Assembly (NCBI RefSeq): GCF_015330125.1
Contig: NZ_JADDXR010000002.1
Location: 1,922,001 to 1,986,000, forward strand
Length of the DNA stretch: 64,000 nucleotides
Direction: 5' to 3'
Origin: Zobellia nedashkovskayae
Lineage (GTDB): Bacteria > Bacteroidota > Bacteroidia > Flavobacteriales > Flavobacteriaceae
Part shown: positions 1 to 64,000 of the stretch, in pieces
How the letters are laid out: each line of letters opens with the position of its first letter
Numbering within the stretch: the stretch's first letter is position 1
Program-made: the position numbers and the translations under genes
The notes under the pieces: model-generated
The model's input: only the letters and a program-made list of their open reading frames with translations
Databases searched by the model: none
Told to the model about the DNA's origin: nothing

Positions 1-1291
1 GCGTTTCCGATTGCCAGTTGGCTAAGTAGTTTGCTGGATTTACAAGATTTCCATCTATACTAAATGTACTACTTGAAGGCCAAGTTGGGTTAGCTGCATA
101 AGCTGCACCAATTAAGTTTCCACTTGATCCTGAAGCACCACTAATTGGCGGAGCTTCATCATTTACTCTAGAAAGGGTAGATTGAAAATTAATTCTTAAT
201 TTATCATCTAAAAATCTTTGAGCTATGTTTACTCTACCTGTAATTCTTTCTTGTGAAGATTTTTGAATTACACCAAATTGCTTTCCATAAGAAAAAGTAG
301 CTCTTACGTTTCCACTACCGTAGTTATTGCTATAAGCTAAGTTTTGGTTCTGAGAAGCAGTATTTCTAGTAATGTAATCCTGCCAATCTGTATTTTGTCC
401 AAAATCTAAGCCGTCTGCAATTTCTTGAGATCGTAAGCTTGCTGATCTAGAAATAAATTCAGGTCCATCAAACAAGTCGTATTCGTCTGCTGGTGAAGAA
501 ACACTAAATGTTGAGTTGAATTCCCAGTTTCCTCCTGCACCTGCTTTTCCACTTTTAGTGGTTACGATAACCACACCATTTGCACCCCTTGATCCGTAGA
601 TTGCTGTTGCAGAAGCATCTTTCAATATAGAGATACTTTCAATATCACTAGGGTTTATAAAGCTTAGAGGGTTTTTTGTTGCATTTCCTCCGTTAACAAT
701 ATCTCCACCGCTTGGAGTAGTGGATTCCCCTGAAAGCGGAACACCATCAACTACAAATAATGGATTGTTGTTAGAACGAATTGAATTTGCTCCTCTAATA
801 CGAATATTAACGCCAGCTCCAGGTTCTCCACTTGATTGTGAAATCTGTACCCCAGCACTTTTACCTTGTATTAGTTGTTCAGGAGACGCTATAACACCTC
901 CGTTGAAATCTTCGGCCTTTACTGCGGTAACTGATCCCGTAGCATCCTTTATAGTAGTTGAGCCATAACCTATAATAACAACCTCATCCAAAGCTTGAGC
1001 GTCTTCTTGTAAGGTAATGTTAAGTGTAGATTGACCATTAACCGGTACTTCTTGAGAAGCATAGCCAATGTAGCTAAATATTAATGTAGCATCTTCGGGC
1101 ACGCCGCTTATTGCGTAGTTCCCATCAAAATCCGTTTGTGCTCCAGTAGTTGTGCCTTTAATAACAACACTTGCTCCCGGCAAAGGGCCACTGGCGTCGG
1201 AAACGGTTCCCGATACATCCTGAGCCTGTGCTATGCCAAAGCTTAGAAAAGCCGCAACCATAACCAGGTTTTTTAGTAGCATAATCTTCAT
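1..1291 (-). CDS. SusC/RagA-type TonB-dependent receptor, N-terminal part (cut by window start)
   Basis: Outer-membrane importer of glycans that works with a SusD lipoprotein and TonB. I translated from the ATG at 1291; about 430 residues are visible and the reading frame stays open to base 1. A signal peptide (about residues 1-24, ending AQAQ) is followed by a carboxypeptidase-like regulatory domain (DVSGTVSDASGPLPGASV, then DFDGNYAI). Then come the VIIGYG box and the plug domain, with the SusC-typical stretch SILKDASATAIYGSRGANG. The barrel starts near residue 250 and its remainder lies before the window. It is divergent from the LacI/maltose phosphorylase genes, so the likely substrate is a maltodextrin or starch oligosaccharide; that substrate is inferred from context only. 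Confidence 0.93.
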   Translation of the reverse strand, partial: MKIMLLKNLVMVAAFLSFGIAQAQDVSGTVSDASGPLPGASVVIKGTTTGAQTDFDGNYAISGVPEDATLIFSYIGYASQEVPVNGQSTLNITLQEDAQALDEVVIIGYGSTTIKDATGSVTAVKAEDFNGGVIASPEQLIQGKSAGVQISQSSGEPGAGVNIRIRGANSIRSNNNPLFVVDGVPLSGESTTPSGGDIVNGGNATKNPLSFINPSDIESISILKDASATAIYGSRGANGVVIVTTKSGKAGAGGNWEFNSTFSVSSPADEYDLFDGPEFISRSASLRSQEIADGLDFGQNTDWQDYITRNTASQNQNLAYSNNYGSGNVRATFSYGKQFGVIQKSSQERITGRVNIAQRFLDDKLRINFQSTLSRVNDEAPPISGASGSSGNLIGAAYAANPTWPSSSTFSIDGNLVNPANYLANWQSET

Positions 1292-1385
1292 AAATGAATT
1301 GTTTTAAGTTGAGTTAAATTATAATATAATGTTAAATGTATACAAAATCGATGTTAATACCTGCTAATTGCCACAAGCTAAAACT

Positions 1386-1401
1386 ACGAAAACGGTTTCG
1401 T
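1386..1401. promoter_or_regulatory. Putative LacI-family operator
   Basis: The sequence ACGAAAACGGTTTCGT is a near-perfect inverted repeat around a central CG, which is the usual shape of LacI/GalR-family operators. It lies 95 bp upstream of the susC start and 235 bp upstream of the lacI start. It is probably the site through which the adjacent regulator controls the receptor and possibly itself. No second copy was noticed in the window. Confidence 0.55.
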
Positions 1402-1563
1402 GTTAATAACTTTCATAAAATTCGATACTATTAAAAATTATATCGAATTAATATTGAATCAATAAAAAATGTGGCTGAAAATGGGGAGACGGTATCTAAT
1501 TCCAAATATACAGATTTCTTTCCAATTGAAAAATGGTCGAAATCTGATGATGAATAGTTAAGA

Positions 1564-1593
1564 TTGTTAAAAATTATAGAAGGTTATCATTTG
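1564..1593 (+). promoter_or_regulatory. Possible promoter of lacI
   Basis: A TTG at 1564-1566 is followed after 18 bp by TATCATTTG (1585-1593), which is the Bacteroidota -7 box TAnnTTTG with one extra base. Transcription would start near 1599, about 37 nt before the TTG start codon. The imperfect box keeps confidence low. Confidence 0.3.
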
Positions 1594-1635
1594 CCCATAT
1601 TAAAGTTTAATTTCACTACCCAAAAGTCATAAGAT

Positions 1636-2667
1636 TTGAAGCGAAAGATTACTCTAAAACAAATTGCACGAGAATTAGGCGTGTCTATCTCTACGGTTTC
1701 AAAATCGTTAAAAGACAGCGATGAGATAAGTACGGACACCAAACAAAAGGTACAAGCCTTTGCCAAACTTTACAATTATAGGCCTAATAATATAGCCCTT
1801 AGCCTTAAAAATAGAAGGACTAAAAATATAGGAGTCGTCATTCCGGATATTGTTCATCATTTTTTTACGACTGTTTTTAGGGGTATTGAGAAATATGCCA
1901 ATGAACATGGTTATAATGTGGTGGTATGTGTTTCTGACGAGTCTTATGAAAAAGAAGTGTTCAATATGGAGCTTTTAGCGAATGGAAGTATTGACGGTTT
2001 TATAATGTCCGTTTCTGCCGAAACGCAACAAAAGAATGATTTCAGCCATTTAAAAGAAGTGATGGAACAAGGTTTTCCATTGGTTTTATTTGATCGAGTA
2101 ATAGATGAAATTGAATGCGACAAAGTAGTAATGAACGACGAGCAAATTGCTTATGAGGCAACTACAAAAATGATAGCCGAAGGCAGAAAAAGAATTGCAC
2201 TGGTTACTACGGAAAGCTATTTTAATGTAAGTGAAAAGAGGGCGGAAGGCTATAAAAGAGCATTGAAAGACCATGATATAGATTATGATGAAAAACTAAC
2301 CTTGGTTTTGCCATTTAAAGGTATTGAGGAGTCCTATATAGAAGACTTTGTAAAAAATGTAGGATTTGATGGTGCGCTTTGTGTGAACGAAATCTTTGCT
2401 GTTCTTTTAATGGCCATGTCGCAAAAGAAGGGTTTAAGGGTTCCGGAAGATATTTCGGTAATCGGTTTCACAGATGGCCTGTTATCTAGATATTCAACAC
2501 CTACGTTAACTACCGTTGCACAACATGGGGAGCGAATGGGAGAGATTGCAGCTAAAATGCTGGTAGAAAAACTTGAAACTGAAATTGGTTTTCACGAAGA
2601 GGAAGTGTATAGCACTGAAATTATTGAGGCGACTCTTATAGAACGAGGGTCAACCATAAACAAATAG
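1636..2667 (+). CDS. LacI/GalR-family transcriptional regulator (maltose/starch locus)
   Basis: A 343-residue repressor or activator that senses a sugar ligand. The N-terminal helix-turn-helix (about residues 5-26, LKQIARELGVSISTVSKSL) and hinge are followed by a periplasmic-binding-protein-like sensor domain (about 60-340, from NIGVVIPDIVHHFF). The start is a TTG: an in-frame stop lies just upstream and the HTH begins immediately, so no ATG can serve. It lies upstream of and co-directional with beta-phosphoglucomutase, GH65 and GH13 genes and divergent from susC, which indicates control of maltodextrin use. The ligand is not visible from sequence. Confidence 0.93.
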   Translation: MKRKITLKQIARELGVSISTVSKSLKDSDEISTDTKQKVQAFAKLYNYRPNNIALSLKNRRTKNIGVVIPDIVHHFFTTVFRGIEKYANEHGYNVVVCVSDESYEKEVFNMELLANGSIDGFIMSVSAETQQKNDFSHLKEVMEQGFPLVLFDRVIDEIECDKVVMNDEQIAYEATTKMIAEGRKRIALVTTESYFNVSEKRAEGYKRALKDHDIDYDEKLTLVLPFKGIEESYIEDFVKNVGFDGALCVNEIFAVLLMAMSQKKGLRVPEDISVIGFTDGLLSRYSTPTLTTVAQHGERMGEIAAKMLVEKLETEIGFHEEEVYSTEIIEATLIERGSTINK

Positions 2668-2745
2668 AGTGAAGACAGGTTTGATATTGTACTAGATTCA
2701 ATTCGTAACGGTTAACCTATTTAGAATTTAATAAGTGGAAATTAT

Positions 2746-3402
2746 ATGAGTATATCAGCATTTATATTTGACTTGGACGGTGTTATTGTGGATACCGCAA
2801 AATATCATTATTTAGCTTGGAGAAAACTGGCCAATGAGCTTGGTTTTGAATTTACAAAAGAGCAAAATGAACTGTTTAAGGGGGTAAGCCGTAAAAGATG
2901 TCTAGAGATTCTATTGGACATCGGAGGCATTACGGCAACCCAAGAACAATTTGATAAGTGGATGATTGAGAAAAATGAGGACTATCTAGAATATATAGAA
3001 AAGATGGATGAGTCGGAAATTCTTCCGGATGTGCCAAAGGTTCTCAATTTTCTAAAGGAAAGAAATATTCCTATTGCTTTAGGTTCGGCTAGTAAAAATG
3101 CGAGACCTATTCTAGAAAAAGTACACCTATTGTCTTATTTTGATGCCATTGTAGACGGTAATGATGTGACAAAAGCAAAGCCAGACCCAGAAGTATTTTT
3201 AATTGCCGCTAGAAAATTGAAAACAGCACCTGAAAAATGTCTTGTTTTTGAGGATGCAGTAGCGGGAATACAAGCAGCAAATAATGCTAAAATGTTGAGT
3301 ATAGGTATTGGGCATCCAGATATTCTTTCAGAAGCCAAGTACAATTTTAAGGATTTTTCCGAAATGAGTATTGAGTTCCTTTCAGACTTAATTTCTGAGT
3401 AA
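2746..3402 (+). CDS. pgmB: Beta-phosphoglucomutase (HAD superfamily)
   Basis: Converts beta-glucose 1-phosphate to glucose 6-phosphate in the cytoplasm. At 218 residues it has the family's usual length. HAD motif I is FDLDGVIVDT (nucleophile Asp and acid/base Asp). The cap domain contains the GVSRKRCLEILL stretch typical of beta-PGM, followed by motif II (LGSAS), a motif III Lys (KAKPDPEVF) and motif IV (VFEDAVAGIQAA). The neighbouring GH65 enzyme should release beta-glucose 1-phosphate, which is exactly this enzyme's substrate, so both sequence and context agree. Confidence 0.94.
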   Translation: MSISAFIFDLDGVIVDTAKYHYLAWRKLANELGFEFTKEQNELFKGVSRKRCLEILLDIGGITATQEQFDKWMIEKNEDYLEYIEKMDESEILPDVPKVLNFLKERNIPIALGSASKNARPILEKVHLLSYFDAIVDGNDVTKAKPDPEVFLIAARKLKTAPEKCLVFEDAVAGIQAANNAKMLSIGIGHPDILSEAKYNFKDFSEMSIEFLSDLISE

Positions 3403-3443
3403 GTTTAAGTTAGCTAACTGTTTTACCCTAAATTTTAAATGAA

Positions 3444-5747
3444 ATGCAAGAGTATATAAAAGCAGACCCTTGGTCAATAATCGAAGAGGGATTTGATAAG
3501 GAATTGGTCAAGTCATCCGAAAGTATTTTCAGTATTGGTAACGGCGCCATGGGGCAACGTGCCAATTTTGAAGAACAGTATTCAGGTGAAACTTTTCAGG
3601 GGAGTTATATAGCTGGGGTTTATTATCCTGATAAAACACGTGTTGGCTGGTGGAAAAATGGCTATCCAGAGTATTTTGCAAAGGTTTTAAACGCACCTAA
3701 TTGGATTGGTGTTGATATTTATATAGATGGAGAGGTTCTGGATTTGAATACTTGTAAAAAAGTAGAAAGATTCAGCCGGGAGCTTAATATGAAAGAAGGC
3801 TGGTACCAACGTATTTTTACTGCTGTTTTACCAAATGAAGCAAAAATTTCAGTAAAAGTAACCCGATTTTTATCTCTTGATTTAGATGAGGTAGGAGCAA
3901 TCAATTATGAGATTACAGCTGAGAGCGGTGATGCAGAAATAAAATTTGTTCCTTACCTAGATAGTGGTATTACCAATGAAGATTCTAACTGGGACGATAA
4001 GTTCTGGAACACCACTTCCGTTACTTCAGAAGCTAATCAAGCTTTTATTGAAGCGCATACCATGAAAACCAATTTTGAGACCTGCACTTTTATGGAAAGC
4101 AGGTTGTTTCTTAATGGTAATGCATTGGATAGTAAACCAGTGGAACAAATTGCAGAATTACGTGTTGCACACGAATATGTAAAAGCGATTAAGAAAGGTG
4201 AAACTTTGGCACTTCATAAATTTGGAGGATATGTGGTTTCTCGGAATCATAAAGCTTCCGCATTGGTAGAAGCTTCTAAAAAGTCATTAACTAAAGCTTT
4301 CAATTTAGGGTTTGAAGCGCTGTTGGATAAACAAAAACAGGCTTGGGCCAAAATATGGGAGATGAGTGACATCACCATTGAGGGCGATATAAAAGCGCAG
4401 CAAGGTATTCGGTTTAATATTTTTCAGCTTAACCAAACCTATCTAGGTAAAGATTCCCATTTAAATATAGGTCCAAAAGGTTTTACAGGGGAGAAGTATG
4501 GCGGTAGCACCTATTGGGATACTGAAGCCTATTGTATTCCTTTTTACATGGCTACTAAGGACCAAAATGTTGCTCGTAGTTTATTAAAATATAGATATAA
4601 TCATCTGGAAAAGGCTATCGAAAATGCTCAGAAATTAGGCTTTTCTAACGGTGCGGCCCTTTATCCAATGGTAACTATGAATGGTGAGGAGTGTCATAAT
4701 GAATGGGAAATTACTTTTGAAGAAATACACCGTAACGGAGCTATAGCTTTCGCTATTTATAACTACTATCGTTTTACGGGAGACTACTCATATATTCCTG
4801 AAATGGGTCTTGAAGTTCTTATTGGTATTGCTCGTTTCTGGCATCAAAGAGCCAACTTCTCGGCCCTTAAAAATAAATATGTGATCTTGGGTGTAACAGG
4901 GCCCAATGAATATGAAAACAACGTTAACAATAACTATTATACGAACTATTTGGCCAAGTGGTGTATTGATTTTGCCATAGAGCAACTGCAGAAAGTAGAT
5001 GACGGATATAATGAAGATTATAATCGCATTATCGGTAAAACTAAACTTACCGATGCAGAGGTTGGTCAATGGGCAAAGGTAGCTGACAATATGTACTTTC
5101 CTTATTCAGAAGATAAGGGTGTCTTTTTGCAGCAAGATGGTTTTTTAGATAAGCAATTGGTTACGGTTAGTGAACTTCCAAAGGCACAAAGACCTATCAA
5201 TCAAAAATGGAGTTGGGACCGTATTTTGCGTTCGCCATATATTAAGCAAGCAGATGTACTTCAATGCTTCTATTTCTTTGAAGACCACTTTTCAGAAGAG
5301 GAGCTAGAAAAGCATTTCGATTTTTATGAACCTTTTACGGTTCACGAATCATCATTATCGCCGTGCGTGCATAGTATTCAAGCTGCAAAGCTTAATCGCA
5401 TGCAACAGGCCTACACTTTCTATCTTAGAACGTCTAGATTAGATTTGGATGATTATAACAGGGAGGTAGAAGAAGGCTTGCACATCACATCTATGGCAGG
5501 TACTTGGATGAGTATTGTTGAAGGTTTTGGGGGAATGAGAGTTGTAGATGATAAACTTTCTTTTGAGCCAAAAATACCGGAACAATGGAAAGCCTATTCA
5601 TTTAAAATCAACTTTAGAGGTCGCATTCTTAAAGTAACCGTGAAAAAAGATAGTACAGAGCTTCTATTGAATGGTCAAGAAGATATGTCAATTCGCTTAA
5701 AAGGAGAGCGAATTGTTTTGGAACCCAACAAGGTTAAAGTAGTTTAA
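3444..5747 (+). CDS. GH65 maltose phosphorylase
   Basis: Inverting phosphorolysis of an alpha-glucoside, most likely maltose, to glucose and beta-glucose 1-phosphate. The 767 residues carry the GH65 N-terminal beta-sandwich, the (alpha/alpha)6 catalytic barrel (GGSTYWDTEAYCIPFYMAT near 350) and a small C-terminal sheet. The general acid Glu is expected within HNEWEITFEEIHR (about residues 418-430). There is no signal peptide, so it is cytoplasmic. Neighbours are pgmB (42 bp upstream) and the GH13 gene (3 bp downstream), making one operon. Kojibiose or trehalose phosphorylase are alternatives within GH65; the starch-type context favours maltose. Confidence 0.9.
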   Translation: MQEYIKADPWSIIEEGFDKELVKSSESIFSIGNGAMGQRANFEEQYSGETFQGSYIAGVYYPDKTRVGWWKNGYPEYFAKVLNAPNWIGVDIYIDGEVLDLNTCKKVERFSRELNMKEGWYQRIFTAVLPNEAKISVKVTRFLSLDLDEVGAINYEITAESGDAEIKFVPYLDSGITNEDSNWDDKFWNTTSVTSEANQAFIEAHTMKTNFETCTFMESRLFLNGNALDSKPVEQIAELRVAHEYVKAIKKGETLALHKFGGYVVSRNHKASALVEASKKSLTKAFNLGFEALLDKQKQAWAKIWEMSDITIEGDIKAQQGIRFNIFQLNQTYLGKDSHLNIGPKGFTGEKYGGSTYWDTEAYCIPFYMATKDQNVARSLLKYRYNHLEKAIENAQKLGFSNGAALYPMVTMNGEECHNEWEITFEEIHRNGAIAFAIYNYYRFTGDYSYIPEMGLEVLIGIARFWHQRANFSALKNKYVILGVTGPNEYENNVNNNYYTNYLAKWCIDFAIEQLQKVDDGYNEDYNRIIGKTKLTDAEVGQWAKVADNMYFPYSEDKGVFLQQDGFLDKQLVTVSELPKAQRPINQKWSWDRILRSPYIKQADVLQCFYFFEDHFSEEELEKHFDFYEPFTVHESSLSPCVHSIQAAKLNRMQQAYTFYLRTSRLDLDDYNREVEEGLHITSMAGTWMSIVEGFGGMRVVDDKLSFEPKIPEQWKAYSFKINFRGRILKVTVKKDSTELLLNGQEDMSIRLKGERIVLEPNKVKVV

Positions 5748-5750
5748 AAC

Positions 5751-7529
5751 ATGGATCAAAATAAAAAGAAGGTCGTATACCACGTTTTTACAAGATTGTT
5801 TGGTAATACAAACACAACTAATAAACCTTGGGGTACTATTGGGGAGAACGGAGTAGGAAAGTTTGCGGATTTTTCAAAGAAAGCCTTAGAGGAAATAAAA
5901 AACTTGGGTGTTACTCATATATGGTATACCGGTGTGCCTCATCATGCTGTAATAAACGATTACACGGCATACGGTATTTCCAATGACGACCCAGATGTTG
6001 TAAAGGGTAGAGCAGGTTCGCCCTACGCCGTAAAGGACTATTATAATGTAAATCCTGATTTGGCGAAGAATCCAGAAAACAGGTTAAAAGAGTTTAAAAA
6101 CTTAATTAGCCGCACGCATAAAGCAGGTCTTAAATTGATTATTGATATCGTGCCAAATCATGTGGCACGCAAGTATGAGGGTGGGTCTACACCTGAAGGT
6201 ACGGAGCCTTTTGGGGCCTCTGATGATACATCGGTAGAATACAATCGAGATAATAATTTCTATTACATTCCTAACACTCCTTTTCAGGTTCCTGAATGGC
6301 GTGGTGGTTATTTGCCGTTAGGAGGAGAGAATCACGAAGGCGTAGACCATGAATTTTCTGAAAACCCCGCAAAGTGGACAGGGAATGGGTCGCGTTTGGC
6401 AAAACCGGATTTTAACGATTGGTACGAAACCGTAAAAATAAATTACGGTGTAAGACCGGATGGCTCGTATGATTTTGAAGTACTCCCAGATGATTTTGGA
6501 GGAAAGGACTATAAAGCTCATTATGAATTTTGGCAAGAACGTTCTGTTCCCAATTCCTGGATAAAATTTAAAGATATAGCCCTTTATTGGATTGATATGG
6601 GGGTAGATGGATTCCGTTACGATATGGCCGAAATGGTACCGGTAGAATTTTGGAGTTATATGAACTCTAATATTAAAATGAAAAATCCCGAGGCCTTTTT
6701 AATGGCTGAGGTGTACAACCCTCATGAATACCGTAATTATATTTTTAGAGGTAAAATGGACTACCTATATGACAAGGTAGAGATGTACGATTCTTTAAAA
6801 GGTATCATGCAAGGCAATGGCTGGACCGATCATATACCGGTAATAAAAGGTGGGACAAAAGATATTGAACATCACTTGTTACATTTCTTGGAAAATCATG
6901 ATGAGCAGCGTATTGCTTCCCCAGATTTTGCTGGTGATGCCAAAAAGGGAAAACCTGCTATGGTGGTTTCTGCAACGATGACTACTGCTCCGGTTATGAT
7001 TTATTTTGGTCAGGAAGTGGGTGAGCCGGCAGCAGAAAAAGCTGGTTTTGGAGGTCCTACCCGTACCTCTATTTTTGATTATATAGGTGTTCCACATCAT
7101 CAACGGTGGTTAAATAATAAGAAATTTGACGGCGGTCAGCTTTCTGAAAATGAAGCTGAATTACGTGATTTCTATCAGCGTTTATTGACTTTTACGGTCA
7201 ATAGTGAAGCATTAATGGGAGCTTATCAAGACATTCATTTTTATAATAAAGACCATACGGAATATTATAACCATCATGTGCTTTCTTATGTACGTTGGTC
7301 CGAAAATGAGAAATTAATCGTTATCTCTAATTTTGATGCGAATGACTGGTTCGGTTTTGAATTGAAGCTTCCTGAAAACATCGTTCGTGAATGGCAATTG
7401 TCTAATGGAGAACATACTATAACCGATGCACTTTATGGGGTTGAGAAAACTTTGAAAGTAGAAAATGGTTTTGCTCAAGTGCGAATCGATATAAATCCAC
7501 TTGAGTCTTTTATTTTCGTCGTAAAATAG
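5751..7529 (+). CDS. GH13 alpha-amylase family protein, cytoplasmic
   Basis: Alpha-glucan hydrolase or transglycosylase of 592 residues. The four GH13 regions are visible: IDIVPNHVARK (region I), GVDGFRYDMAEM with nucleophile Asp291 (II), LMAEVYNP with acid/base Glu320 (III) and FLENHDEQRI with Asp384 (IV). There is no N-terminal signal peptide, so it should act on imported oligosaccharides and supply maltose to the GH65 enzyme 3 bp upstream. A C-terminal beta domain ends with NPLESFIFVVK. The exact specificity (maltogenic amylase, alpha-glucosidase or other) cannot be read from the motifs. Confidence 0.92.
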   Translation: MDQNKKKVVYHVFTRLFGNTNTTNKPWGTIGENGVGKFADFSKKALEEIKNLGVTHIWYTGVPHHAVINDYTAYGISNDDPDVVKGRAGSPYAVKDYYNVNPDLAKNPENRLKEFKNLISRTHKAGLKLIIDIVPNHVARKYEGGSTPEGTEPFGASDDTSVEYNRDNNFYYIPNTPFQVPEWRGGYLPLGGENHEGVDHEFSENPAKWTGNGSRLAKPDFNDWYETVKINYGVRPDGSYDFEVLPDDFGGKDYKAHYEFWQERSVPNSWIKFKDIALYWIDMGVDGFRYDMAEMVPVEFWSYMNSNIKMKNPEAFLMAEVYNPHEYRNYIFRGKMDYLYDKVEMYDSLKGIMQGNGWTDHIPVIKGGTKDIEHHLLHFLENHDEQRIASPDFAGDAKKGKPAMVVSATMTTAPVMIYFGQEVGEPAAEKAGFGGPTRTSIFDYIGVPHHQRWLNNKKFDGGQLSENEAELRDFYQRLLTFTVNSEALMGAYQDIHFYNKDHTEYYNHHVLSYVRWSENEKLIVISNFDANDWFGFELKLPENIVREWQLSNGEHTITDALYGVEKTLKVENGFAQVRIDINPLESFIFVVK

Positions 7530-7535
7530 TTTGTC

Positions 7536-8285
7536 ATGAGTAAGTTGTATATTCTGACTATCTTTTGTGTTTTAGTAGTATCAAGTTGTATGGAGAATAA
7601 TAAACCCCTAGTAATTGGTCACCGTGGTGCCATGGGGCATGAAACCGAAAACACTATCGCCTCTATTGAAAAGGCTATGGAATTGAGTGTAGATATGCTA
7701 GAAATCGATGTTTTTAAAATTAAAAGCGGAGAAATTGTAGTTTTTCATGATGACAACGTAGAGCGTTTGACGGATGGAAAAGGTGAAATAGAAAGCTACA
7801 CCCTTAGCGAATTGACAGCTTTGACGGTTAAAGGTGGACATAAAATTCCAACGCTTCAGGAAGTTTTGGATGTCATGGGAGGAAAGACGCAATTGAATAT
7901 TGAGTTGAAAGGAAGAAACACGGCAACGGATGTAAATAGAATGATTGAAGCCGATGTGAAAGAAGGAAAGTGGAGGTTAAACGATATTATCATTTCCAGT
8001 TTTGAATGGGATGAATTGCGAGACATGCGCAAGCTAAATCCAGATGTTCGTATTGCTATCCTAATTGAGGAAGACCCACTAGATGCGCTAGAAGTTGGTA
8101 AAGAGTTAAATGCAGAAGCTATCAATCCAAGTTTTAAAAAACTTACAGCAGAGAACAACCTGAAAATAAAGGAAGCAGGTTTTAAAATTTATCCTTGGAC
8201 AGTGAACGAACCACAAGATATTCTACATATGAAGAGATTTGGTGTAGACGGTATCATTACCAATTATCCTGAACGCGTAAATTAA
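7536..8285 (+). CDS. Glycerophosphodiester phosphodiesterase family lipoprotein
   Basis: Expected to hydrolyse glycerophosphodiesters to glycerol 3-phosphate and an alcohol. The 249 residues begin with a lipoprotein signal (VVSSC, Cys18). The GDPD motifs follow: VIGHRGAMGHETENTIASI with the catalytic His-Arg, EIDVFKIKSGEIVVFHDD with the metal ligands and second catalytic His, and the C-terminal WTVNEP and GVDGIITNYPE. It lies 6 bp behind the GH13 gene and its stop overlaps the next start (TAATG), so it may be co-transcribed with the maltose genes even though the function is unrelated. Confidence 0.9.
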   Translation: MSKLYILTIFCVLVVSSCMENNKPLVIGHRGAMGHETENTIASIEKAMELSVDMLEIDVFKIKSGEIVVFHDDNVERLTDGKGEIESYTLSELTALTVKGGHKIPTLQEVLDVMGGKTQLNIELKGRNTATDVNRMIEADVKEGKWRLNDIIISSFEWDELRDMRKLNPDVRIAILIEEDPLDALEVGKELNAEAINPSFKKLTAENNLKIKEAGFKIYPWTVNEPQDILHMKRFGVDGIITNYPERVN

Positions 8286-9568
8286 TGTTTGATGTCATAA
8301 TAATAGGTGGTGGAGCAGCAGGGTTTTATACAGCAATTCATATTGCAGAGGCAAAGCCGAATCTTAAAATAGCAATTCTAGAACGCGGTAAAGATGTTCT
8401 AGGTAAGGTAAAAGTTTCTGGCGGAGGCCGTTGTAACGTAACCCACGCAGAATTTGATCCCAAAGAATTAACTAAAAACTATCCCAGAGGAGAAAAGGAA
8501 CTTTTAGGTCCTTTTCATACCTATTGTAGTGGTGATACAGTCGGTTTCTTTGAGGAAAGAGGAATAACCCTAAAAATTGAACCGGACGGCCGTATGTTTC
8601 CTGAATCGGATTCTTCCCAGACTATAATTGATTGTTTTTTGGAGGAAGCAAACCGCTTGGGCATAAAAATACTAAAGCATAGTGCGGTTTCTAAAATTGA
8701 GTCTATTCCTTTAGAAGACACGGAAACAGGTTGGCAGATTACAACAATAAAACATGCGTACCAATGTAAAAAAGTGGTAGTAGCTACGGGTAGCAACCCC
8801 AAAATATGGAAGCTCTTAGAGAAGTTGGGTCATTCATTGGTGCCTGCTGTACCTTCATTGTTTACTTTTAATTGCAAAGATGAAAGGATTTCTGGGATAC
8901 CCGGCGTAAGTACTATGGCAGAAGTTGAGGTGTTCGAGAACCAAATATACCAATCAAAAGTAACCACAAAATTAAAGAGTAATAGTTCTAAATCTGCTGT
9001 GCTAACTTCAGATGGGCCACTGCTTATTACCCATTGGGGTTTGAGCGGGCCGGCAATTTTAAAGTTATCTGCATGGGGAGCACGATTGCTAAGCGGAATG
9101 GAATACCGATTTAAAATTCGTGTGAATTGGTTGCCCGAATATAGCTTTGACGGTCTCTTTGGACTGTTAATGGAAATCAAGGATATAGAGGCTAAAAAAA
9201 CGGTGCTACGGACCAAAGCGGTAGAAGTACCTCGCCGTTTGTGGACAAATCTTGTAAGGGCTTCCGATATTTCAGAAACTGATAAGTGGGCAGATGTTAC
9301 CAAGAATCAATTAGAAAAATTAGCAAGGCAACTTACGGAATGCCAACTTAAAATTGATGGTAAGAGTACGTTTAAGGAAGAGTTTGTAACGGCTGGCGGT
9401 ATTGATTTAAAAGAGGTTAATTTCAAGACTTACGAGAGTAAAAAGTTACCGGGTATGTATTTTGCCGGAGAGATTATAGACGTAGATGCTATAACGGGAG
9501 GGTTCAATTTTCAAAATGCATGGACCGGTGGTTATATTGCTGCTCAAGCAATTGCAAAAAGCTTTTAG
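8285..9568 (+). CDS. NAD(P)/FAD-dependent oxidoreductase, HI0933/BaiN-like
   Basis: A 427-residue flavoprotein of the HI0933 family. It has an N-terminal dinucleotide fold (IIIGGGAAGFYTAIHIAE), the family signature KVKVSGGGRCNVTH near residue 40, and the C-terminal FAD motif DVDAITGGFNFQNAWTGGYIAA. Family members reduce C=C bonds (bile-acid BaiN) or have unknown roles; the substrate here is not evident. The start overlaps the GDPD stop by one base and the next gene follows without a gap. Confidence 0.88.
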   Translation: MFDVIIIGGGAAGFYTAIHIAEAKPNLKIAILERGKDVLGKVKVSGGGRCNVTHAEFDPKELTKNYPRGEKELLGPFHTYCSGDTVGFFEERGITLKIEPDGRMFPESDSSQTIIDCFLEEANRLGIKILKHSAVSKIESIPLEDTETGWQITTIKHAYQCKKVVVATGSNPKIWKLLEKLGHSLVPAVPSLFTFNCKDERISGIPGVSTMAEVEVFENQIYQSKVTTKLKSNSSKSAVLTSDGPLLITHWGLSGPAILKLSAWGARLLSGMEYRFKIRVNWLPEYSFDGLFGLLMEIKDIEAKKTVLRTKAVEVPRRLWTNLVRASDISETDKWADVTKNQLEKLARQLTECQLKIDGKSTFKEEFVTAGGIDLKEVNFKTYESKKLPGMYFAGEIIDVDAITGGFNFQNAWTGGYIAAQAIAKSF

Positions 9569-10108
9569 ATGAAAACATATATAGCCCTTTTAAGGGGAAT
9601 AAATGTTAGTGGTAAAAACAAAATACCCATGGCTGACTTACGGGCCATGTTAACGGATATGGGGCTTAACAGCGTAAAGACCTATATTCAAAGTGGTAAT
9701 GTGGTTTTTCAAAGTAAAGAAGATAAGACAGCCATTTTAGAAGCTTCAATCAAAGAAAATATCAAAAGTGCCTTTGGCTTTGAAGTACCTGTTCTTGTGA
9801 AGACCAAAACTGAACTTGAGGTAATTTTCAAAAGCAACCCTTATACGGATTCAGATGCCATTAAGAAGAAACAAGTGTATTTTGTATTGCTGAAAAATCC
9901 AGCAGAAAGAGAACTTGTAAAGGCGTTTCATTCAGAAAAGTATGCCACTGAGGATTTTAAAATAACCGATGATTGCGTTTATTTACTTTGTAAAATAGGC
10001 TACGGAAAAGCAAAATTGAATAATAACCTTATTGAAAGAAAACTGAAAGTAGAAGCCACAACACGCAATTATAATACGATGGTAAAGTTGCTAGACATGT
10101 CTTCTTAA
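9569..10108 (+). CDS. DUF1697 family protein
   Basis: A 179-residue cytoplasmic protein matching DUF1697 by the opening YIALLRGINVSGKNKIPM, DLRAMLTDMGL and TYIQSGNVVF segments. Function is unknown. It begins one base after the stop of the flavoprotein gene, so it is translationally linked to it, and it ends 5 bp from the convergent TspO gene. Confidence 0.85.
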   Translation: MKTYIALLRGINVSGKNKIPMADLRAMLTDMGLNSVKTYIQSGNVVFQSKEDKTAILEASIKENIKSAFGFEVPVLVKTKTELEVIFKSNPYTDSDAIKKKQVYFVLLKNPAERELVKAFHSEKYATEDFKITDDCVYLLCKIGYGKAKLNNNLIERKLKVEATTRNYNTMVKLLDMSS

Positions 10109-10113
10109 AATAA

Positions 10114-10590
10114 TTAGTAGTTCAGTTCCCAAAGCTTATAGTTTAGAGCCGTAGCAAAACAAACCCATAACAGGTAGGGCACTAACAACCATGCAGCGGT
10201 TGTACTCACTACTTTGAACCTTTTTATGGTAATGGATAAAACAATGACTAGGGTAATAATTATTAAAAGTGCCAAAAACGGTTCTTTTAATCCAAAGAAA
10301 ACTAGGCTCCAAGAGGCATTGAGCATCAATTGAAACCCAAAATGATAAAGCGCTGTTTGCACCCAAAGGTGATGAAGACCCTTTGCCCAAACAATGCCTG
10401 CGGCTACGCCCATCATAATATAAAGAACCGTCCAAACAGGAGCGAACAGCCAGCTGGGAGGGTTAAAACTAGGTTTGTTAAGCGTAGTGAACCAATCGTT
10501 TACTGAGCTTTGTGTCGCAAAACTAGACAGAAAGCCAATGGCCAGGCAAATACTTACGGCGTATGCTATATAAAGGGCTTTCTTTTTCAA
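10114..10590 (-). CDS. TspO/MBR family membrane protein
   Basis: A 158-residue, five-helix membrane protein rich in Trp, with the family motif KPSFNPPSWLFAPVWTVLY in the first loop and second helix, and LNASWSLVFFGL later. TspO homologues bind porphyrins and, in mitochondria, cholesterol; the bacterial role is tentative. The start appears to be TTG at 10590, because no in-frame ATG lies upstream and the first helix begins within a few residues. It is divergent from mvaD and convergent with the DUF1697 gene. Confidence 0.9.
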   Translation of the reverse strand: MKKKALYIAYAVSICLAIGFLSSFATQSSVNDWFTTLNKPSFNPPSWLFAPVWTVLYIMMGVAAGIVWAKGLHHLWVQTALYHFGFQLMLNASWSLVFFGLKEPFLALLIIITLVIVLSITIKRFKVVSTTAAWLLVPYLLWVCFATALNYKLWELNY

Positions 10591-10658
10591 AATGATTAGT
10601 GTTTACCCCTAAAATAGTGATTTATTCTATTGACTGCCATCACAATCTTGGTAAAAAC

Positions 10659-10666
10659 TATCTTTG
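10659..10666 (+). promoter_or_regulatory. -7 promoter box of mvaD
   Basis: TATCTTTG is an exact match to the Bacteroidota -7 consensus TAnnTTTG. A start site near 10672 would give a leader of about 11 nt before the ATG at 10683 and exclude the ATG at 10599. No well-spaced TTG -33 element was found. Confidence 0.5.
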
Positions 10667-10682
10667 CACAAAATATTTCGCG

Positions 10683-11768
10683 ATGACCGAAAAAGAATTT
10701 ATTCCTTCTCCTTACACAAAGTCCGTTTCATCTGGAAAAATGACTTACAAATCTCCAAGCAATATTGCTTTGGTGAAATATTGGGGGAAGAAAGAAAATC
10801 AGATTCCTGCCAATCCATCCATCAGTTTTACGTTAAGTGAATGTGCCACTGTAACTACACTTTCGTATACAAAATTAGATACGCCAAGTGCTATTTTTTC
10901 ATTTGATGTTGCATTAGATGGAAAAAAGGAAGAAGGGTTCAAACCAAAAATAAAGACCTTTTTTGAACGGATTTACCAATACCTTCCTTTTTTAAAGGAA
11001 TATCATTTTGAGATTGAAACTTCTAATTCATTTCCGCACAGTAGCGGTATTGCTTCTTCGGCATCTGGTATGAGTGCGTTGGCACTTTGTCTTATGGAGA
11101 TAGAGCGAAACTTAAATCCGACTATGACTACGGAGTTTTTCAATCAGAAAGCTTCCTTTTTAGCACGATTAGGTTCCGGCAGTGCGGCTCGTAGTATAAA
11201 AGGTAGTTTGGTGCAATGGGGTGAACATGCTGAAATTGATTCAAGTTCTGATTTGTATGGAGTAGAATATCCTCATAAAGTGCATCCTATTTTTCAAAAC
11301 TATTGTGATACCATTCTTTTGGTTGATAAAGGTCAAAAGCAAGTTAGCAGTACGGTAGGACATGACCTTATGCACGGTCACCCTTTTGCGGATCAACGTT
11401 TTAATCAGGCGCATGAAAACCTGTCAAAACTGCAATCCATTTTTGAAACAGGAGATATTGATGAATTTATAGGAATCGTAGAAAGTGAGGCATTAACGCT
11501 TCATGCTATAATGATGACCAGCCGGCCCTATTTTATTCTTATGAAACCAAATACACTTGAAATCATCAATAAAATATGGGCATTCAGAGAAACTTCTAAA
11601 ACCCATGTTTGCTTTACCCTAGATGCTGGGGCGAACGTTCATGTGCTCTATCCTGAAAACGAAAAAGTAGAGGTAGAGCGGTTCATTAAAGATGAATTGG
11701 CTCAATTTTGCCAAAACAGACAATTTATAAACGACCATGTAGGAAAGGGCGCACAAAAAATAAACTAG
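10683..11768 (+). CDS. mvaD: Diphosphomevalonate decarboxylase
   Basis: ATP-dependent decarboxylation of mevalonate 5-diphosphate to isopentenyl diphosphate, the last step of the mevalonate pathway. Motifs: PSNIALVKYWGKK at the N-terminus, the GHMP phosphate-binding loop SSGIASSASGMSAL, and GSGSAARSIKGSLVQW, which is diagnostic for this enzyme. I use the ATG at 10683 (361 residues) rather than the in-frame ATG at 10599, because an exact -7 box sits between the two and the earlier 28 residues are not family-like. Mevalonate kinase follows after a 283-bp gap with its own promoter box. Confidence 0.93.
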   Translation: MTEKEFIPSPYTKSVSSGKMTYKSPSNIALVKYWGKKENQIPANPSISFTLSECATVTTLSYTKLDTPSAIFSFDVALDGKKEEGFKPKIKTFFERIYQYLPFLKEYHFEIETSNSFPHSSGIASSASGMSALALCLMEIERNLNPTMTTEFFNQKASFLARLGSGSAARSIKGSLVQWGEHAEIDSSSDLYGVEYPHKVHPIFQNYCDTILLVDKGQKQVSSTVGHDLMHGHPFADQRFNQAHENLSKLQSIFETGDIDEFIGIVESEALTLHAIMMTSRPYFILMKPNTLEIINKIWAFRETSKTHVCFTLDAGANVHVLYPENEKVEVERFIKDELAQFCQNRQFINDHVGKGAQKIN

Positions 11769-12020
11769 AAACTTCATAATTAAACGCAATGAACACCGTT
11801 AATGCTTCAAGAAGAATATGCCGTTTTGATCCGTAGCGCTTGAAAAAACGTATATATAGCATATCTTTATAAGAAGCTGATAACCAATTGAGCTAGTGTC
11901 GAGTAAGAATTACCTCTTAATTCCGACTTATTACAGCAGGGTTAAGGGCTTTAATAGATAAAATTGTAGCGTTAATCGTGTTGTGGAGCAGAATTGTATA
12001 ACCATCAATGGTATATTTTG

Positions 12021-12028
12021 TATTTTTG
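12021..12028 (+). promoter_or_regulatory. -7 promoter box of the mevalonate kinase operon
   Basis: TATTTTTG matches TAnnTTTG exactly, with a TTG at 11994-11996 about 24 bp upstream as a possible, slightly distant -33 element. Transcription would begin around 12034, some 18 nt before the ATG. The rest of the 283-bp gap after mvaD (11769-12051) shows no gene or clear hairpin. Confidence 0.45.
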
Positions 12029-12051
12029 CGCCATATCTAATCAACTAGATA

Positions 12052-12990
12052 ATGAAAGGACCGTTATTTTATTCAAAAATACTTCTCTTTGGAGAATATG
12101 GAATTATTAAAGACTCTAAAGGTCTTTCTATTCCGTATAACTTTTTCAAGGGAGCTTTAAAGACCGATGAAAATCCGTCTGAAACTGCCATGAAATCCAA
12201 TGCTAGCCTTCGTGAATTTGTAGGTTATCTAGAGAAATTACATAAAAATAGCCCTGATTTAGTTTCTTTTGATTTTGATGCTTTGAAAGCAGACGTTACC
12301 GGTGGTATGTACTTTGATAGTTCTATTCCGCAAGGTTACGGTGTTGGTAGTAGTGGTGCCCTTGTAGCAGCTATTTACGATAAGTATGCACAAGATAAAA
12401 TTACAGTTCTAGAGAACTTGACCCGAGAGAAATTATTGACACTAAAAGAGATTTTCGGTAAAATGGAGTCTTTTTTTCACGGAAAATCTTCAGGTCTTGA
12501 TCCTTTAAATAGCTATTTAAGTATTCCTATTCTTATCAATTCAAAAGATAATATAGAGTCTACCAGTATCCCAACCCAAAACCCAGAAGGTAAAGGTGCG
12601 GTATTCTTGTTAGATAGTGGTTCTACTGGTGAAACTGCTCCTATGGTTCAGATTTTCATGGAGAAAATGAAGCAAGAGGGTTTCCGTAACATGCTTAAGG
12701 ACCAGTTCATTAAACATACGGATGCTTGCGTAGAAGACTTTGTTAGTGGTAACGTAAAATCACTTTTCGGTAACCTAAAACAATTATCTCACGTAGTACT
12801 TGATAATTTTAAACCTATGATACCTGTAAAGTTCCATGATTTATGGAAAAATGGTATTGAAACCAATGATTACTATCTAAAACTTTGTGGTTCTGGTGGT
12901 GGTGGCTACATTCTAGGTTTTGCAGAAGACTTGGATAAAGCTAAAAAAGCGCTGAAAGACTACAATTTGGAAGTGGTTTACAACTTCTAA
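12052..12990 (+). CDS. Mevalonate kinase (GHMP kinase)
   Basis: Phosphorylates mevalonate to 5-phosphomevalonate. The 312 residues show the GHMP features: an N-terminal YSKILLFGEYGII substrate strand, the ATP loop GYGVGSSGALVAAI (about residues 97-110), FHGKSSGLDPLNSYLS (with the expected catalytic Asp) and the C-terminal LCGSGGGGYILGF. It is followed after 12 bp by the UbiA prenyltransferase gene. Assignment to mevalonate kinase rather than phosphomevalonate kinase rests on overall resemblance and gene order, so an exchange between these two is the main alternative. Confidence 0.83.
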   Translation: MKGPLFYSKILLFGEYGIIKDSKGLSIPYNFFKGALKTDENPSETAMKSNASLREFVGYLEKLHKNSPDLVSFDFDALKADVTGGMYFDSSIPQGYGVGSSGALVAAIYDKYAQDKITVLENLTREKLLTLKEIFGKMESFFHGKSSGLDPLNSYLSIPILINSKDNIESTSIPTQNPEGKGAVFLLDSGSTGETAPMVQIFMEKMKQEGFRNMLKDQFIKHTDACVEDFVSGNVKSLFGNLKQLSHVVLDNFKPMIPVKFHDLWKNGIETNDYYLKLCGSGGGGYILGFAEDLDKAKKALKDYNLEVVYNF

Positions 12991-13002
12991 AATCTCATAT
13001 AC

Positions 13003-13908
13003 ATGTTTGGTAGAAAAAATAGACTTTTACTGTTAAAGGTATTCAGTCTTTTTTCTGTTGTTCGCGGCTACAATATTCTAATGGTTGTTTTGGCGCAATA
13101 TCTGGCGTCCATCTATATTTTGGCTCACCAGCTACCGGTAAGAGAGGTCGTTTTTGATCTTAATCTTTTCATTATCGTGGTTTCTTCAGCTTTGGTTATC
13201 GCAAGCGGTTATATCATCAATAATTTTTATGATGCAGAAAAAGATCTGATAAACAAGCCCAGGAAGAGTATGATTGATCGCTTCGTAGGGCAACAGTTTA
13301 AACTTACCACATACTTTATTCTCAATTTTTTAGCGGTCATTGCAGCTAGCTACGTATCGTTTAAAGCAGTGTTTTTCTTTTCGGCCTATATTTTTGGTAT
13401 TTGGATTTACTCACATAAGCTAAAACGTTTACCGTTTATTGGGAATTTTGTTTCGGCAACTTTGGCAATTGCACCGTTTTTTGCCGTCTTTGTGTATTAC
13501 AAAAATTTTGAAAATGTAATATTCGTTCATGCCATGTTCTTGTTTCTTCTGATACTGGCGCGCGAGATGATAAAGGACCTAGAAAATCTAAAAGGAGATT
13601 TAGTGCAGAATTATAAGACCATACCCATTTTATACGGTGGTAGAGTATCAAAAATTCTCATTTCCATATTAATTGTATTAACGTTGATTCCTTCGCTTTT
13701 GTTAATACTTAGGTTTGATGTGGGATATATGAATTACTACTTTATGGCAAGTGTGGTCCTTCTTATTCTATTTCTGGTTTTACTTTTTAAATCGAAATCA
13801 AAAAAAGAGTACGTCTGGTTACACAACATTCTTAAACTAATTATTATCGTAGGGGTTTTTAGCATTTTGTTGATAGATGTAGGCTTGGTTTTAAATAGAA
13901 TTTTATAA
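13003..13908 (+). CDS. UbiA-family prenyltransferase (geranylgeranylglycerol-phosphate geranylgeranyltransferase-like)
   Basis: A 301-residue integral membrane prenyltransferase. The first Asp-rich motif is NNFYDAEKDLINKPRKSM and the second lies in REMIKDLENLKGDLVQNYKTIP; both bind the prenyl diphosphate through Mg2+. Close relatives are named after the archaeal ether-lipid enzyme, but in Flavobacteria the acceptor is unknown and a quinone or lipid precursor is possible. It sits between mevalonate kinase and a nitrilase, consistent with isoprenoid metabolism. The stop overlaps the next start (TAATG). Confidence 0.86.
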   Translation: MFGRKNRLLLLKVFSLFSVVRGYNILMVVLAQYLASIYILAHQLPVREVVFDLNLFIIVVSSALVIASGYIINNFYDAEKDLINKPRKSMIDRFVGQQFKLTTYFILNFLAVIAASYVSFKAVFFFSAYIFGIWIYSHKLKRLPFIGNFVSATLAIAPFFAVFVYYKNFENVIFVHAMFLFLLILAREMIKDLENLKGDLVQNYKTIPILYGGRVSKILISILIVLTLIPSLLLILRFDVGYMNYYFMASVVLLILFLVLLFKSKSKKEYVWLHNILKLIIIVGVFSILLIDVGLVLNRIL

Positions 13909-14858
13909 TGGAGAATATATTAAAAGTGGCCTTGGCGCAGATTTCGCCGGTTTGGATAGATAAAGGGGCAACACTTAAAAAGATAGAGGCCACCATTCAG
14001 GAAGCTGCAAATGAAAAAGCGGAGCTTGTTGTTTTTGGAGAAGCCCTTTTACCCGGTTACCCATTCTGGTTGGCATTGACGGATGGCGCTGCATGGGATA
14101 CGAAGGTTAATAAAGAATTACATGCTCACTACGCTCGTAACGCAATTCAAATTGAATTAGGTGAATTGGACTCAGTGTGTAAATTGGCTAAAGAAAATAA
14201 GATTGCGATTTATTTGGGCATTATAGAAAGAGCTCAGAATAGGGGAGGGCATAGTTTGTATTGCTCTTTGGTATATATTGATGCAAGCGGAGAAATTAAA
14301 TCGGTGCACCGTAAGCTACAACCCACTTATGACGAACGCCTGACTTGGTCACCAGGTGATGGAAACGGACTTCAAGTTCATCCGCTAAAAGAATTCACCG
14401 TTGGTGGACTAAATTGTTGGGAGAATTGGATGCCCTTACCAAGAACCGCGCTTTACGGTTTAGGGGAAAATTTACATATTGCCGTTTGGCCAGGTAGTGA
14501 TCACAATACAAGAGATATTACCCGTTTTATTGCACGTGAATCTCGGAGCTTTGTAATTTCAGTTTCTTCATTGATGAAAACAGAAGATTTTCCTAAAACC
14601 ACACCACATTTAGCCGAAATTTTGAAAAAAGCACCTGCTGTTATGGCTAATGGTGGTTCATGTATTGCCGGTCCGGATGGTGAGTGGTTGGTTGAGCCTG
14701 TGTTAGATAGAGAAGGAATACTGTATCATAACCTAGATTTTAACAGGGTTTACGAGGAACGTCAGAATTTTGATCCCGTTGGGCACTATTCAAGACCAGA
14801 TGTTACTAAGCTTACCGTAAATAGGGAACGACAATCTACTGTAGAGTTCAAAGATTAA
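13908..14858 (+). CDS. Carbon-nitrogen hydrolase (nitrilase superfamily)
   Basis: A 316-residue cytoplasmic enzyme with the Glu-Lys-Cys triad visible: FGEALLPGYP (Glu), HRKLQPTYDERLTW (Lys) and LNCWENWMPL (Cys). The Cys-Trp-Glu context and the substrate-pocket sequence are those of true nitrilases (branch 1: nitrile to carboxylic acid and ammonia) rather than amidases or beta-ureidopropionases. It overlaps the prenyltransferase stop by one base, suggesting coupled translation, but a role in isoprenoid metabolism is not evident. The substrate is unknown. Confidence 0.88.
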   Translation: MENILKVALAQISPVWIDKGATLKKIEATIQEAANEKAELVVFGEALLPGYPFWLALTDGAAWDTKVNKELHAHYARNAIQIELGELDSVCKLAKENKIAIYLGIIERAQNRGGHSLYCSLVYIDASGEIKSVHRKLQPTYDERLTWSPGDGNGLQVHPLKEFTVGGLNCWENWMPLPRTALYGLGENLHIAVWPGSDHNTRDITRFIARESRSFVISVSSLMKTEDFPKTTPHLAEILKKAPAVMANGGSCIAGPDGEWLVEPVLDREGILYHNLDFNRVYEERQNFDPVGHYSRPDVTKLTVNRERQSTVEFKD

Positions 14859-14861
14859 AGT

Positions 14862-14869
14862 TACCTTTG
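14862..14869 (+). promoter_or_regulatory. -7 promoter box of the pseudouridine synthase gene
   Basis: TACCTTTG matches TAnnTTTG exactly, a few bases past the nitrilase stop and 15 bp before the next ATG. It suggests the rRNA-modification gene is transcribed independently of the upstream isoprenoid genes. No clear -33 TTG. Confidence 0.4.
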
Positions 14870-14883
14870 CATAAATTATAGAC

Positions 14884-15735
14884 ATGGGTAGATCAGATTC
14901 CAACGATGATAAGAGAGCTTCAGGCAGGCAAGGTGGTACTTTTCGCAAGAAAAGTTACGCGCGAGGAAATTCACCTGTAAAGAAGAATACAGAACAACAG
15001 CAACCTAAGAAACCATCAGATCCCAACTTGATTCGCTTGAACAAGTATGTGGCTAATTCAGGTGTTTGTTCACGTAGAGAAGCTGATATCTATATTTCCG
15101 CAGGTAGTGTTACCGTAAACGGAAAGCCTGTAATTGAAATGGGTTATAAAGTGAAGCTTACCGATCAGGTTAAATTTGACGGTCGTTTGCTGAATCCTAT
15201 AAAGAAAGAATACGTTTTACTTAACAAACCAAAAGACTTCACAACTGCAGCTCGTAACGAGCACGGTAGACGTACCGCTCTGGGTTTAATTTCCAAAGCA
15301 ACTAAAACGGAACTTCTACCAGTTGGTAAATTGAGTAAAGATACTACAGGGCTTTTGTTGTTCACCAATGATGGTGACTTAACTAAACGTCTTAACAGCC
15401 CTAAAAACGGTCTTAGAAAGATATTTCATATTGAACTAAGCAAGCCTTTACGTAGTGCCGACTTGAAAAAGATTCAAGAAGGTATTTTGGTAGATGAAAA
15501 CGTAATTAAGGTACAGGACGTTAGTTTTGTAGATAAAGCACCCAAAAACCAAGTGGGTATGGAAATCTTCAGTACACGAACCAATATCGTACAACGTATC
15601 TTTGAAACATTGGGTTATGAAATCGTAAAATTAGATCGCGTAGTTTATGCAGGTCTTACCAAAAAAGATTTGCCTAGAGGACACTGGCGTTACTTAACAG
15701 AACAAGAAGTGGTTAATTTGGGTATGATTAAATAA
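14884..15735 (+). CDS. rRNA pseudouridine synthase, RsuA/RluB family
   Basis: Isomerises a uridine in ribosomal RNA, probably in 23S rRNA. The 283 residues have a basic, low-complexity N-terminal tail (about 1-45), then an S4 RNA-binding domain (IRLNKYVANSGVCSRREAD) and the catalytic domain, with the active-site Asp in VGKLSKDTTGLLLFTNDGDL. The C-terminal KLDRVVYAGLTKKDLPRGHWRYL is typical of RluB/RsuA. The basic N-terminal extension is common in Bacteroidota homologues. Convergent with the sprF-like gene, with a hairpin between the two. Confidence 0.92.
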   Translation: MGRSDSNDDKRASGRQGGTFRKKSYARGNSPVKKNTEQQQPKKPSDPNLIRLNKYVANSGVCSRREADIYISAGSVTVNGKPVIEMGYKVKLTDQVKFDGRLLNPIKKEYVLLNKPKDFTTAARNEHGRRTALGLISKATKTELLPVGKLSKDTTGLLLFTNDGDLTKRLNSPKNGLRKIFHIELSKPLRSADLKKIQEGILVDENVIKVQDVSFVDKAPKNQVGMEIFSTRTNIVQRIFETLGYEIVKLDRVVYAGLTKKDLPRGHWRYLTEQEVVNLGMIK

Positions 15736-15753
15736 AAGCTCCTTTCGGAGTTT
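15736..15753. terminator. Hairpin terminator between rluB-like and sprF-like genes
   Basis: AAGCTCC and GGAGTTT form a 7-bp stem (one G-U pair) around a 4-nt loop. Read on the minus strand it has a GAAA loop followed by a T-rich tail (TTTTATTT), so it best serves the minus-strand genes, but its place between convergent genes suggests use from both sides. Confidence 0.6.
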
Positions 15754-15782
15754 AGTAAGCTAGATTTTATTTTCATTGACTT

Positions 15783-16724
15783 TTAGTTGGATTGATATCC
15801 TTTGCCAAAGCGATAACTAAGCATAATACCGTGCGTGTTACCAACTGGTGAATCTTTTAATGCCATATTGTAATGGTATATTAAACGAAAGTTTTTAATA
15901 AGATAGAGGCCTGCTAATAAGTTTACGGATGAATTGCTTCGATATCCTGCACCTAGTTCAAAGCGGTTTTTAAAACTTATAGAAATGTTTGTGTCTACTT
16001 GTAAGGGGGCACCTTTTTCAGTTTTAAGTAGAATACTCGGTTTTAGCATAAAATCTTCAAAACGATTATTATAAAAACGATAACCGAAATAACCATATAT
16101 GGGGCTTTCGAGTTTTAGGTCGTCATTTGATGCTAAACGGTCTCCTAATACATTTGGTGATGAAACTCCGGCATAAAAGCGTGCGTGATTAAATAGAAAT
16201 CCAATGCCAATAGTTGGTATGGTTGCGTTAATATTTTGGCTAAAATTTGGGTCGTCTGCAATACCTAGTTCTAACAAATTATCTTGATATTTTTGAACCC
16301 CTGCTGTTATACCAAAAGACAAAGTGCCTGGTTGGTAAATTTGCCAATAGGGGCGATCGTCTTCAAAATCAAAGAATATTTTATATGAATAGGCCATGAA
16401 AGCACTGGTAGAAGTTGTAACTCCAATTTCATCCCTAATTAAACCTGCGCCAATTCCTATCTTGCCTTCTTGTCTTCCTACACTAAAGGGAGAATGAAAA
16501 CTAAGACTAAAATTTTTGGGACTGCCCTCAAAGGAACTGAAACCTGTATTTGTTATTGTAACTTCAGTATTTGGTAATAAACCTGCGTAGGCGGAATTGA
16601 TTACAAACGGGTTGAAATTGTATTCCGGAAAAACAGCAGTTTGCTGACCGAAACTTGAATTATATGATAAGAGTGACAATAAAACACCTAGTGCTAACTT
16701 GCCAATTTTCTGATTTATTTTCAT
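15783..16724 (-). CDS. PorP/SprF-family type IX secretion outer-membrane protein
   Basis: A 313-residue outer-membrane barrel with a signal peptide (about 1-26, ending SSFGQ), the family opening QQTAVFPEYNFNPFVINSAYAGL and a C-terminus ending in RFGKG. In Flavobacterium johnsoniae SprF is needed for secretion of the SprB adhesin, and such genes usually sit beside proteins with type-B (CHU_C) secretion signals. Here it starts 4 bp behind the stop of a 2936-residue protein with such a signal, so it is its probable dedicated partner. Confidence 0.92.
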   Translation of the reverse strand: MKINQKIGKLALGVLLSLLSYNSSFGQQTAVFPEYNFNPFVINSAYAGLLPNTEVTITNTGFSSFEGSPKNFSLSFHSPFSVGRQEGKIGIGAGLIRDEIGVTTSTSAFMAYSYKIFFDFEDDRPYWQIYQPGTLSFGITAGVQKYQDNLLELGIADDPNFSQNINATIPTIGIGFLFNHARFYAGVSSPNVLGDRLASNDDLKLESPIYGYFGYRFYNNRFEDFMLKPSILLKTEKGAPLQVDTNISISFKNRFELGAGYRSNSSVNLLAGLYLIKNFRLIYHYNMALKDSPVGNTHGIMLSYRFGKGYQSN

Positions 16725-16728
16725 TGGT

Positions 16729-19700
16729 TTAGCGCTTGATTACTACGTATCCTTTGGTTTTCTTAAGAATGGTTTCTCCTTCAATTTCAATGTGAAAGAA
16801 GTAGGTGCCTGATGGTAATTGACCGGCTCCCATTTTGGTTTTAAGGTTGGCATCACCTCTAAAGACTTCTGAACCATTATTATAATTTTCTATTTTAAAA
16901 ACGGCATCACCCCAGCGGTTATAGATGGTAACCATATTTTCAGGGTAATAATTTATATTTTCTATATGCCAATATTCATTAATACCATCACCATCAGGAG
17001 AGAAGCCGTATTTAGTCTCATCTTCTGGTATAAGTGTTGTAAATGTTTGTTCCTCACATGTTACAGCATCTCCCTTACTATTGTATGCGGTAATGTTTAC
17101 ATAAATTTCCGTTCCAAACGGAAACTCTCCATTATGCATATAACTGGTTAATGGACCAACATCCTGATTGTTAACTATGTCAGTTCCTCCAGAAGTTGTT
17201 CCAATAGAAATACGATAACCGTCTGTTTTTTCTACTTCGTTCCAAGTAATAGTACTTTCTAAGGCAACCTCGCTTTCTCCGTTAAAAGGACTTGTAATTG
17301 AAGTACATTCTGGAATAATCACCTCGGTCTTAAAACTATCTGAAGTACATTCAAAGGCATCGCCAGAGGTGTTGTATGGTACTATGGTTACAAATATTAG
17401 TGTTTCAGAAGGAAGGTCATTTCCAAAAGTATAGCTGGTTAGCGATGCAACATCTTCATTATTCACAATATCAGTTCCGTTGGCTGAAGTACCTACAGAA
17501 ATTCGGTATCCATCAGCATCAAGACTTTCATTCCAAGAAATATCCGATATAATTGAAACTTCGGTGGCATTGTTTAATGGAGACGACAAGTTGGTGCAAG
17601 GTGGTATGGGTCTTATGGTAAAACTTTCGGACGTACATCCAAGAGCATCACCAACCTCATTGTATGGGGTAATGGTTACCGTAACAACTTCACCTTGGTT
17701 AAAATCATTTTGAAAAACATGGGTAGTTCCAGTAACGATTAAATCAGTTTGGTTGTTAGATGTTGTACTTCCAGCATTAATTGTCAACTTATAGCCATCT
17801 GCATCTACAATTTCATTCCATCTTAATTCACTGACCTCCGCAACAATATCACTATTGGCAGGGGAGGTCAAATTGGTGCATAAGGGAACCGATTTAATTG
17901 TAAAACTCTCTGAAGAACATCCAAGGGCATCGCCCACTTCGTTGTAAGGAGTAACAGTTACGGTAACTGTTTCAGATTGTTCAAAGTCATTTGTAAAGTC
18001 ATAAGATGTACCAGATGTTATATTGAAGGCGGTTAAATTATTGGCCGTGCTATTGCTTCCAGTTACCGTTAATTTGTAGCCAGTAGCATCAGTAATTGGA
18101 GTCCATTCAATATTAGTATCTACTGGTACATCAATAGCATTTGTCGTGGGGGAAACTAAATTGGTGCATAAAGGCACTGGTTTAATGGTAAAGCTTTCTG
18201 AAGAACACCCAATAGCATCACCTACTTCATTGTAAGAAACTAGTGTTACGGTAACTGTTTCTCCCTGTTCAAAATTGGCAGGAAAATCGTAGCTATTACC
18301 TGTAGATAATACTAAATCGGTAACATTGTTAGCTGTACTGCTGCTAGCGGAAACAGTTAATTTGTATCCGTTGGCTTCGGCAATTGTAGCCCATTCAATA
18401 TTTGTGTCTACCGCTACATCAATGCTGCCATCAATAGGTAAAGTTAAGTTAGTACATGTAGGTACGGGTTTAATTGTAAAGCTTTCCGACGAACACCCAA
18501 TAGCATCACCCACTTCGTTGTAAGGTGTAATGGTTACGGTAACCGTTTCACCTTGCTCAAAATCATTGGCAAAAGAATGCGTTGTACCAGCGGTAACGTC
18601 AAAACCCGTTAAGTTATTTGCTGTACTACTGCTTGCGATAACCGTCAACTTGTATCCTGTTGCCTCTGGAATAGAGTTCCAGGTAATATCCGCATCAACA
18701 GCAATGTCAACGGCAGTATTTATAGGCAAGCTTAGTGTTGTACATGATGGAACAGGCTTAACGGTAAAGCTTTCCAAAGTACATCCAACAGCACTGCCTT
18801 GATCATTATAAGGAACGATGGTAACAGAGACGGTCTCACCTTGTTCAAATTCGTTAGTAAAACTATAAGTTGTTCCTGATGTAACATCAAAATCTGTTAT
18901 GTTGTTAGCAGTACTACTGCTAGCTAAAACCGTGATTTTATAACCTTCTGCATCTGTACTTGCATTCCATTCAATAGCTGTATTCACAGGAATATCAGTA
19001 GCTCCGTTTGCAGGAGTGTTAAGTGAGGTACATGGAGGGGGGCTAATTGTGAAACTTTCAGAAGTACACCCTAAAGCATCACCAACTTCATTGAAAGGAA
19101 CTAAAGTTATTGTAACTACTTCACCATGTTTAAAGTCATTAGGGAAATTATATGTTGTTCCCGAGGTTATATTATAGTCAGTTAAATTATTAGCTGTACT
19201 GCTGTTAGCGGAAACAGTTAATTTGTACCCAGTGGCATCAGCAACTGTAGCCCATTCAATATTAGAATCTGCTGCTACATCAATAGCGCCATCAATAGGT
19301 AAAGTTAAGTTAGTACATGTAGGTACGGGTTTAATTGTAAAGCTTTCTGACGAACACCCAATAGCATCACCCACTTCGTTGTAAGGTGTAATGGTTACGG
19401 TAACCGTTTCACCTTGCTCAAAATCATTGGCAAAAGAATGCGTTGTGCCAGCGGTAACATCAAAATCCGTTAAGTTATTTGCTGTACTACTGCTTGCGAT
19501 AGCCGTCAACTTGTATCCTGTTGCTTCTGGAATAGAGTTCCATATAATATCAGCATCAACGGCAATATCAATAGCAGTATTTATTGGAGAGCTAAGTGTT
19601 GTACATGACGGAACAGGTTTAATTGTAAAGCTTTCTGAAGTACATCCAATAGCATCACCTTGATCATTATAAGGAACGATCGTAACTGAGACAGTCTCAC

Positions 19701-22700
19701 CTTGCTCGAAGCCATTAGTAAAATTATGAGTGGTTCCTGATGTAACATCAAAATCGGTTATGTTGTTAGCAGTACTACTGCTAGCTAAAACGGTTAGTTT
19801 GTAGCCATCTGCGCCTGTGCTAGCATTCCATTCCAAATTAGTGTCAACCGCAATATTTACGCTGCTGTTTGCAGGAGTTGTTAGTGTTGTACAAGCGGGT
19901 ACGGGAGGTGGAATTATAGTAAAGCTTTCCGAAGTACATGGTCCGGTTGCATCACCAACTGAATTATAAGGTACAATGGTTATAGTAAGAGTTTCGCCTC
20001 TTTCAAAGTCATTTGAAAAAGTGTGAGTTGTTCCTGAAGTAACGTCAAAGTCTGTTAAGTTATTTGCTGTGCTACTACTTGCCGTAACGGTCAACTTATA
20101 ACCATCTGTATTGGTACTAGCGTTCCACTCAATATTTGTATCAACTGCGATATTCGTAGCTCCGTTTGCAGGAGTCATTAAGGTAGTACATGATGGCGGT
20201 CCGTCAGTAGTGAAACTTACCTCGGTACAAGGACTTATGGCATTCCCATTATCATTATACGGAATGACTGTTACATAAATAAGAGTACTTTCAGGAAGGT
20301 CTGCTAGTAAATCATAAGTAGTTACATTATTTACATCTGCGGAAAAAACATCTGTGCCTCCAGTAGTAGTCCCTACGTTTAACGTATATCCGGTAGCCGA
20401 ACTAACTTCAGCCCATGTTAGATTAGTGGCAGGTGATACTTCTGTTGCTAAATCTGCTGGTGCTGTTAGTACAGTACAACTTGGAGGACTTGTAGAGTCT
20501 CCTGTTGTAAACGTTTCTTCAATACAGCCTGTAGCATCACCTTCATCATTATAAGGAATTATAGTAACGTAGTGTAATCTACTTTCCTGTAAATCTCCTG
20601 GAATAACATAATTTGTAACACCTACTACATCGGCATTATTTACTACTTCAATTCCGCCAGACGTTGTGCCTACAATTACTAAATAACCGGTAGCATTTGT
20701 TACTGGTGTCCAGCTTAGTTGGGTGTCAATAGGAACATCATTTGCGCCATTTAACGGTGCTGTTAAACTGGTACAACTTGGTGGTACAGGAATTAACTCT
20801 GTATGGAAAAATTCTTCAGTACATGCATTTGCATCTCCCTCATCATTGTATGGGGTAATGGTTACGAATATATCGCTATCTTCAGGTAGGCTTGTAGTAA
20901 ATTCATAAGTGGTTATATTACCAACATCTTCAGCGTTAAGTATATCATTTGCTCCTGTTGACGTACCAACAGTTAATTTGTAACCGTCTGCGTTTGAAAT
21001 AGGGTTCCAGCTTAAATCACTAGTTACCAGTACATCAGTTGCGGGAAGCGTAGGTTGTGTAAGATTTGTACATTCGGGTATAGTAGCAAGGTCGTTAGAT
21101 ATGGTGAAGCTTTCCTCGGTACAAGGGCCAACTGCATCTCCTTCATCATTAAAAGGAATTATAGTTACGAAGACAACATCTCCTGTATTAAAATCAGATG
21201 CAAATTCATATGATGTTTCATTGGTTATAGTTGCATTATTTACAACATCAGTACCGCCAGTTGTAGTGCCAACAGTTAAACGATACCCTTGCGCAAAAAG
21301 TGCAGGTTCCCATGTTATATTTGTATTTACCGGTACGTCTAAATCTCCATTTAATGGTGATGCTAGTAGTGTACATTCCGGAATAGGGCAATCGCGAACA
21401 TCTAAACTAAATATCCAACCAAAATTATCTATCATGGCTTGTCTTTCTTCTTGCGCATCGCAATAAGGAAGACCTTCTGCGCCAAGTGTTATACCACTTG
21501 TCAAGGTTTGTTCTGACCAAGCAATTAATGTGTTATCATAGTTTTCTCTAATCAATGCGGTGTTATCCAACATGTCTCGCATATCGGTAACTCCACTCAC
21601 ATCCCATTCGGCTAAATTTTGATTTAATGCTGTAGCATTATAGAAAGTAGAACGCATAGTTACATTACCTAAATTCCATAAATCCATTGGTTGGTTATAT
21701 GATGAAGCTCCATAGAACATATAGTCCATATTGCTAACACCAGAAAGACGCCATTTATTTAAACTTTGATTAAAAGTCGTTGCATCACGAAACATCTCTT
21801 CCATGGTGGTAACATCTCTTACGTTCCATGCTTCAATAATTCCATTGAAAGCAATGGCTCCATTGAACATATCTTCCATAGTAGTTACAGAGGCCACATT
21901 CCATGAATTCATAGTTTGGTCATAGGCAACGGCATCTTCGAACATAGATTCCATCGTTTGCACATAAGAAACATCCCAAGAATCAATGGACTGATTAAAA
22001 GCTGACGCACCTTTAAACATGTCTTCCATGTTAAGTACCTCTCCAGTAGCCCAATTTTGAATAGCTTGATCAAATACAGATGCATCTTCAAACATGGATT
22101 TCATATTGGTTACAGAGCCAACATTCCAATTGCCTATAATATCATTGAATGCCGCTGCGCCTTTGAACATTGAAGGCATTAAGGTAACCGATGAAACATC
22201 CCATGAATTTAAAGGTTGATTAAATAATAAAGCACTTTCAAACATAGAAGTCATGTCGGCCACTGCACTAACATTCCATTGATCTAAGGGTTGGTTAAAA
22301 GCTTCCGCTGATTCAAACATAGATTGCATGCTTACAACGGAGTTTACATCCCAGTTTTGCAAAGGTTGATTAAATTCTTGAGCATCGTTAAACATAGAAT
22401 GCATGCTGGTCACACGAGAAACATTCCAGTTGGCAATGGGTTGGTTGAACAAAAAAGAATTTTTGAACATAGAGGCCATATTTGTTACTGCGCTGACATT
22501 CCATCCGTTTAGAGGTTGGTTAAAATTTTCTGCGCTTTCAAACATACTTATCATGGTTGTAACAGAAGATACATCCCAAATATCAATAGCTTGATTAAAT
22601 GCTGTTGAACGTGAGAACATAGAATTCATATTCGTGACTTTTGCAACATCCCAGTTATCAAGCGGACTATTAAAAGCAGTGGCTTGGCTGAACATATAAC

Positions 22701-25539
22701 TCATATCGGTGACATTACTAACATTCCAATCATTTAAGTTTTGATCGAAGGAAGTTGTACCGTTAAACATATACTTCATGTCAGTAACGTTACTAACATT
22801 CCAGTTATTCAAGGGTTGATTAAAAAATTCGGTTCTTCTAAACATTAGCCCCATGTTGGTGACCTTACTTACATCCCAGTTATTTAGTGGTTGATTAAAA
22901 TCCATGTACCGTACAAAACCATCAAACATTCTGTACATATTTGTTACGTTGCTAACATCCCAAGAATTTAAAGGTTGGTTGAAAAGTTCGGCTCTTTCAA
23001 ACATTGCTGACATATTAGTCACATTACTAACATCCCAATTATCTATATTGCCGTTAAACAATGATGCTTCCGCGAAAGCTTCGGACATATCTGTTACTTG
23101 TGAGAGGTTTGGAACGTCTGTAGCATTGTAAATCATGTTTTCACAACCGCTACACGCCTTTTTCATAGATTGGTACACATGAGTACCCCACTGATCAATA
23201 GAAATTACTTCGTCATCATCGCCACTTGAGAAGTAGGGAGCAGGAAAATCGCCAATAATCGCTATAGTATAAATTCCAGGAGTGTTGTAAATGTGGGTAA
23301 TATCATTTGTAACATTATTGTTGTATTCACTATCACCCCAATCAATTGAATAGTTATACGTAAATGAAGTATTTCTTTGTATTCTGAAATTGTATTGATC
23401 AAGACCGGAAGCTGATCCAAGTCTAGTATCAATTGTAATCTTGTAGGCATCGAGGCTATTTACCCATGATGGAACCGTTGTAAAAGTAAATTCTTCGCAA
23501 CCAACTGCAGGTCCTTCTGCATTATAAGGGGTAATTGTGATGAAAACAATATCACCAGGAATAAACTCATTACTAAAAGTTAAAATTTGTACGTTACCAA
23601 CATCATAATTATCTGCAGGTGAACCATTGATATTAACAAAACTTCTGACTCCAGCTCTTTCGACTTCAAGGTCAATATAATAACCCGTGGCGTTCGGTGC
23701 TGCGGCCCAATGAATGTTTGAATTTGCGGGTACGTTGGTATCTCCTGCTGTAGGGTTTGTTATCGTTGTGCAAAATACATTACTACAGTTTACAATATCA
23801 CCAGTAATATTCCAGCCATGATTGTCGATAAGATCTTGGCGCACCAATCGACTATCGCAATATTTTACACCGGTAGCACCTAAGCTTACATTGTCTTTAA
23901 AAGTTTGTGTTGCCCAACCAATTAGCGTTGCATCATAATTCTCTTGTGAAAGCGCGGAATTAGATAGCATTGTACTCATATTGGTTACTGAAGAAATATC
24001 CCAAGTAGATAAATCTTGATCAAAAACTCCAGCACTAGCGAACATACCGCTCATGTTGGTAACAGAGGATGTATCCCAATTATCTAAAGGCTGGTTAAAT
24101 AATGGAGCTTTACCAAAAATTCCCGATAAATTCGTAACTGAATTTGTAGACCAATTATTAAGAGGTTGATTAAAAGCAGTAGCGTTATAGAACATCTCAT
24201 TCATGTTGGTAACACTAGATACATCCCAACCTTCAATACTTTGGTTAAAGCTAGAATTTGTAAACATCTCACTCATATCGGTAACAGCACTTACATCCCA
24301 TTGGTCTAGCGGTTGGTTGAAAACAGTAATGTATGACGTTGTCCACCCTCCGAACATATTACTCATGTTTGTTACCTTGCTAACATCCCAACCATTTATG
24401 TTTTGGTTAAATGCATCAGTGGTATAAAACATTTCTGACATAGTGGTAACCTTACTAACATTCCAACCATTTAATGGTTGATTAAATGCGTCTGTCCAAC
24501 GAAAAGTTCTGCTCATGTCGGTAACATTAGACACATCCCACATGTTTATGTCTTGGTTAAAGTTGTTATTACTTGCAAAAGTGCTTGCTAGTGTTGTAAC
24601 CTTACTAACGTTCCAATTGTTTAAGGGGAGATTGAAGTCACAACTACCAAATGTTGAAGACATATCTGTAACGTTGTCCACTACCCAATTATTTATAGGG
24701 TAGTTAAAGTCTGTTGCATAAAACATGCCTGCTATAGTAGTAACCTTACTAACATCCCAATTACCCAAAGGCTGATTAAAATCTCTGGCGTAGTAAAATA
24801 AATTGGACATATCCGTTACTTGAGACACATTCCAATTGTTGATATTCTGATTGAATTTTTCAGCATAATAAAACATGTTAGACATTGTAGTCACAGCGCC
24901 TGTATTCCAACTATCTAAGGGCTCATTGAATAGTTCTGCTTTGTAAAAAGAAAATGACATGTCTGTTACCGAGTTTGTTGTCCAATTAGCTAATGGCCTA
25001 TTAAATATTTCGGCTTCATAGAAAATGCCTGATATATCGGTAATTGTGCTGGTGTCCCAATTATTTACTATACCATTAAATGAGGTACAGCCTCTGAACA
25101 TTTGCTTTAGAGAGGTAATCTGAGAAAGGTCAGGTGAATCTATAGCATCAAAATTTAAGTTTTCACAACCATAGAAAGCATTTTCCATGGTTTGCCATTG
25201 TATAGTGCCCCAATTCAAAATTTCAATAATTTTTAGTCTATCTCCTGTATCATTAAAATAGATTGATGGAAAGTCACCACTTATAGAAATTGTATAAGGT
25301 CCTGGTGTTGCGTATGAATGTGTAATGTCACCGGTAACTCCAGTATCGGTATTGCTATCTCCCCAATCTACCGAATAATTATAGCTAGTGTAAGCTGGGT
25401 TGGTGGGTATGGTAACTTCATTAATGGCAGAAGAACCGGTACTAGTATTGTTTGTATTCCAAATAGAAGTAAACGATTGGGAGAAAACGCCCGTGCTAAG
25501 TAGTAATAATACTAGCAGAGATAGTAGGTTCTTGGTCAT
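16729..25539 (-). CDS. Giant BspA/DUF285 and Fn3-like repeat surface protein with type IX (CHU_C) C-terminal signal
   Basis: 2936 residues, presumably secreted by the type IX system and exposed on the cell surface. Order: signal peptide (about 1-20); PKD-like module (NYSVDWGDSNTDTG); BspA/DUF285 array (about 115-530, units like MFYYAEKFNQNINNWNVS); cap ending in GWNI...C; Fn3-like domain (about 583-693); second PKD-like module (about 713-773); second BspA array (about 800-1335); about 15 Fn3-like domains of roughly 95 residues (about 1387-2833); and a C-terminal CHU_C domain (FSPDGDGINEYWHIENI, TIYNRWGD, LPSGTYFFHI). Adhesion is the likely role by analogy to SprB and BspA; the ligand is unknown. 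The whole frame is open, with no sign of decay. Confidence 0.93.
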   Translation of the reverse strand: MTKNLLSLLVLLLLSTGVFSQSFTSIWNTNNTSTGSSAINEVTIPTNPAYTSYNYSVDWGDSNTDTGVTGDITHSYATPGPYTISISGDFPSIYFNDTGDRLKIIEILNWGTIQWQTMENAFYGCENLNFDAIDSPDLSQITSLKQMFRGCTSFNGIVNNWDTSTITDISGIFYEAEIFNRPLANWTTNSVTDMSFSFYKAELFNEPLDSWNTGAVTTMSNMFYYAEKFNQNINNWNVSQVTDMSNLFYYARDFNQPLGNWDVSKVTTIAGMFYATDFNYPINNWVVDNVTDMSSTFGSCDFNLPLNNWNVSKVTTLASTFASNNNFNQDINMWDVSNVTDMSRTFRWTDAFNQPLNGWNVSKVTTMSEMFYTTDAFNQNINGWDVSKVTNMSNMFGGWTTSYITVFNQPLDQWDVSAVTDMSEMFTNSSFNQSIEGWDVSSVTNMNEMFYNATAFNQPLNNWSTNSVTNLSGIFGKAPLFNQPLDNWDTSSVTNMSGMFASAGVFDQDLSTWDISSVTNMSTMLSNSALSQENYDATLIGWATQTFKDNVSLGATGVKYCDSRLVRQDLIDNHGWNITGDIVNCSNVFCTTITNPTAGDTNVPANSNIHWAAAPNATGYYIDLEVERAGVRSFVNINGSPADNYDVGNVQILTFSNEFIPGDIVFITITPYNAEGPAVGCEEFTFTTVPSWVNSLDAYKITIDTRLGSASGLDQYNFRIQRNTSFTYNYSIDWGDSEYNNNVTNDITHIYNTPGIYTIAIIGDFPAPYFSSGDDDEVISIDQWGTHVYQSMKKACSGCENMIYNATDVPNLSQVTDMSEAFAEASLFNGNIDNWDVSNVTNMSAMFERAELFNQPLNSWDVSNVTNMYRMFDGFVRYMDFNQPLNNWDVSKVTNMGLMFRRTEFFNQPLNNWNVSNVTDMKYMFNGTTSFDQNLNDWNVSNVTDMSYMFSQATAFNSPLDNWDVAKVTNMNSMFSRSTAFNQAIDIWDVSSVTTMISMFESAENFNQPLNGWNVSAVTNMASMFKNSFLFNQPIANWNVSRVTSMHSMFNDAQEFNQPLQNWDVNSVVSMQSMFESAEAFNQPLDQWNVSAVADMTSMFESALLFNQPLNSWDVSSVTLMPSMFKGAAAFNDIIGNWNVGSVTNMKSMFEDASVFDQAIQNWATGEVLNMEDMFKGASAFNQSIDSWDVSYVQTMESMFEDAVAYDQTMNSWNVASVTTMEDMFNGAIAFNGIIEAWNVRDVTTMEEMFRDATTFNQSLNKWRLSGVSNMDYMFYGASSYNQPMDLWNLGNVTMRSTFYNATALNQNLAEWDVSGVTDMRDMLDNTALIRENYDNTLIAWSEQTLTSGITLGAEGLPYCDAQEERQAMIDNFGWIFSLDVRDCPIPECTLLASPLNGDLDVPVNTNITWEPALFAQGYRLTVGTTTGGTDVVNNATITNETSYEFASDFNTGDVVFVTIIPFNDEGDAVGPCTEESFTISNDLATIPECTNLTQPTLPATDVLVTSDLSWNPISNADGYKLTVGTSTGANDILNAEDVGNITTYEFTTSLPEDSDIFVTITPYNDEGDANACTEEFFHTELIPVPPSCTSLTAPLNGANDVPIDTQLSWTPVTNATGYLVIVGTTSGGIEVVNNADVVGVTNYVIPGDLQESRLHYVTIIPYNDEGDATGCIEETFTTGDSTSPPSCTVLTAPADLATEVSPATNLTWAEVSSATGYTLNVGTTTGGTDVFSADVNNVTTYDLLADLPESTLIYVTVIPYNDNGNAISPCTEVSFTTDGPPSCTTLMTPANGATNIAVDTNIEWNASTNTDGYKLTVTASSSTANNLTDFDVTSGTTHTFSNDFERGETLTITIVPYNSVGDATGPCTSESFTIIPPPVPACTTLTTPANSSVNIAVDTNLEWNASTGADGYKLTVLASSSTANNITDFDVTSGTTHNFTNGFEQGETVSVTIVPYNDQGDAIGCTSESFTIKPVPSCTTLSSPINTAIDIAVDADIIWNSIPEATGYKLTAIASSSTANNLTDFDVTAGTTHSFANDFEQGETVTVTITPYNEVGDAIGCSSESFTIKPVPTCTNLTLPIDGAIDVAADSNIEWATVADATGYKLTVSANSSTANNLTDYNITSGTTYNFPNDFKHGEVVTITLVPFNEVGDALGCTSESFTISPPPCTSLNTPANGATDIPVNTAIEWNASTDAEGYKITVLASSSTANNITDFDVTSGTTYSFTNEFEQGETVSVTIVPYNDQGSAVGCTLESFTVKPVPSCTTLSLPINTAVDIAVDADITWNSIPEATGYKLTVIASSSTANNLTGFDVTAGTTHSFANDFEQGETVTVTITPYNEVGDAIGCSSESFTIKPVPTCTNLTLPIDGSIDVAVDTNIEWATIAEANGYKLTVSASSSTANNVTDLVLSTGNSYDFPANFEQGETVTVTLVSYNEVGDAIGCSSESFTIKPVPLCTNLVSPTTNAIDVPVDTNIEWTPITDATGYKLTVTGSNSTANNLTAFNITSGTSYDFTNDFEQSETVTVTVTPYNEVGDALGCSSESFTIKSVPLCTNLTSPANSDIVAEVSELRWNEIVDADGYKLTINAGSTTSNNQTDLIVTGTTHVFQNDFNQGEVVTVTITPYNEVGDALGCTSESFTIRPIPPCTNLSSPLNNATEVSIISDISWNESLDADGYRISVGTSANGTDIVNNEDVASLTSYTFGNDLPSETLIFVTIVPYNTSGDAFECTSDSFKTEVIIPECTSITSPFNGESEVALESTITWNEVEKTDGYRISIGTTSGGTDIVNNQDVGPLTSYMHNGEFPFGTEIYVNITAYNSKGDAVTCEEQTFTTLIPEDETKYGFSPDGDGINEYWHIENINYYPENMVTIYNRWGDAVFKIENYNNGSEVFRGDANLKTKMGAGQLPSGTYFFHIEIEGETILKKTKGYVVIKR
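18345..18940 (-). repeat. Recent internal duplication, copy A (partner 19206-19801)
   Basis: This stretch and 19206-19801 are near-identical at DNA level with a constant offset of 861 bp (287 codons, three Fn3-like units), differing only by scattered substitutions. Edges are approximate. Confidence 0.75.
19206..19801 (-). repeat. Recent internal duplication, copy B (partner 18345-18940)
   Basis: Second copy of the segment at 18345-18940, offset 861 bp. The in-frame offset of exactly three domains shows expansion by unequal recombination of a three-domain block. Confidence 0.75.
21540..23130 (-). repeat. Second BspA/DUF285 repeat array within the giant gene
   Basis: Roughly 75-bp in-frame units encode MFxxAxxFNQPLNxWDVSxVTxM. 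It is preceded by a PKD-like module (about 23220-23400) and closed by the same cap (YCDAQEERQAMIDNFGW) that ends the first array. Boundaries are approximate. Confidence 0.8.
23960..25200 (-). repeat. First BspA/DUF285 repeat array within the giant gene
   Basis: In-frame units of about 72-81 bp encode variants of MFxxTxFNQPLNNWNVSKVTxM. It is closed by a cap with YCDSRLVRQDLIDNHGWNI. The array plus its PKD-like leader is a diverged copy of the second array, so the N-terminal half arose by duplication. Boundaries are approximate. Confidence 0.8.
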
Positions 25540-25621
25540 TTTAGGTTGGTTTTGGTATTAAGGCTACAAAGAGGTCTAAATACGTAGTCTGGTGACTGGA
25601 GCTTTTTAGCTACTTGGAGAA

Positions 25622-26689
25622 TTACTCCTCGTTTAGAATAATATCAGCAAGAATAATTTCCATTTCGTTTTCGGTGAGCCCAGCAGTAATTTTTGAGCTA
25701 TACATAAATCGAATGATGTCTTTTTCTACGGGAAGAAAATCATTGTCTGCGCTAATTTGTGAGCAGAGAAAGCTAAATTCATCTTCGCATTTGTCTGAAT
25801 GACCAAAACCAAGAGCATGACCTAATTCATGCTTTAATAATACTTCTAAGGGATTCGAAATCCAAATACGTGTGGAGACCAGAACGGAATTTTCGGAAGG
25901 GGTCATTGCAAAACCGTCATAATTCCCATCTTTAATTTCTTCATACATGTCCGGCCAAATAGTTTCTACTTCTTCTTTCGTTCCAAAAAATAGATTGGCA
26001 TTTGCTGCTTCTGAGTTTTCAACTAGTGAAATACTAAAGGAACTGTCTGTAAATAGGGTATTGTACTGTGTTATTACACTTTCAACGGTAGTTTTGTACT
26101 CCTGTGAAATTGTTCCATTGAGGTACATTTTCATGGGGCTTCCCCATTTTTGGTTAGCGCTCAACGGTGTGTTGCTAACACCTTTCCAGAAAGTTAGGTG
26201 TTGGGCGTAGGTAATTATTTCTTTATGTTCTTCGGATAAAATAGTGGTCTCATCAATATCGTTTATCGCAAGATTAAAACTCTGATCAACAATTATTTTT
26301 CCATCAAAAGCAGAAACGGTAAATGGATAGGAATCTGTGGTTTCAAAATCGAGTTTAAGATTTGTTCCCGTTTTAATTTCACCTGTAGATTCGTTAATGA
26401 TAATATCCGCATCGGATTCTAGGGTATACGTTATCTCGTCATTATCATCATCAGTAGCGCTTATAAAACCAACGGAACTATCTGATGGCGAATGCTCATT
26501 TATTGAATAGACACCTGTTTTAAAAACGGGAGACGTATTTGTGCTTTCATCAGAGGAGTTTTCTGTTTTTTCTACTGTAGAAGGGGTTTCTTCTGCCGTT
26601 TCGTCAAATGATTCAGCTGTAACATTTTCAAGGTCCGTACTACAGGAAACTACCCATAAGGACAATAGGGGGATGAAAATTTTTTTCAT
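25622..26689 (-). CDS. Matrixin-like zinc metalloprotease lipoprotein with cadherin-like domain
   Basis: 355 residues. A lipoprotein signal (LWVVSC, Cys16) and a Ser/Thr/Glu-rich linker lead to a cadherin-like repeat (about 55-140: YSINEHSPSDSSVGFISATDDDNDEITYTL and DFETTDSYPFTVSAFDG; quoted in pieces). The metzincin site HELGHALGFGH has zinc ligands His287, His291 and His297 and catalytic Glu288. It is probably a surface-anchored protease. It is the gene upstream of the giant repeat protein on the same strand (82-bp gap), so processing of that protein is conceivable but unproven. Confidence 0.85.
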   Translation of the reverse strand: MKKIFIPLLSLWVVSCSTDLENVTAESFDETAEETPSTVEKTENSSDESTNTSPVFKTGVYSINEHSPSDSSVGFISATDDDNDEITYTLESDADIIINESTGEIKTGTNLKLDFETTDSYPFTVSAFDGKIIVDQSFNLAINDIDETTILSEEHKEIITYAQHLTFWKGVSNTPLSANQKWGSPMKMYLNGTISQEYKTTVESVITQYNTLFTDSSFSISLVENSEAANANLFFGTKEEVETIWPDMYEEIKDGNYDGFAMTPSENSVLVSTRIWISNPLEVLLKHELGHALGFGHSDKCEDEFSFLCSQISADNDFLPVEKDIIRFMYSSKITAGLTENEMEIILADIILNEE

Positions 26690-26910
26690 AGGTTTGGTTG
26701 GTTGAAATCGATTTGGTCATATCACTAGGTTGTTAAAAGTATAGGATAGGCATATGGTCGAGAAATTTTTGTTGTGAACACCATGATTTGTATGGCGAGT
26801 ATGTTAAAATTGAGAGTTTGGAAATTTCTGTCAGACAGAATAGCTGCTATATTATTGATTTTTAGAAAATTAAATAGTTTTCAAACGAGTTTAGAAAGCA
26901 GCGTGTATTC

Positions 26911-26927
26911 TCCCGAGTTTATCGGGA
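26911..26927. other. Perfect 6-bp hairpin downstream of the aminopeptidase gene
   Basis: TCCCGA and TCGGGA are separated by 5 nt, about 52 bp past the aminopeptidase stop on the minus strand. No T-run follows on either strand, so a terminator role is uncertain. Nothing else was recognised in the 289-bp gap 26690-26978. Confidence 0.35.
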
Positions 26928-26978
26928 AAATGAGAAAGATATAATGTGAAGTGAAATTTTTAAGCTTGAAGATTTCTA

Positions 26979-28583
26979 TTAGTTGCTTTTTTCTTCGAAC
27001 AACAACCAAGATTCCGGATCTAGAATTACATCGTCCGGTTGGTAGTCCAGTTTAATAGTTAAGCTCTTTCTAGCGTTTTCCATATCCATTTGGTAGATGA
27101 CGGTTTTACCATCTTTTATTACACCAATTTCTATAGGGAACTTGAAAACATGTTGTTTTTGAAGTTGCTCAATATTAATTTGCAAATTTTTCTTGGCGTA
27201 ACTCCAATCCCATTTAAGTTCAGGGTGTCCTTTGGTAAAAAGCCATTGCTGAAAGAACTCTTCAAGGTCCTCACCCGAGATTTCCTCCATTATTTTTTGA
27301 AAGTCGGCTGACATTGCATTGGAGTCCCGATAAGCTTTGTAATACGCTTGTATGCCTTTCCAAAATACTTCATCACCTAATTTATGACGAAGCATGTTCA
27401 ATGTCCAACCTCCTTTTTGGTAGGTGTTAATACTTAAGACCTTCATTGGGTCAGTAATGGAAGGGTCTACAATGGGTGAGGGGTTTTGCAAATAATAGTC
27501 AATTATCTGCTTACGGTCAAGTTCTAGTTCTTCTTTTCGTTTGTCATTGCCATAGACACTTTCTTGATAGAGTATGGCAAAGTACGTGGCAAAACCCTCA
27601 CTTAGCCAAACATGATTCCAGTCATTTTCACTGGCGGAATTTCCAAACCATTGGTGTGCTATTTCGTGTGCAATTAAACCTTCAACTTCATTTTTTCCGG
27701 TTACGGAGTTTTCAAAATATGCAATGGTACCTGCGTTTTCCAATCCGCCCCATTGGGTTTTGGCCTGCATGTTAGCAAGTTTGGCGTACGAATATGGGCC
27801 AATGTTATCAATAAAATATTTTAAAACTTTGGTAGCTACACCGTAATCTGAAAAACCGTCCAACCTATTTTCTGGGTATACCCATGCCGAAACGGGAATG
27901 TCATACACCTCGTCCAGCAAGGTGCTTGCAAATTTCGTCACGCCAATAGTGACCACTTTCATAGCTACTGGGGCAGGTTCTTTATAGGTGGTGAGTTTTA
28001 AATCATTTCCAAGGTTACTTTCTTCAATTTTTTCACCCGTGGCGACAACATCGTAATGGTCGGGAGCTGTAATTCTAAATTCAATAGTAGCTTTGTCTGA
28101 TGGATGGTCTACAGAAGGAAGCCAGTGTCTTGCTAAGTTAGGCCAGTTATCGCCAAAGAACGAGCGTTGGCCAAATTTAGTGGTGTCAATGACAAGACCT
28201 CTTTCAGGAATACCTTCATAAACTACTTTGTAGATTCTTGTTTTTTCCTCGGATGAAGATGGCGTTATGTTTATTTTGTTTTGCTCGTAGCTATAGTTGG
28301 CTTCTGTGTCTCCTTCAAAAACATGGGTCACCTGCATGCCATAGTTATCTCCTTTGGCGATGAGGTCTAATGCAAACGGATTCACTTCATTTTTAAAGGC
28401 GACTGTAATTTCGGCCTCTCCTTTTATGCTGTTGGTTTCGTCATTTAGAGTAAGCCCAAAAACATAACCCTGCACATCCGCGGATGTATTTCTTTGGTAG
28501 GTATCTTGGGCGTTGGTCTTTTGCCCAATTAGTACTAATGAAATCAAAAAAATAAAATACTGGTTGTGAGCTCGTGTTTTCAT
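26979..28583 (-). CDS. M1-family metallopeptidase (aminopeptidase), exported
   Basis: 534 residues with a signal peptide (about 1-25, ending TNAQ). It shows the M1 features: substrate-recognition motif GGLENAGTIAYF (a variant of GxMEN) and zinc motif HEIAHQWFGN near residue 307, with the third ligand Glu in WLSEGFATYF. It cleaves N-terminal residues from peptides, here probably in the periplasm. It ends after the catalytic thermolysin-like domain and a short C-terminal region, lacking the long C-terminal helical domain of PepN, as is usual for the compact exported forms. It follows argH by 27 bp on the same strand but is probably not part of arginine synthesis. Confidence 0.9.
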   Translation of the reverse strand: MKTRAHNQYFIFLISLVLIGQKTNAQDTYQRNTSADVQGYVFGLTLNDETNSIKGEAEITVAFKNEVNPFALDLIAKGDNYGMQVTHVFEGDTEANYSYEQNKINITPSSSEEKTRIYKVVYEGIPERGLVIDTTKFGQRSFFGDNWPNLARHWLPSVDHPSDKATIEFRITAPDHYDVVATGEKIEESNLGNDLKLTTYKEPAPVAMKVVTIGVTKFASTLLDEVYDIPVSAWVYPENRLDGFSDYGVATKVLKYFIDNIGPYSYAKLANMQAKTQWGGLENAGTIAYFENSVTGKNEVEGLIAHEIAHQWFGNSASENDWNHVWLSEGFATYFAILYQESVYGNDKRKEELELDRKQIIDYYLQNPSPIVDPSITDPMKVLSINTYQKGGWTLNMLRHKLGDEVFWKGIQAYYKAYRDSNAMSADFQKIMEEISGEDLEEFFQQWLFTKGHPELKWDWSYAKKNLQINIEQLQKQHVFKFPIEIGVIKDGKTVIYQMDMENARKSLTIKLDYQPDDVILDPESWLLFEEKSN

Positions 28584-28610
28584 AAACCGTTTCCTTCTAT
28601 GCTAGCTAAT

Positions 28611-29891
28611 TTAAGAAATCTTGTCCATCTTCCCCTTAATTTCCTTCAAACACAAATTACCTAAACTACCTTCGTGCGTATGGTGAATATCTCGTTTTGG
28701 GGTAAAAGTACCTTCTTGAATCTCTTGTCCCATTTTTTTATAGGCGTCTCTAAATGGTATTCCGTTTTGTACGAGTTCGTTCAAAGTGTCTACACTAAAC
28801 AGATAGTCATATTTTGGGTCTTCCAATATACCTTTGTTCACCTTCATTTTCTTTAGGCTGAATGTCAGAATCTCAATACAGGCTTTCATATCCTGAATAG
28901 CCGGAACAATGATTTCTTTCACCAATTGTAAGTCACGGTGGTAACCACTTGGGAGGTTGTTTATAACCAAAGTCAACTGATTGGGAATACTTTGTAGCTT
29001 GTTACATTTACCACGTACTAGTTCAAAAACATCTGGGTTTTTCTTGTGTGGCATAATGCTACTACCAGTAGTCAATTCATCTGGAAAGGACAAGAAATTG
29101 AAATTCTGACTCATGTACAAACAGATGTCCATGGCCAGTTTTGAAAGGGTAGCGGCAATATTTGCCATACCAAATGCGGTTGCTTTCTCTACTTTTCCAC
29201 GACCCATTTGAGCAGCGACTACGTTGTATTTCAAAGTCTCAAAACCCATTTCTTTAGTAGTGAAACTACGGTCAATTGGGAAAGAACTTCCGTAACCCGC
29301 AGCACTACCAAGCGGATTTTGGTCAGCAACTTTATAAGCAGCATCAACAAAATATAAATCGTCTATAAGACTTTCAGCATAGGCTGATAACCAGAGTCCG
29401 AAAGAAGATGGCATTGCAATTTGTAAGTGGGTATACCCAGGAAGTAATACGTCTTTATGCTTTTCGGAAAGCTCTAATAGCAAATCAAACAGTTCCTTGG
29501 TTCCTGATTTTATTTCAGAAAGCTCATGTTTTAGGTACAGGTGCATGGCAACAAGAACTTGATCGTTTCTTGATCTCGCCGTGTGTATTTTTTTCCCTGT
29601 ATCGCCTAGTTTTTCGGTAAGTACGTATTCTATTTTTGAGTGCATATCCTCAAAAGAATCCTCAATTACAAACTCGCCTTTTTCAATGGTTTCTGCAATG
29701 GCATCCAATTCTTTTACTAAAGCGTTCGTTTCATTGGCAGTCAATAATCCTATTTTACCTAGCATTTTGGCGTGTGCCTGTGAAGCATTAACGTCATATT
29801 TCGCCAAGTGTAAATCTAGTTCGCGGTCGTTTCCAACAGTAAAATGGTCTATTTTTTTATCGGTGCTAAAGCCTTTGTCCCAGAGTTTCAT
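28611..29891 (-). CDS. argH: Argininosuccinate lyase
   Basis: Last step of arginine synthesis: argininosuccinate to arginine and fumarate. 426 residues; family signatures TARSRNDQVLVAMHLYLK near 105 and the mobile catalytic loop GSSIMPHKKNPDVFELVRG near 275. Last gene of the arg/pro operon, 76 bp behind the argE-like gene, the largest but one gap in the operon; that gap is filled by an AGTA-rich degenerate repeat. Confidence 0.95.
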   Translation of the reverse strand: MKLWDKGFSTDKKIDHFTVGNDRELDLHLAKYDVNASQAHAKMLGKIGLLTANETNALVKELDAIAETIEKGEFVIEDSFEDMHSKIEYVLTEKLGDTGKKIHTARSRNDQVLVAMHLYLKHELSEIKSGTKELFDLLLELSEKHKDVLLPGYTHLQIAMPSSFGLWLSAYAESLIDDLYFVDAAYKVADQNPLGSAAGYGSSFPIDRSFTTKEMGFETLKYNVVAAQMGRGKVEKATAFGMANIAATLSKLAMDICLYMSQNFNFLSFPDELTTGSSIMPHKKNPDVFELVRGKCNKLQSIPNQLTLVINNLPSGYHRDLQLVKEIIVPAIQDMKACIEILTFSLKKMKVNKGILEDPKYDYLFSVDTLNELVQNGIPFRDAYKKMGQEIQEGTFTPKRDIHHTHEGSLGNLCLKEIKGKMDKIS

Positions 29892-29967
29892 GTGTTTAGT
29901 ATTTAGTAATCAGTATTGAGTAGTTAGTATTAAGTTCATCTCAACACTAAGTACTTTGTACTAATCT
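29892..29967. repeat. Degenerate AGTAnT-type repeat between argE-like and argH
   Basis: The gap is made of short variations on AGTATTTAGTA / AGTATTGAGTA / AGTATTAAG, then a partly related AAGTACTTTGTACT. No reading frame or clear stem of useful strength. Its role is unknown; such low-complexity spacers may simply be slippage products. Confidence 0.4.
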
Positions 29968-31032
29968 CTATTTTAAAAATCCTTTTAATATTTTAATATA
30001 CAAATCAATACCGTCTTCAATTTCTTTGACGTAGATATATTCATCAGCAGAATGCGAACGAGTACTATCGCCAGGTCCTAATTTAAGGGATTGGCAAGTT
30101 AAGGCAGCCTGGTCAGAAAGTGTAGGAGAACCATAGGTTTTTCTTCCCAATGCAATGCCTGATTTTATAAGTGGATGGTCTTTAGATATTGCCGAAGAAT
30201 TTAATCGTAATGACCGTTCTTTTAATTCGCAAGGTGCTTCTTTCTTCAGTAACTCAGCTATTTCTGCATTGGTGTATTTATCGTTTACACGTACGTCAAT
30301 AACCAAATCTACCTGAGCAGGTACAACATTATGTTGTGAACCGCCGCTAATTTGGGTGACAGTCAACTTAACCGGACCTAAAACTTCCGATACTTTTGGG
30401 AACGTATAATTTTTAAACCACTCCAATACTTCAATGGTATTGTAAATGGAGTTATCATTGTTTGGATGTGCAGCGTGAGAAGGTGTACCTTTTATCACGG
30501 CATCAAAAACAATAAGTCCCTTTTCGGCAATAGCCAAATCCAAAAGAGTAGGTTCACCAACAATAGCAACATCAATTTTAGGAAGTATTTCCAATAATCC
30601 TCGTAAACTATTTGGACCGGCAGTTTCTTCTTCCATAGAGGCTACCATTAAAATATTATGATTGAGGTTTTCCTCAGCATAATAGTGGGTAAAAGTTGCA
30701 ATCAATGAAACCAATGGGCCGCCAGCATCATTACTACCTAAACCGTATAATTTTCCATCCTCAATATGCGGGTTGAAAGGGTCTCTAGTATAAGCTGAAT
30801 TCGGTTTTACCGTATCGTGATGCGAGTTTAAAAGCAGGGTAGGTTTGCTTTCGTCAAAATGTTTGTTCACCGCATAAACGTTGTTTATGTGGCGTTTGAA
30901 CGGAATATTAAAAGACGTAAACCAATTTTCAATGGCGTCCGCAGTTTTGTCTTCCTCAGATGAAAACGATTGAATCGAAATCAGTTCTTTTAATAAGTCT
31001 ATCGCTTTTTGCGTTAATGCTGCTTGTTCCAT
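29968..31032 (-). CDS. M20-family deacylase, probable N-acyl-ornithine/citrulline deacetylase (ArgE role)
   Basis: 354-residue zinc hydrolase of the M20/ArgE/DapE family. Metal ligands and catalytic residues are visible: LLNSHHDTV (His-x-Asp), LGSNDAGGP (bridging Asp) and MEEETAG (Glu pair). Because the operon encodes the transcarbamylase type that acts on acylated ornithine, this enzyme probably removes the acyl group from N-acylcitrulline before ArgG. It lies 2 bp behind argB. Dipeptidase or DapE activity is a less likely alternative given the context. Confidence 0.87.
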   Translation of the reverse strand: MEQAALTQKAIDLLKELISIQSFSSEEDKTADAIENWFTSFNIPFKRHINNVYAVNKHFDESKPTLLLNSHHDTVKPNSAYTRDPFNPHIEDGKLYGLGSNDAGGPLVSLIATFTHYYAEENLNHNILMVASMEEETAGPNSLRGLLEILPKIDVAIVGEPTLLDLAIAEKGLIVFDAVIKGTPSHAAHPNNDNSIYNTIEVLEWFKNYTFPKVSEVLGPVKLTVTQISGGSQHNVVPAQVDLVIDVRVNDKYTNAEIAELLKKEAPCELKERSLRLNSSAISKDHPLIKSGIALGRKTYGSPTLSDQAALTCQSLKLGPGDSTRSHSADEYIYVKEIEDGIDLYIKILKGFLK

Positions 31033-31034
31033 TT

Positions 31035-31808
31035 TTATAGGGTAAGAGTCGTGAATAAAGTAGATTTAGGGTCTAACATGCTAATATCTCCAATATGCAC
31101 CTGATGTACATTTTTTTGTAAAGCGTGAAAGCAATTTTCCATTTTAGGAAGCATACCGTCAGCAATGATTTTCTGTTCCAGCAAGGTTTGGTAGGATTTG
31201 GTATCAATATGTTTTACTACGGAATCATCGTCATTCACATTCATAAGAACACCTTTTCTTTCAAAACAATAGTAAAGTGTAGTTTCATAGTTTCCGCTCA
31301 TGCCAATAGCAAGTTCGGAAGCAATGGTATCTGCATTGGTGTTTAGTAATTGACCTTTCCCATCATGTGTCATGGCACAGAAAACAGGAGTAAGGCCAGC
31401 TTCTAAAAGCTTTGTAATAGTATTTGTGCTAACGCCATCAACATCTCCTGCGTAACCATAATCAATATCTTTTACGGGTCTTTTATGCGCTTGAATGGTA
31501 TCACCATCCGCGCCGCTTAATCCAATAGCATTACAGTTATGCGACTGCAATTCTGCTACAATATTTTTATTTACAAGTCCGGCGTAAACCATGGTAATCA
31601 ACCCTAAGCTATCCTCATCGGTAATACGGCGCCCATCAATAAGTTTAGATTTAATACCTAATCTGGTTCCCAATTTGGTGGCTAGTTTTCCTCCGCCATG
31701 GACCAATATTTTAAGGCCTTCCAATTCGGAAAATGCTTTTAGGAACTTAGAAAGTTCTTCTTTATTTTCGATGACGTTTCCGCCTATTTTTATAATGGAT
31801 AATTTCAT
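31035..31808 (-). CDS. argB: N-acetylglutamate (or N-acylglutamate) kinase
   Basis: Phosphorylates the gamma-carboxylate of N-acylglutamate. 257 residues with the amino-acid kinase pattern: IIKIGGNVIE, LVHGGGKLATKLG, RRITDEDSL and TNADTIASELAIG. The length is that of the short bacterial form without a regulatory N-terminal helix, so arginine feedback on this enzyme is not obvious. Spaced 2 bp from both neighbours in a tight operon. Confidence 0.93.
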   Translation of the reverse strand: MKLSIIKIGGNVIENKEELSKFLKAFSELEGLKILVHGGGKLATKLGTRLGIKSKLIDGRRITDEDSLGLITMVYAGLVNKNIVAELQSHNCNAIGLSGADGDTIQAHKRPVKDIDYGYAGDVDGVSTNTITKLLEAGLTPVFCAMTHDGKGQLLNTNADTIASELAIGMSGNYETTLYYCFERKGVLMNVNDDDSVVKHIDTKSYQTLLEQKIIADGMLPKMENCFHALQKNVHQVHIGDISMLDPKSTLFTTLTL

Positions 31809-31810
31809 GC

Positions 31811-32746
31811 CTACTGTTCCAGGATTTTTTTCAATACAATCTGCGCCGCATAGGTTCGGTTATTTGCCTGTTCTATAACAAGCGATTGGTCACCATCTAA
31901 AACAGCATCTGCAACAACCATATTTCTGCGCACGGGAAGACAGTGCATGAATTTAGCGTTACCCACTTTTTCTGGGGTCATCGTCCAATTTTTATCTTGG
32001 TTCAATACTTTTCCATAGTCGGAATAGCTACTCCAGTTTTTTACGTAAATAAAATCTGCATTTTCACAAGCCTTTTTCTGGTCGTATTCAATAGTGGTGC
32101 TTTTCGTAATTTCAGGATTAAGTTCGTATCCTTCAGGATGTGTAATAACAAAATCGGCATCTTGTAAATGCATCATCTCCACAAAAGAATTGGCAACTGC
32201 ATGCGGTAATGCTTTTGGGTGTGGTGCCCAAGAAAGCACCACTTTAGGTCTCGCTTTTGTATTTTGTTCGGCCAGAGTAATGGCGTCGGCCAAGGCCTGT
32301 AATGGGTGACCTACCGAGCTTTCCATATTTACTGTGGGTACGCTTGCGTATTTTTTAAAACCGTTTAAAACTTTCTCCGCTTCATCTTCTTCTTTATTCT
32401 GTAATCCAGCGAAAGCTCTAATAGCAACAATATCGCAATACTGGGAAATAACCTGTGCGGCTTCCTTTATGTGTTCAGAAGTACCTTGGTCCATAACAGT
32501 ACCGTCGGCATATTCTAAAGCCCAACCTTCACTTCCAAAGTTCATAACAATAACGTCCAATCCAAGGTTCATAGCAGCTTTTTGAGTGCTTAAACGCGTA
32601 CGAAGACTGTTATTGAAGAACAGCAAACCAATAGTTTTATCCGAACCTAGGTTTTTATGTTTTCTAGGGTCTTCTTTTAAGTCTCGGGCTTCTTCCACCC
32701 AATTGTCCAATGAATCTATGTCTTTTAAGGAAAGGTAATGTTTCAT
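31811..32746 (-). CDS. argF': N-succinyl/N-acetyl-ornithine carbamoyltransferase (ArgF')
   Basis: Transfers carbamoyl from carbamoyl phosphate to an N-acylated ornithine. The 311 residues have the phosphate-binding motif in FFNNSLRTRLSTQKA (ordinary OTCases have STRT-R), plus WAPHPKALPHAV and HCLPVRRN in the C-terminal half, all typical of the AOTC/SOTC branch. The residue that sets succinyl or acetyl preference (Pro90 in the Bacteroides fragilis enzyme, Glu92 in the Xanthomonas enzyme, as I recall) is Ser90 here, in DQGTSEHIKEA. That suggests succinyl-ornithine, but this is inference from published mutational logic, not a test. Confidence 0.9.
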   Translation of the reverse strand: MKHYLSLKDIDSLDNWVEEARDLKEDPRKHKNLGSDKTIGLLFFNNSLRTRLSTQKAAMNLGLDVIVMNFGSEGWALEYADGTVMDQGTSEHIKEAAQVISQYCDIVAIRAFAGLQNKEEDEAEKVLNGFKKYASVPTVNMESSVGHPLQALADAITLAEQNTKARPKVVLSWAPHPKALPHAVANSFVEMMHLQDADFVITHPEGYELNPEITKSTTIEYDQKKACENADFIYVKNWSSYSDYGKVLNQDKNWTMTPEKVGNAKFMHCLPVRRNMVVADAVLDGDQSLVIEQANNRTYAAQIVLKKILEQ

Positions 32747-32800
32747 TTGTGTTCTGTTTCTCTGGCTATTCTTACTTATTTTCTGTGGATGTGTTCTGTA

Positions 32801-33589
32801 TCAATGGTCTTCTAAAAAGTGACCGTCTTTTGTTTTTATTTTGGTATGTTTTCCCGAACCGGCAAAAGCATCTGTAATGAAGCTGTCGTTCAAGCCGTTT
32901 ACAATCCAGGTTTCAATACCGGCTTCTTGGGCAATGGTTGCAGCTTCAACTTTGGATTGCATACCACCAGTACCGTGCGATGATTTGCCCGAGCTAACTT
33001 CTTGTTGTAAACTAGAGACGCCTAGTACTTCGGGAATGGTCTCTGGTTGCCCGTTGTCTATTGAAATTTTGGTATATATGCCATTTGTGTTGGTGGCAAT
33101 CATTAAAAGGTCTACTTTAAGTAATGCCGCCGTCAATGCCGCCAACTTATCGTTATCACCAAATTGAATCTCATCTGCAGCCACCGTATCGTTCTCGTTA
33201 ATAATCGGTATGAAATTATTTCCGACTAAAATATCGATGGTATTTTTAATATTGGCTTTGGATTTTGGGTTCTCAAAATCTGAGTACGATAAAAGACACT
33301 GTGCTGAAAAAAGGCCAAGTTCTCTAAAGCTTTCTTGAAACATGCGCATTAAATGCGGTTGTCCAATAGCAGCTAAGGCTTGCTTCACGTTAATCTCTTC
33401 TCCGTTATGCTCTAGTTTAACAAATTGTTTTGCTGCCGCTATGGCTCCAGAGCTTACGATGACAAACTCATAGTCGTCTTTGAGCACCGCAATTTGCCTA
33501 CCTATATCCTCTATCTTTCCCCGGGAAATCTGATTCGTTTCCTTGGTTAAGGTGTTTGAGCCTATTTTTAATAAAATCCTTTTTTTCAT
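32801..33589 (-). CDS. proB: Glutamate 5-kinase without PUA domain
   Basis: First step of proline synthesis: glutamate to gamma-glutamyl phosphate. 262 residues covering only the amino-acid kinase domain (RILLKIGSNTLT, FVIVSSGAIAAAK, NENDTVAADEIQFGDNDKL, GTGGMQSKVEAA). The C-terminal PUA domain of the E. coli-type enzyme (about 367 residues) is absent, a known shorter form. Proline feedback still may act on the kinase domain. It is followed by proA after 45 bp... transcription runs from proA into proB on the minus strand, so proB is the downstream partner. Confidence 0.92.
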   Translation of the reverse strand: MKKRILLKIGSNTLTKETNQISRGKIEDIGRQIAVLKDDYEFVIVSSGAIAAAKQFVKLEHNGEEINVKQALAAIGQPHLMRMFQESFRELGLFSAQCLLSYSDFENPKSKANIKNTIDILVGNNFIPIINENDTVAADEIQFGDNDKLAALTAALLKVDLLMIATNTNGIYTKISIDNGQPETIPEVLGVSSLQQEVSSGKSSHGTGGMQSKVEAATIAQEAGIETWIVNGLNDSFITDAFAGSGKHTKIKTKDGHFLEDH

Positions 33590-33634
33590 TAGGTGTTCTT
33601 TTACTTCATTGGGGCGCCAAAGAGTATTTGAAAT

Positions 33635-34834
33635 TTACCCTCTTGTTTGCCCGTTTCCTTTTACATACCACTTATTGGTTACCAAATGCTGAAGTCCGAT
33701 AGGGCCTCTTTGGTGCAATTTATCTGTGCTGATGGCAAGTTCACCACCTAAACCAAATTGACCTCCATCTGTAAAGCGAGTGGAAGCATTGTGGTAAACT
33801 GCTGCAGTATCTACATTGTTCATAAAGTACTCGGCCTTTTCATTGTTTGCAGTAATAATAGCTGCTGAATGGCCACCACCGTAGGTGTTTATTTTTGATA
33901 TGGCATCTTCTAAACTTGAGCTTTGGCCAATTACTATTTTGTAATCTAAAAACTCTTCATACCAAACATTGTCATCTTCTATGTCTTTAGTTCCTTCCAT
34001 TCCGGCTATGGCGTCATCGGCTAGAATTTCAACATTGCTCTTCTGTAATTCTTGAATTAAATGCTGAAGAAACTGTTGTTTACGGGGTAAATCCGAAGAA
34101 ATTAAAACTTTATCTACCGCATTACAGGCAGATATTTTAGTTGTTTTACCATTAATGATGATATCTATGGCCATTTCCAAATCGGCTTCTTCACCTACAT
34201 AAACGAAATTGTTTCCACGGCCACTTATAATTACTGGGCATGTAGCATGTTGTTTTACAAAAGCAATCAACCTTTCACCGCCTCTAGGTACAATAAGGTC
34301 TACTTTTTGGGTAGGTTTTTCAAGAAAAGCCTGTGTTTCCGTTCGGTTGAACTGTAGGTAGGTAACCCAATCAATTTCGGCTTCGTTGGCTTCAAGGGCC
34401 TTGTGCCATAAATCGACTAAAAACAAATTACTGTTCAGCGATTCTTTTCCGCCTTTTAATAGTATTTTATTTCCCGATTTAAAAGCAATTCCAGCAGCCT
34501 CAATAGTAACATCGGGCCTAGATTCATAAATAATCAGAATTGTTCCGAAAGGAGCAGTTTTATTACTCACCTGCATACCATTGTCGTGCTCAAAACTAAA
34601 ACGCTCAACACCTAATGGGTCTTCTTGTGCCGCAAGTTGTTGCAGGCTCAAAATCATACCATCTATTTTTCCTTGGTCAACTTTAAGACGATCACGCATA
34701 GCGATATCATCACCTAAATAATTGTCCATATCTATTTTGTTGGCCTCTAGAATAGCAGTCCGTTCTTTTTGCAACAGTTGCGCCATGTCTAAAAGTACAG
34801 CGTTACGTTTTTTTATGTCCAATAGTAAGCTCAT
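33635..34834 (-). CDS. proA: Gamma-glutamyl phosphate reductase
   Basis: NADPH-dependent reduction of gamma-glutamyl phosphate to glutamate semialdehyde. 399 residues of the aldehyde dehydrogenase superfamily: FGTILIIYESRPDVTIEAAG, SGNKILLKGGKES, and the catalytic Cys in KTTKISACNAVDKVLI (Cys near residue 236). C-terminal RFTDGGQFGLGGELAIST is characteristic of ProA. The start codon overlaps the argD stop by one base (TAATG), so the pro and arg genes are translationally linked. Confidence 0.94.
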   Translation of the reverse strand: MSLLLDIKKRNAVLLDMAQLLQKERTAILEANKIDMDNYLGDDIAMRDRLKVDQGKIDGMILSLQQLAAQEDPLGVERFSFEHDNGMQVSNKTAPFGTILIIYESRPDVTIEAAGIAFKSGNKILLKGGKESLNSNLFLVDLWHKALEANEAEIDWVTYLQFNRTETQAFLEKPTQKVDLIVPRGGERLIAFVKQHATCPVIISGRGNNFVYVGEEADLEMAIDIIINGKTTKISACNAVDKVLISSDLPRKQQFLQHLIQELQKSNVEILADDAIAGMEGTKDIEDDNVWYEEFLDYKIVIGQSSSLEDAISKINTYGGGHSAAIITANNEKAEYFMNNVDTAAVYHNASTRFTDGGQFGLGGELAISTDKLHQRGPIGLQHLVTNKWYVKGNGQTRG

Positions 34835-35982
34835 TACAATTCTGCTTTTAAGGCGGTGAAAAATGTATCTAAATAGGCTTCGGTAATATTTAAAGCAGGA
34901 AGAACCCGCAATACATACTTATCCTTTGCGCCTCCGGTAAATAGTTTTTGATTGTGAATCAATCGTTTTCTTAAATCGGCTATCTCAAAATCAAATTCAA
35001 GACCTAACATTAGTCCTCTACCTTTTACTTTTTTTATTTGTGGTATTTCTGCGGCTAACGCCCTGAAATATCCTTCTAAATGCGCTGCGTTTTCAATGAG
35101 TTTTTCATCTTCCAATACTTCTAGAACAGCTAAAGTAGCCACGGAAGCCAAATGATTTCCTCCAAAAGTAGTGCCTAATAATCCGTAGGAAGCTTTGATG
35201 TCTTCATGGATTAAAATGCCACCCACAGGGAAGCCATTGCCCATGCCTTTGGCAACCGAAATAATATCTGGTTGTATGTTGTGATGTTGAAAAGCAAAGA
35301 ATTTACCGCTTCTACCAAAACCACATTGTACTTCATCTGCAATAAGTAAAGCTTCGTTGGCTTTAGTTAATGCTGCAATTTTTTGAAAAAACTCAGTAGT
35401 TGGCTCGTCCAAACCACCTACACCTTGTATAGTTTCTATAATAACCGCGCAAACATCGCCTTTTTCTATTTCAGACTCAAATGCCTGTAAGTCATTGAAA
35501 GGTAAAAAAGTCACCTTTTGCTGTAAATTAATAGGCGCGTTTATCTTTGGATTGTCCGTTGCGGCAACCGCAGCAGAAGTACGACCGTGAAAGCCGTTGG
35601 TAAATGCTATAACCCTAGATTTACCGGTATGGAAAGAAGCTAGTTTAAGCGCATTCTCATTCGCTTCCGCTCCTGAATTACACAAAAATAAATTGTAATC
35701 TTCGCAATCTGAAAGCTGACCTAATTTTGTAGCCAGTTCCTCCTGCAATGGGTTTTTTACAGAGTTACTGTAAAAACCTATTTTATTCAACTGGTCGGTC
35801 AGACGTTTTACGTAATGTGGGTGCGAATGGCCAATAGAGATTACAGCGTGTCCTCCGTAGAAATCTAAATAATCTATTCCTTTGTCATCGGTTACTACAA
35901 TTCCCTTTGCCGAGACTGGGGTTACATCGTATAATGGGTAAACATCAAATAAATTCATAACTTTTGTTGTTGTGCTGATCAT
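34834..35982 (-). CDS. argD: Acetylornithine (acylornithine) aminotransferase
   Basis: PLP-dependent transamination giving N-acylornithine from the semialdehyde. 382 residues of class III aminotransferases: DFYGGHAVISIGHSHP, CNSGAEANENALKLA, the PLP-contacting LIADEVQCGFGRSG, and the lysine in SVAKGMGNGFPVG. The N-terminal MNLFDVYPLYD at 35958 looks like the common family start, so the true start may be 8 codons later than the ATG at 35982. Overlaps proA by one base. Confidence 0.93.
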   Translation of the reverse strand: MISTTTKVMNLFDVYPLYDVTPVSAKGIVVTDDKGIDYLDFYGGHAVISIGHSHPHYVKRLTDQLNKIGFYSNSVKNPLQEELATKLGQLSDCEDYNLFLCNSGAEANENALKLASFHTGKSRVIAFTNGFHGRTSAAVAATDNPKINAPINLQQKVTFLPFNDLQAFESEIEKGDVCAVIIETIQGVGGLDEPTTEFFQKIAALTKANEALLIADEVQCGFGRSGKFFAFQHHNIQPDIISVAKGMGNGFPVGGILIHEDIKASYGLLGTTFGGNHLASVATLAVLEVLEDEKLIENAAHLEGYFRALAAEIPQIKKVKGRGLMLGLEFDFEIADLRKRLIHNQKLFTGGAKDKYVLRVLPALNITEAYLDTFFTALKAEL

Positions 35983-36012
35983 AGCTTTGGCACATTTTAT
36001 TAGCGAGGAATT

Positions 36013-36813
36013 TTACAACTGACCCTCTTTAATTCTACTGATTTTTTCGTAGGAGGCTACAATTCCCTGAATTAGGGAAGAACTAAGTCCTTGATGTTCC
36101 ATTTCGTTCAGACCTTGAATAGTACAGCCTTTTGGGGTTGTTACCTTATCAATCTCTGCTTCTGGATGGCTACCGGATTCAATTAATAAGCTAGCAGCAC
36201 CACTACAGGTGTGCATGGCTAATTCCTGTGCTTCTTTAGCATCAAAACCTAACTGAATAGCACCTTGGGTGGTAGCGCGTATTAAACGCATCCAAAAAGC
36301 GATGCCACTGGCACATATAACCGTTGCAGCTTGCATCTGCCCTTCGGGTATTTCCATAGAATGACCCATGCGATTGAAAATAGCCTTTGCCAAATCAATT
36401 TTCTTTTTACCTTTTTCATTACTACAGATACAGGTCATAGATTGACCAACTGAAATAGCAGTGTTGGGCATACTTCTTATAATATTATAGTCCGCGCCCA
36501 GAATCGCTTCCATTTTGGCTATACTGAACCCTGTAATGGTAGAAATTACCACATGGTTTTCAGTAAGCAAATCTTTAATGCTTTCTAAAATGTTTTCTAG
36601 TTGACTAGGTTGCACGGCTAGAATAATAATATCAGAATTTTTAACGGCCTCTCTGTTATCTGAGGTGGTGGTAACATTACCATACTTTTCATACTCCGCT
36701 ATTTCAGAAGTATTTCTTTTCGTAAGGTACATGGTTGTGGCACCGTTAGAATTCAGAATTCCTTTTGCAATGGAAAGTCCTAAGTTACCAGCACCTATAA
36801 TGGCTATTTTCAT
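36013..36813 (-). CDS. proC: Pyrroline-5-carboxylate reductase
   Basis: Last step of proline synthesis. About 266 residues: N-terminal NAD(P) fold MKIAIIGAGNLGLSIAKG and the C-terminal family signature (KVTTPKGCTIQGLNEMEHQG). I place the start at the ATG at 36813; the frame extends two codons further to a TTG at 36819, but the Rossmann strand begins right at the ATG. It lies between argC and argD, completing proB-proA-proC inside the arginine operon. Confidence 0.92.
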   Translation of the reverse strand: MKIAIIGAGNLGLSIAKGILNSNGATTMYLTKRNTSEIAEYEKYGNVTTTSDNREAVKNSDIIILAVQPSQLENILESIKDLLTENHVVISTITGFSIAKMEAILGADYNIIRSMPNTAISVGQSMTCICSNEKGKKKIDLAKAIFNRMGHSMEIPEGQMQAATVICASGIAFWMRLIRATTQGAIQLGFDAKEAQELAMHTCSGAASLLIESGSHPEAEIDKVTTPKGCTIQGLNEMEHQGLSSSLIQGIVASYEKISRIKEGQL

Positions 36814-36885
36814 TTTCAAAATTTTGGTTGTTTCCGTTTTAAGTCTAATGGAATCTTATTGCGGAAATAGTTTTCTTGTTAATTG

Positions 36886-37860
36886 CTAAAAAACGCCGGC
36901 TTTAAGGTTAAGGCCTGTGCCTTCTTTAAAGCCGAAAATAAGGTTCATATTCTGAACCGCCTGTCCTGATGCACCTTTGAGCAAATTATCTATGGCCGAG
37001 GTGATAAGCAACGTGTTTTCATGCTTATGCAAATGAATATGGCACTGATTGGTATTCACAATTTGTTTTAGGTGGATAGGCTCCTCAGCTACTTGTGTGA
37101 ATAGCGCATCCGCATAAAACTCCTTGTATAAAGCAATAGCTTCTTCTAAAGTACCGTCATACTCGGTGTAAGCTGTAGCTAGAATACCGCGGGTAAAGTT
37201 TCCGCGGGTTGGAAGAAAGAACAACTCACCTGAATCTGATTGCAACGATTTTAGACTTTCGTTTATTTCGCCTAAATGTTGATGGGTGAACGGTTTGTAC
37301 CAACTAACGTTATTGTTTCTCCAGCTAAAATGCGAAGTAGCGGAAGGACTAACTCCTGCACCAGTACTACCGGTAACCGCATTGATATGAACGGTATGTC
37401 CCAACTTGTTCGCTTTGGCTAAAGGTAAAAGTGCTAATTGAATAGCTGTTGCAAAACAACCAGGATTGGCAATATATTTAGCCTTCTTTATCTCTTCTTT
37501 TTTAAGTTCAGGAAGGCCGTAAACAAATTTCCTTCCTTCAAAAACAGCATCGGCCTGCAACCTGAAATCGTTGCTGAGGTCAATTATTTTCGTGTTTTCA
37601 GAGAATGAGTTTTCCTGTAGGAATTTAGAGGAATTACCATGACCTAGACATAAGAATACTACGTCTACATCAGGATTGATTTTTCCTGTAAATTCCATTT
37701 CAGTGGTTCCCAATAAATCAGCATGCGCCGTTGTAACTTTCTTGCCAGCTCTGGTTGTACTGAAAACAAAATCTATTTCAGCCTCAGGGTGATGCAAAAG
37801 AATTCTAATGAGTTCTCCGCCCGTATAACCAGAACCGCCAATAATTCCTGCTTTAATCAT
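36886..37860 (-). CDS. argC: N-acetyl(acyl)-gamma-glutamyl-phosphate reductase
   Basis: NADPH-dependent reduction of N-acylglutamyl phosphate to the semialdehyde. 324 residues: IIGGSGYTGGELIRILLHHP at the N-terminus and the active-site motif IANPGCFATAIQLALLPL with the catalytic Cys. It overlaps the end of argG by 8 bp (start within ATGATTAA), which indicates coupled translation. Confidence 0.95.
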   Translation of the reverse strand: MIKAGIIGGSGYTGGELIRILLHHPEAEIDFVFSTTRAGKKVTTAHADLLGTTEMEFTGKINPDVDVVFLCLGHGNSSKFLQENSFSENTKIIDLSNDFRLQADAVFEGRKFVYGLPELKKEEIKKAKYIANPGCFATAIQLALLPLAKANKLGHTVHINAVTGSTGAGVSPSATSHFSWRNNNVSWYKPFTHQHLGEINESLKSLQSDSGELFFLPTRGNFTRGILATAYTEYDGTLEEAIALYKEFYADALFTQVAEEPIHLKQIVNTNQCHIHLHKHENTLLITSAIDNLLKGASGQAVQNMNLIFGFKEGTGLNLKAGVF

Positions 37861-39043
37861 TGTTCTGATTTACGTGGTTATATATTTTTCCAGAATTGGA
37901 AAGTATTTTTATAAAACCTTTTGCATCATCAGCAGACCATCCTTTGTTCACTTCACCGTAGCTACCAAAAGCATCGGTCATTAAATCATGTTTAGACGAA
38001 ATTCCGTTTAATCTAAACTGAAAAGGGTAAAGACTTAGGAAAACATCACCAGAAACATTCTTTTGCGTGTCTGTTAAGAAGGCTTCAATATTTCTCATTA
38101 CAGCGTCTAGGTAGTTGCCTTCATGTAATAACATTCCATAGAAGTTACCTTGTTGTTCTTTTTGGAATTGTTGCCATTTGGTTAAGGTATGCTTTTCTAG
38201 TAAGTGGTGTGCTTTTATGATAATTAATGCAGCGGCAGCTTCAAAACCAACTCTACCTTTTGTACCAATAATGGTATCACCAACATGAATATCTCTACCA
38301 ATAGCATATTTAGAAGCCATAGTTTCTAACTTTTCTATATTGGCAACAGGAGTATCTTTAATACCATCAATAGCAACCAATTCACCTTTTTCAAAGGTTA
38401 GCTTTACATCCGTAGGCTCTTTTTCTTGTAATTGACTTGGGTATGCACTGTCTGGCAGTGCATTTTGAGAAGTCAGTGTTTCTTCACCACCAACAGATGT
38501 TCCCCAAAGACCTCTGTTTATAGAATATTTGGCTTTTTCCCAAGGATAATCTACACCATTCTCTTTTAAGTAAGCAATTTCTGTTTCTCTAGATAATTTG
38601 TTGTCTCTAATAGGAGTAATGATTTCAATCTCTGGAGCGATGATTTGAAAAATCATATCGAATCTCACTTGGTCGTTACCAGCTCCTGTACTACCATGAG
38701 CGATATAATCAGCACCAATTTTCTTGGCATAAGTGACTATCTCAATAGCTTGTACAATTCGTTCTGCACTAACAGATAGGGGATATGTATTGTTTTTTAG
38801 AACATTACCAAAGATGAGATATTTTACAACTTTATCGTAAAAAATCTGAACGGCATCAATAGAAGTGTACGAACTGGCACCCAATTGTATTGCTTTCTCT
38901 TTTATAGAAGCAATCTCTTCTTTGGAGAAACCGCCAGTATTTACGCTTACTGCATGTACATCAAAACCTTGTTCTTGTGATAGGTATTTAGCGCAGTAGG
39001 AAGTGTCTAATCCGCCGCTGTATGCTAAAACTAATTTTTTCAT
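37853..39043 (-). CDS. argG: Argininosuccinate synthase
   Basis: ATP-dependent condensation of citrulline and aspartate. 396 residues beginning LVLAYSGGLDTSYCAKYL (PP-loop) with the conserved AHGSTGAGNDQVRFD stretch. The N-terminal half is the canonical ATP-pyrophosphatase fold. Second gene of the operon, 53 bp behind the GNAT gene. Confidence 0.95.
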   Translation of the reverse strand: MKKLVLAYSGGLDTSYCAKYLSQEQGFDVHAVSVNTGGFSKEEIASIKEKAIQLGASSYTSIDAVQIFYDKVVKYLIFGNVLKNNTYPLSVSAERIVQAIEIVTYAKKIGADYIAHGSTGAGNDQVRFDMIFQIIAPEIEIITPIRDNKLSRETEIAYLKENGVDYPWEKAKYSINRGLWGTSVGGEETLTSQNALPDSAYPSQLQEKEPTDVKLTFEKGELVAIDGIKDTPVANIEKLETMASKYAIGRDIHVGDTIIGTKGRVGFEAAAALIIIKAHHLLEKHTLTKWQQFQKEQQGNFYGMLLHEGNYLDAVMRNIEAFLTDTQKNVSGDVFLSLYPFQFRLNGISSKHDLMTDAFGSYGEVNKGWSADDAKGFIKILSNSGKIYNHVNQNND

Positions 39044-39096
39044 TTTAAAAATTGTATTGTCTCGGCCATTATTAAATAATTCAATGACCTATTAGG

Positions 39097-39729
39097 TTAT
39101 TCGTTTGTTTTCTTTTTAAGAAAAAGAGACTCTTTAATACTTTTGAGTCTTTTGAAAGCTTTACTGTTGATATGTTCTTTTTCAACTTTTTCAACTTTTT
39201 TCTCCTTTGCATCTGAGTCGTAAAGCATACCTGTACAAAGGCACATTTTGCGTTCGGTACGCGTAAGAATATCAAAGTTTTTGCATGTCTGACAACCTTT
39301 CCAAAATTCTGGGTCATCAGTTAGTTCAGAAAATGTAACTGGTTTGTAACCAAGTTCATAATTCATTTTCATTACGGCCAAGCCAGTAGTAATACCAAAT
39401 ATTTTGGCATCAGGAAATTTCTCTCGCGAAAGCTCGAAGATTCTTTTTTTAATTTTTTTGGCCAATCCTTGATTTCTATAATCAGGGTGGACTATGAGGC
39501 CGGAATTCGCTACGAATTTCTCATGCCCCCAGACTTCTATATAACAGAAGCCGGCAAATTTGTCGCCATCTAAAGCAATAACAGCATTACCATTTTCCAA
39601 ACGTTTTAGAATATATTCTGGTGTACGTTTAGCTATGCCGGTACCTCTTACCTTAGCAGATTCCGTAATGGTATCACTAATGATTTGAGCGTATTTGAGA
39701 TGAGACTTGTTAGCAATAATTATATTCAT
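39097..39729 (-). CDS. GNAT-family N-acyltransferase, candidate first enzyme of arginine synthesis
   Basis: About 210 residues with a GNAT acetyl-CoA site: the beta4 strand GFCYIEVW, motif A NSGLIVHPDYRNQGLAKKIKKRIF and a downstream FGITTGLAVMKMN. A C-terminal Cys cluster, CxxC-x13-CxC (GCQTCKNFDILTRTERKMCLC), follows, then a Lys-rich tail. No argA, argJ or argA-argB fusion is visible, yet argB needs an N-acylglutamate, so this first gene of the operon is the natural candidate for glutamate N-acylation. The function is inferred. The ATG at 39729 is preferred to the TTG at 39735. Confidence 0.75.
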   Translation of the reverse strand: MNIIIANKSHLKYAQIISDTITESAKVRGTGIAKRTPEYILKRLENGNAVIALDGDKFAGFCYIEVWGHEKFVANSGLIVHPDYRNQGLAKKIKKRIFELSREKFPDAKIFGITTGLAVMKMNYELGYKPVTFSELTDDPEFWKGCQTCKNFDILTRTERKMCLCTGMLYDSDAKEKKVEKVEKEHINSKAFKRLKSIKESLFLKKKTNE

Positions 39730-39750
39730 TGCCAAAAGGGTTTAAATTGT

Positions 39751-39900
39751 AAAAAAAAATGAATTGTTGGTCGTTTAGCGGAAATGGACTCACCTATTCC
39801 CATGAAATATATACACCCTTACGGGCGACGGCGAGAAGCCGGGCGAACAGGAGCAAGATTGCTCAAAGTGTTAAATATGTGTCTTTGTCCTTTCATGGAA
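39751..39900 (-). promoter_or_regulatory. Structured leader (putative attenuator) of the arg/pro operon
   Basis: Reading the minus strand, CCATGAAA (39898-39891) can pair perfectly with TTTCATGG (39807-39800), closing a domain that covers the peptide start. Inside are hairpins GAGC/GCTC (39851-39864), CGGC/GCCG (39829-39841, over the Arg codons) and CCC/GGG (39816-39825, over the stop). A run of nine T follows at 39759-39751, preceded by a weak GAAT/ATTC plus GGT/ACC stem. The T-run fits a terminator but its stem is weak, so whether control is by termination or by translation is open. It is not a riboswitch class I recognise. Confidence 0.5.
39819..39896 (-). CDS. Putative arginine leader peptide (25 residues) of the arg/pro operon
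   Basis: Too short for ordinary gene finding. The frame from the ATG at 39896 to TAA at 39819 encodes a peptide ending LAPVRPASRRRP, with Arg at positions 5, 18, 22, 23 and 24 (codons AGA, CGC, CGC, CGT, CGC). Five Arg in 25 residues, three of them adjacent near the end and directly before arginine biosynthesis genes, is the layout of classical ribosome-mediated attenuators (trp, his, leu). An exact -7 box (39904-39911) would start transcription about 2 nt before the ATG, so translation could be leaderless. The stop codon lies inside a small hairpin. No prior description of this peptide was available to me. Confidence 0.6.
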   Translation of the reverse strand: MKGQRHIFNTLSNLAPVRPASRRRP

Positions 39901-39903
39901 AGC

Positions 39904-39911
39904 CAAATGTA
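39904..39911 (-). promoter_or_regulatory. -7 promoter box of the arg/pro operon
   Basis: Minus-strand TACATTTG matches TAnnTTTG exactly. It lies 48-bp-scale distance from the stop of the upstream GT-C gene and about 5 nt from the start of the leader stem. No exact TTG -33 element was found at the expected distance. Confidence 0.5.
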
Positions 39912-39943
39912 CAAGATTATGACGAAAGTATAAGGGTGTGTTG

Positions 39944-41305
39944 TTAATTTTTGCGAAAAATAACAAATTGCTCTTTTGAGTTAAAAATTTCGTAAATCAA
40001 AAACACATATACAGAAATATATTCAACGGTGATTAAGGTTAGATTTTCTTTAAAGTCGGCCTGCGAATACGCATAGTAGCTGAGAACCACAGTGGCTGAC
40101 CAAAGTACCGCATATTTGTATCTGGTAAATACACCTAATACCACCAAAAAGATGATATACCATGGATGTACGGTAGCAGACATAAAGTAGTACAGGGTAA
40201 GTACGGCCATCATTGAGGTAATTAATGTTGGTATTTTTTGATTGTCTCTTAGAAAAGTGAACAGCAGGACAAATAGAATTGTGACTATAGGTGTTATTTT
40301 TCCGTAGGTTTTTATAAGTTCCCAGGGCTTTCCGTCAAACTGGATAGCAATATATTTAATGGCGTTATATAATCCTGCATTAAACTCAAAGTTAGAAAAC
40401 CAGAGACCTACAGTTTCTGAATAGTTGGCAATAAATGCGGGAGAGTAGAACGGAGCGAACATCAGTAAACAACTAATGCCAATTATAACATAGAAGGTTA
40501 TACTTTTTTTGAGGCCTAGATGTTTCAGAAAAAGGGGTAAAAACAATAAAGGAACAAGTTTCACACAAATAGATAAGGCATAAGGAATGGCTGCTAATGT
40601 CCATTTTTTAACGGACAATAAATAGAGCGACCAAACGAAAAAGAAAAGCATGACACCTTCAAAATGTAGGTTTCCAGTAAGTTCTATGATAACCAAAGGG
40701 TTGAGAAAATACCAAAATATGAGATGCGGTGATTGGTTAAGATTTTTCAAAAGTTTTCTACCAAAGTACAAGATGCCTATATCTGCCAGGATAATCATGG
40801 TTCTCATAACGAGTACCGAGCCCATAAGGCTTTTTCCGCCTAAAAGCGCAGCTATGGCAAAAAGTAACTGATTTAAAGGAGGGTAGTTGCTAAAGTGTTT
40901 TGCACTAAGATTTCCCATACCATCATAAAGCGCGTGGGCATTAGGTATAACCAAATCGCTTTGAGCAATTAAATCATTCGGTACTTCTAAATAGGGGTTG
41001 ATGAAATTACCAACAAGGTGTCCATCCCAAATAAAACGATAATAATCCTGTGAGAGGTTTGGCTCTGTTATCAAGAAAATGAGCCTAAAAATAACCCCAA
41101 CAACCAAAAGAAACTTTAAATTCCATTTTTCAAATTGTATCAGTTTTAAGCACAGAAAAAAGGAAGCGGCAAAAAGGGTTAACAGCTTTATATAATCTGT
41201 TCGTTCTAACTGAAAAGCAAAGGTATAATAGAGAATAGCACCCAATAGGGCCATAAGTATGGGCACTTTGTGAAGCTTCCAGTATGTGGCAGGTGTATTG
41301 GGCAT
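39944..41305 (-). CDS. GT-C-type polyprenol-phosphate-sugar glycosyltransferase (mannosyltransferase-like)
   Basis: 453 residues with many hydrophobic helices. The periplasmic loop after the first helices reads EPNLSQDYYRFIWDGHLVGNFINPYLEVP, broken here as NLSQDYYRFIWDG and NPYLEVP, which is typical of GT-C mannosyltransferases using lipid-linked sugars. It ends the operon that also encodes a dolichyl-phosphate-mannose-synthase-like GT2, which could supply the donor. The acceptor is unknown. The stop is 48 bp from the arg leader peptide start, with no strong terminator between. Confidence 0.75.
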   Translation of the reverse strand: MPNTPATYWKLHKVPILMALLGAILYYTFAFQLERTDYIKLLTLFAASFFLCLKLIQFEKWNLKFLLVVGVIFRLIFLITEPNLSQDYYRFIWDGHLVGNFINPYLEVPNDLIAQSDLVIPNAHALYDGMGNLSAKHFSNYPPLNQLLFAIAALLGGKSLMGSVLVMRTMIILADIGILYFGRKLLKNLNQSPHLIFWYFLNPLVIIELTGNLHFEGVMLFFFVWSLYLLSVKKWTLAAIPYALSICVKLVPLLFLPLFLKHLGLKKSITFYVIIGISCLLMFAPFYSPAFIANYSETVGLWFSNFEFNAGLYNAIKYIAIQFDGKPWELIKTYGKITPIVTILFVLLFTFLRDNQKIPTLITSMMAVLTLYYFMSATVHPWYIIFLVVLGVFTRYKYAVLWSATVVLSYYAYSQADFKENLTLITVEYISVYVFLIYEIFNSKEQFVIFRKN

Positions 41306-41384
41306 TTAACGGTTTGTTCTTATTACCGAAAAAATAAGGAAATTAAATGACTTGATAGTGTTTATTGGATATGGCTGCGTTTTA

Positions 41385-42869
41385 TTAAGCACGAGCCGTA
41401 AGCGACTTGGTGAAAACAAATCCAAAACCTATAAAAAGCATAAAGTGAAAAGGGAAAAGTCCAAAATCATTTAGAGGAATGGCGCTATACATCCCAAATA
41501 GGAAATATATCATAAGAATAGCCTCTAAAATCATGTTGGGAGATAATTTCCTGGTAAGGTACTTATTGCCCTTCCAAGAGTCTGTAAGATTGTTTAAATT
41601 GAATTTAGGCGTACGCACAAACTCACTTCTTTTTCCCATATGACCTTCAAGAACAGCAATAGAATTGTGTAGTGAAAAACCTAATGCCACTGAAAAGAAC
41701 GTAAAGAACAGTTTAATATAGTCTATGAAATTATCAAAGCTACTACCTTGAATACTTTTATAGGTAAACCAATAGCAGACAAATAGAATTATAGTACTTA
41801 AAACAAAGAAACTTAGTAAAGTAAATACGATATCTAATTGCGGATATAAAGCCTTTATGTACATGGCCGGAATGCTTAATAGGGCAACCAAGAAAACACA
41901 TAAGAACATGGAACTGTTCAAAAGGTGCATTACACCATGAAATTTAGTTTTGAATGAAATGTTTTTAGCGGAAACAACGTTAACCACTGTTTTTCTAAAG
42001 TTTTCAGCACCACCTTTATTCCAACGGAATTGTTGCGAACGGGCCGCACTAATAACAACAGGAAGCTCTGCAGGTGTCTCAACATCTTCAAGATACTTGA
42101 ATTTCCAGTTCTTCAATTGTGCTCTATAACTAAGGTCTAGGTCTTCCGTAAGGGTGTCTCCTTCCCAGTTTCCGGCATCTATAATACATTCTTTACGCCA
42201 AATACCAGCGGTACCGTTAAAGTTGATAAAATGCCCTTTGGCATTTCTTCCCACTTGTTCAAGGGTAAAGTGAGCATCCAAAGCAAAAGCTTGAATACGT
42301 GTTAATGTAGAGTACTCGCGGTTAATATGACCCCATCGTGTCTGTACAACACCAATTTCTGGGTCTTTAAAATAAAGAACGGTCTTTTTTAACCAATCAC
42401 TAGAAGGTAAAAAATCAGCATCAAAAATAGCTATGAATTCACCTTTTGCTATCTCTAGACCTTCCTTTAAGGCACCTGCTTTAAATCCTTGGCGGTTTTC
42501 ACGGCATATGTGTTGAATGTCAAGACCGGTTTCTTGTAATGCTTTTACCCGTGCGGCAGTTTCATGTACCGTATCATCTGTAGAATCATCAAGTACCTGA
42601 ATCTCCAGTTTGCTCTTAGGGTATTCTATTTTTGCAATGTTTTCCAACAAGCGCTCCATAACATATTCTTCGTTATAGACAGGCAGTTGTATGGTAACGT
42701 AAGGTATCTCTTTTGGATCTAGAAGATTAAATTTTGGAGCAATTTGGTTACGCCTTTTATACCCTAGGTAATTAACCAAAAGGTTAAGTTGCGCTAGACT
42801 ATAAAAAAATATCAATAGTAGTGCTACACTATAGATTGCGATAATAATGTAAGCAATGATTAAACCCAT
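41385..42869 (-). CDS. GT2 processive-type glycosyltransferase, membrane-bound (cellulose-synthase/ceramide glucosyltransferase-like)
   Basis: 494 residues: one N-terminal membrane helix, a cytoplasmic GT-A domain and several C-terminal helices. GT2 motifs: QLPVYNEEYVMERLL, LDDSTDDT, IFDADFLPSSDWL (metal-binding DxD), TEDLDLSYRAQ (catalytic base) and QQFRWNKGG (the Q/RxxRW motif). The donor is probably UDP-glucose or similar; a lipid acceptor is as likely as a polysaccharide, since no BcsB/C partner is nearby. It lies 3 bp downstream of the DPM-like gene. Confidence 0.87.
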   Translation of the reverse strand: MGLIIAYIIIAIYSVALLLIFFYSLAQLNLLVNYLGYKRRNQIAPKFNLLDPKEIPYVTIQLPVYNEEYVMERLLENIAKIEYPKSKLEIQVLDDSTDDTVHETAARVKALQETGLDIQHICRENRQGFKAGALKEGLEIAKGEFIAIFDADFLPSSDWLKKTVLYFKDPEIGVVQTRWGHINREYSTLTRIQAFALDAHFTLEQVGRNAKGHFINFNGTAGIWRKECIIDAGNWEGDTLTEDLDLSYRAQLKNWKFKYLEDVETPAELPVVISAARSQQFRWNKGGAENFRKTVVNVVSAKNISFKTKFHGVMHLLNSSMFLCVFLVALLSIPAMYIKALYPQLDIVFTLLSFFVLSTIILFVCYWFTYKSIQGSSFDNFIDYIKLFFTFFSVALGFSLHNSIAVLEGHMGKRSEFVRTPKFNLNNLTDSWKGNKYLTRKLSPNMILEAILMIYFLFGMYSAIPLNDFGLFPFHFMLFIGFGFVFTKSLTARA

Positions 42870-42872
42870 ATA

Positions 42873-43568
42873 TTATTTTATGCTGTATTTAAAAATCCAA
42901 CCTAATATTTTGATGCCCGCAAATATACTACCTTTTACGGTACCGGATACTTTGGACACTCCAATTCTTTTTTTGTAACGTACTGGTACTTCGGTGTATG
43001 CCAACTTTTTCTTTAAAGCCTTCAATTGCATCTCTACCGTCCACCCATAAGTTTTGTCCTCCATGTTGAGTGCTAACAACTTACCATAGGATATAGCCCT
43101 AAACGGACCAAGATCGGTAAATGTTGCGCCAAACAACAATTTCATTAAAAAAGTAGCCAGCCAATTACCAAAAATTTGCTGTGGAGTCATACTGCCATCT
43201 TCTCTAAGTCGCTTTACACGGGCTCCAATTACAAAATCGACTTCTTTATTTTGTATTGGGGCAACAATCTTATCAAGTTCTTCCGGGTAATCGGAATAGT
43301 CTCCATCAATAAATACGACAATATCGGGTGCTTTGGATTGTTTAGCAATATGGTCCATTCCCATTAAACAGGCATACCCATAGCCCATTCTGCTTTCGGT
43401 CAATACAGTAGCTCCTGCCGCTGCGGCATTTTCAGCTGTTTTATCAGATGAATTATTATTGACGACTATAATTTCGGAGACCGATTTTGGTATTTCGCGG
43501 ATTACCGAAGCTATAGAATCTGCCTCATTGTATGCAGGAATTATGACTTTAATGTCTGGTTGTGGCAT
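42873..43568 (-). CDS. GT2 dolichyl-phosphate-mannose-synthase-like glycosyltransferase
   Basis: 231 residues: IKVIIPAYNEADSIASVI, VVNNNSSDKTAE and VVFIDGDYSDYPEEL (DxD), with a C-terminal KGSIFAGIKILGWIF hydrophobic stretch. It should transfer a sugar from a nucleotide to polyprenyl phosphate, as a donor for the GT-C protein in the same operon. The sugar identity is not visible. Between the GH78-like gene (9 bp) and the processive GT2 gene (3 bp). Confidence 0.85.
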   Translation of the reverse strand: MPQPDIKVIIPAYNEADSIASVIREIPKSVSEIIVVNNNSSDKTAENAAAAGATVLTESRMGYGYACLMGMDHIAKQSKAPDIVVFIDGDYSDYPEELDKIVAPIQNKEVDFVIGARVKRLREDGSMTPQQIFGNWLATFLMKLLFGATFTDLGPFRAISYGKLLALNMEDKTYGWTVEMQLKALKKKLAYTEVPVRYKKRIGVSKVSGTVKGSIFAGIKILGWIFKYSIK

Positions 43569-43577
43569 TGGTGAAAC

Positions 43578-45980
43578 TTATTTTAAAGTATACTTGTTTT
43601 TTCCTTGTTTTAAGGGGATATGTTTTCCGTTCCAAACCAGTTCGCCCTTCATTTCCTCAGGAACTGTTATTTCTGCCGAAAGCTTAGTTTTTGATTTTTT
43701 AAGGTTGAAAACAATATTTCCTTTAGTAGTAGGGAGTAATCCATCCATAGATTGAAGCTTACCAAAAACGGGAGCAATCCTTACTTCTTCAAAATTATTT
43801 TTAACCGATTCTATTCCTGCTAAATAATTAAAATAGAAATAGGCTGGGGAGGCACTCCATGGGTGCACTTCAGAGCGTGTTGGTTTCTTTTTACTTTCAA
43901 AACGCTCTAAGGTTGTGGTCATATGATCGGTAATCATAGATTCCCAAGGTTTCTGGGCCAAGTCAAAAAGTTCAGGTGCACCAACTTTTTCTATTGCTTG
44001 AAACAAATAGAAACGATAATAGTAGGTTGCTTGTAGCAAATCTTTATCATTCAAAATTTTTGTCAAAAGTGCTTTCTGTTGATTTTTATCAATAGCATCT
44101 GTAAGAATGGCCATGATATTGGTATGCTGGTCATAAATGGTTTTGTCCGGACGTTCCGCAAAGACTTGCCTGTTTGAGTCATAGCAAAGGTCAAATACAG
44201 ACTTTTTTATAGCATCTGCTCGGCTTTGGTATTTTTCAGCAGTAAGGCTATCGCCAATAACTTCAAATAATTTTGCCGCATTTTGTAACGCATGTACATA
44301 GTGCAGGCTTACTACTGCAGAATTCTTTCCGTTATTTTTTGTTGCTGTTCCTTTGCCGTCATTAGGTCCTGAATACCAATCTATGAAATATCTGTATTTG
44401 GTTTCATTCACCAAATTCAGTTCGTTCATGTTCTTTTCAAAACCTGCTAACGTGTGAACTATTCCATCTTTATAATGCTCTATAGAAGATTTGTCGTCAG
44501 TAAGGTTATAATAATCAGAAATCATATCTACCCAAACTAAAGAATACGTGGGGTAAATAAAGGTAGACCTGAGTGGATATGCTCCTAAGATATTGCCCTC
44601 TGCATCTCGCGATTGATGAAATTGTTCAATGGCATTTTTAGTATGGTCTAAATTGCCACTCATTGCCTGCCAGAGCAACGCATGAATTTTAGTGTCACCA
44701 ACATACTGCATAGTTTCATAATAGGCATCACTTAAGAAATAATCTTGCGTACAGATATCTACCGTTCTTTTACAGATGTCAAAAATGTTATTATACATTT
44801 CATTGTCAGAGGTGAAACTAGCAGAAGAAGCAATGTTTGTCCTTGAGCGATAATTGATAAAACTATCTAAAACCAATTCTTGTTCTTTTGTTTCTATTTC
44901 AAACTCAACAAAACGGAAGGTCCGCATCCAATTGGGAATGAATTTCTGAGCGTCTTTTCCGTTTGAAACAATACTATCATAGTAGCCTAAGAGCCTCTTA
45001 TTTTTGATGTTATCTCGATCTCCCTTTTCATCATTCTCATCGAACAAATTTTCGGCATACTTTATCTTGATGCTGGCATTTTTTCCTTTACTGAAAATAA
45101 GTTCAGGAAAACCATTGGTCACATATTTTTGGTCAATTAGAAAAGTTGCTATTTTATTACTTGGAATCTCAAGCTTTCCAGAGGCAGGAAAAGTGGGGAG
45201 CGTAGTTTCTGTACTTCTGACTACATTTCCAATAGCTTCCTTTTCCCAAGTGAGTAGAGGTAAGTTACGAGGTTCAAGTAAATAGGCCATTGAGCCACCC
45301 ATGCTGCTCGCGCCTTCAAAGAATATGGTTCTTGACCAAGTGGAATTATCAAAATCTAGTTGTTCCCAATCCCTAGGATATTTGTTCATGTCTATAAAGT
45401 CTGTAGGGTTGTTGGCATAAAAGCCACCTACTATAGATTTTGGTCCGCCTCCTCTCCAGTTCACATCTATGGCTTTATAGGAGTCGTCCAATAAGCATAA
45501 CCAAGTATCCCCCTTTCCTGTGGTAGTTAATATTTTTGCATTTTCTGTTACGCCGTTTACCATTACACTGGTAAAAATGGACTGAAGACCGTAGAAGCGT
45601 CGCTTTCCAAAGTTGATAACTTTTACAGCAATAACGTTCTTGCCATTTTGAAGATATTTTTTAAGGTTCAGGGTTTCGAACTTCCAATGCTTAATATCAC
45701 TTAATTGCGGGCCGTGAGTTACTATTTTTCCGTTTACATAAAGGAAATAGTGGTTGTCCGCAGATATGTTTATGATTAAATCTTGATTTACATCAGTAAC
45801 ATTAAAAGTGTTTCTGAATAAGATTACTCGGTCCTCACCTCCGCTTATATCGGGGTGGCTTACCCAGTTGGCGTTAATGTTCTGAGTGGTATACTTTACA
45901 TCAGGGTAATTAAGCTCAACTTGCGCCGATATGGAAATTGAAAAAAGAAGTAAAAAGATAAGCAAAGGGGAACGTGTCAT
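43578..45980 (-). CDS. GH78-like alpha-L-rhamnosidase family protein
   Basis: 800 residues with a signal peptide (about 1-19, SISAQ). The N-terminal beta-sandwich region (FRNTFNVTDVNQDLIINISADNHYFLYVNG in pieces; typical GH78 carbohydrate-binding module) is followed by a six-hairpin (alpha/alpha)6 domain (LSDAYYETMQYVGDTKIHALL, SGPNDGKGTATKNN) and the closing HPWSASPAYFYFNYLAGIESV that marks the family. The catalytic acid is not certain in this distant member, so the substrate may not be rhamnose. Overlaps the MORN gene stop by one base. Confidence 0.75.
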   Translation of the reverse strand: MTRSPLLIFLLLFSISISAQVELNYPDVKYTTQNINANWVSHPDISGGEDRVILFRNTFNVTDVNQDLIINISADNHYFLYVNGKIVTHGPQLSDIKHWKFETLNLKKYLQNGKNVIAVKVINFGKRRFYGLQSIFTSVMVNGVTENAKILTTTGKGDTWLCLLDDSYKAIDVNWRGGGPKSIVGGFYANNPTDFIDMNKYPRDWEQLDFDNSTWSRTIFFEGASSMGGSMAYLLEPRNLPLLTWEKEAIGNVVRSTETTLPTFPASGKLEIPSNKIATFLIDQKYVTNGFPELIFSKGKNASIKIKYAENLFDENDEKGDRDNIKNKRLLGYYDSIVSNGKDAQKFIPNWMRTFRFVEFEIETKEQELVLDSFINYRSRTNIASSASFTSDNEMYNNIFDICKRTVDICTQDYFLSDAYYETMQYVGDTKIHALLWQAMSGNLDHTKNAIEQFHQSRDAEGNILGAYPLRSTFIYPTYSLVWVDMISDYYNLTDDKSSIEHYKDGIVHTLAGFEKNMNELNLVNETKYRYFIDWYSGPNDGKGTATKNNGKNSAVVSLHYVHALQNAAKLFEVIGDSLTAEKYQSRADAIKKSVFDLCYDSNRQVFAERPDKTIYDQHTNIMAILTDAIDKNQQKALLTKILNDKDLLQATYYYRFYLFQAIEKVGAPELFDLAQKPWESMITDHMTTTLERFESKKKPTRSEVHPWSASPAYFYFNYLAGIESVKNNFEEVRIAPVFGKLQSMDGLLPTTKGNIVFNLKKSKTKLSAEITVPEEMKGELVWNGKHIPLKQGKNKYTLK

Positions 45981-46462
45981 TATTTAAGGTCTGATAAGTT
46001 GTTTTCGCGTCTAAAACTACTAAAACTAAACCATTCCTTAATTTTTTTGCCATTTTGATATTTCTCCGCAGATATCAATTCTTCGTTCACATACTTTAGG
46101 CAGTACCCATTTTTTTTGCCGTTACTCAATTGGCATTTGTGGCTTACTTTCCCCATAGAGTCATAGAACAACCACCAATTAGATTTCATGCCCTCCTTAT
46201 AATGGCCTTCTTGTAAGGGTTTGCCGTAGCTGTCGTAAAAATACCAATAAGACACACGTTGGTTATTTTTGTAATAACCTTTCTCTGCTACTTTTCCATT
46301 GGTGTGGTAGAATTTCCAAAAATTAGCCTTTGCACCATTTCTTAACCAACCTTCTTCTTTGATAATCCCGTTTTGATAATATTCTTTATGATATATAGAA
46401 TTCTCCTCGGGTTGTAATCCGGAAAGAACAAATAACACCATTAAAAATAGTTTCGAAAACAT
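45980..46462 (-). CDS. MORN-repeat (YwqK-like) exported protein
   Basis: 160 residues with a hydrophobic N-terminal segment (signal-like) and about five MORN-type repeats of about 23 residues (YYQNGIIKEEGWLRNG, FYHTNGKVAEKGYYKNN, FYDSYGKPLQEGHYKEG, FYDSMGKVSHKCQLSNG). The YwqK family is annotated as antitoxin-like, but without a neighbouring toxin this reads as a structural or surface repeat protein. It is the first gene of the glycan operon. Function unknown. Confidence 0.8.
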   Translation of the reverse strand: MFSKLFLMVLFVLSGLQPEENSIYHKEYYQNGIIKEEGWLRNGAKANFWKFYHTNGKVAEKGYYKNNQRVSYWYFYDSYGKPLQEGHYKEGMKSNWWLFYDSMGKVSHKCQLSNGKKNGYCLKYVNEELISAEKYQNGKKIKEWFSFSSFRRENNLSDLK

Positions 46463-46513
46463 TGTTGGAATTGTATAGTTAAATTGTCGGTTTTTGAAAG
46501 GAGAACTAACAAA

Positions 46514-46548
46514 AAACCTTTACACTTTTTTCTAAAATGTAAAGGTTT
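46514..46548 (-). terminator. Intrinsic terminator after the 4Fe-4S protein gene
   Basis: Perfect 11-bp stem (AAACCTTTACA / TGTAAAGGTTT) with a 13-nt loop. On the minus strand the stem is followed directly by a run of T (GTTTTTTG), a standard intrinsic terminator. It separates the 4Fe-4S/oxidoreductase operon from the MORN/glycosyltransferase operon. Confidence 0.85.
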
Positions 46549-46581
46549 AGTGTATGACAATATAATCAAAGGTTATGCCAA

Positions 46582-48162
46582 CTATTTTTTATTTACTAAA
46601 TTCATCAAATCAACATCATTACCCAGCAATACTTCTGTAGGATTGATACGGCCTTCTTCTGGACCATTTTCCAGTTTTAGAACACCACGTGGGCAAACTG
46701 CTGAACAAACACCACAGCCTACACAACTTGAGCGAACAATGTTTTCTCCTTTTTGAGCGTAAGCACGTACATCAATACCTTGTTCGCAATAAGTAGAACA
46801 ATTACCACAAGAAATACATTGTCCGCCATTGGTAGTAATTCTGAAACGAGATTTAAAACGTTGTACAAAACCAAGGTAAGCAGCCAATGGGCATCCAAAT
46901 CTACACCATACTCTGTTACCAAAAATAGGATAGAACCCTGTTCCAATAACACCTGCGAAAATGGCCCCAATTAATAAACTATAGGTGTTTTGTACACTCT
47001 GGGTCTTAATACCAAATATGGTGCTAGATTCAGTAAAGAAACTATACAGCGTCATCCCGGTCATGACAACAGCAAAGAGCAGTACCCCATGTATCAACCA
47101 ACGTTCTACTTTCCAGGAAAACAATGATTTGCTTGAATGTTGGCGATAAGGATCTCCTAAAGTTTCGGCCAATCCTCCACAGCCACAAACCCAAGAACAG
47201 TACCATCTTTTTCCAAAGAAATAAACCATTACAGGTACAATAACTAAAGTTAGGACAACACCCCAAACTAAAATGAATAATCCAATGCCGCCACTATTAA
47301 GTAATTCTTTTAAATTCCACTGAAAAAAGAAATCATAGTCTAAAGGAAACGCATTCTTGAAATCATAATATGGCATTTGTAAACGCACCATTATTTCAGG
47401 AATTAGGAATGCAAAAACAATTTGAAAAAACAGTACAGATGTGGTACGAACCACTTGGTACATGTTATGGCGGTACTTTATATACATACGAACGGCCATT
47501 ACAGTCATTACGGTACAGTACATAAAGCCATATACAAACCAATGACCTGCAGGATTCCCACTCAGGCTCTCGCTTATTGGATCTACAAGAAACGTCCAGT
47601 TCACTGCAAATTCTGGTCTGAAGTATAGAATTAAATAAAATGAGACCAAGAATATGAACACCAACCAGGCTATCCAACCTCTGTTCGTGGCGCTATCATG
47701 ATAAACGCCGTCATTTTTAATTCCTTTTTTACCTAATAAAATAACATTGGGTAGAATGAACATTAATGCACCAATTATACCAAGGCCAAAACTTAAGAAC
47801 CACATAAGGCCTTTGTTTTGAGCTATAAACCCTGCACCGGACTTCTTACCAATTAAGGCAGCCATATCATGACCGCTGGTATAGATTACTTTGTTGTATT
47901 CTTTGTTTTTTTTATGTTGGCTATTTGCCGCATCCAATGCAGAGCTGACCGTTGGCGATAGGCTTAACATGCCATTGAAATCTTTGTCAACTACGTTTTC
48001 CTGTATGGATTGAATAAATACATCACTTTTAATGTTCTTTTCCTTTACGATTTCGTCAAAAGTATTTTGGTCTAAACTGAAGGTACCCAAAACAGGTACG
48101 GCAGCAAAAACGGCAAGTCCTATTAAAAATATGACTAGACCTAAGTTTTTTATTGCTTTCAT
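46582..48162 (-). CDS. Membrane polyferredoxin-like protein with 4Fe-4S domains
   Basis: 526 residues. N-terminal membrane anchor, a soluble segment (about 27-110, exported or cytoplasmic side unclear), then several helices with two short Cys motifs characteristic of NapH/CcoG/NosR-type proteins (CSWVCGCGG near 340 and CRFGCPLAAYLG near 430). The C-terminus has two ferredoxin clusters, CISCGNCSTYCEQGI and CVGCGVCSAVCPRG. It likely relays electrons across or at the membrane. The oxidoreductase gene lies 13 bp upstream on the same strand. The donor and acceptor are unknown. Confidence 0.82.
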   Translation of the reverse strand: MKAIKNLGLVIFLIGLAVFAAVPVLGTFSLDQNTFDEIVKEKNIKSDVFIQSIQENVVDKDFNGMLSLSPTVSSALDAANSQHKKNKEYNKVIYTSGHDMAALIGKKSGAGFIAQNKGLMWFLSFGLGIIGALMFILPNVILLGKKGIKNDGVYHDSATNRGWIAWLVFIFLVSFYLILYFRPEFAVNWTFLVDPISESLSGNPAGHWFVYGFMYCTVMTVMAVRMYIKYRHNMYQVVRTTSVLFFQIVFAFLIPEIMVRLQMPYYDFKNAFPLDYDFFFQWNLKELLNSGGIGLFILVWGVVLTLVIVPVMVYFFGKRWYCSWVCGCGGLAETLGDPYRQHSSKSLFSWKVERWLIHGVLLFAVVMTGMTLYSFFTESSTIFGIKTQSVQNTYSLLIGAIFAGVIGTGFYPIFGNRVWCRFGCPLAAYLGFVQRFKSRFRITTNGGQCISCGNCSTYCEQGIDVRAYAQKGENIVRSSCVGCGVCSAVCPRGVLKLENGPEEGRINPTEVLLGNDVDLMNLVNKK

Positions 48163-48175
48163 TTTTTATTTCTGG

Positions 48176-49522
48176 TTAAGCTTTGCTAAAAATTCGTTTC
48201 CAACTTTTTTTCTGTACGGATAAGCTGGTTTGCATTACCGAGTTGTATTTTGATATGATTTCCTCTTCGTAATGTGAATAGAATTCTGGGTCAAAATTGG
48301 CATCTTTTAAATACTGCATTACATGATCTACATCTCGCTCTTCGGTGAGCCAGCGGTCAAATATCTCATGACGCATACGAATACCAAAAGTGTTTATACC
48401 TAAGAATTTCTTAGAATCCTTATGGTAGGATACCGTAATACAGATTTTTTCGGAAGCATGACGCCAATGAAAATGACTTTCGTGTTCTTGTTTTGATCTT
48501 TCACTAAAAACCCAACCATAGGTTTGATATTCAATGTCTAAAAATTTAGCAGAGTTAAACCAATGCCCAGGACTATACTGCCTAGGTTTGCCGCAAATAG
48601 TTTGTGCCAATGCCTCGCCCATCATACGCCCGGTATACCAGACGGCTTCAATAGGTCTTCTGTTACCAATGGCTTCGTGCTGTTCGGCACAATCTCCTAT
48701 GGCATAAATATCTTTTATATTCGTTTCTAAAAATCGGTTCACTTTTACGCCTCTCCCTAATTCAATACCAGAATCTTTAAGAAAATCTACGTTTGGCGTT
48801 ACACCAGCCGTAAGGCCTACTACATTACATTCTATAGTTTCTCCCTTATCCGTGGTAATGGCTTTAGCTCTACCACTCTCATCGGCTATAATTTCAACTA
48901 GATTAGTTTCCAGTTTTAAGTCGATGTGATGTTCTAGAATATGTTCGTTGATCATTTCGGATTCTCCAGAAGGTAGAACACCGTTCCAAAAGCTATTTTC
49001 ACGAACCAAGAACGTTACGGGAATCTTTCTAGATCGGAGCATCTCGGCAAGCTCAATACCAATAAGTCCACCACCTACTATAACCGCACGGTTACAGGCT
49101 TCTTTATTAGGGGCGTTAGCCTCTATCTTATCTAAGTCTTGTTTTGAATAAAGGCCCTGAACACCTTTTAGGTCTTGCCCTGGCCAACCAAACTTGTTTG
49201 GTTTTGAACCTGTCGCAATTATTAACTTGTCATAGGCTAATTCTTTCCCCTCCGCCAATACCAGTGTTTTCTTTTCATGGTCAACAGCAGTAACAAAGCC
49301 TTTGAGTAATTCTATTCGGTTTTTTTTCCAAAACCAATTCTCATAAGGTTGTGTGTGTTCAAATTTCATATGACCCATGTAAACATACATTAAGGCCGTA
49401 CGAGAAAAGAAGTAATCAGTTTCTGCGGATATGATAGTAATCTTTTTATCGGAAAGCTTTCGGATATGTCTTGCAGCCGTTACACCGGAAATTCCGTTAC
49501 CTATTATAACTATATGCTCCAT
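48176..49522 (-). CDS. FAD/NAD(P)-dependent oxidoreductase of the nitrite/ferredoxin reductase type
   Basis: 448 residues: FAD-binding IVIIGNGISGVTAARHI, LIIATGSKPNKFGWPG, NAD-binding VIVGGGLIGIELAEML and TNIKDIYAIGDCAEQ. The N-terminal two-thirds resemble rubredoxin/nitrite reductase flavoproteins; the C-terminal 110 residues are of a Bacteroidota-specific type (HESHFHWRHASEKICITV). Its partner is the 4Fe-4S protein 13 bp downstream on the same strand, which suggests electrons from NAD(P)H go to a membrane Fe-S acceptor. Not NirB: no siroheme domain is present. Confidence 0.86.
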   Translation of the reverse strand: MEHIVIIGNGISGVTAARHIRKLSDKKITIISAETDYFFSRTALMYVYMGHMKFEHTQPYENWFWKKNRIELLKGFVTAVDHEKKTLVLAEGKELAYDKLIIATGSKPNKFGWPGQDLKGVQGLYSKQDLDKIEANAPNKEACNRAVIVGGGLIGIELAEMLRSRKIPVTFLVRENSFWNGVLPSGESEMINEHILEHHIDLKLETNLVEIIADESGRAKAITTDKGETIECNVVGLTAGVTPNVDFLKDSGIELGRGVKVNRFLETNIKDIYAIGDCAEQHEAIGNRRPIEAVWYTGRMMGEALAQTICGKPRQYSPGHWFNSAKFLDIEYQTYGWVFSERSKQEHESHFHWRHASEKICITVSYHKDSKKFLGINTFGIRMRHEIFDRWLTEERDVDHVMQYLKDANFDPEFYSHYEEEIISKYNSVMQTSLSVQKKSWKRIFSKA

Positions 49523-49760
49523 AAATTTTATTTGGTTGTTGCAGGTTCTGTCGTTTTTAAAGGTAATAACTTAATGACCCTTCCTAATTTAGAACGATTT
49601 TAAATGTTTGGGTTTTATGTAAGGTTTTAGAAAGGATAACGAACTTGTAAGGCCTTGATTGTGAAATTTTTAAATAATTAATAAATAAATCTCTTTTTTT
49701 GTATGGATGTTAAAATCGTCTCGACAGAAATGGCAAGGATAACAACAAAACTATCAAATT

Positions 49761-50480
49761 ATGAAACTTTCAATCTTGGTTATTTTTCTTTCGATAACCA
49801 CTATATCAGCGACTTTTGGACAAGATACAGCTGACTTTTTTACAAAGGCAGACGCCTTTTTTAAGACCAATGTAACAGATGGTCGTGTTAATTATTCCGC
49901 AGTTAAAGGAAATGTAGCAGATTTAGACAACCTACTTGAAGCTGCAAAAAAAATAAACGTAACGGAAGCCAACGCAAACGAGTACCAAGCATTCTGGATT
50001 AATAGTTACAACCTTCTTGTAATTAAAGGAGTGGTGGAGAACTATCCTCTAAAATCTCCATTAGATGTTAATGGTTTTTTTGACAAAGAAAAATATGAAA
50101 TTGGAGGAAAGAAGACTACGCTTAATGATATTGAAAACAAATTATTACGTGCTAAATTCCCATCAGAAGCCCGTTTTCACTTTGTGTTGGTATGTGGTGG
50201 TTTAGGCTGTCCTCCTATTATAAGTAAAGCGTATAAACCAGAAACTCTGGATGCCCAATTAGAAAAGCAGACCAAGTTGGCTTTGAATAATCCTCAGTTT
50301 ATCCAATTAAATAAGAATAAGGTAAAAATCTCTCAAATTTTTGAGTGGTACAAAAGCGATTTTACTCAAAACGGACAAAGTTTGGTGGACTTTATAAATA
50401 AGTACAAAACAGAACAACTTCCTGAAGGGACAAAGGTTTCTTATTACCCGTATGACTGGACGTTGAACGAAATTAAATAA
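49761..50480 (+). CDS. DUF547 protein (exported)
   Basis: 239 residues with a signal peptide (about 1-20, ATFGQ). The DUF547 core is visible: VNYSAVKGN, AFWINSYNLLVIKGV, DIENKLLRAKF, FVLVCGGLGCPP with a conserved Cys, and ISQIFEWYKSDFT. The fold resembles papain-like/transglutaminase proteins but activity is unproven. It is divergent from the oxidoreductase gene and followed after 30 bp by an outer-membrane protein gene. A second DUF547 copy lies at 61396-62166. Confidence 0.86.
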   Translation: MKLSILVIFLSITTISATFGQDTADFFTKADAFFKTNVTDGRVNYSAVKGNVADLDNLLEAAKKINVTEANANEYQAFWINSYNLLVIKGVVENYPLKSPLDVNGFFDKEKYEIGGKKTTLNDIENKLLRAKFPSEARFHFVLVCGGLGCPPIISKAYKPETLDAQLEKQTKLALNNPQFIQLNKNKVKISQIFEWYKSDFTQNGQSLVDFINKYKTEQLPEGTKVSYYPYDWTLNEIK

Positions 50481-50510
50481 CAACCAGCCCTAACTTTTAA
50501 ACTAAAACTT

Positions 50511-51401
50511 ATGATATCAATAAAAAGAAATTTATTTCTTTCAGGTCTTCTTTTGGCCAGTACTATAGTATTTGCGCAAGAAGATGCAGAAGATCAAGAC
50601 AATACAACTCAGAGTAATATTCAACAATACACACCTTCCAAATTAATAGGGAAAGGGCAAATAGATATTAAATGGTTTAATAATTTGTACACCCAAACTG
50701 AAAGTACTTTTAGCGACGGTAAGGAGCCTAGGCAAACTTTTTTTACTTCTACTTTAGAAGCTTATACCGGTGTTGGTGAGGATAAAAGGTGGAACGTAGG
50801 TGCTATTTTTGAGTTCCGTTCAAATGTAATAGGAGACCGAGATGCTTTAGATGTATTTAAGTTTGATGGAGAAGGCAGTACAGCGCGTTCAGGATTAACT
50901 TCTATAGCACCATCCGTGAAGTTTGTGCCTTTTAGGTCTATTAGTAATTTTTCTATTCAGAGTTCTTTCTTTATCCCATTGGTAGATAATGAAACTGAGA
51001 ATGGAGTGTTCTTGGACCAGAAAGGATATATATGGCAAAATCGATTTTTCTATGATTACACATTTCCAGGAAATAAATGGCAATTGTTTAGTGAGTTGAA
51101 TTCTGAGTTAAGTTTTGGCGATAAAGAAGAAAGCTTTGCTAATAATAGTTTGAATTTAACGCCGGGTGTATTTTTAAGTTACTTCCCTAGCTCTAAATTT
51201 ACCGTTTTAGCTTTGGCGCAACATTCTCAGCGTTTGGATTTGGGTAATGATTTTGCCCAAAACTTTACGGCTGTTGGCGGTGGTGCAAAATACCAGTTGA
51301 CCAATGCATTAAACCTAGAAGCGCTTTATACCAATTTTGTAAGAGGAAGTAATACAGGTCTTGGACAAACCTTTAATTTGGGTTTACGGGCAATTTTTTA
51401 A
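50511..51401 (+). CDS. Outer-membrane beta-barrel protein of unknown role
   Basis: 296 residues with a signal peptide ending VFAQ, alternating beta-strand pattern and a C-terminal Phe (RAIF), all consistent with an outer-membrane barrel. No named family was recognised. It follows the DUF547 gene closely, so they may work together. Confidence 0.65.
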   Translation: MISIKRNLFLSGLLLASTIVFAQEDAEDQDNTTQSNIQQYTPSKLIGKGQIDIKWFNNLYTQTESTFSDGKEPRQTFFTSTLEAYTGVGEDKRWNVGAIFEFRSNVIGDRDALDVFKFDGEGSTARSGLTSIAPSVKFVPFRSISNFSIQSSFFIPLVDNETENGVFLDQKGYIWQNRFFYDYTFPGNKWQLFSELNSELSFGDKEESFANNSLNLTPGVFLSYFPSSKFTVLALAQHSQRLDLGNDFAQNFTAVGGGAKYQLTNALNLEALYTNFVRGSNTGLGQTFNLGLRAIF

Positions 51402-51446
51402 GGAGTAATCATAAATACTGTATTTTAGGGGTCTTAATAACGATGC

Positions 51447-52448
51447 ATGCGTAGATTAGGACTCCTTTTTTTGTGTCTACTTCAGTTTTCCTGTTCAAGT
51501 CAGGATAAGAAAAAAATTAACGGTGTAAGCTTTGTAGCCTCAAGAAATGAGGTGCTTCAAGAGCATATAGATGGCGTAAAAGAAGTCAATGCAAACCACG
51601 CGGCAGTAATGCCTTTTGGTTTTATTCGCGATGTAGCTTCTCCTGAAATAGTTTTTAATACGGAACGCCAATGGTTTGGGGAAACCAATAAAGGTGCTAT
51701 GCAGTATATTGGCCTACTTCATAAAAATAATATCCGGACCATGGTAAAGCCACAAATTTGGATCTGGCGGGGTGAGTTTACCGGTACCTTGCACATGAAT
51801 TCCGAAGAGGATTGGAAAAAACTAGAAGCTTCTTACTCCAAATTTATTTTGGCCAATGCTAAAATGGCCCAAGAGACCCAATCCGAAATATTTTGTATTG
51901 GTACCGAACTCGAGAAATTTGTAATTAATAGGCCAGAATATTGGCACAAGCTCATTGCGGAAATCCGAACTGTTTATGATGGAAAACTTACCTATGCGGC
52001 CAATTGGGACGAATATTCTCGCGTTCCTTTTTGGGAAGATTTGGATTATATAGGAATTGATGCGTATTTTCCGCTGTCGGAAGAAAAGACCCCTTCGGTA
52101 GAGCAATTACGAGAAGGCTGGCAACGGTGGAAGGGAGATATTGCTGCTCTTTCTGAAAAAACAGGTCGTCCTGTTATGTTTACGGAATTTGGCTATAGAA
52201 GTATGGACTATACGGCTCATAAGCCTTGGCTGGTGGATAGAAATGAGGACGAGGTAAATTTAGTTGCTCAGGTAAATGCCAAAAAAGCCATCTTTACCGA
52301 GTTTTGGGACGAAGAATGGTTTGCTGGTGGTTATGTGTGGAAGTGGTTCATAGATCATGTGAAATCTGGAGGAGAAGCAGATAATAGATTTACACCACAA
52401 AATAAACCGGCACAAAAAATAATAAAAGAAGTCTATAAAAACCATTAA
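51447..52448 (+). CDS. GH113-like glycoside hydrolase lipoprotein
   Basis: 333 residues; lipoprotein signal (LLQFSC, Cys16) and a GH-A-type TIM barrel. The acid/base candidate is Glu154 in IGTELEKF and the nucleophile candidate is Glu247 in FTEFGYRS, both at the ends of strands 4 and 7 as in GH113 (endo-beta-1,4-mannanase). Substrate is inferred from the family only. It sits between an outer-membrane protein and a small lipoprotein. Confidence 0.8.
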   Translation: MRRLGLLFLCLLQFSCSSQDKKKINGVSFVASRNEVLQEHIDGVKEVNANHAAVMPFGFIRDVASPEIVFNTERQWFGETNKGAMQYIGLLHKNNIRTMVKPQIWIWRGEFTGTLHMNSEEDWKKLEASYSKFILANAKMAQETQSEIFCIGTELEKFVINRPEYWHKLIAEIRTVYDGKLTYAANWDEYSRVPFWEDLDYIGIDAYFPLSEEKTPSVEQLREGWQRWKGDIAALSEKTGRPVMFTEFGYRSMDYTAHKPWLVDRNEDEVNLVAQVNAKKAIFTEFWDEEWFAGGYVWKWFIDHVKSGGEADNRFTPQNKPAQKIIKEVYKNH

Positions 52449-52449
52449 T

Positions 52450-53169
52450 ATGCGTTCAGTCCTTTTTTTTATTCTATTGGTTATAACGGTGAGCTGCTCA
52501 TCTGATTTAGAGAACCAGGATGTTACCCTTAAAGATGCTTTAATGGACAAAACTTCTGTAGTCGATAATGTTATTGCATGTGCGGCCAGTAATGAAAACG
52601 ATGACTTGGTAAGTGTTTTTTTCTATCCCAGAGAGGGAGCGTCTAATATTAGGTATTATGAAACCGAAAACCTTAATGTGTCTAAAAATGATTACAATCA
52701 ATATTATCGTTTAGATATTGCTTCTTTCGACGTTTTCAATGGATATTTAAAAAAGTTTGAATTGGCCGTTTCCGAAGAAAAATGGGTCATTGTTAGTTTT
52801 GAAGAAGCAGGAAAAACGCATCTTTCAAACCCTATAAGGTTAAAACATTTAACCAAACCTACAGAGTATGCTTCAGAGAATGTTAAGGTTGATTCCTTTG
52901 ATGCCGGTATGCCTTTGTTCACTTGGGAGGATGGAGAATATACAGATACTAAAATCTATTTTCAGGTGGTATCTGATGCTGCGGATAACTTAATTTCCGG
53001 AACGTATACTTACGAGAATAGTTTTCAGTATTACGACCTTAAAAACGTGGTCCTAAATATTACTGAAGGGAACCCTCTTGCATTAAAGATAGACGAAAAG
53101 CATAATTTCACTTTAATGGGTGTTAGTGAAGATAACTGGGTAAATCTGTTTTCTGAAATAGAATTTTAA
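52450..53169 (+). CDS. Hypothetical lipoprotein
   Basis: 239 residues starting one base after the GH113 stop. Lipobox ITVSC (Cys17). No known domain was recognised; the body is rich in beta-type sequence (SVFFYPREGASNIRYYETENL). It is tightly linked to the GH113 lipoprotein. Confidence 0.75.
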   Translation: MRSVLFFILLVITVSCSSDLENQDVTLKDALMDKTSVVDNVIACAASNENDDLVSVFFYPREGASNIRYYETENLNVSKNDYNQYYRLDIASFDVFNGYLKKFELAVSEEKWVIVSFEEAGKTHLSNPIRLKHLTKPTEYASENVKVDSFDAGMPLFTWEDGEYTDTKIYFQVVSDAADNLISGTYTYENSFQYYDLKNVVLNITEGNPLALKIDEKHNFTLMGVSEDNWVNLFSEIEF

Positions 53170-53207
53170 TGCATATATATTATATCTACAGTTCCTTAGC
53201 TTAAAGT

Positions 53208-54470
53208 ATGATTGGAAGATTACTACTGTTTATTATACTATTAAATGGGGTGTTCTTGCAGGCGCAAGAAGGGACGGTGTTAAATATAGAAATTCAGGGA
53301 GCTAAACGCACTAAGACCTCCTTCTTAAAAAAGCTAATCGCTTTAAAGCCGGGGATGGTACTGGATTCAGTTCTTTTGGAACAGGACATTGCCCGTTTAC
53401 AAAGGCTTCCGTCAGTATCACATGCTTATTATCAAGTTTTTTCGTCAGAAGCTAACGAACATAACGTATTCTACAACGTAGAGGAGAACTTCACATTAAT
53501 TCCTTTTGCCAATCTTTTTTCATCTTCAAACGATGCTTTTGCTTTTAGGGTAGGATTGCAAGAGTTTAATTTTTTAGGCAGGGATATAAACATTGGAGGT
53601 TTTTATCAATATGATGTTTTTAATTCGTTTGGAGTGGCGGTAAGAGCTCCCCATCTATTTAGTAGAACTACGGGTTTATCTTTTAGTTATAATGATTTTA
53701 CAACGCAAGAACCTGTCTTTTTTGATGGTACTACAGCAGATTATAGGTATAATAATCGTGGTTTTGAGGTCATGGGTTTACATGAGTTCAACTTTAAAAA
53801 CCGAATAGAATTTGGAGGAAGTCTTTTTACGGAAGATTATAGATACATATCTGGCGCTACAAATGCCAATGTGCCAAGGGCTTTAAAAGTAGATAAGCAT
53901 CTTTTTAAATTGATTTACAATTACGAAAACATCAAGTACTATTTTTATTTTCTAGACGGCTTCAGAAGTACTTTGAATTTTCAATATGTAGGCAGTACAA
54001 ATGAGAATTTGCCAGAATTTTTAATTGCTTTTAATGACTTTGTTTATTTTAAACGTGTTGGTGACAAGGGTAATTGGGCAAACCGTCTTCGGGTGGGGTT
54101 GGCAAGTAATGTAAATACTCCTTTTGCACCTTTTACGGTAGATAATAATTTAAATATACGAGGGGTAGGTAATACTATTGATAGAGGTACGGGCGCTATT
54201 GTGTTTAATACGGAATACCGCCATACACTTATAGAGAAAAATTGGTTTGTATTACAGAGCAATATCTTCGTAGACGGAGGTTCCTGGCGTAATCCGGGGG
54301 GTGGTTTTAGTGATTTTTCTGATAAACAGAACATTCGTATTTACCCAGGAATAGGGTTGAGGTTTATGCACAAGCGCATCTTTAATGCCATTTTTAGAAT
54401 AGACTATGGCTACGGTATTACTAAGGATGCTTCTAGAGGACTTGTTTTTGGTATTGGTCAATATTTTTGA
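53208..54470 (+). CDS. BamA/Omp85-like outer-membrane protein
   Basis: 420 residues; signal peptide (about 1-20), one POTRA-like domain (about 22-95, IEIQGAKRTKTSFLKKL and ARLQRLPSVSHAYY) and a barrel ending GLVFGIGQYF with a terminal Phe. Shorter than BamA, with a single POTRA, so it is probably a surface-antigen family member or a lineage-specific assembly factor rather than BamA itself. The stop lies directly against the stop of the deformylase gene on the other strand. Confidence 0.82.
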   Translation: MIGRLLLFIILLNGVFLQAQEGTVLNIEIQGAKRTKTSFLKKLIALKPGMVLDSVLLEQDIARLQRLPSVSHAYYQVFSSEANEHNVFYNVEENFTLIPFANLFSSSNDAFAFRVGLQEFNFLGRDINIGGFYQYDVFNSFGVAVRAPHLFSRTTGLSFSYNDFTTQEPVFFDGTTADYRYNNRGFEVMGLHEFNFKNRIEFGGSLFTEDYRYISGATNANVPRALKVDKHLFKLIYNYENIKYYFYFLDGFRSTLNFQYVGSTNENLPEFLIAFNDFVYFKRVGDKGNWANRLRVGLASNVNTPFAPFTVDNNLNIRGVGNTIDRGTGAIVFNTEYRHTLIEKNWFVLQSNIFVDGGSWRNPGGGFSDFSDKQNIRIYPGIGLRFMHKRIFNAIFRIDYGYGITKDASRGLVFGIGQYF

Positions 54471-55001
54471 TCAAACGTTCCAGTAGGTGTCATACTCTTC
54501 TTGGAAGGTTAAGGTTTCCATATTTGGCATCCGGTCAATTAACAAAATCCCGTTTAGGTGATCCAGTTCATGTTGGGCAACAATAGCAGAAAAATCATCC
54601 AAAACCTTTTCGAACTTTTCTCCTTTTATATCAAATCCGCTTAATTTCACCTTTTTGTAACGTTTTAGTCTGCCTCGTATTCCTGGTATGGATAGGCAAC
54701 CTTCCCATCCTTCTACTTCTTCAGATCTTAAGGGTTCTATTTCTGGGTTTATGACTGTTGTGAGAGCAAAAGAACCTTTATCCGGATAGCGGTCGTTCTT
54801 TTTCATTTCCATGGTAAATACCCTTTTGAGCACGCCTACTTGTATGGCCGCGATACCCGCACCACTTTCTTCTCGCATGGTTTCAATTAGGTCGGCTATA
54901 AATTGTTGAAAATCGGCTGATTTTATTTCGTTAGGTGTAACTGCTTCGGATACCTTTCTTAATAAAGGATTCCCCATTTTTATAACTTTAAGGACAGCCA
55001 T
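54471..55001 (-). CDS. def: Peptide deformylase
   Basis: Removes the formyl group from the initiator Met. 176 residues with the three PDF motifs: GAGIAAIQVG, EGCLSIPG (metal-ligand Cys) and QHELDHLNG (two His ligands and catalytic Glu). A second, divergent deformylase may exist elsewhere; nothing here tells. Convergent, with no gap, to the BamA-like gene. Confidence 0.94.
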   Translation of the reverse strand: MAVLKVIKMGNPLLRKVSEAVTPNEIKSADFQQFIADLIETMREESGAGIAAIQVGVLKRVFTMEMKKNDRYPDKGSFALTTVINPEIEPLRSEEVEGWEGCLSIPGIRGRLKRYKKVKLSGFDIKGEKFEKVLDDFSAIVAQHELDHLNGILLIDRMPNMETLTFQEEYDTYWNV

Positions 55002-55011
55002 GGTTTTTGTT

Positions 55012-55827
55012 TTATTTAGCCAAATTTACAATGTTCTCAGTTTCTATTCTAGAAAGCTCTTCTAGTTTTCCTTTTTCTAGGAAAGAAGGTAGTTCTGTTA
55101 GAGGGGTGCCAATAGGTGCTTTGTAGTTAATGTAATCTTGAAATATAATACCATCTATTGTTCTACGGTTATAGGAACTCCTAAAGCGTACACCACCATC
55201 GTTTGTTTCGTATTTGTAAGCTAAATAATCTATGGTTTTAGATTTTACGTTGATCCAATACATAAACACATCGTCATGATCGGTGCCACCACCTTTTTGA
55301 TCAAAAGTTACTTCTATGGCTTTGTAATCTATACCTTTAATCGTAGTGTGCTCGATATAGGTTTTGTGTACGGCCTTATCATTTAATTTATGGGGCAAAG
55401 TAGCAAAATAAATAACAGAGTTTAAAGCTTCGGTATACTTGGCATTATCTTTTGGAGAAAGGGAAACAGGTTTTCCGTTTACACTACGTAATAATTGGCC
55501 ATTATCAAGAAAGTCTATGGTTTCATTACCCTTTTCTTTCATTGACGCGGTATAGATATATTTATTATTATCGTTTTTAAAAGTATAATCCTTGTCACGA
55601 AAGGTAAAGCCGTAATGGGCGTTATTATAACGGTTTCCACCATGTGCAATAATCGCTTGCTGAACCAAAAATTCTGCTTCGTCCGGTTCTTCTCTTTGAG
55701 TATTTTTATTAATGGACTGTGTTGTTTCAGTAAGCGGTTTCTCTACTGCTTTTTCCTTTTCTTTTGATTTGCAAGAAGATAGACTAAGGAGTACTAATAG
55801 CGTGATAAGGGAACAGGTGATTTTCAT
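55012..55827 (-). CDS. DUF6503-like lipoprotein
   Basis: 271 residues: lipoprotein signal (LSLSSC, Cys19), a Lys/Thr/Glu-rich linker, and a beta-rich body (AIIAHGGNRYNNAHYGFTFR, DNGQLLRSVNGKP, DDVFMYWINVKSKTIDYL). Recognised only by resemblance to DUF6503, common in Flavobacteria; function unknown. It is 10 bp upstream of def on the same strand. Confidence 0.7.
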   Translation of the reverse strand: MKITCSLITLLVLLSLSSCKSKEKEKAVEKPLTETTQSINKNTQREEPDEAEFLVQQAIIAHGGNRYNNAHYGFTFRDKDYTFKNDNNKYIYTASMKEKGNETIDFLDNGQLLRSVNGKPVSLSPKDNAKYTEALNSVIYFATLPHKLNDKAVHKTYIEHTTIKGIDYKAIEVTFDQKGGGTDHDDVFMYWINVKSKTIDYLAYKYETNDGGVRFRSSYNRRTIDGIIFQDYINYKAPIGTPLTELPSFLEKGKLEELSRIETENIVNLAK

Positions 55828-55833
55828 ATATGT

Positions 55834-56481
55834 TTAAATTTCTACAGCCCCTCTTGGGCTTTGTATAATAGCTTTCAGACTAATTTTTTCGTTCGGTTCT
55901 ACTCGTAAGTGCACACCTAACTTATGGAATGTATTATAAAGTATGTCGGGATTTGGATGCGTACCATACAGCTCAATCAATTTACAACCCATATCAGGTA
56001 AAGCATCATGCGGGTGCGTCTCTGTTTGGCTCCAGTCTACCATAAAAGGAACAAGCTCTATTTCTGGCGTGGACAAGGGTAGTATAAGTTCCCATTTTAA
56101 TAAAGATCCGTTTGCCGTATTACGACTTCCGCCTGTAATATTTCCCATTTCTGGAAGGTATTGTTTTACTATAATGGCATCTTTTTTAAGCTCGTTAGAT
56201 TTTAATGCCCAGCGTGTTATTTGGTCATGCGTAAGTATATCTACGCCCATCCATCTTGGTGGTGCTATATTTTTATTAGCCTCATCGGCCGTCAAAAGTT
56301 CAAGGTAGGTACCGTTGTCTAAGTTTATTAAAGCATTTTTGGTGCCTTGAGTAGGATGGTGCCCTCCAAAAACGGCCTTAACACCTAGTTTCTTCTCCAG
56401 AACGATAACCGCGGAGTCTAAATCACTGACGGTATAAACAATATGGTCTAATAACCTATGATGAGAATTTCCTGAATTCAT
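55834..56481 (-). CDS. VOC/glyoxalase-like domain protein
   Basis: 215 residues with a Glyoxalase_3-like opening (LLDHIVYTVSDLDSAVIVLEKKLG, GTKNALINLDNGTYLELL). Metal ligands are not clearly placed, so enzymatic function is uncertain. 6 bp upstream of the DUF6503 gene; the three genes form one unit with def. Confidence 0.82.
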   Translation of the reverse strand: MNSGNSHHRLLDHIVYTVSDLDSAVIVLEKKLGVKAVFGGHHPTQGTKNALINLDNGTYLELLTADEANKNIAPPRWMGVDILTHDQITRWALKSNELKKDAIIVKQYLPEMGNITGGSRNTANGSLLKWELILPLSTPEIELVPFMVDWSQTETHPHDALPDMGCKLIELYGTHPNPDILYNTFHKLGVHLRVEPNEKISLKAIIQSPRGAVEI

Positions 56482-56580
56482 TAGGATAAAGATATTTTAA
56501 AAGTAAGCAGTTACATCATATGTTTCCGAAAATTACCATGGATTCTCTCTATTCTCCCGTTCTGGACCATAGAACCAAAA

Positions 56581-56588
56581 TACCTTTG
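56581..56588 (+). promoter_or_regulatory. -7 promoter box of the SDR gene
   Basis: TACCTTTG matches TAnnTTTG exactly, 31 bp before the ATG. No clear -33 TTG. Confidence 0.45.
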
Positions 56589-56619
56589 TTCTAATAAAAC
56601 TCTAAAAAAATATAATACG

Positions 56620-57366
56620 ATGAAAAGAGCATTGATAATTGGTGGCAGTAGTGGAATTGGAAAAGCAACGGCTCAAAATCTTTTGGACGAAGGCTTGGAA
56701 GTACATGTTGTTGGTACGAACCAAGATAAGCTTGCAGTGTTTGAAAAAGAAACAACGGGTAACTTAATAACTCATAAAGTAGATATTACAAGTGCGAAGC
56801 AATTGAAGGAGTTGAACAGTAAAATCAAAAGTTGGGATAATCTGGATTATTTGGTGAATGCTTCAGGGATTTTTGGTCCAAAATCTTTTTTAGATCATAG
56901 TGAGGCAGATTATGATTCATATATGGATTTAAACAGAGGATTCTTCTTTATAACTCAAACCGTAGCTAAAAAGATGGCGGCTACAGGTGGCGGTTCAATT
57001 GTTAATGTAGGTTCTATGTGGGCCAAACAAGCAGTAAAAGTTACGCCATCATCTGCATATTCTATGCAAAAGGCGGGGCTACATTCATTAACGCAACATT
57101 TGGCCATGGAGCTGGCTGATTCAAATATTAGGGTTAACGCTGTGTCCCCTGCAGTGGTCGAAACTCCTGTTTATGACAGCGTTTTTGGAGGAAAGGAAGA
57201 GGCGCATAAGGCTTTACAGGGTTTGCATGGTTTTCATCCTATTGGACGATACGGGAAACCGGAAGACGTAGCAAATACCATCTCTTTTTTACTATCCGAT
57301 AAAGCTTCTTGGGTAACAGGTGCCATTTGGGATACAGATGGTGGTGTAATGTCAGGAAGAAATTAA
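56620..57366 (+). CDS. Short-chain dehydrogenase/reductase
   Basis: 248 residues: cofactor loop [15 protein letters not shown], catalytic Ser (GSMWAKQ) and the catalytic YSMQKAG (Tyr-x3-Lys). Classical SDR, NAD(P)-dependent; substrate unknown. Followed by a hairpin and the amine oxidase gene. Confidence 0.9.
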
Positions 57367-57388
57367 TAGTTTATACTTACAAAGTTTT

Positions 57389-57425
57389 AACGCAGTTCAA
57401 AATGCTTGCATTTCTGAATTGCGTT
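57389..57425 (+). terminator. Imperfect hairpin, probable terminator of the SDR gene
   Basis: AACGCA/TGCGTT, TTCA/TGAA and AATGC/GCATT pair as one interrupted stem, about 22 bp after the SDR stop, followed by TTTAATT. The tail is short in U, so it may only slow transcription. Confidence 0.5.
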
Positions 57426-57461
57426 TAATTGCTTCAAAACATGTAATTTCATATTCTAATT

Positions 57462-58505
57462 ATGACAGAAAAAACTTCAGAATATATCATTATAGGAGCC
57501 GGATTGTCTGGGCTTACTTCCGCTTTTTATTTAAATAAAAGCGGAATAGCCAATTTTAAGATACTTGAATCCCGTGACCGTGTTGGTGGCCGTATTGTAA
57601 CCAGAGATGGTATTGATTTTGGTGCTACTTGGTTTCAGACCCATCATGAAAAAGTTATAACACTTTTGGATGAACTTGGCGTAGAGAAATATCATCAGTA
57701 CAATAAAGGGAAGAGTGTTTTGGTCTATAGCACCATGGCGCCAGAACATTATTTTGAGAACGATCCAGATACGCCATCTGCCTATCGTATGAAGGGAAAT
57801 TCTCAAGCTTTGATTCATGCTTTGGCCAAACCTTTGTCCGAAAAAATAAATTTGAACACCAATGTTGTTGGTATTTATGAGACTGAAAATGGAGTAAAGA
57901 TAGAGACTAATAAAGAAACGTATTTTGCAAAAAAGGTTATTGTGACCATTCCACCTTTAATAGCTACTCGCATTTCTTTTTTTCCTGAATTGCCTCCCGA
58001 GGTAAATGAAACAATGAACAAGACCCATACGTGGATGAGCAATGCCATTAAGGTGGGCTTGACGTTCAAGACGCCTTTTTGGAGAGCTAAGAATTTTTCG
58101 GGTATGCTTATTGGGCAAGTAGGTGCCGTAACGGAGTTGTACGATCATAATGATGCGCAAAATTCACATTTTGCGCTTATGGGATTTGTAAATGAAGGGC
58201 TTAGAGATGTGTCTGAAGAAAATAGGAAACAACGTATTTTAGATTATTTATCTAAATATCTTGGAGCTGAAGTATTAGATTACCTTACTTACGAAGAAAA
58301 AGATTGGTCTCAAGACAAACATACTTCTTGCGAAACTATTAAATCTATTTATATGAGTCCGTCTTATGGTAACCCTGTATTTAGCAAAAGTTATATGGGC
58401 GGGAAATTACGGTTCTCTGGAGCAGAGACTTCAACAATTCATGGTGGGTATATGGATGGAGCCATTTATAGCGGAATCAATACAGTCAAAAAATTTCTAG
58501 GTTGA
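57462..58505 (+). CDS. Flavin monoamine oxidase-like protein
   Basis: 347 residues: FAD-binding IIGAGLSGLTSAFYL and LESRDRVGGRI; C-terminal LRFSGAETSTIHGGYMDGAIYSG binds the cofactor. Shorter than typical amine oxidases (about 450). The substrate is not known. Preceded by an SDR and followed after 61 bp by an AraC regulator that may control one or both. Confidence 0.85.
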   Translation: MTEKTSEYIIIGAGLSGLTSAFYLNKSGIANFKILESRDRVGGRIVTRDGIDFGATWFQTHHEKVITLLDELGVEKYHQYNKGKSVLVYSTMAPEHYFENDPDTPSAYRMKGNSQALIHALAKPLSEKINLNTNVVGIYETENGVKIETNKETYFAKKVIVTIPPLIATRISFFPELPPEVNETMNKTHTWMSNAIKVGLTFKTPFWRAKNFSGMLIGQVGAVTELYDHNDAQNSHFALMGFVNEGLRDVSEENRKQRILDYLSKYLGAEVLDYLTYEEKDWSQDKHTSCETIKSIYMSPSYGNPVFSKSYMGGKLRFSGAETSTIHGGYMDGAIYSGINTVKKFLG

Positions 58506-58566
58506 TGCGTTAGTGAACTATTTTTTTTGCGACCAAGAGGTAATAAAATAGTCCCAAGCTAAGCGA

Positions 58567-59448
58567 ATGCAACATTCGAAAACCAAAATTGAACAGTACC
58601 ATTTGCATAAGGAGCATCCTAGAAAGCTTCAGTTTGAGCTGTACGATCTAAATACCTACAGAAAAAAAAGTGGAGATTTAGCTGCAGTGCCCCATTCCCA
58701 TAGTTATTATCAAATTACATGGTTCTTTAATGAAGGCGGCACACATGCCGTAGATTTTAAAAAGTACGATATTAAGAAGAATACAGTGCTATTTGTTACC
58801 AAGGACCAAGTGCATGCTTTTGATGAAAATGAAGAGGTTCAAGGTTGGCTTATTCATTTTAATGAAAATTTTTTTAAGCATACAGATATTGATATGTTTT
58901 TGAAATTCAACATATTTCATATGTTGGAAAAACCTTGTTGCACCATTGATGAAAATAGTGTAGCCACGGCGTCTACTTATATTACTTTGATTCAAAATGA
59001 ATTGCAACAGCGTAATCGTTTTGGTTATGAAGATATCATACGGTTTTTGTTGAAATCTTTTTTAATACAATTGGAGCGCATTCATCAAGGTGATGCTAGT
59101 AGGCCCGTTCAACTCAATAGCCTTTATGAAAGGCAGTTTTTTGAGTTTAAAGAGCTGGTAGAATTGCATTTTAAAGATGGACTTTCGGTTGGTGAGTACG
59201 CCAATTTTCTGAACGTTTCTCCCAAAACATTATCTACACTTACAAATGCAATCGTAGGGAAATCTCCATCTCAGATTATTTCTCAAAGAACCATGTTGGA
59301 GGCTAAGCGTCTGGTACGGTTTACTACTTTGCAGATTAACGAAATTGCTTTTAGGTTGGGGTTCGAAGATGCTTCGTATTTTGTAAAATATTTTAAAAGA
59401 CATATAGGGCAGTCTCCCAAAAGCTATCGCCAAAGTCAGTTTACTTAA
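58567..59448 (+). CDS. AraC-family transcriptional regulator
   Basis: 293 residues: N-terminal cupin-like sensor domain (VPHSHSYYQITWFFNEGG) and a C-terminal double HTH (about 200-290, VGEYANFLNVSPKTLSTL then LQINEIAFRLGFEDASYF). The second helix pair and GQSPKSYR are typical of AraC. The ligand and targets are unknown; the neighbouring oxidase is a candidate target. Confidence 0.92.
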   Translation: MQHSKTKIEQYHLHKEHPRKLQFELYDLNTYRKKSGDLAAVPHSHSYYQITWFFNEGGTHAVDFKKYDIKKNTVLFVTKDQVHAFDENEEVQGWLIHFNENFFKHTDIDMFLKFNIFHMLEKPCCTIDENSVATASTYITLIQNELQQRNRFGYEDIIRFLLKSFLIQLERIHQGDASRPVQLNSLYERQFFEFKELVELHFKDGLSVGEYANFLNVSPKTLSTLTNAIVGKSPSQIISQRTMLEAKRLVRFTTLQINEIAFRLGFEDASYFVKYFKRHIGQSPKSYRQSQFT

Positions 59449-59527
59449 AAAGTCAATAAAAGGTAGACTGTTGAAGAAATCGTTAACTAAATTATTCAAG
59501 GTCTGGTAGTTTTAGTGTTTGGTTCTT

Positions 59528-59535
59528 TAATTTTG
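59528..59535 (+). promoter_or_regulatory. -7 promoter box of the amidase gene
   Basis: TAATTTTG matches TAnnTTTG exactly, about 100 bp before the ATG at 59635. Confidence 0.35.
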
Positions 59536-59634
59536 CATCGAATTCAAATAATTTTAGGCATTGTTTTTGATTTTCTGAAATTAGGCGGTTTTCCGTTGGA
59601 GTAGATGTATGATGGTTTTTGATAAAGTTGGTTG

Positions 59635-60708
59635 ATGAATTATAGTTTTTCTTATCGTTTTAAGGTACTGCGCCTTCTAGTTTATGTAATGGGTTTCACT
59701 ATATCGTCTTTTTCGCAGGATACGATACAGACCGTTGTTGCCCAAAAAGGTGATGGTATACTTTCTTTATTGAGAAAACAAGGCGTGAATCCTTATGATC
59801 ATTATGATGATTTTATTTCATTGAATATTGAAAATCTACGAGATAGCATTCACCTGTATGCAGGTAGAACTTACCGAATTCCATCTACAGAGCTTGATAC
59901 GGTAGCTATTGTGGACTCTATTCAAAGTAAAACCAAAGAAATTAAAAAAATAGAAGGTAAGGTCTATCCCATTTTTGGTGAAGACTATGAAATAGTCCTT
60001 CCAAAAAGTAAATTATTGAAAGGTGCGGTCTATTACTTGGTTTCCGGACATGGTGGTCCAGATCCTGGTGCCATGGCCACATACGGAGGTAAATCTATTG
60101 CGGAAGATGAGTATGCTTATGATATTACATTACGTCTGGCCAGAGAGCTATTAGCTCATGGGGCAGAAGTGTACATTATAATTAGAGATGAGAATGACGG
60201 GATTAGGGATGAGCGTATTTTGGAGATTGATCATGATGAGGTTGCCTATCCAAATAAAACCATTCCTTTAAACCAAGTAGCGCGTTTAAAACAACGTGTG
60301 GACATCGTAAATAGTTTATACAAGAAAAACAGAGGTAAGTTCCAACGTTTGATTGTTACTCATATAGATAGCCGCAGTGTGGGGCAGAATATAGATGTGT
60401 TTTTCTATCATCATGAGAAGAGTAGAAACGGTAAGAAACTGGCCGAAAGCATACATAAAACCTTCCAAAAGAAATACAAAAAGTACCAACCTAACCGTAC
60501 CTATTCAGGAACTTTTGAAGATAGGACTTCTTTGTATCTTGTAAAAAAGACACACCCAGCAATGACTTTTATTGAAGTGGGGAATATTAAAAATAAGAAA
60601 GATCAAAGGCGTATTCTTGAGCCAGAAAACCGACAAGCTTTGGCAAAATGGATTAGCGAAGGGGTACTGCTAGACTATAAATTAGGAGAAATAGGGCCTA
60701 TTCGTTAA
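59635..60708 (+). CDS. N-acetylmuramoyl-L-alanine amidase (amidase_3) with LysM-like N-terminus
   Basis: About 357 residues. Signal peptide (about 1-25, SSFSQ), a LysM-like segment (VVAQKGDGILSLLRKQG, then LYAGRTYRIPS) and a zinc amidase domain (YLVSGHGGPDPGAM, EDEYAYD with metal-ligand Glu, THIDS, FIEVGNIKN with catalytic Glu). It cuts between muramic acid and L-Ala of peptidoglycan. The first Met codon is ATG at 59635; a TTG three bases earlier is in frame but unnecessary. Ends overlap the convergent GT2 gene by 4 bp. Confidence 0.85.
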   Translation: MNYSFSYRFKVLRLLVYVMGFTISSFSQDTIQTVVAQKGDGILSLLRKQGVNPYDHYDDFISLNIENLRDSIHLYAGRTYRIPSTELDTVAIVDSIQSKTKEIKKIEGKVYPIFGEDYEIVLPKSKLLKGAVYYLVSGHGGPDPGAMATYGGKSIAEDEYAYDITLRLARELLAHGAEVYIIIRDENDGIRDERILEIDHDEVAYPNKTIPLNQVARLKQRVDIVNSLYKKNRGKFQRLIVTHIDSRSVGQNIDVFFYHHEKSRNGKKLAESIHKTFQKKYKKYQPNRTYSGTFEDRTSLYLVKKTHPAMTFIEVGNIKNKKDQRRILEPENRQALAKWISEGVLLDYKLGEIGPIR

Positions 60709-61409
60709 ACGGAAATCTTCCGCTTGTAGTAATCGTACAGTTGGTCTGGACCAGCACCCAAGTAATTTTTTAAATGCATTATTCCAAAGTGATATTGCAG
60801 TTTTACCATACCTCTTTCTTGATACCTTCTTGCTGATGTCTTTACGTGGCGTGGCAAGATTTTAAAGAATGTACTTTTATATAATCTTCCAATAAACTCA
60901 TTGTCCTCATAGACAACATAAGCTTCATCAAAACCACCTGAGCGATTAAAAAGTTGCTTTGTGACGAACAAAGATTGGTCTCCGCCTCTGCATATTTCAT
61001 GATTGACCCGCGTAAACCAAGCAAAAAAGCTTAGAAATAGACTATTGCTGTCAAATTTCATTTGAAAACAACCAGTTTCAAAACCCTCTTCAACAGCATC
61101 TATGAGGGATTGGTCAAAATCATGTGGAGGCAACGTATCTGCATGCAGGAAATAAAGAATAACTCCTTTTGCTTTTTGGGCTCCATAATTTAGTTGTTTT
61201 GCCCTGCCTTTTTCAGAATGTATAACTCTTGCGCCATTATGTTCTGCAATAGATGTAGTATTATCTACGCTTCCACCATCTACAATCAATATTTCCTTGA
61301 TGTTTTCTGGGGAGCTGTTCGCGGTTAGATAACTGATTGTTTGGGCAATACCTTTGGCCTCATTCAATACCGGAATAACAATACTTATTTGGGGTCTATT
61401 TTTTTTCAT
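60705..61409 (-). CDS. GT2 glycosyltransferase of the TIGR04283 (arsenosugar-associated) type
   Basis: 234 residues: SIVIPVLNEAKGIAQTI, EILIVDGGSVDNTT, LYFLHADTLPPHDF (metal-binding DxD) and GGDQSLFVTKQLF. The pattern LHADTLPP and GGDQSLF match the TIGR04283 family, which is annotated as arsenosugar-associated because of its neighbourhood. Direct evidence for that role here is only the company of PNP, DUF547 and a TIGR04282-like protein. Overlaps the DUF547 stop by 14 bp. Confidence 0.83.
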   Translation of the reverse strand: MKKNRPQISIVIPVLNEAKGIAQTISYLTANSSPENIKEILIVDGGSVDNTTSIAEHNGARVIHSEKGRAKQLNYGAQKAKGVILYFLHADTLPPHDFDQSLIDAVEEGFETGCFQMKFDSNSLFLSFFAWFTRVNHEICRGGDQSLFVTKQLFNRSGGFDEAYVVYEDNEFIGRLYKSTFFKILPRHVKTSARRYQERGMVKLQYHFGIMHLKNYLGAGPDQLYDYYKRKISV

Positions 61410-62166
61410 TCAAACTCCAGTCGTATGTAACATATTTAATGTCGGCCTTCGGATTTATGTCCTTTTGGCTATAGGCTGTGATGTAATCGATAAGGCTACC
61501 GTTGTCGGTAAAATCTTTTTTATACCATTTGAAAATGTTGGAAAGCTGTAATTTTTCTTCGGAAATAATATTTCGGGTAGGGTCGTTTACAAAGTCCTCG
61601 GAGGCTTGTTGCAATTGTTCCTCAATTTTTTCGGAAGTATAGGCTTCGTTCAATAGCTTCGGACAGGAGAAAGAAGCACAGTTTATGGCAAAATGAATGC
61701 GAGGTTCGTTCATTTTACGAAGAATTTTGTGCTCTATATCTCCTAAGGAAAAGGTTTCGCTGCCAATTTTTACCCATTCTTGACCCCAAGGGTCTTTAAT
61801 GTCTTTAATGCTTTTAGTAGGGTAGTTATTTAAAATTAACTGTACCGTTGCAGCATTATAGAGATTAATATAATAGGCTAGAGCTTCTTCTTTTGACCAT
61901 ATATCAGACGGACTTGTGTTTCCTAAATACTCTAAGTAAGAGGTAAGTGCTGCCTGGTCGTTGTTGAAGCCTTTATAGTCAACATTACCTGTATTGTCTA
62001 CATATTTTTCTAAAAGGGAGTTCCATGCGGTGTGGTCTAAAACCTCACTTTGAGAAGTGCCTGAGAATTGGTGTTGCGGCATTTCTTTTCCTCCAAAGAA
62101 AGAAAAAAGTCCCGCTAAGGAAAAAATAGATAAAACTGTCATTTGAGCCATTAGTTTAAATTGCAT
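61396..62166 (-). CDS. DUF547 protein (second copy, exported)
   Basis: 256 residues; N-terminal hydrophobic segment, then the DUF547 core (VDYKGFNNDQ, LAYYINLYNAATVQLILNNYP, DIEHKILRKM, FAINCASFSCPKLL with conserved Cys, LSNIFKWYKKDFT). Clearly related to, but distinct from, the copy at 49761-50480. Between PNP (91 bp) and the GT2 gene (overlap). Confidence 0.87.
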   Translation of the reverse strand: MQFKLMAQMTVLSIFSLAGLFSFFGGKEMPQHQFSGTSQSEVLDHTAWNSLLEKYVDNTGNVDYKGFNNDQAALTSYLEYLGNTSPSDIWSKEEALAYYINLYNAATVQLILNNYPTKSIKDIKDPWGQEWVKIGSETFSLGDIEHKILRKMNEPRIHFAINCASFSCPKLLNEAYTSEKIEEQLQQASEDFVNDPTRNIISEEKLQLSNIFKWYKKDFTDNGSLIDYITAYSQKDINPKADIKYVTYDWSLNEKK

Positions 62167-62257
62167 AGCATATAGAATCTAATGATAAGTAGTGCATTTA
62201 TGCAAAAACTTACATTTTTGGTTCTGCCAATTTTTAATATTGGCCAAGTAGCTTAGT

Positions 62258-63073
62258 CTATAGCGTCTTTATTAATTCCCTAAATAGTTTTACCATTTTT
62301 GGTTCTGCTGCTTCTGCGGTTTTGAGAATCTGTTGTATCTCAGCAGGTTTTAGGTTGTCTGGATTACATTCATCTGTGATAACCGAAACAGCTATGATGG
62401 GCAGCTTCAAGTGGTTTGCTACAATAACTTCCGGCACTGTGCTCATTCCAACGGCATCTGCGCCAATTATTTTGAGCATGCGGTATTCTGCCCTCGTTTC
62501 CAATTGCGGACCCACTACAGATGCGTATACCCCTTTATGCAAGGTTATATTTTCCTTACTGGCAATGTTTATCAAGGCTTTGCACATGGTTGCATCGTAT
62601 GGTTCTGACATATCCGTAAAACGCTCTCCAAATTGTGCTACACCCTTAAATGCCAAAGGAGATCCCCCTTGAAGGTTAATGTGGTCGTCAATGAGCATTA
62701 AATCACCTTCCTTATAATCTAAGTTAATGGCCCCAGCAGCGTTTGAAATAAACAATTTTTTAATGCCTAATTGGTGCATAACACGAATAGGGTAGGTAAT
62801 ATCCACAAAATCATATCCTTCATAAAGATGGAAACGTCCTTGCATGACCACGGTTTTTTTACCTTCTAAAGTGCCATAAATAAGCATTCCGGAGTGAAAT
62901 TCTACGGTTGCTAACGGAAAGAATGGAATATGGTTATAATGTGCTTCAATTGCGTCCTCTATTTGATCGGCCAGTTTTCCTAGGCCAGTCCCAAGTACAA
63001 TACCAATTTCAGGATTATCAAACCCTTTGCTTTGTAAGTAGGCTACGGATTCGTTTAATTGCTTTCGTATCAT
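62258..63073 (-). CDS. Purine nucleoside phosphorylase
   Basis: Phosphorolysis of purine nucleosides. 271 residues of the trimeric type: GIVLGTGLGKLA, the phosphate-binding Ser/Arg (GRFHLYEGYD), SNAAGAINLDYKEGD and MSTVPEVIVANH. Its start overlaps the stop of the TIGR04282-like gene (ATGA), so both are translated together. In arsenosugar neighbourhoods such an enzyme could remove adenine from an arsenical deoxyadenosine, but a normal salvage role is equally possible. Confidence 0.9.
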   Translation of the reverse strand: MIRKQLNESVAYLQSKGFDNPEIGIVLGTGLGKLADQIEDAIEAHYNHIPFFPLATVEFHSGMLIYGTLEGKKTVVMQGRFHLYEGYDFVDITYPIRVMHQLGIKKLFISNAAGAINLDYKEGDLMLIDDHINLQGGSPLAFKGVAQFGERFTDMSEPYDATMCKALINIASKENITLHKGVYASVVGPQLETRAEYRMLKIIGADAVGMSTVPEVIVANHLKLPIIAVSVITDECNPDNLKPAEIQQILKTAEAAEPKMVKLFRELIKTL

Positions 63074-63747
63074 GCTTTAATGTGTTTTAAATAAGGCTCA
63101 AAAGCTTTGATGTCTTTAATATCTTCAAAGATATCCACATCGTTTCGCTCTTCTAAAATATGATGTTTTTCGTTTTTTAAATCTTCTAATGTGTTGGTTA
63201 GAACAGTATCATTACCCCAGTCTTTATTAGAAAAGAGCTCTGGTTTAAAACTATTCATACCTAAAAGGTAATACCCTCCGTCTTCCGCAGGTCCAATAAC
63301 AAAATTGTTTTTCTTTAATTCTGAAAAAGCGTTTTGCAGGTCTTTTTGGTTTAGGTCGTACATATCACTTCCTATCACGATAATCCGTTCAAATCCTGAA
63401 GCAAATCCGTCTAGAAAAGCCTTTGCCATACGAACACCTAAGTCTGGTCCGTGCTGAAGTTTTTTGTCAAATATGCTTGAGCTCCAAATGTCATCTTCCC
63501 AAATTTCCTCTGAATACCAAACTTGTTTAGCTGCATTTAGGTTTTCTGTGATGTTTACGGTATGGTCAAGCAAAAATTTATAGATATCCAAAGCTACTTC
63601 GTTACCAACGGTAGCTGCTAATCGGGTTTTACATTTGCCCAATTGCGGATTCCGTGTAAAGATCAGTAAAAGATTCTTTGATGCTACATTGGTATAATTT
63701 ACCGTTGCGGCATCTTTTTGTTTTTCTTGCGGAGATATGATACTCAA
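63070..63747 (-). CDS. DUF2064/TIGR04282-like glycosyltransferase-type protein
   Basis: 225 residues: LLLIFTRNPQLGKCKTRLAATVG, VIGSDMYDLNQKDLQNAF and VIGPAEDGGYYLLGM, the usual TIGR04282/DUF2064 signature (a nucleotide-sugar-transferase-like fold). Often found in arsenosugar gene neighbourhoods with TIGR04283. Molecular reaction unknown. Confidence 0.85.
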   Translation of the reverse strand: MSIISPQEKQKDAATVNYTNVASKNLLLIFTRNPQLGKCKTRLAATVGNEVALDIYKFLLDHTVNITENLNAAKQVWYSEEIWEDDIWSSSIFDKKLQHGPDLGVRMAKAFLDGFASGFERIIVIGSDMYDLNQKDLQNAFSELKKNNFVIGPAEDGGYYLLGMNSFKPELFSNKDWGNDTVLTNTLEDLKNEKHHILEERNDVDIFEDIKDIKAFEPYLKHIKA

Positions 63748-63810
63748 ATGATAATGATTTTAATGATTATGATTTATTGAAAAGGAAATTCTGTAAAAAG
63801 TATTAGACGT

Positions 63811-64000
63811 TTATTTGTCATAAACTTTCTCTCCGCTGGTGAGTAGTTTTCCCCAATGCTTATTAAAGGCATGTACCTGTTCCGTTGTATTTCCTATAGA
63901 ATCATATACCGGATATCCTTCGTTTTTCCATTCAAAAATACCTCCATATAGATTTTTGACATTGGTGTAGCCTGCTTCTTCTAATTCTTCGCCAATATTT
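63811..64000 (-). CDS. Rhodanese-like protein, C-terminal end (cut by window end)
   Basis: Only the last 62 residues are visible. They match the end of a rhodanese domain (NVKNLYGGIFEWKNEGYPVYD). The active-site Cys region lies beyond the window, so catalytic competence cannot be judged. It is the gene upstream of the TIGR04282-like protein on the same strand, with a 63-bp gap. Confidence 0.78.
   Translation of the reverse strand, partial: NIGEELEEAGYTNVKNLYGGIFEWKNEGYPVYDSIGNTTEQVHAFNKHWGKLLTSGEKVYDK

Follow-up and report, generated by a model that had tools for sequence, protein, structure and literature searches.

A conserved arginine leader peptide and a two-hairpin RNA element upstream of the arginine/proline operon in Zobellia nedashkovskayae and related Flavobacteriaceae

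Results

The operon and the region upstream of it

The window (the whole stretch of DNA analysed, 64,000 nt) carries on its minus strand an operon of the order GNAT-argG-argC-proC-argD-proA-proB-argF'-argB-argE-argH, which lies downstream of a short leader ORF. The features, given in the direction of transcription, are the following.

39904..39911, minus strand: -7 promoter box TACATTTG, an exact fit to the TAnnTTTG type (sequence reading)
39819..39896, minus strand: leader ORF encoding MKGQRHIFNTLSNLAPVRPASRRRP, stop codon included (sequence reading and comparison of lineage-1 loci, see below)
39814..39827, minus strand: hairpin H1, CGCCC-GUAA-GGGUG (structural scan, 63-locus alignment and folding)
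39802..39813, minus strand: U-rich spacer between H1 and H2, about 52% U (126 loci)
39780..39801, minus strand: hairpin H2, stem GGGAAU/AUUUCC, bulged A, GG/CC and loop UGAGU (covariation)
39730..39779, minus strand: G-poor stretch from H2 to GNAT, no consensus helix in the aligned part (86 loci)
39097..39729, minus strand: GNAT acetyltransferase, first gene of the operon, 210 aa from the conserved ATG (PF00583/PF13508, matched from the TTG start)
37853..39043, minus strand: argG (PF00764, PF20979)
36886..37860, minus strand: argC (PF22698, PF01118), named from its domains and position
36013..36819, minus strand: proC (TIGR00112, above cut-off)
34834..35982, minus strand: argD-like transaminase (TIGR00707 best, below cut-off)
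33635..34834, minus strand: proA (NF001221, above cut-off)
32801..33589, minus strand: proB (TIGR01027, above cut-off)
31811..32746, minus strand: argF'-type N-acyl-ornithine carbamoyltransferase (NF003384 best, 283.8 against a cut-off of 288)
31035..31808, minus strand: argB (TIGR00761, above cut-off)
29968..31032, minus strand: argE/dapE-type deacylase (TIGR01910 best, below cut-off)
28611..29891, minus strand: argH (TIGR00838, above cut-off)

The ORF caller starts the GNAT gene at a TTG (39735), 6 nt before the conserved ATG (39729), the latter being probably the true start. No NCBIfam family at 1e-10 matched the GNAT protein of the window, which may serve the operon as its N-acetylglutamate synthase. 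In family f16, whose genomes measure about 600 kb, open frames of 589-631 aa contain the GNAT match, and GNAT is perhaps fused in these reduced genomes to another protein, conceivably ArgG. A profile search for the repressor ArgR (PF02863) found no match in any of 60 relatives, the window's own genome included; as a control, PF02863 was positive in 8 of 14 named genomes, one of them a Bacteroides.

The leader ORF is 78 nt long (39896-39819, minus strand) and its 25 codons, five of which encode Arg, read ATG AAA GGA CAA AGA CAC ATA TTT AAC ACT TTG AGC AAT CTT GCT CCT GTT CGC CCG GCT TCT CGC CGT CGC CCG, followed by TAA. The Arg run CGC CGT CGC occupies 39833-39825 (minus strand), and its last codon is also part of hairpin H1. 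The initial annotation had described a 25-codon frame with five Arg codons and the run CGC CGT CGC just before the stop, and the sequence bears this out, with CCG standing between the run and TAA; its exact -7 box does match TAnnTTTG, 7 nt from the leader ATG, and its distance of 90 bp to the first operon gene measures 89 nt from the leader stop to the GNAT ATG at 39729.

In the neighbouring genes (19 ORFs, 7237 codons) the share of Arg is 2.9%, a background on which at least five Arg in 25 codons have P = 0.0007. The window contains 414 ATG-to-stop frames with 20-40 codons (237 and 177 on the two strands, nested starts being counted apart), and the leader alone among them has RRR within its last seven codons. 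A chance ORF was rejected on these statistics together with the frame conservation and pN/pS values given below; it is the conservation across relatives, weightier than the window statistics, that excludes a chance origin.

Conservation of the leader peptide

Relatives of GNAT were assembled in two sets, the first drawn from 60 genomes, 34 of which had a match and 30 loci of which were kept, the second consisting of the best 80 of 441 named records. The nearest named record (L031) is Zobellia uliginosa C3R17, with a GNAT match that is 100% identical. Among these best 80 of the 441 named loci, a frame ending Arg-Pro-stop lies 77-95 nt before the GNAT match in 80 of 80 and the H2 loop follows it in 80 of 80, while argG follows GNAT in all 79 loci of sufficient length, the remaining one ending too early.

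Lineage 1 consists of Zobellia, Maribacter, Arenibacter, Muricauda/Allomuricauda and others. A -7 box, defined by a TAnnTTTG-type pattern that was composed after viewing the loci, is matched in 87 of the 90 distinct lineage-1 loci, and the lineage-1 statistics refer to these 87 (L015, L094 and L129, where the box did not match, were dropped). Reading on from the box, the first ATG encountered is in the frame of the peptide in 84 of the 87, and in L039, L042 and L107 the in-frame ATG is the second one, 7-8 nt behind the box; in 75 of the 87 the first ATG stands 7 or 8 nt from the box.

According to the initial annotation, homologous upstream regions should keep an Arg-rich peptide with synonymous codon change, and loss of both the frame and the Arg run would speak against a leader. 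No lineage-1 homologue lacked both: over the 72 nt that precede the last Arg codon the peptide frame is open in 87 of 87 loci, against 15 and 45 loci for the other two frames, and Arg occupies codons -4, -3 and -2 in 83, 83 and 87 of the 87. Codon -4 is CGT in 47 loci and CGC in 36; because the two alternate at a position outside H1, Arg has been kept there while the codon changed. Differences at codon positions 1, 2 and 3 number 574, 405 and 827 in 164 equal-length pairs, and pN/pS, calculated on these pairs, which are non-independent, is 0.51 in the leader frame; the shifted frames, treated identically, give 0.89 and 1.42 (0.35 against 0.92 and 1.77 from single-change codons only). The Arg codons before the last three are CGT (105), CGC (75), AGA (12), AGG (5), CGG (1) and CGA (1), unlike the minus-strand genes of the window, in which AGA is the commonest Arg codon (76/210). 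The ORF thus stands as a real arginine leader peptide ahead of the arginine/proline operon, its Arg codons conserved and its frame under selection.

All 87 lineage-1 loci have Pro at codon -1 with the stop directly behind it, TAA and TAG both being used. TnaC, in which release at the stop codon is blocked with tryptophan, is likewise a short peptide with an Arg-Pro-stop end, and the fungal arginine attenuator peptide, also short, responds to arginine as its signal. A nascent-peptide arrest of the same kind, with the finished peptide ending in RRRP and free arginine jointly blocking release at the stop, would explain why Pro and stop do not vary. The Pro codon and the stop, however, lie together with the last Arg codon inside hairpin H1, which also accounts for the two, and the remainder of the peptide is poorly conserved.

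The leader differs from TnaC and the fungal peptide in its variable body and in a stop that is not conserved in lineage 2 (31 family loci grouped by eye, eight of them from one genus). The RRP frame is open over 81 nt in 29 of the 31 loci, as against 5 and 4 for the other frames, L144, with its anchor misplaced, being scored as a miss. A start codon is found 28-29 codons before the last Arg in 24 of 31 (15 TTG, 4 GTG and 5 ATG). The stop is not placed after RRP in seven of the 31 (L013, L022, L026, L122, L125, L150 and L153), and H1 is foldable in all seven (-5.9 to -11.0 kcal/mol). A further Arg-rich ORF of 20-24 codons, exemplified by MIIMKNKIRPSSPARMLRRRCAF, MNSKKNKIRTFSPGLRLRNRRR and MNLTKNRNREIQPTRSTLRERRR, is present upstream in 27 of 31 loci (L013, L014, L016-L022, L024, L026, L118, L120, L122, L123, L125, L134, L136, L140-L145, L148, L150 and L153) and missing from L023, L025, L119 and L121; most of these ORFs have, as judged by eye, a -7-like box ahead of them, and three of the 27 start with GTG. 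L124 and L151 were placed in neither lineage: the former keeps FRRP-stop, the latter has RLP-stop at H1, the Arg codon by the stop being lost, with the upstream leader present. We read lineage 2, from these sequences, as carrying two tandem Arg leaders, of which lineage 1 would have kept one. Tandem Arg-rich leaders, the first without RRP-stop, point to the reading of codons, and together with the shifted stops they make nascent-peptide arrest unlikely beside a control in which the position of the translating ribosome is what counts.

Arg-rich frames occur in other families as well. The two loci of family f2 (L028 and L030), which have no H1-H2, contain frames ending YRRRPVRV-stop and LRRRRPVRR-stop, each followed by a hairpin with loop UACGU, the stem of which shows compensating changes between the two loci. 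In family f15 (L027), MKQVNIYTPSERPVLTIGIGRFSPLDRFRREPNRQ comes after TATCTTTG.

Hairpins H1 and H2

The alignment of H1-H2 (A1) contains 63 loci that were picked via the H2-loop pattern, so that the near-invariance of the consensus loop AGGUGNGYCC in it is partly built in; the exceptions within A1 are L024 (UGGUG) and L025 (GCCC). H2 begins 12 nt past H1 at the locus and about 10-15 nt past it across the alignment. In H2 all five outer-stem pairs as well as the pair below the bulge show changes on both sides. The named structure pairs in 96.4% of the cells of the 63-locus alignment, and its both-sided changes number 29, compared with 6.2 in shuffles; none of 500 shuffles reached the whole-structure scores, and slid versions all scored lower. 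A covariance model, itself built on A1, brought 41 loci, in 40 of which the loop is AGGUGNGUCC (39 matched by the pattern, plus L152 read off the strand); the loop of L124 is AGAUGUGUUC, with a compensating change in the loop-closing pair.

H1 alone has 5 bp and -7.2 kcal/mol. Its letters are almost invariant in the 63-locus alignment, and covariation therefore says little on it; the best support for H1 is its foldability where the letters or the stop position change, as in the seven lineage-2 loci named above. In one of them, L013, the letters of H1 are altered, the fold is still possible and the H2 loop is unchanged. A switch in which the 5' arm of H1 (CGCC) pairs with the H2 loop (GGUG) was dropped on the same ground, H1 changing in L013 while the loop stays constant.

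Besides H1 and H2, RNAalifold applied to 87 loci returned a small hairpin within the peptide region, with no conserved competing or alternative helix in this consensus. The stretch between H2 and GNAT contains 4.4% G and 17% C (86 loci). Single-sequence folding was discarded as evidence, the leader folding no better than shuffles (z -0.41). Neither the leader region nor H1-H2 matched an Rfam family, T-box and catalogued riboswitches included; the lone RNA-family hit, a human lncRNA region at E 4.6, was dismissed as meaningless. An exact-match search of the own genome returned two occurrences of TAGGTGNGTCCA, the arg leader being one.

The 40 of 41 covariance-model loci with an identical H2 loop on a covarying stem, the almost invariant H1 letters and the lack of an Rfam family would also suit a riboswitch or a protein-binding RNA, in which H1-H2 itself senses arginine or a protein and the frame ending RRP-stop is a by-product of the letters of H1. 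This leaves unaccounted for the open frame, the fixed distance between ATG and box, the synonymous change and the Arg at codon -4, which is outside H1; nor does it explain the upstream Arg-rich ORFs of lineage 2 and the f2 frames that occur without H1-H2, and an aptamer of two short hairpins would be unusually small. We regard such a sensor as quite unlikely, and control through the ribosome on the Arg codons as the better account of the same features.

Terminator test and the histidine leader of the same genome

The arg leader shares with the ribosome-mediated attenuators of his, trp and leu operons a short ORF with a run of product codons directly upstream of the operon, and the initial annotation had invoked the switch of these systems. 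The own genome provides a direct comparison: upstream of hisG (L187) it contains the leader MKNRTTHHHFHIHAQAR, with a terminator of -16.0 kcal/mol, which is a textbook attenuator. All 12 hisG loci compared, of which nine belong to the window's genus, have a His-rich leader and a terminator that scores between -14.2 and -18.7 kcal/mol. The same test on the arg leaders found no conserved intrinsic terminator, the median best score over 86 loci being 0.

A classical attenuator of the trp/his type could still be present if H1, with its 5 bp, -7.2 kcal/mol and U-rich tail, were a hidden intrinsic terminator. The structural scan flags H1 as terminator-like, the spacer behind it has about 52% U, and of the 86 arg leaders 18 contain terminator-like folds below -8 kcal/mol, the six best involving H1 or its surroundings, as compared with 7 of 86 after one mononucleotide shuffle per locus. 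The median of 0 beside the uniformly strong hisG terminators, and a consensus that holds no competing antiterminator helix, render this very improbable. The trp/his/leu-type switch is thus not supported as stated for the arg leader, which has no conserved terminator and, in the consensus, no conserved pair of mutually exclusive helices; H1-H2 stands in place of the strong intrinsic terminator of the his leader.

Distribution of H1-H2

Under strict filters, the H1-H2 covariance model hit 13 of 296 genomes in a sample of the phylum, all of them from the window's family and with one hit each. Among the 29 family genomes covered by both searches, H1-H2 is present in 18 of 18 with GNAT and in 0 of 11 without it. 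Weak second hits (E 0.02-0.09) in G033, G353, G359 and G369 were taken as chance, as were weak sole hits in other families in G044 (E 0.004), G040 (0.06) and G056 (0.1); those of G044 and G040 sit on contigs other than that of GNAT. Genus g49 of the same family counts against a family-wide rule linking H1-H2 to GNAT, since ten of its genomes have GNAT and H1-H2 occurs in 0 of the 17 listed; six g49 loci were read and contained no Arg leader.

Discussion

Comparison of the loci shows that the peptide with its Arg codons, the promoter spacing, H1-H2 and the link to the operon are all conserved, and the marks of selection are borne by the peptide frame and by the stem of H2. We propose that an arginine leader peptide controls the arginine/proline operon through the position of the ribosome, a reading to which we give a probability of roughly 75%. 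The start site, the stalling at low Arg-tRNA, the raised expression and the output step of the following scheme are what we infer from these features.

Transcription would probably start a few nt before the leader ATG, so that the ribosome would load on an almost leaderless message. The ribosome would then translate the 25 leader codons. When Arg-tRNA is scarce it would pause on RRR and mask the 5' arm of H1 with its leading edge, and with H1 thereby held open the operon would be read. With ample arginine the ribosome would reach the stop inside H1 and leave, and H1 would fold ahead of H2. The closed H1 would be the off state and the H1 held open by the ribosome the on state. That low charged tRNA-Arg would raise expression of the operon, as the initial annotation had suggested, is the most likely reading of the locus. 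Candidates for the off state are a weak terminator or pause at H1, Rho acting on the G-poor stretch, and faster decay of the message; we favour an output based on Rho, pausing or decay over an intrinsic terminator. One point counts against the scheme: H1 lies too near the Arg codons for a standard two-state switch, as a ribosome at the stop codon should block H1 too.

H2 follows the first RRR codon at a distance of 32 nt and the stop codon at one of 20 nt. With the known dimensions of the ribosome, footprint arithmetic indicates that H2 is probably left free in both ribosome states, and its loop therefore probably meets something in trans. The AGGUG of the H2 loop is complementary to CACCU at the 3' end of the 16S rRNA of the own genome; as the position after AGGUG varies, this pairing is only an idea. 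More speculatively, H1-H2 may be a new output module for ribosome-position sensing, with the H2 loop read in trans, for example by the 3' end of the 16S rRNA or by a factor for termination or antitermination. Many Flavobacteriaceae would in this way regulate arginine synthesis without ArgR or an intrinsic terminator, via a single Arg leader or two in tandem on messages that are nearly leaderless. We put this forward as a tentative and rather doubtful extension of the reading above.

The nearest published mechanism, by analogy, is that of the Salmonella speF leader, as described in PMC6386406, in which consecutive Arg codons of orf34 sense arginine and Rho-dependent termination follows, the pair of Arg codons acting jointly with Rho and with a hairpin beyond the stop codon. 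The two leaders, compared by description, have in common an Arg-codon ORF, a hairpin downstream of its stop codon and the lack of a recognised intrinsic terminator (a conserved one in the case of the arg leader); they differ in that speF belongs to gamma-proteobacterial ornithine decarboxylase, not to arginine synthesis (PMC6386406). A leader peptide also precedes carA, a gene of the arginine/pyrimidine pathway, in P. aeruginosa, where, by the description in PMC4997734, the suggested attenuation is tied to pyrimidines.

Within Flavobacteriaceae, leader-peptide attenuation has been proposed for amino-acid operons of F. psychrophilum, and the section of that report on conserved 5' elements names pheA and hisG among others, arg being absent from it (PMC9723704). 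Our locus has in common with those 5' regions the family, the proposed attenuation by a leader peptide and the lack of an Rfam match (PMC9723704). The initial annotation knew of no described arginine leader in Flavobacteriaceae, and none turned up in searches of the open-licence literature, supplements aside; leader peptides as a mode of control in the family had, however, already been proposed in F. psychrophilum (PMC9723704).

For a large group of Flavobacteriaceae that yielded no arginine repressor, the leader is a likely answer to the question of how arginine synthesis is controlled. H1-H2 is a defined and conserved RNA element absent from Rfam, and the coexistence in one genome of two leader types, a terminator-type one (his) and one with another output (arg), allows a clean comparison. 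Because its ATG lies 7-8 nt behind the promoter box, the leader is also a natural system for the study of nearly leaderless initiation, in a phylum whose ribosomes are not known to rely on Shine-Dalgarno pairing.

Some loci without the Arg leader have a feature of their own. In family f5 (19 loci) a single frame with at least three Arg was seen, an unrelated-looking TTG frame in L172. Inverted repeats of the type AGATA...TATCT are found upstream of GNAT where the Arg leader is missing, namely in 13 of the 17 f5 loci tested (of 19) and in 2 of 6 g49 loci, as against 0 of 127 loci with H1-H2 (L154, L155, L157, L158, L160, L161, L163-L169, L171 and L174 carry them). These repeats are perhaps the operator of some repressor.
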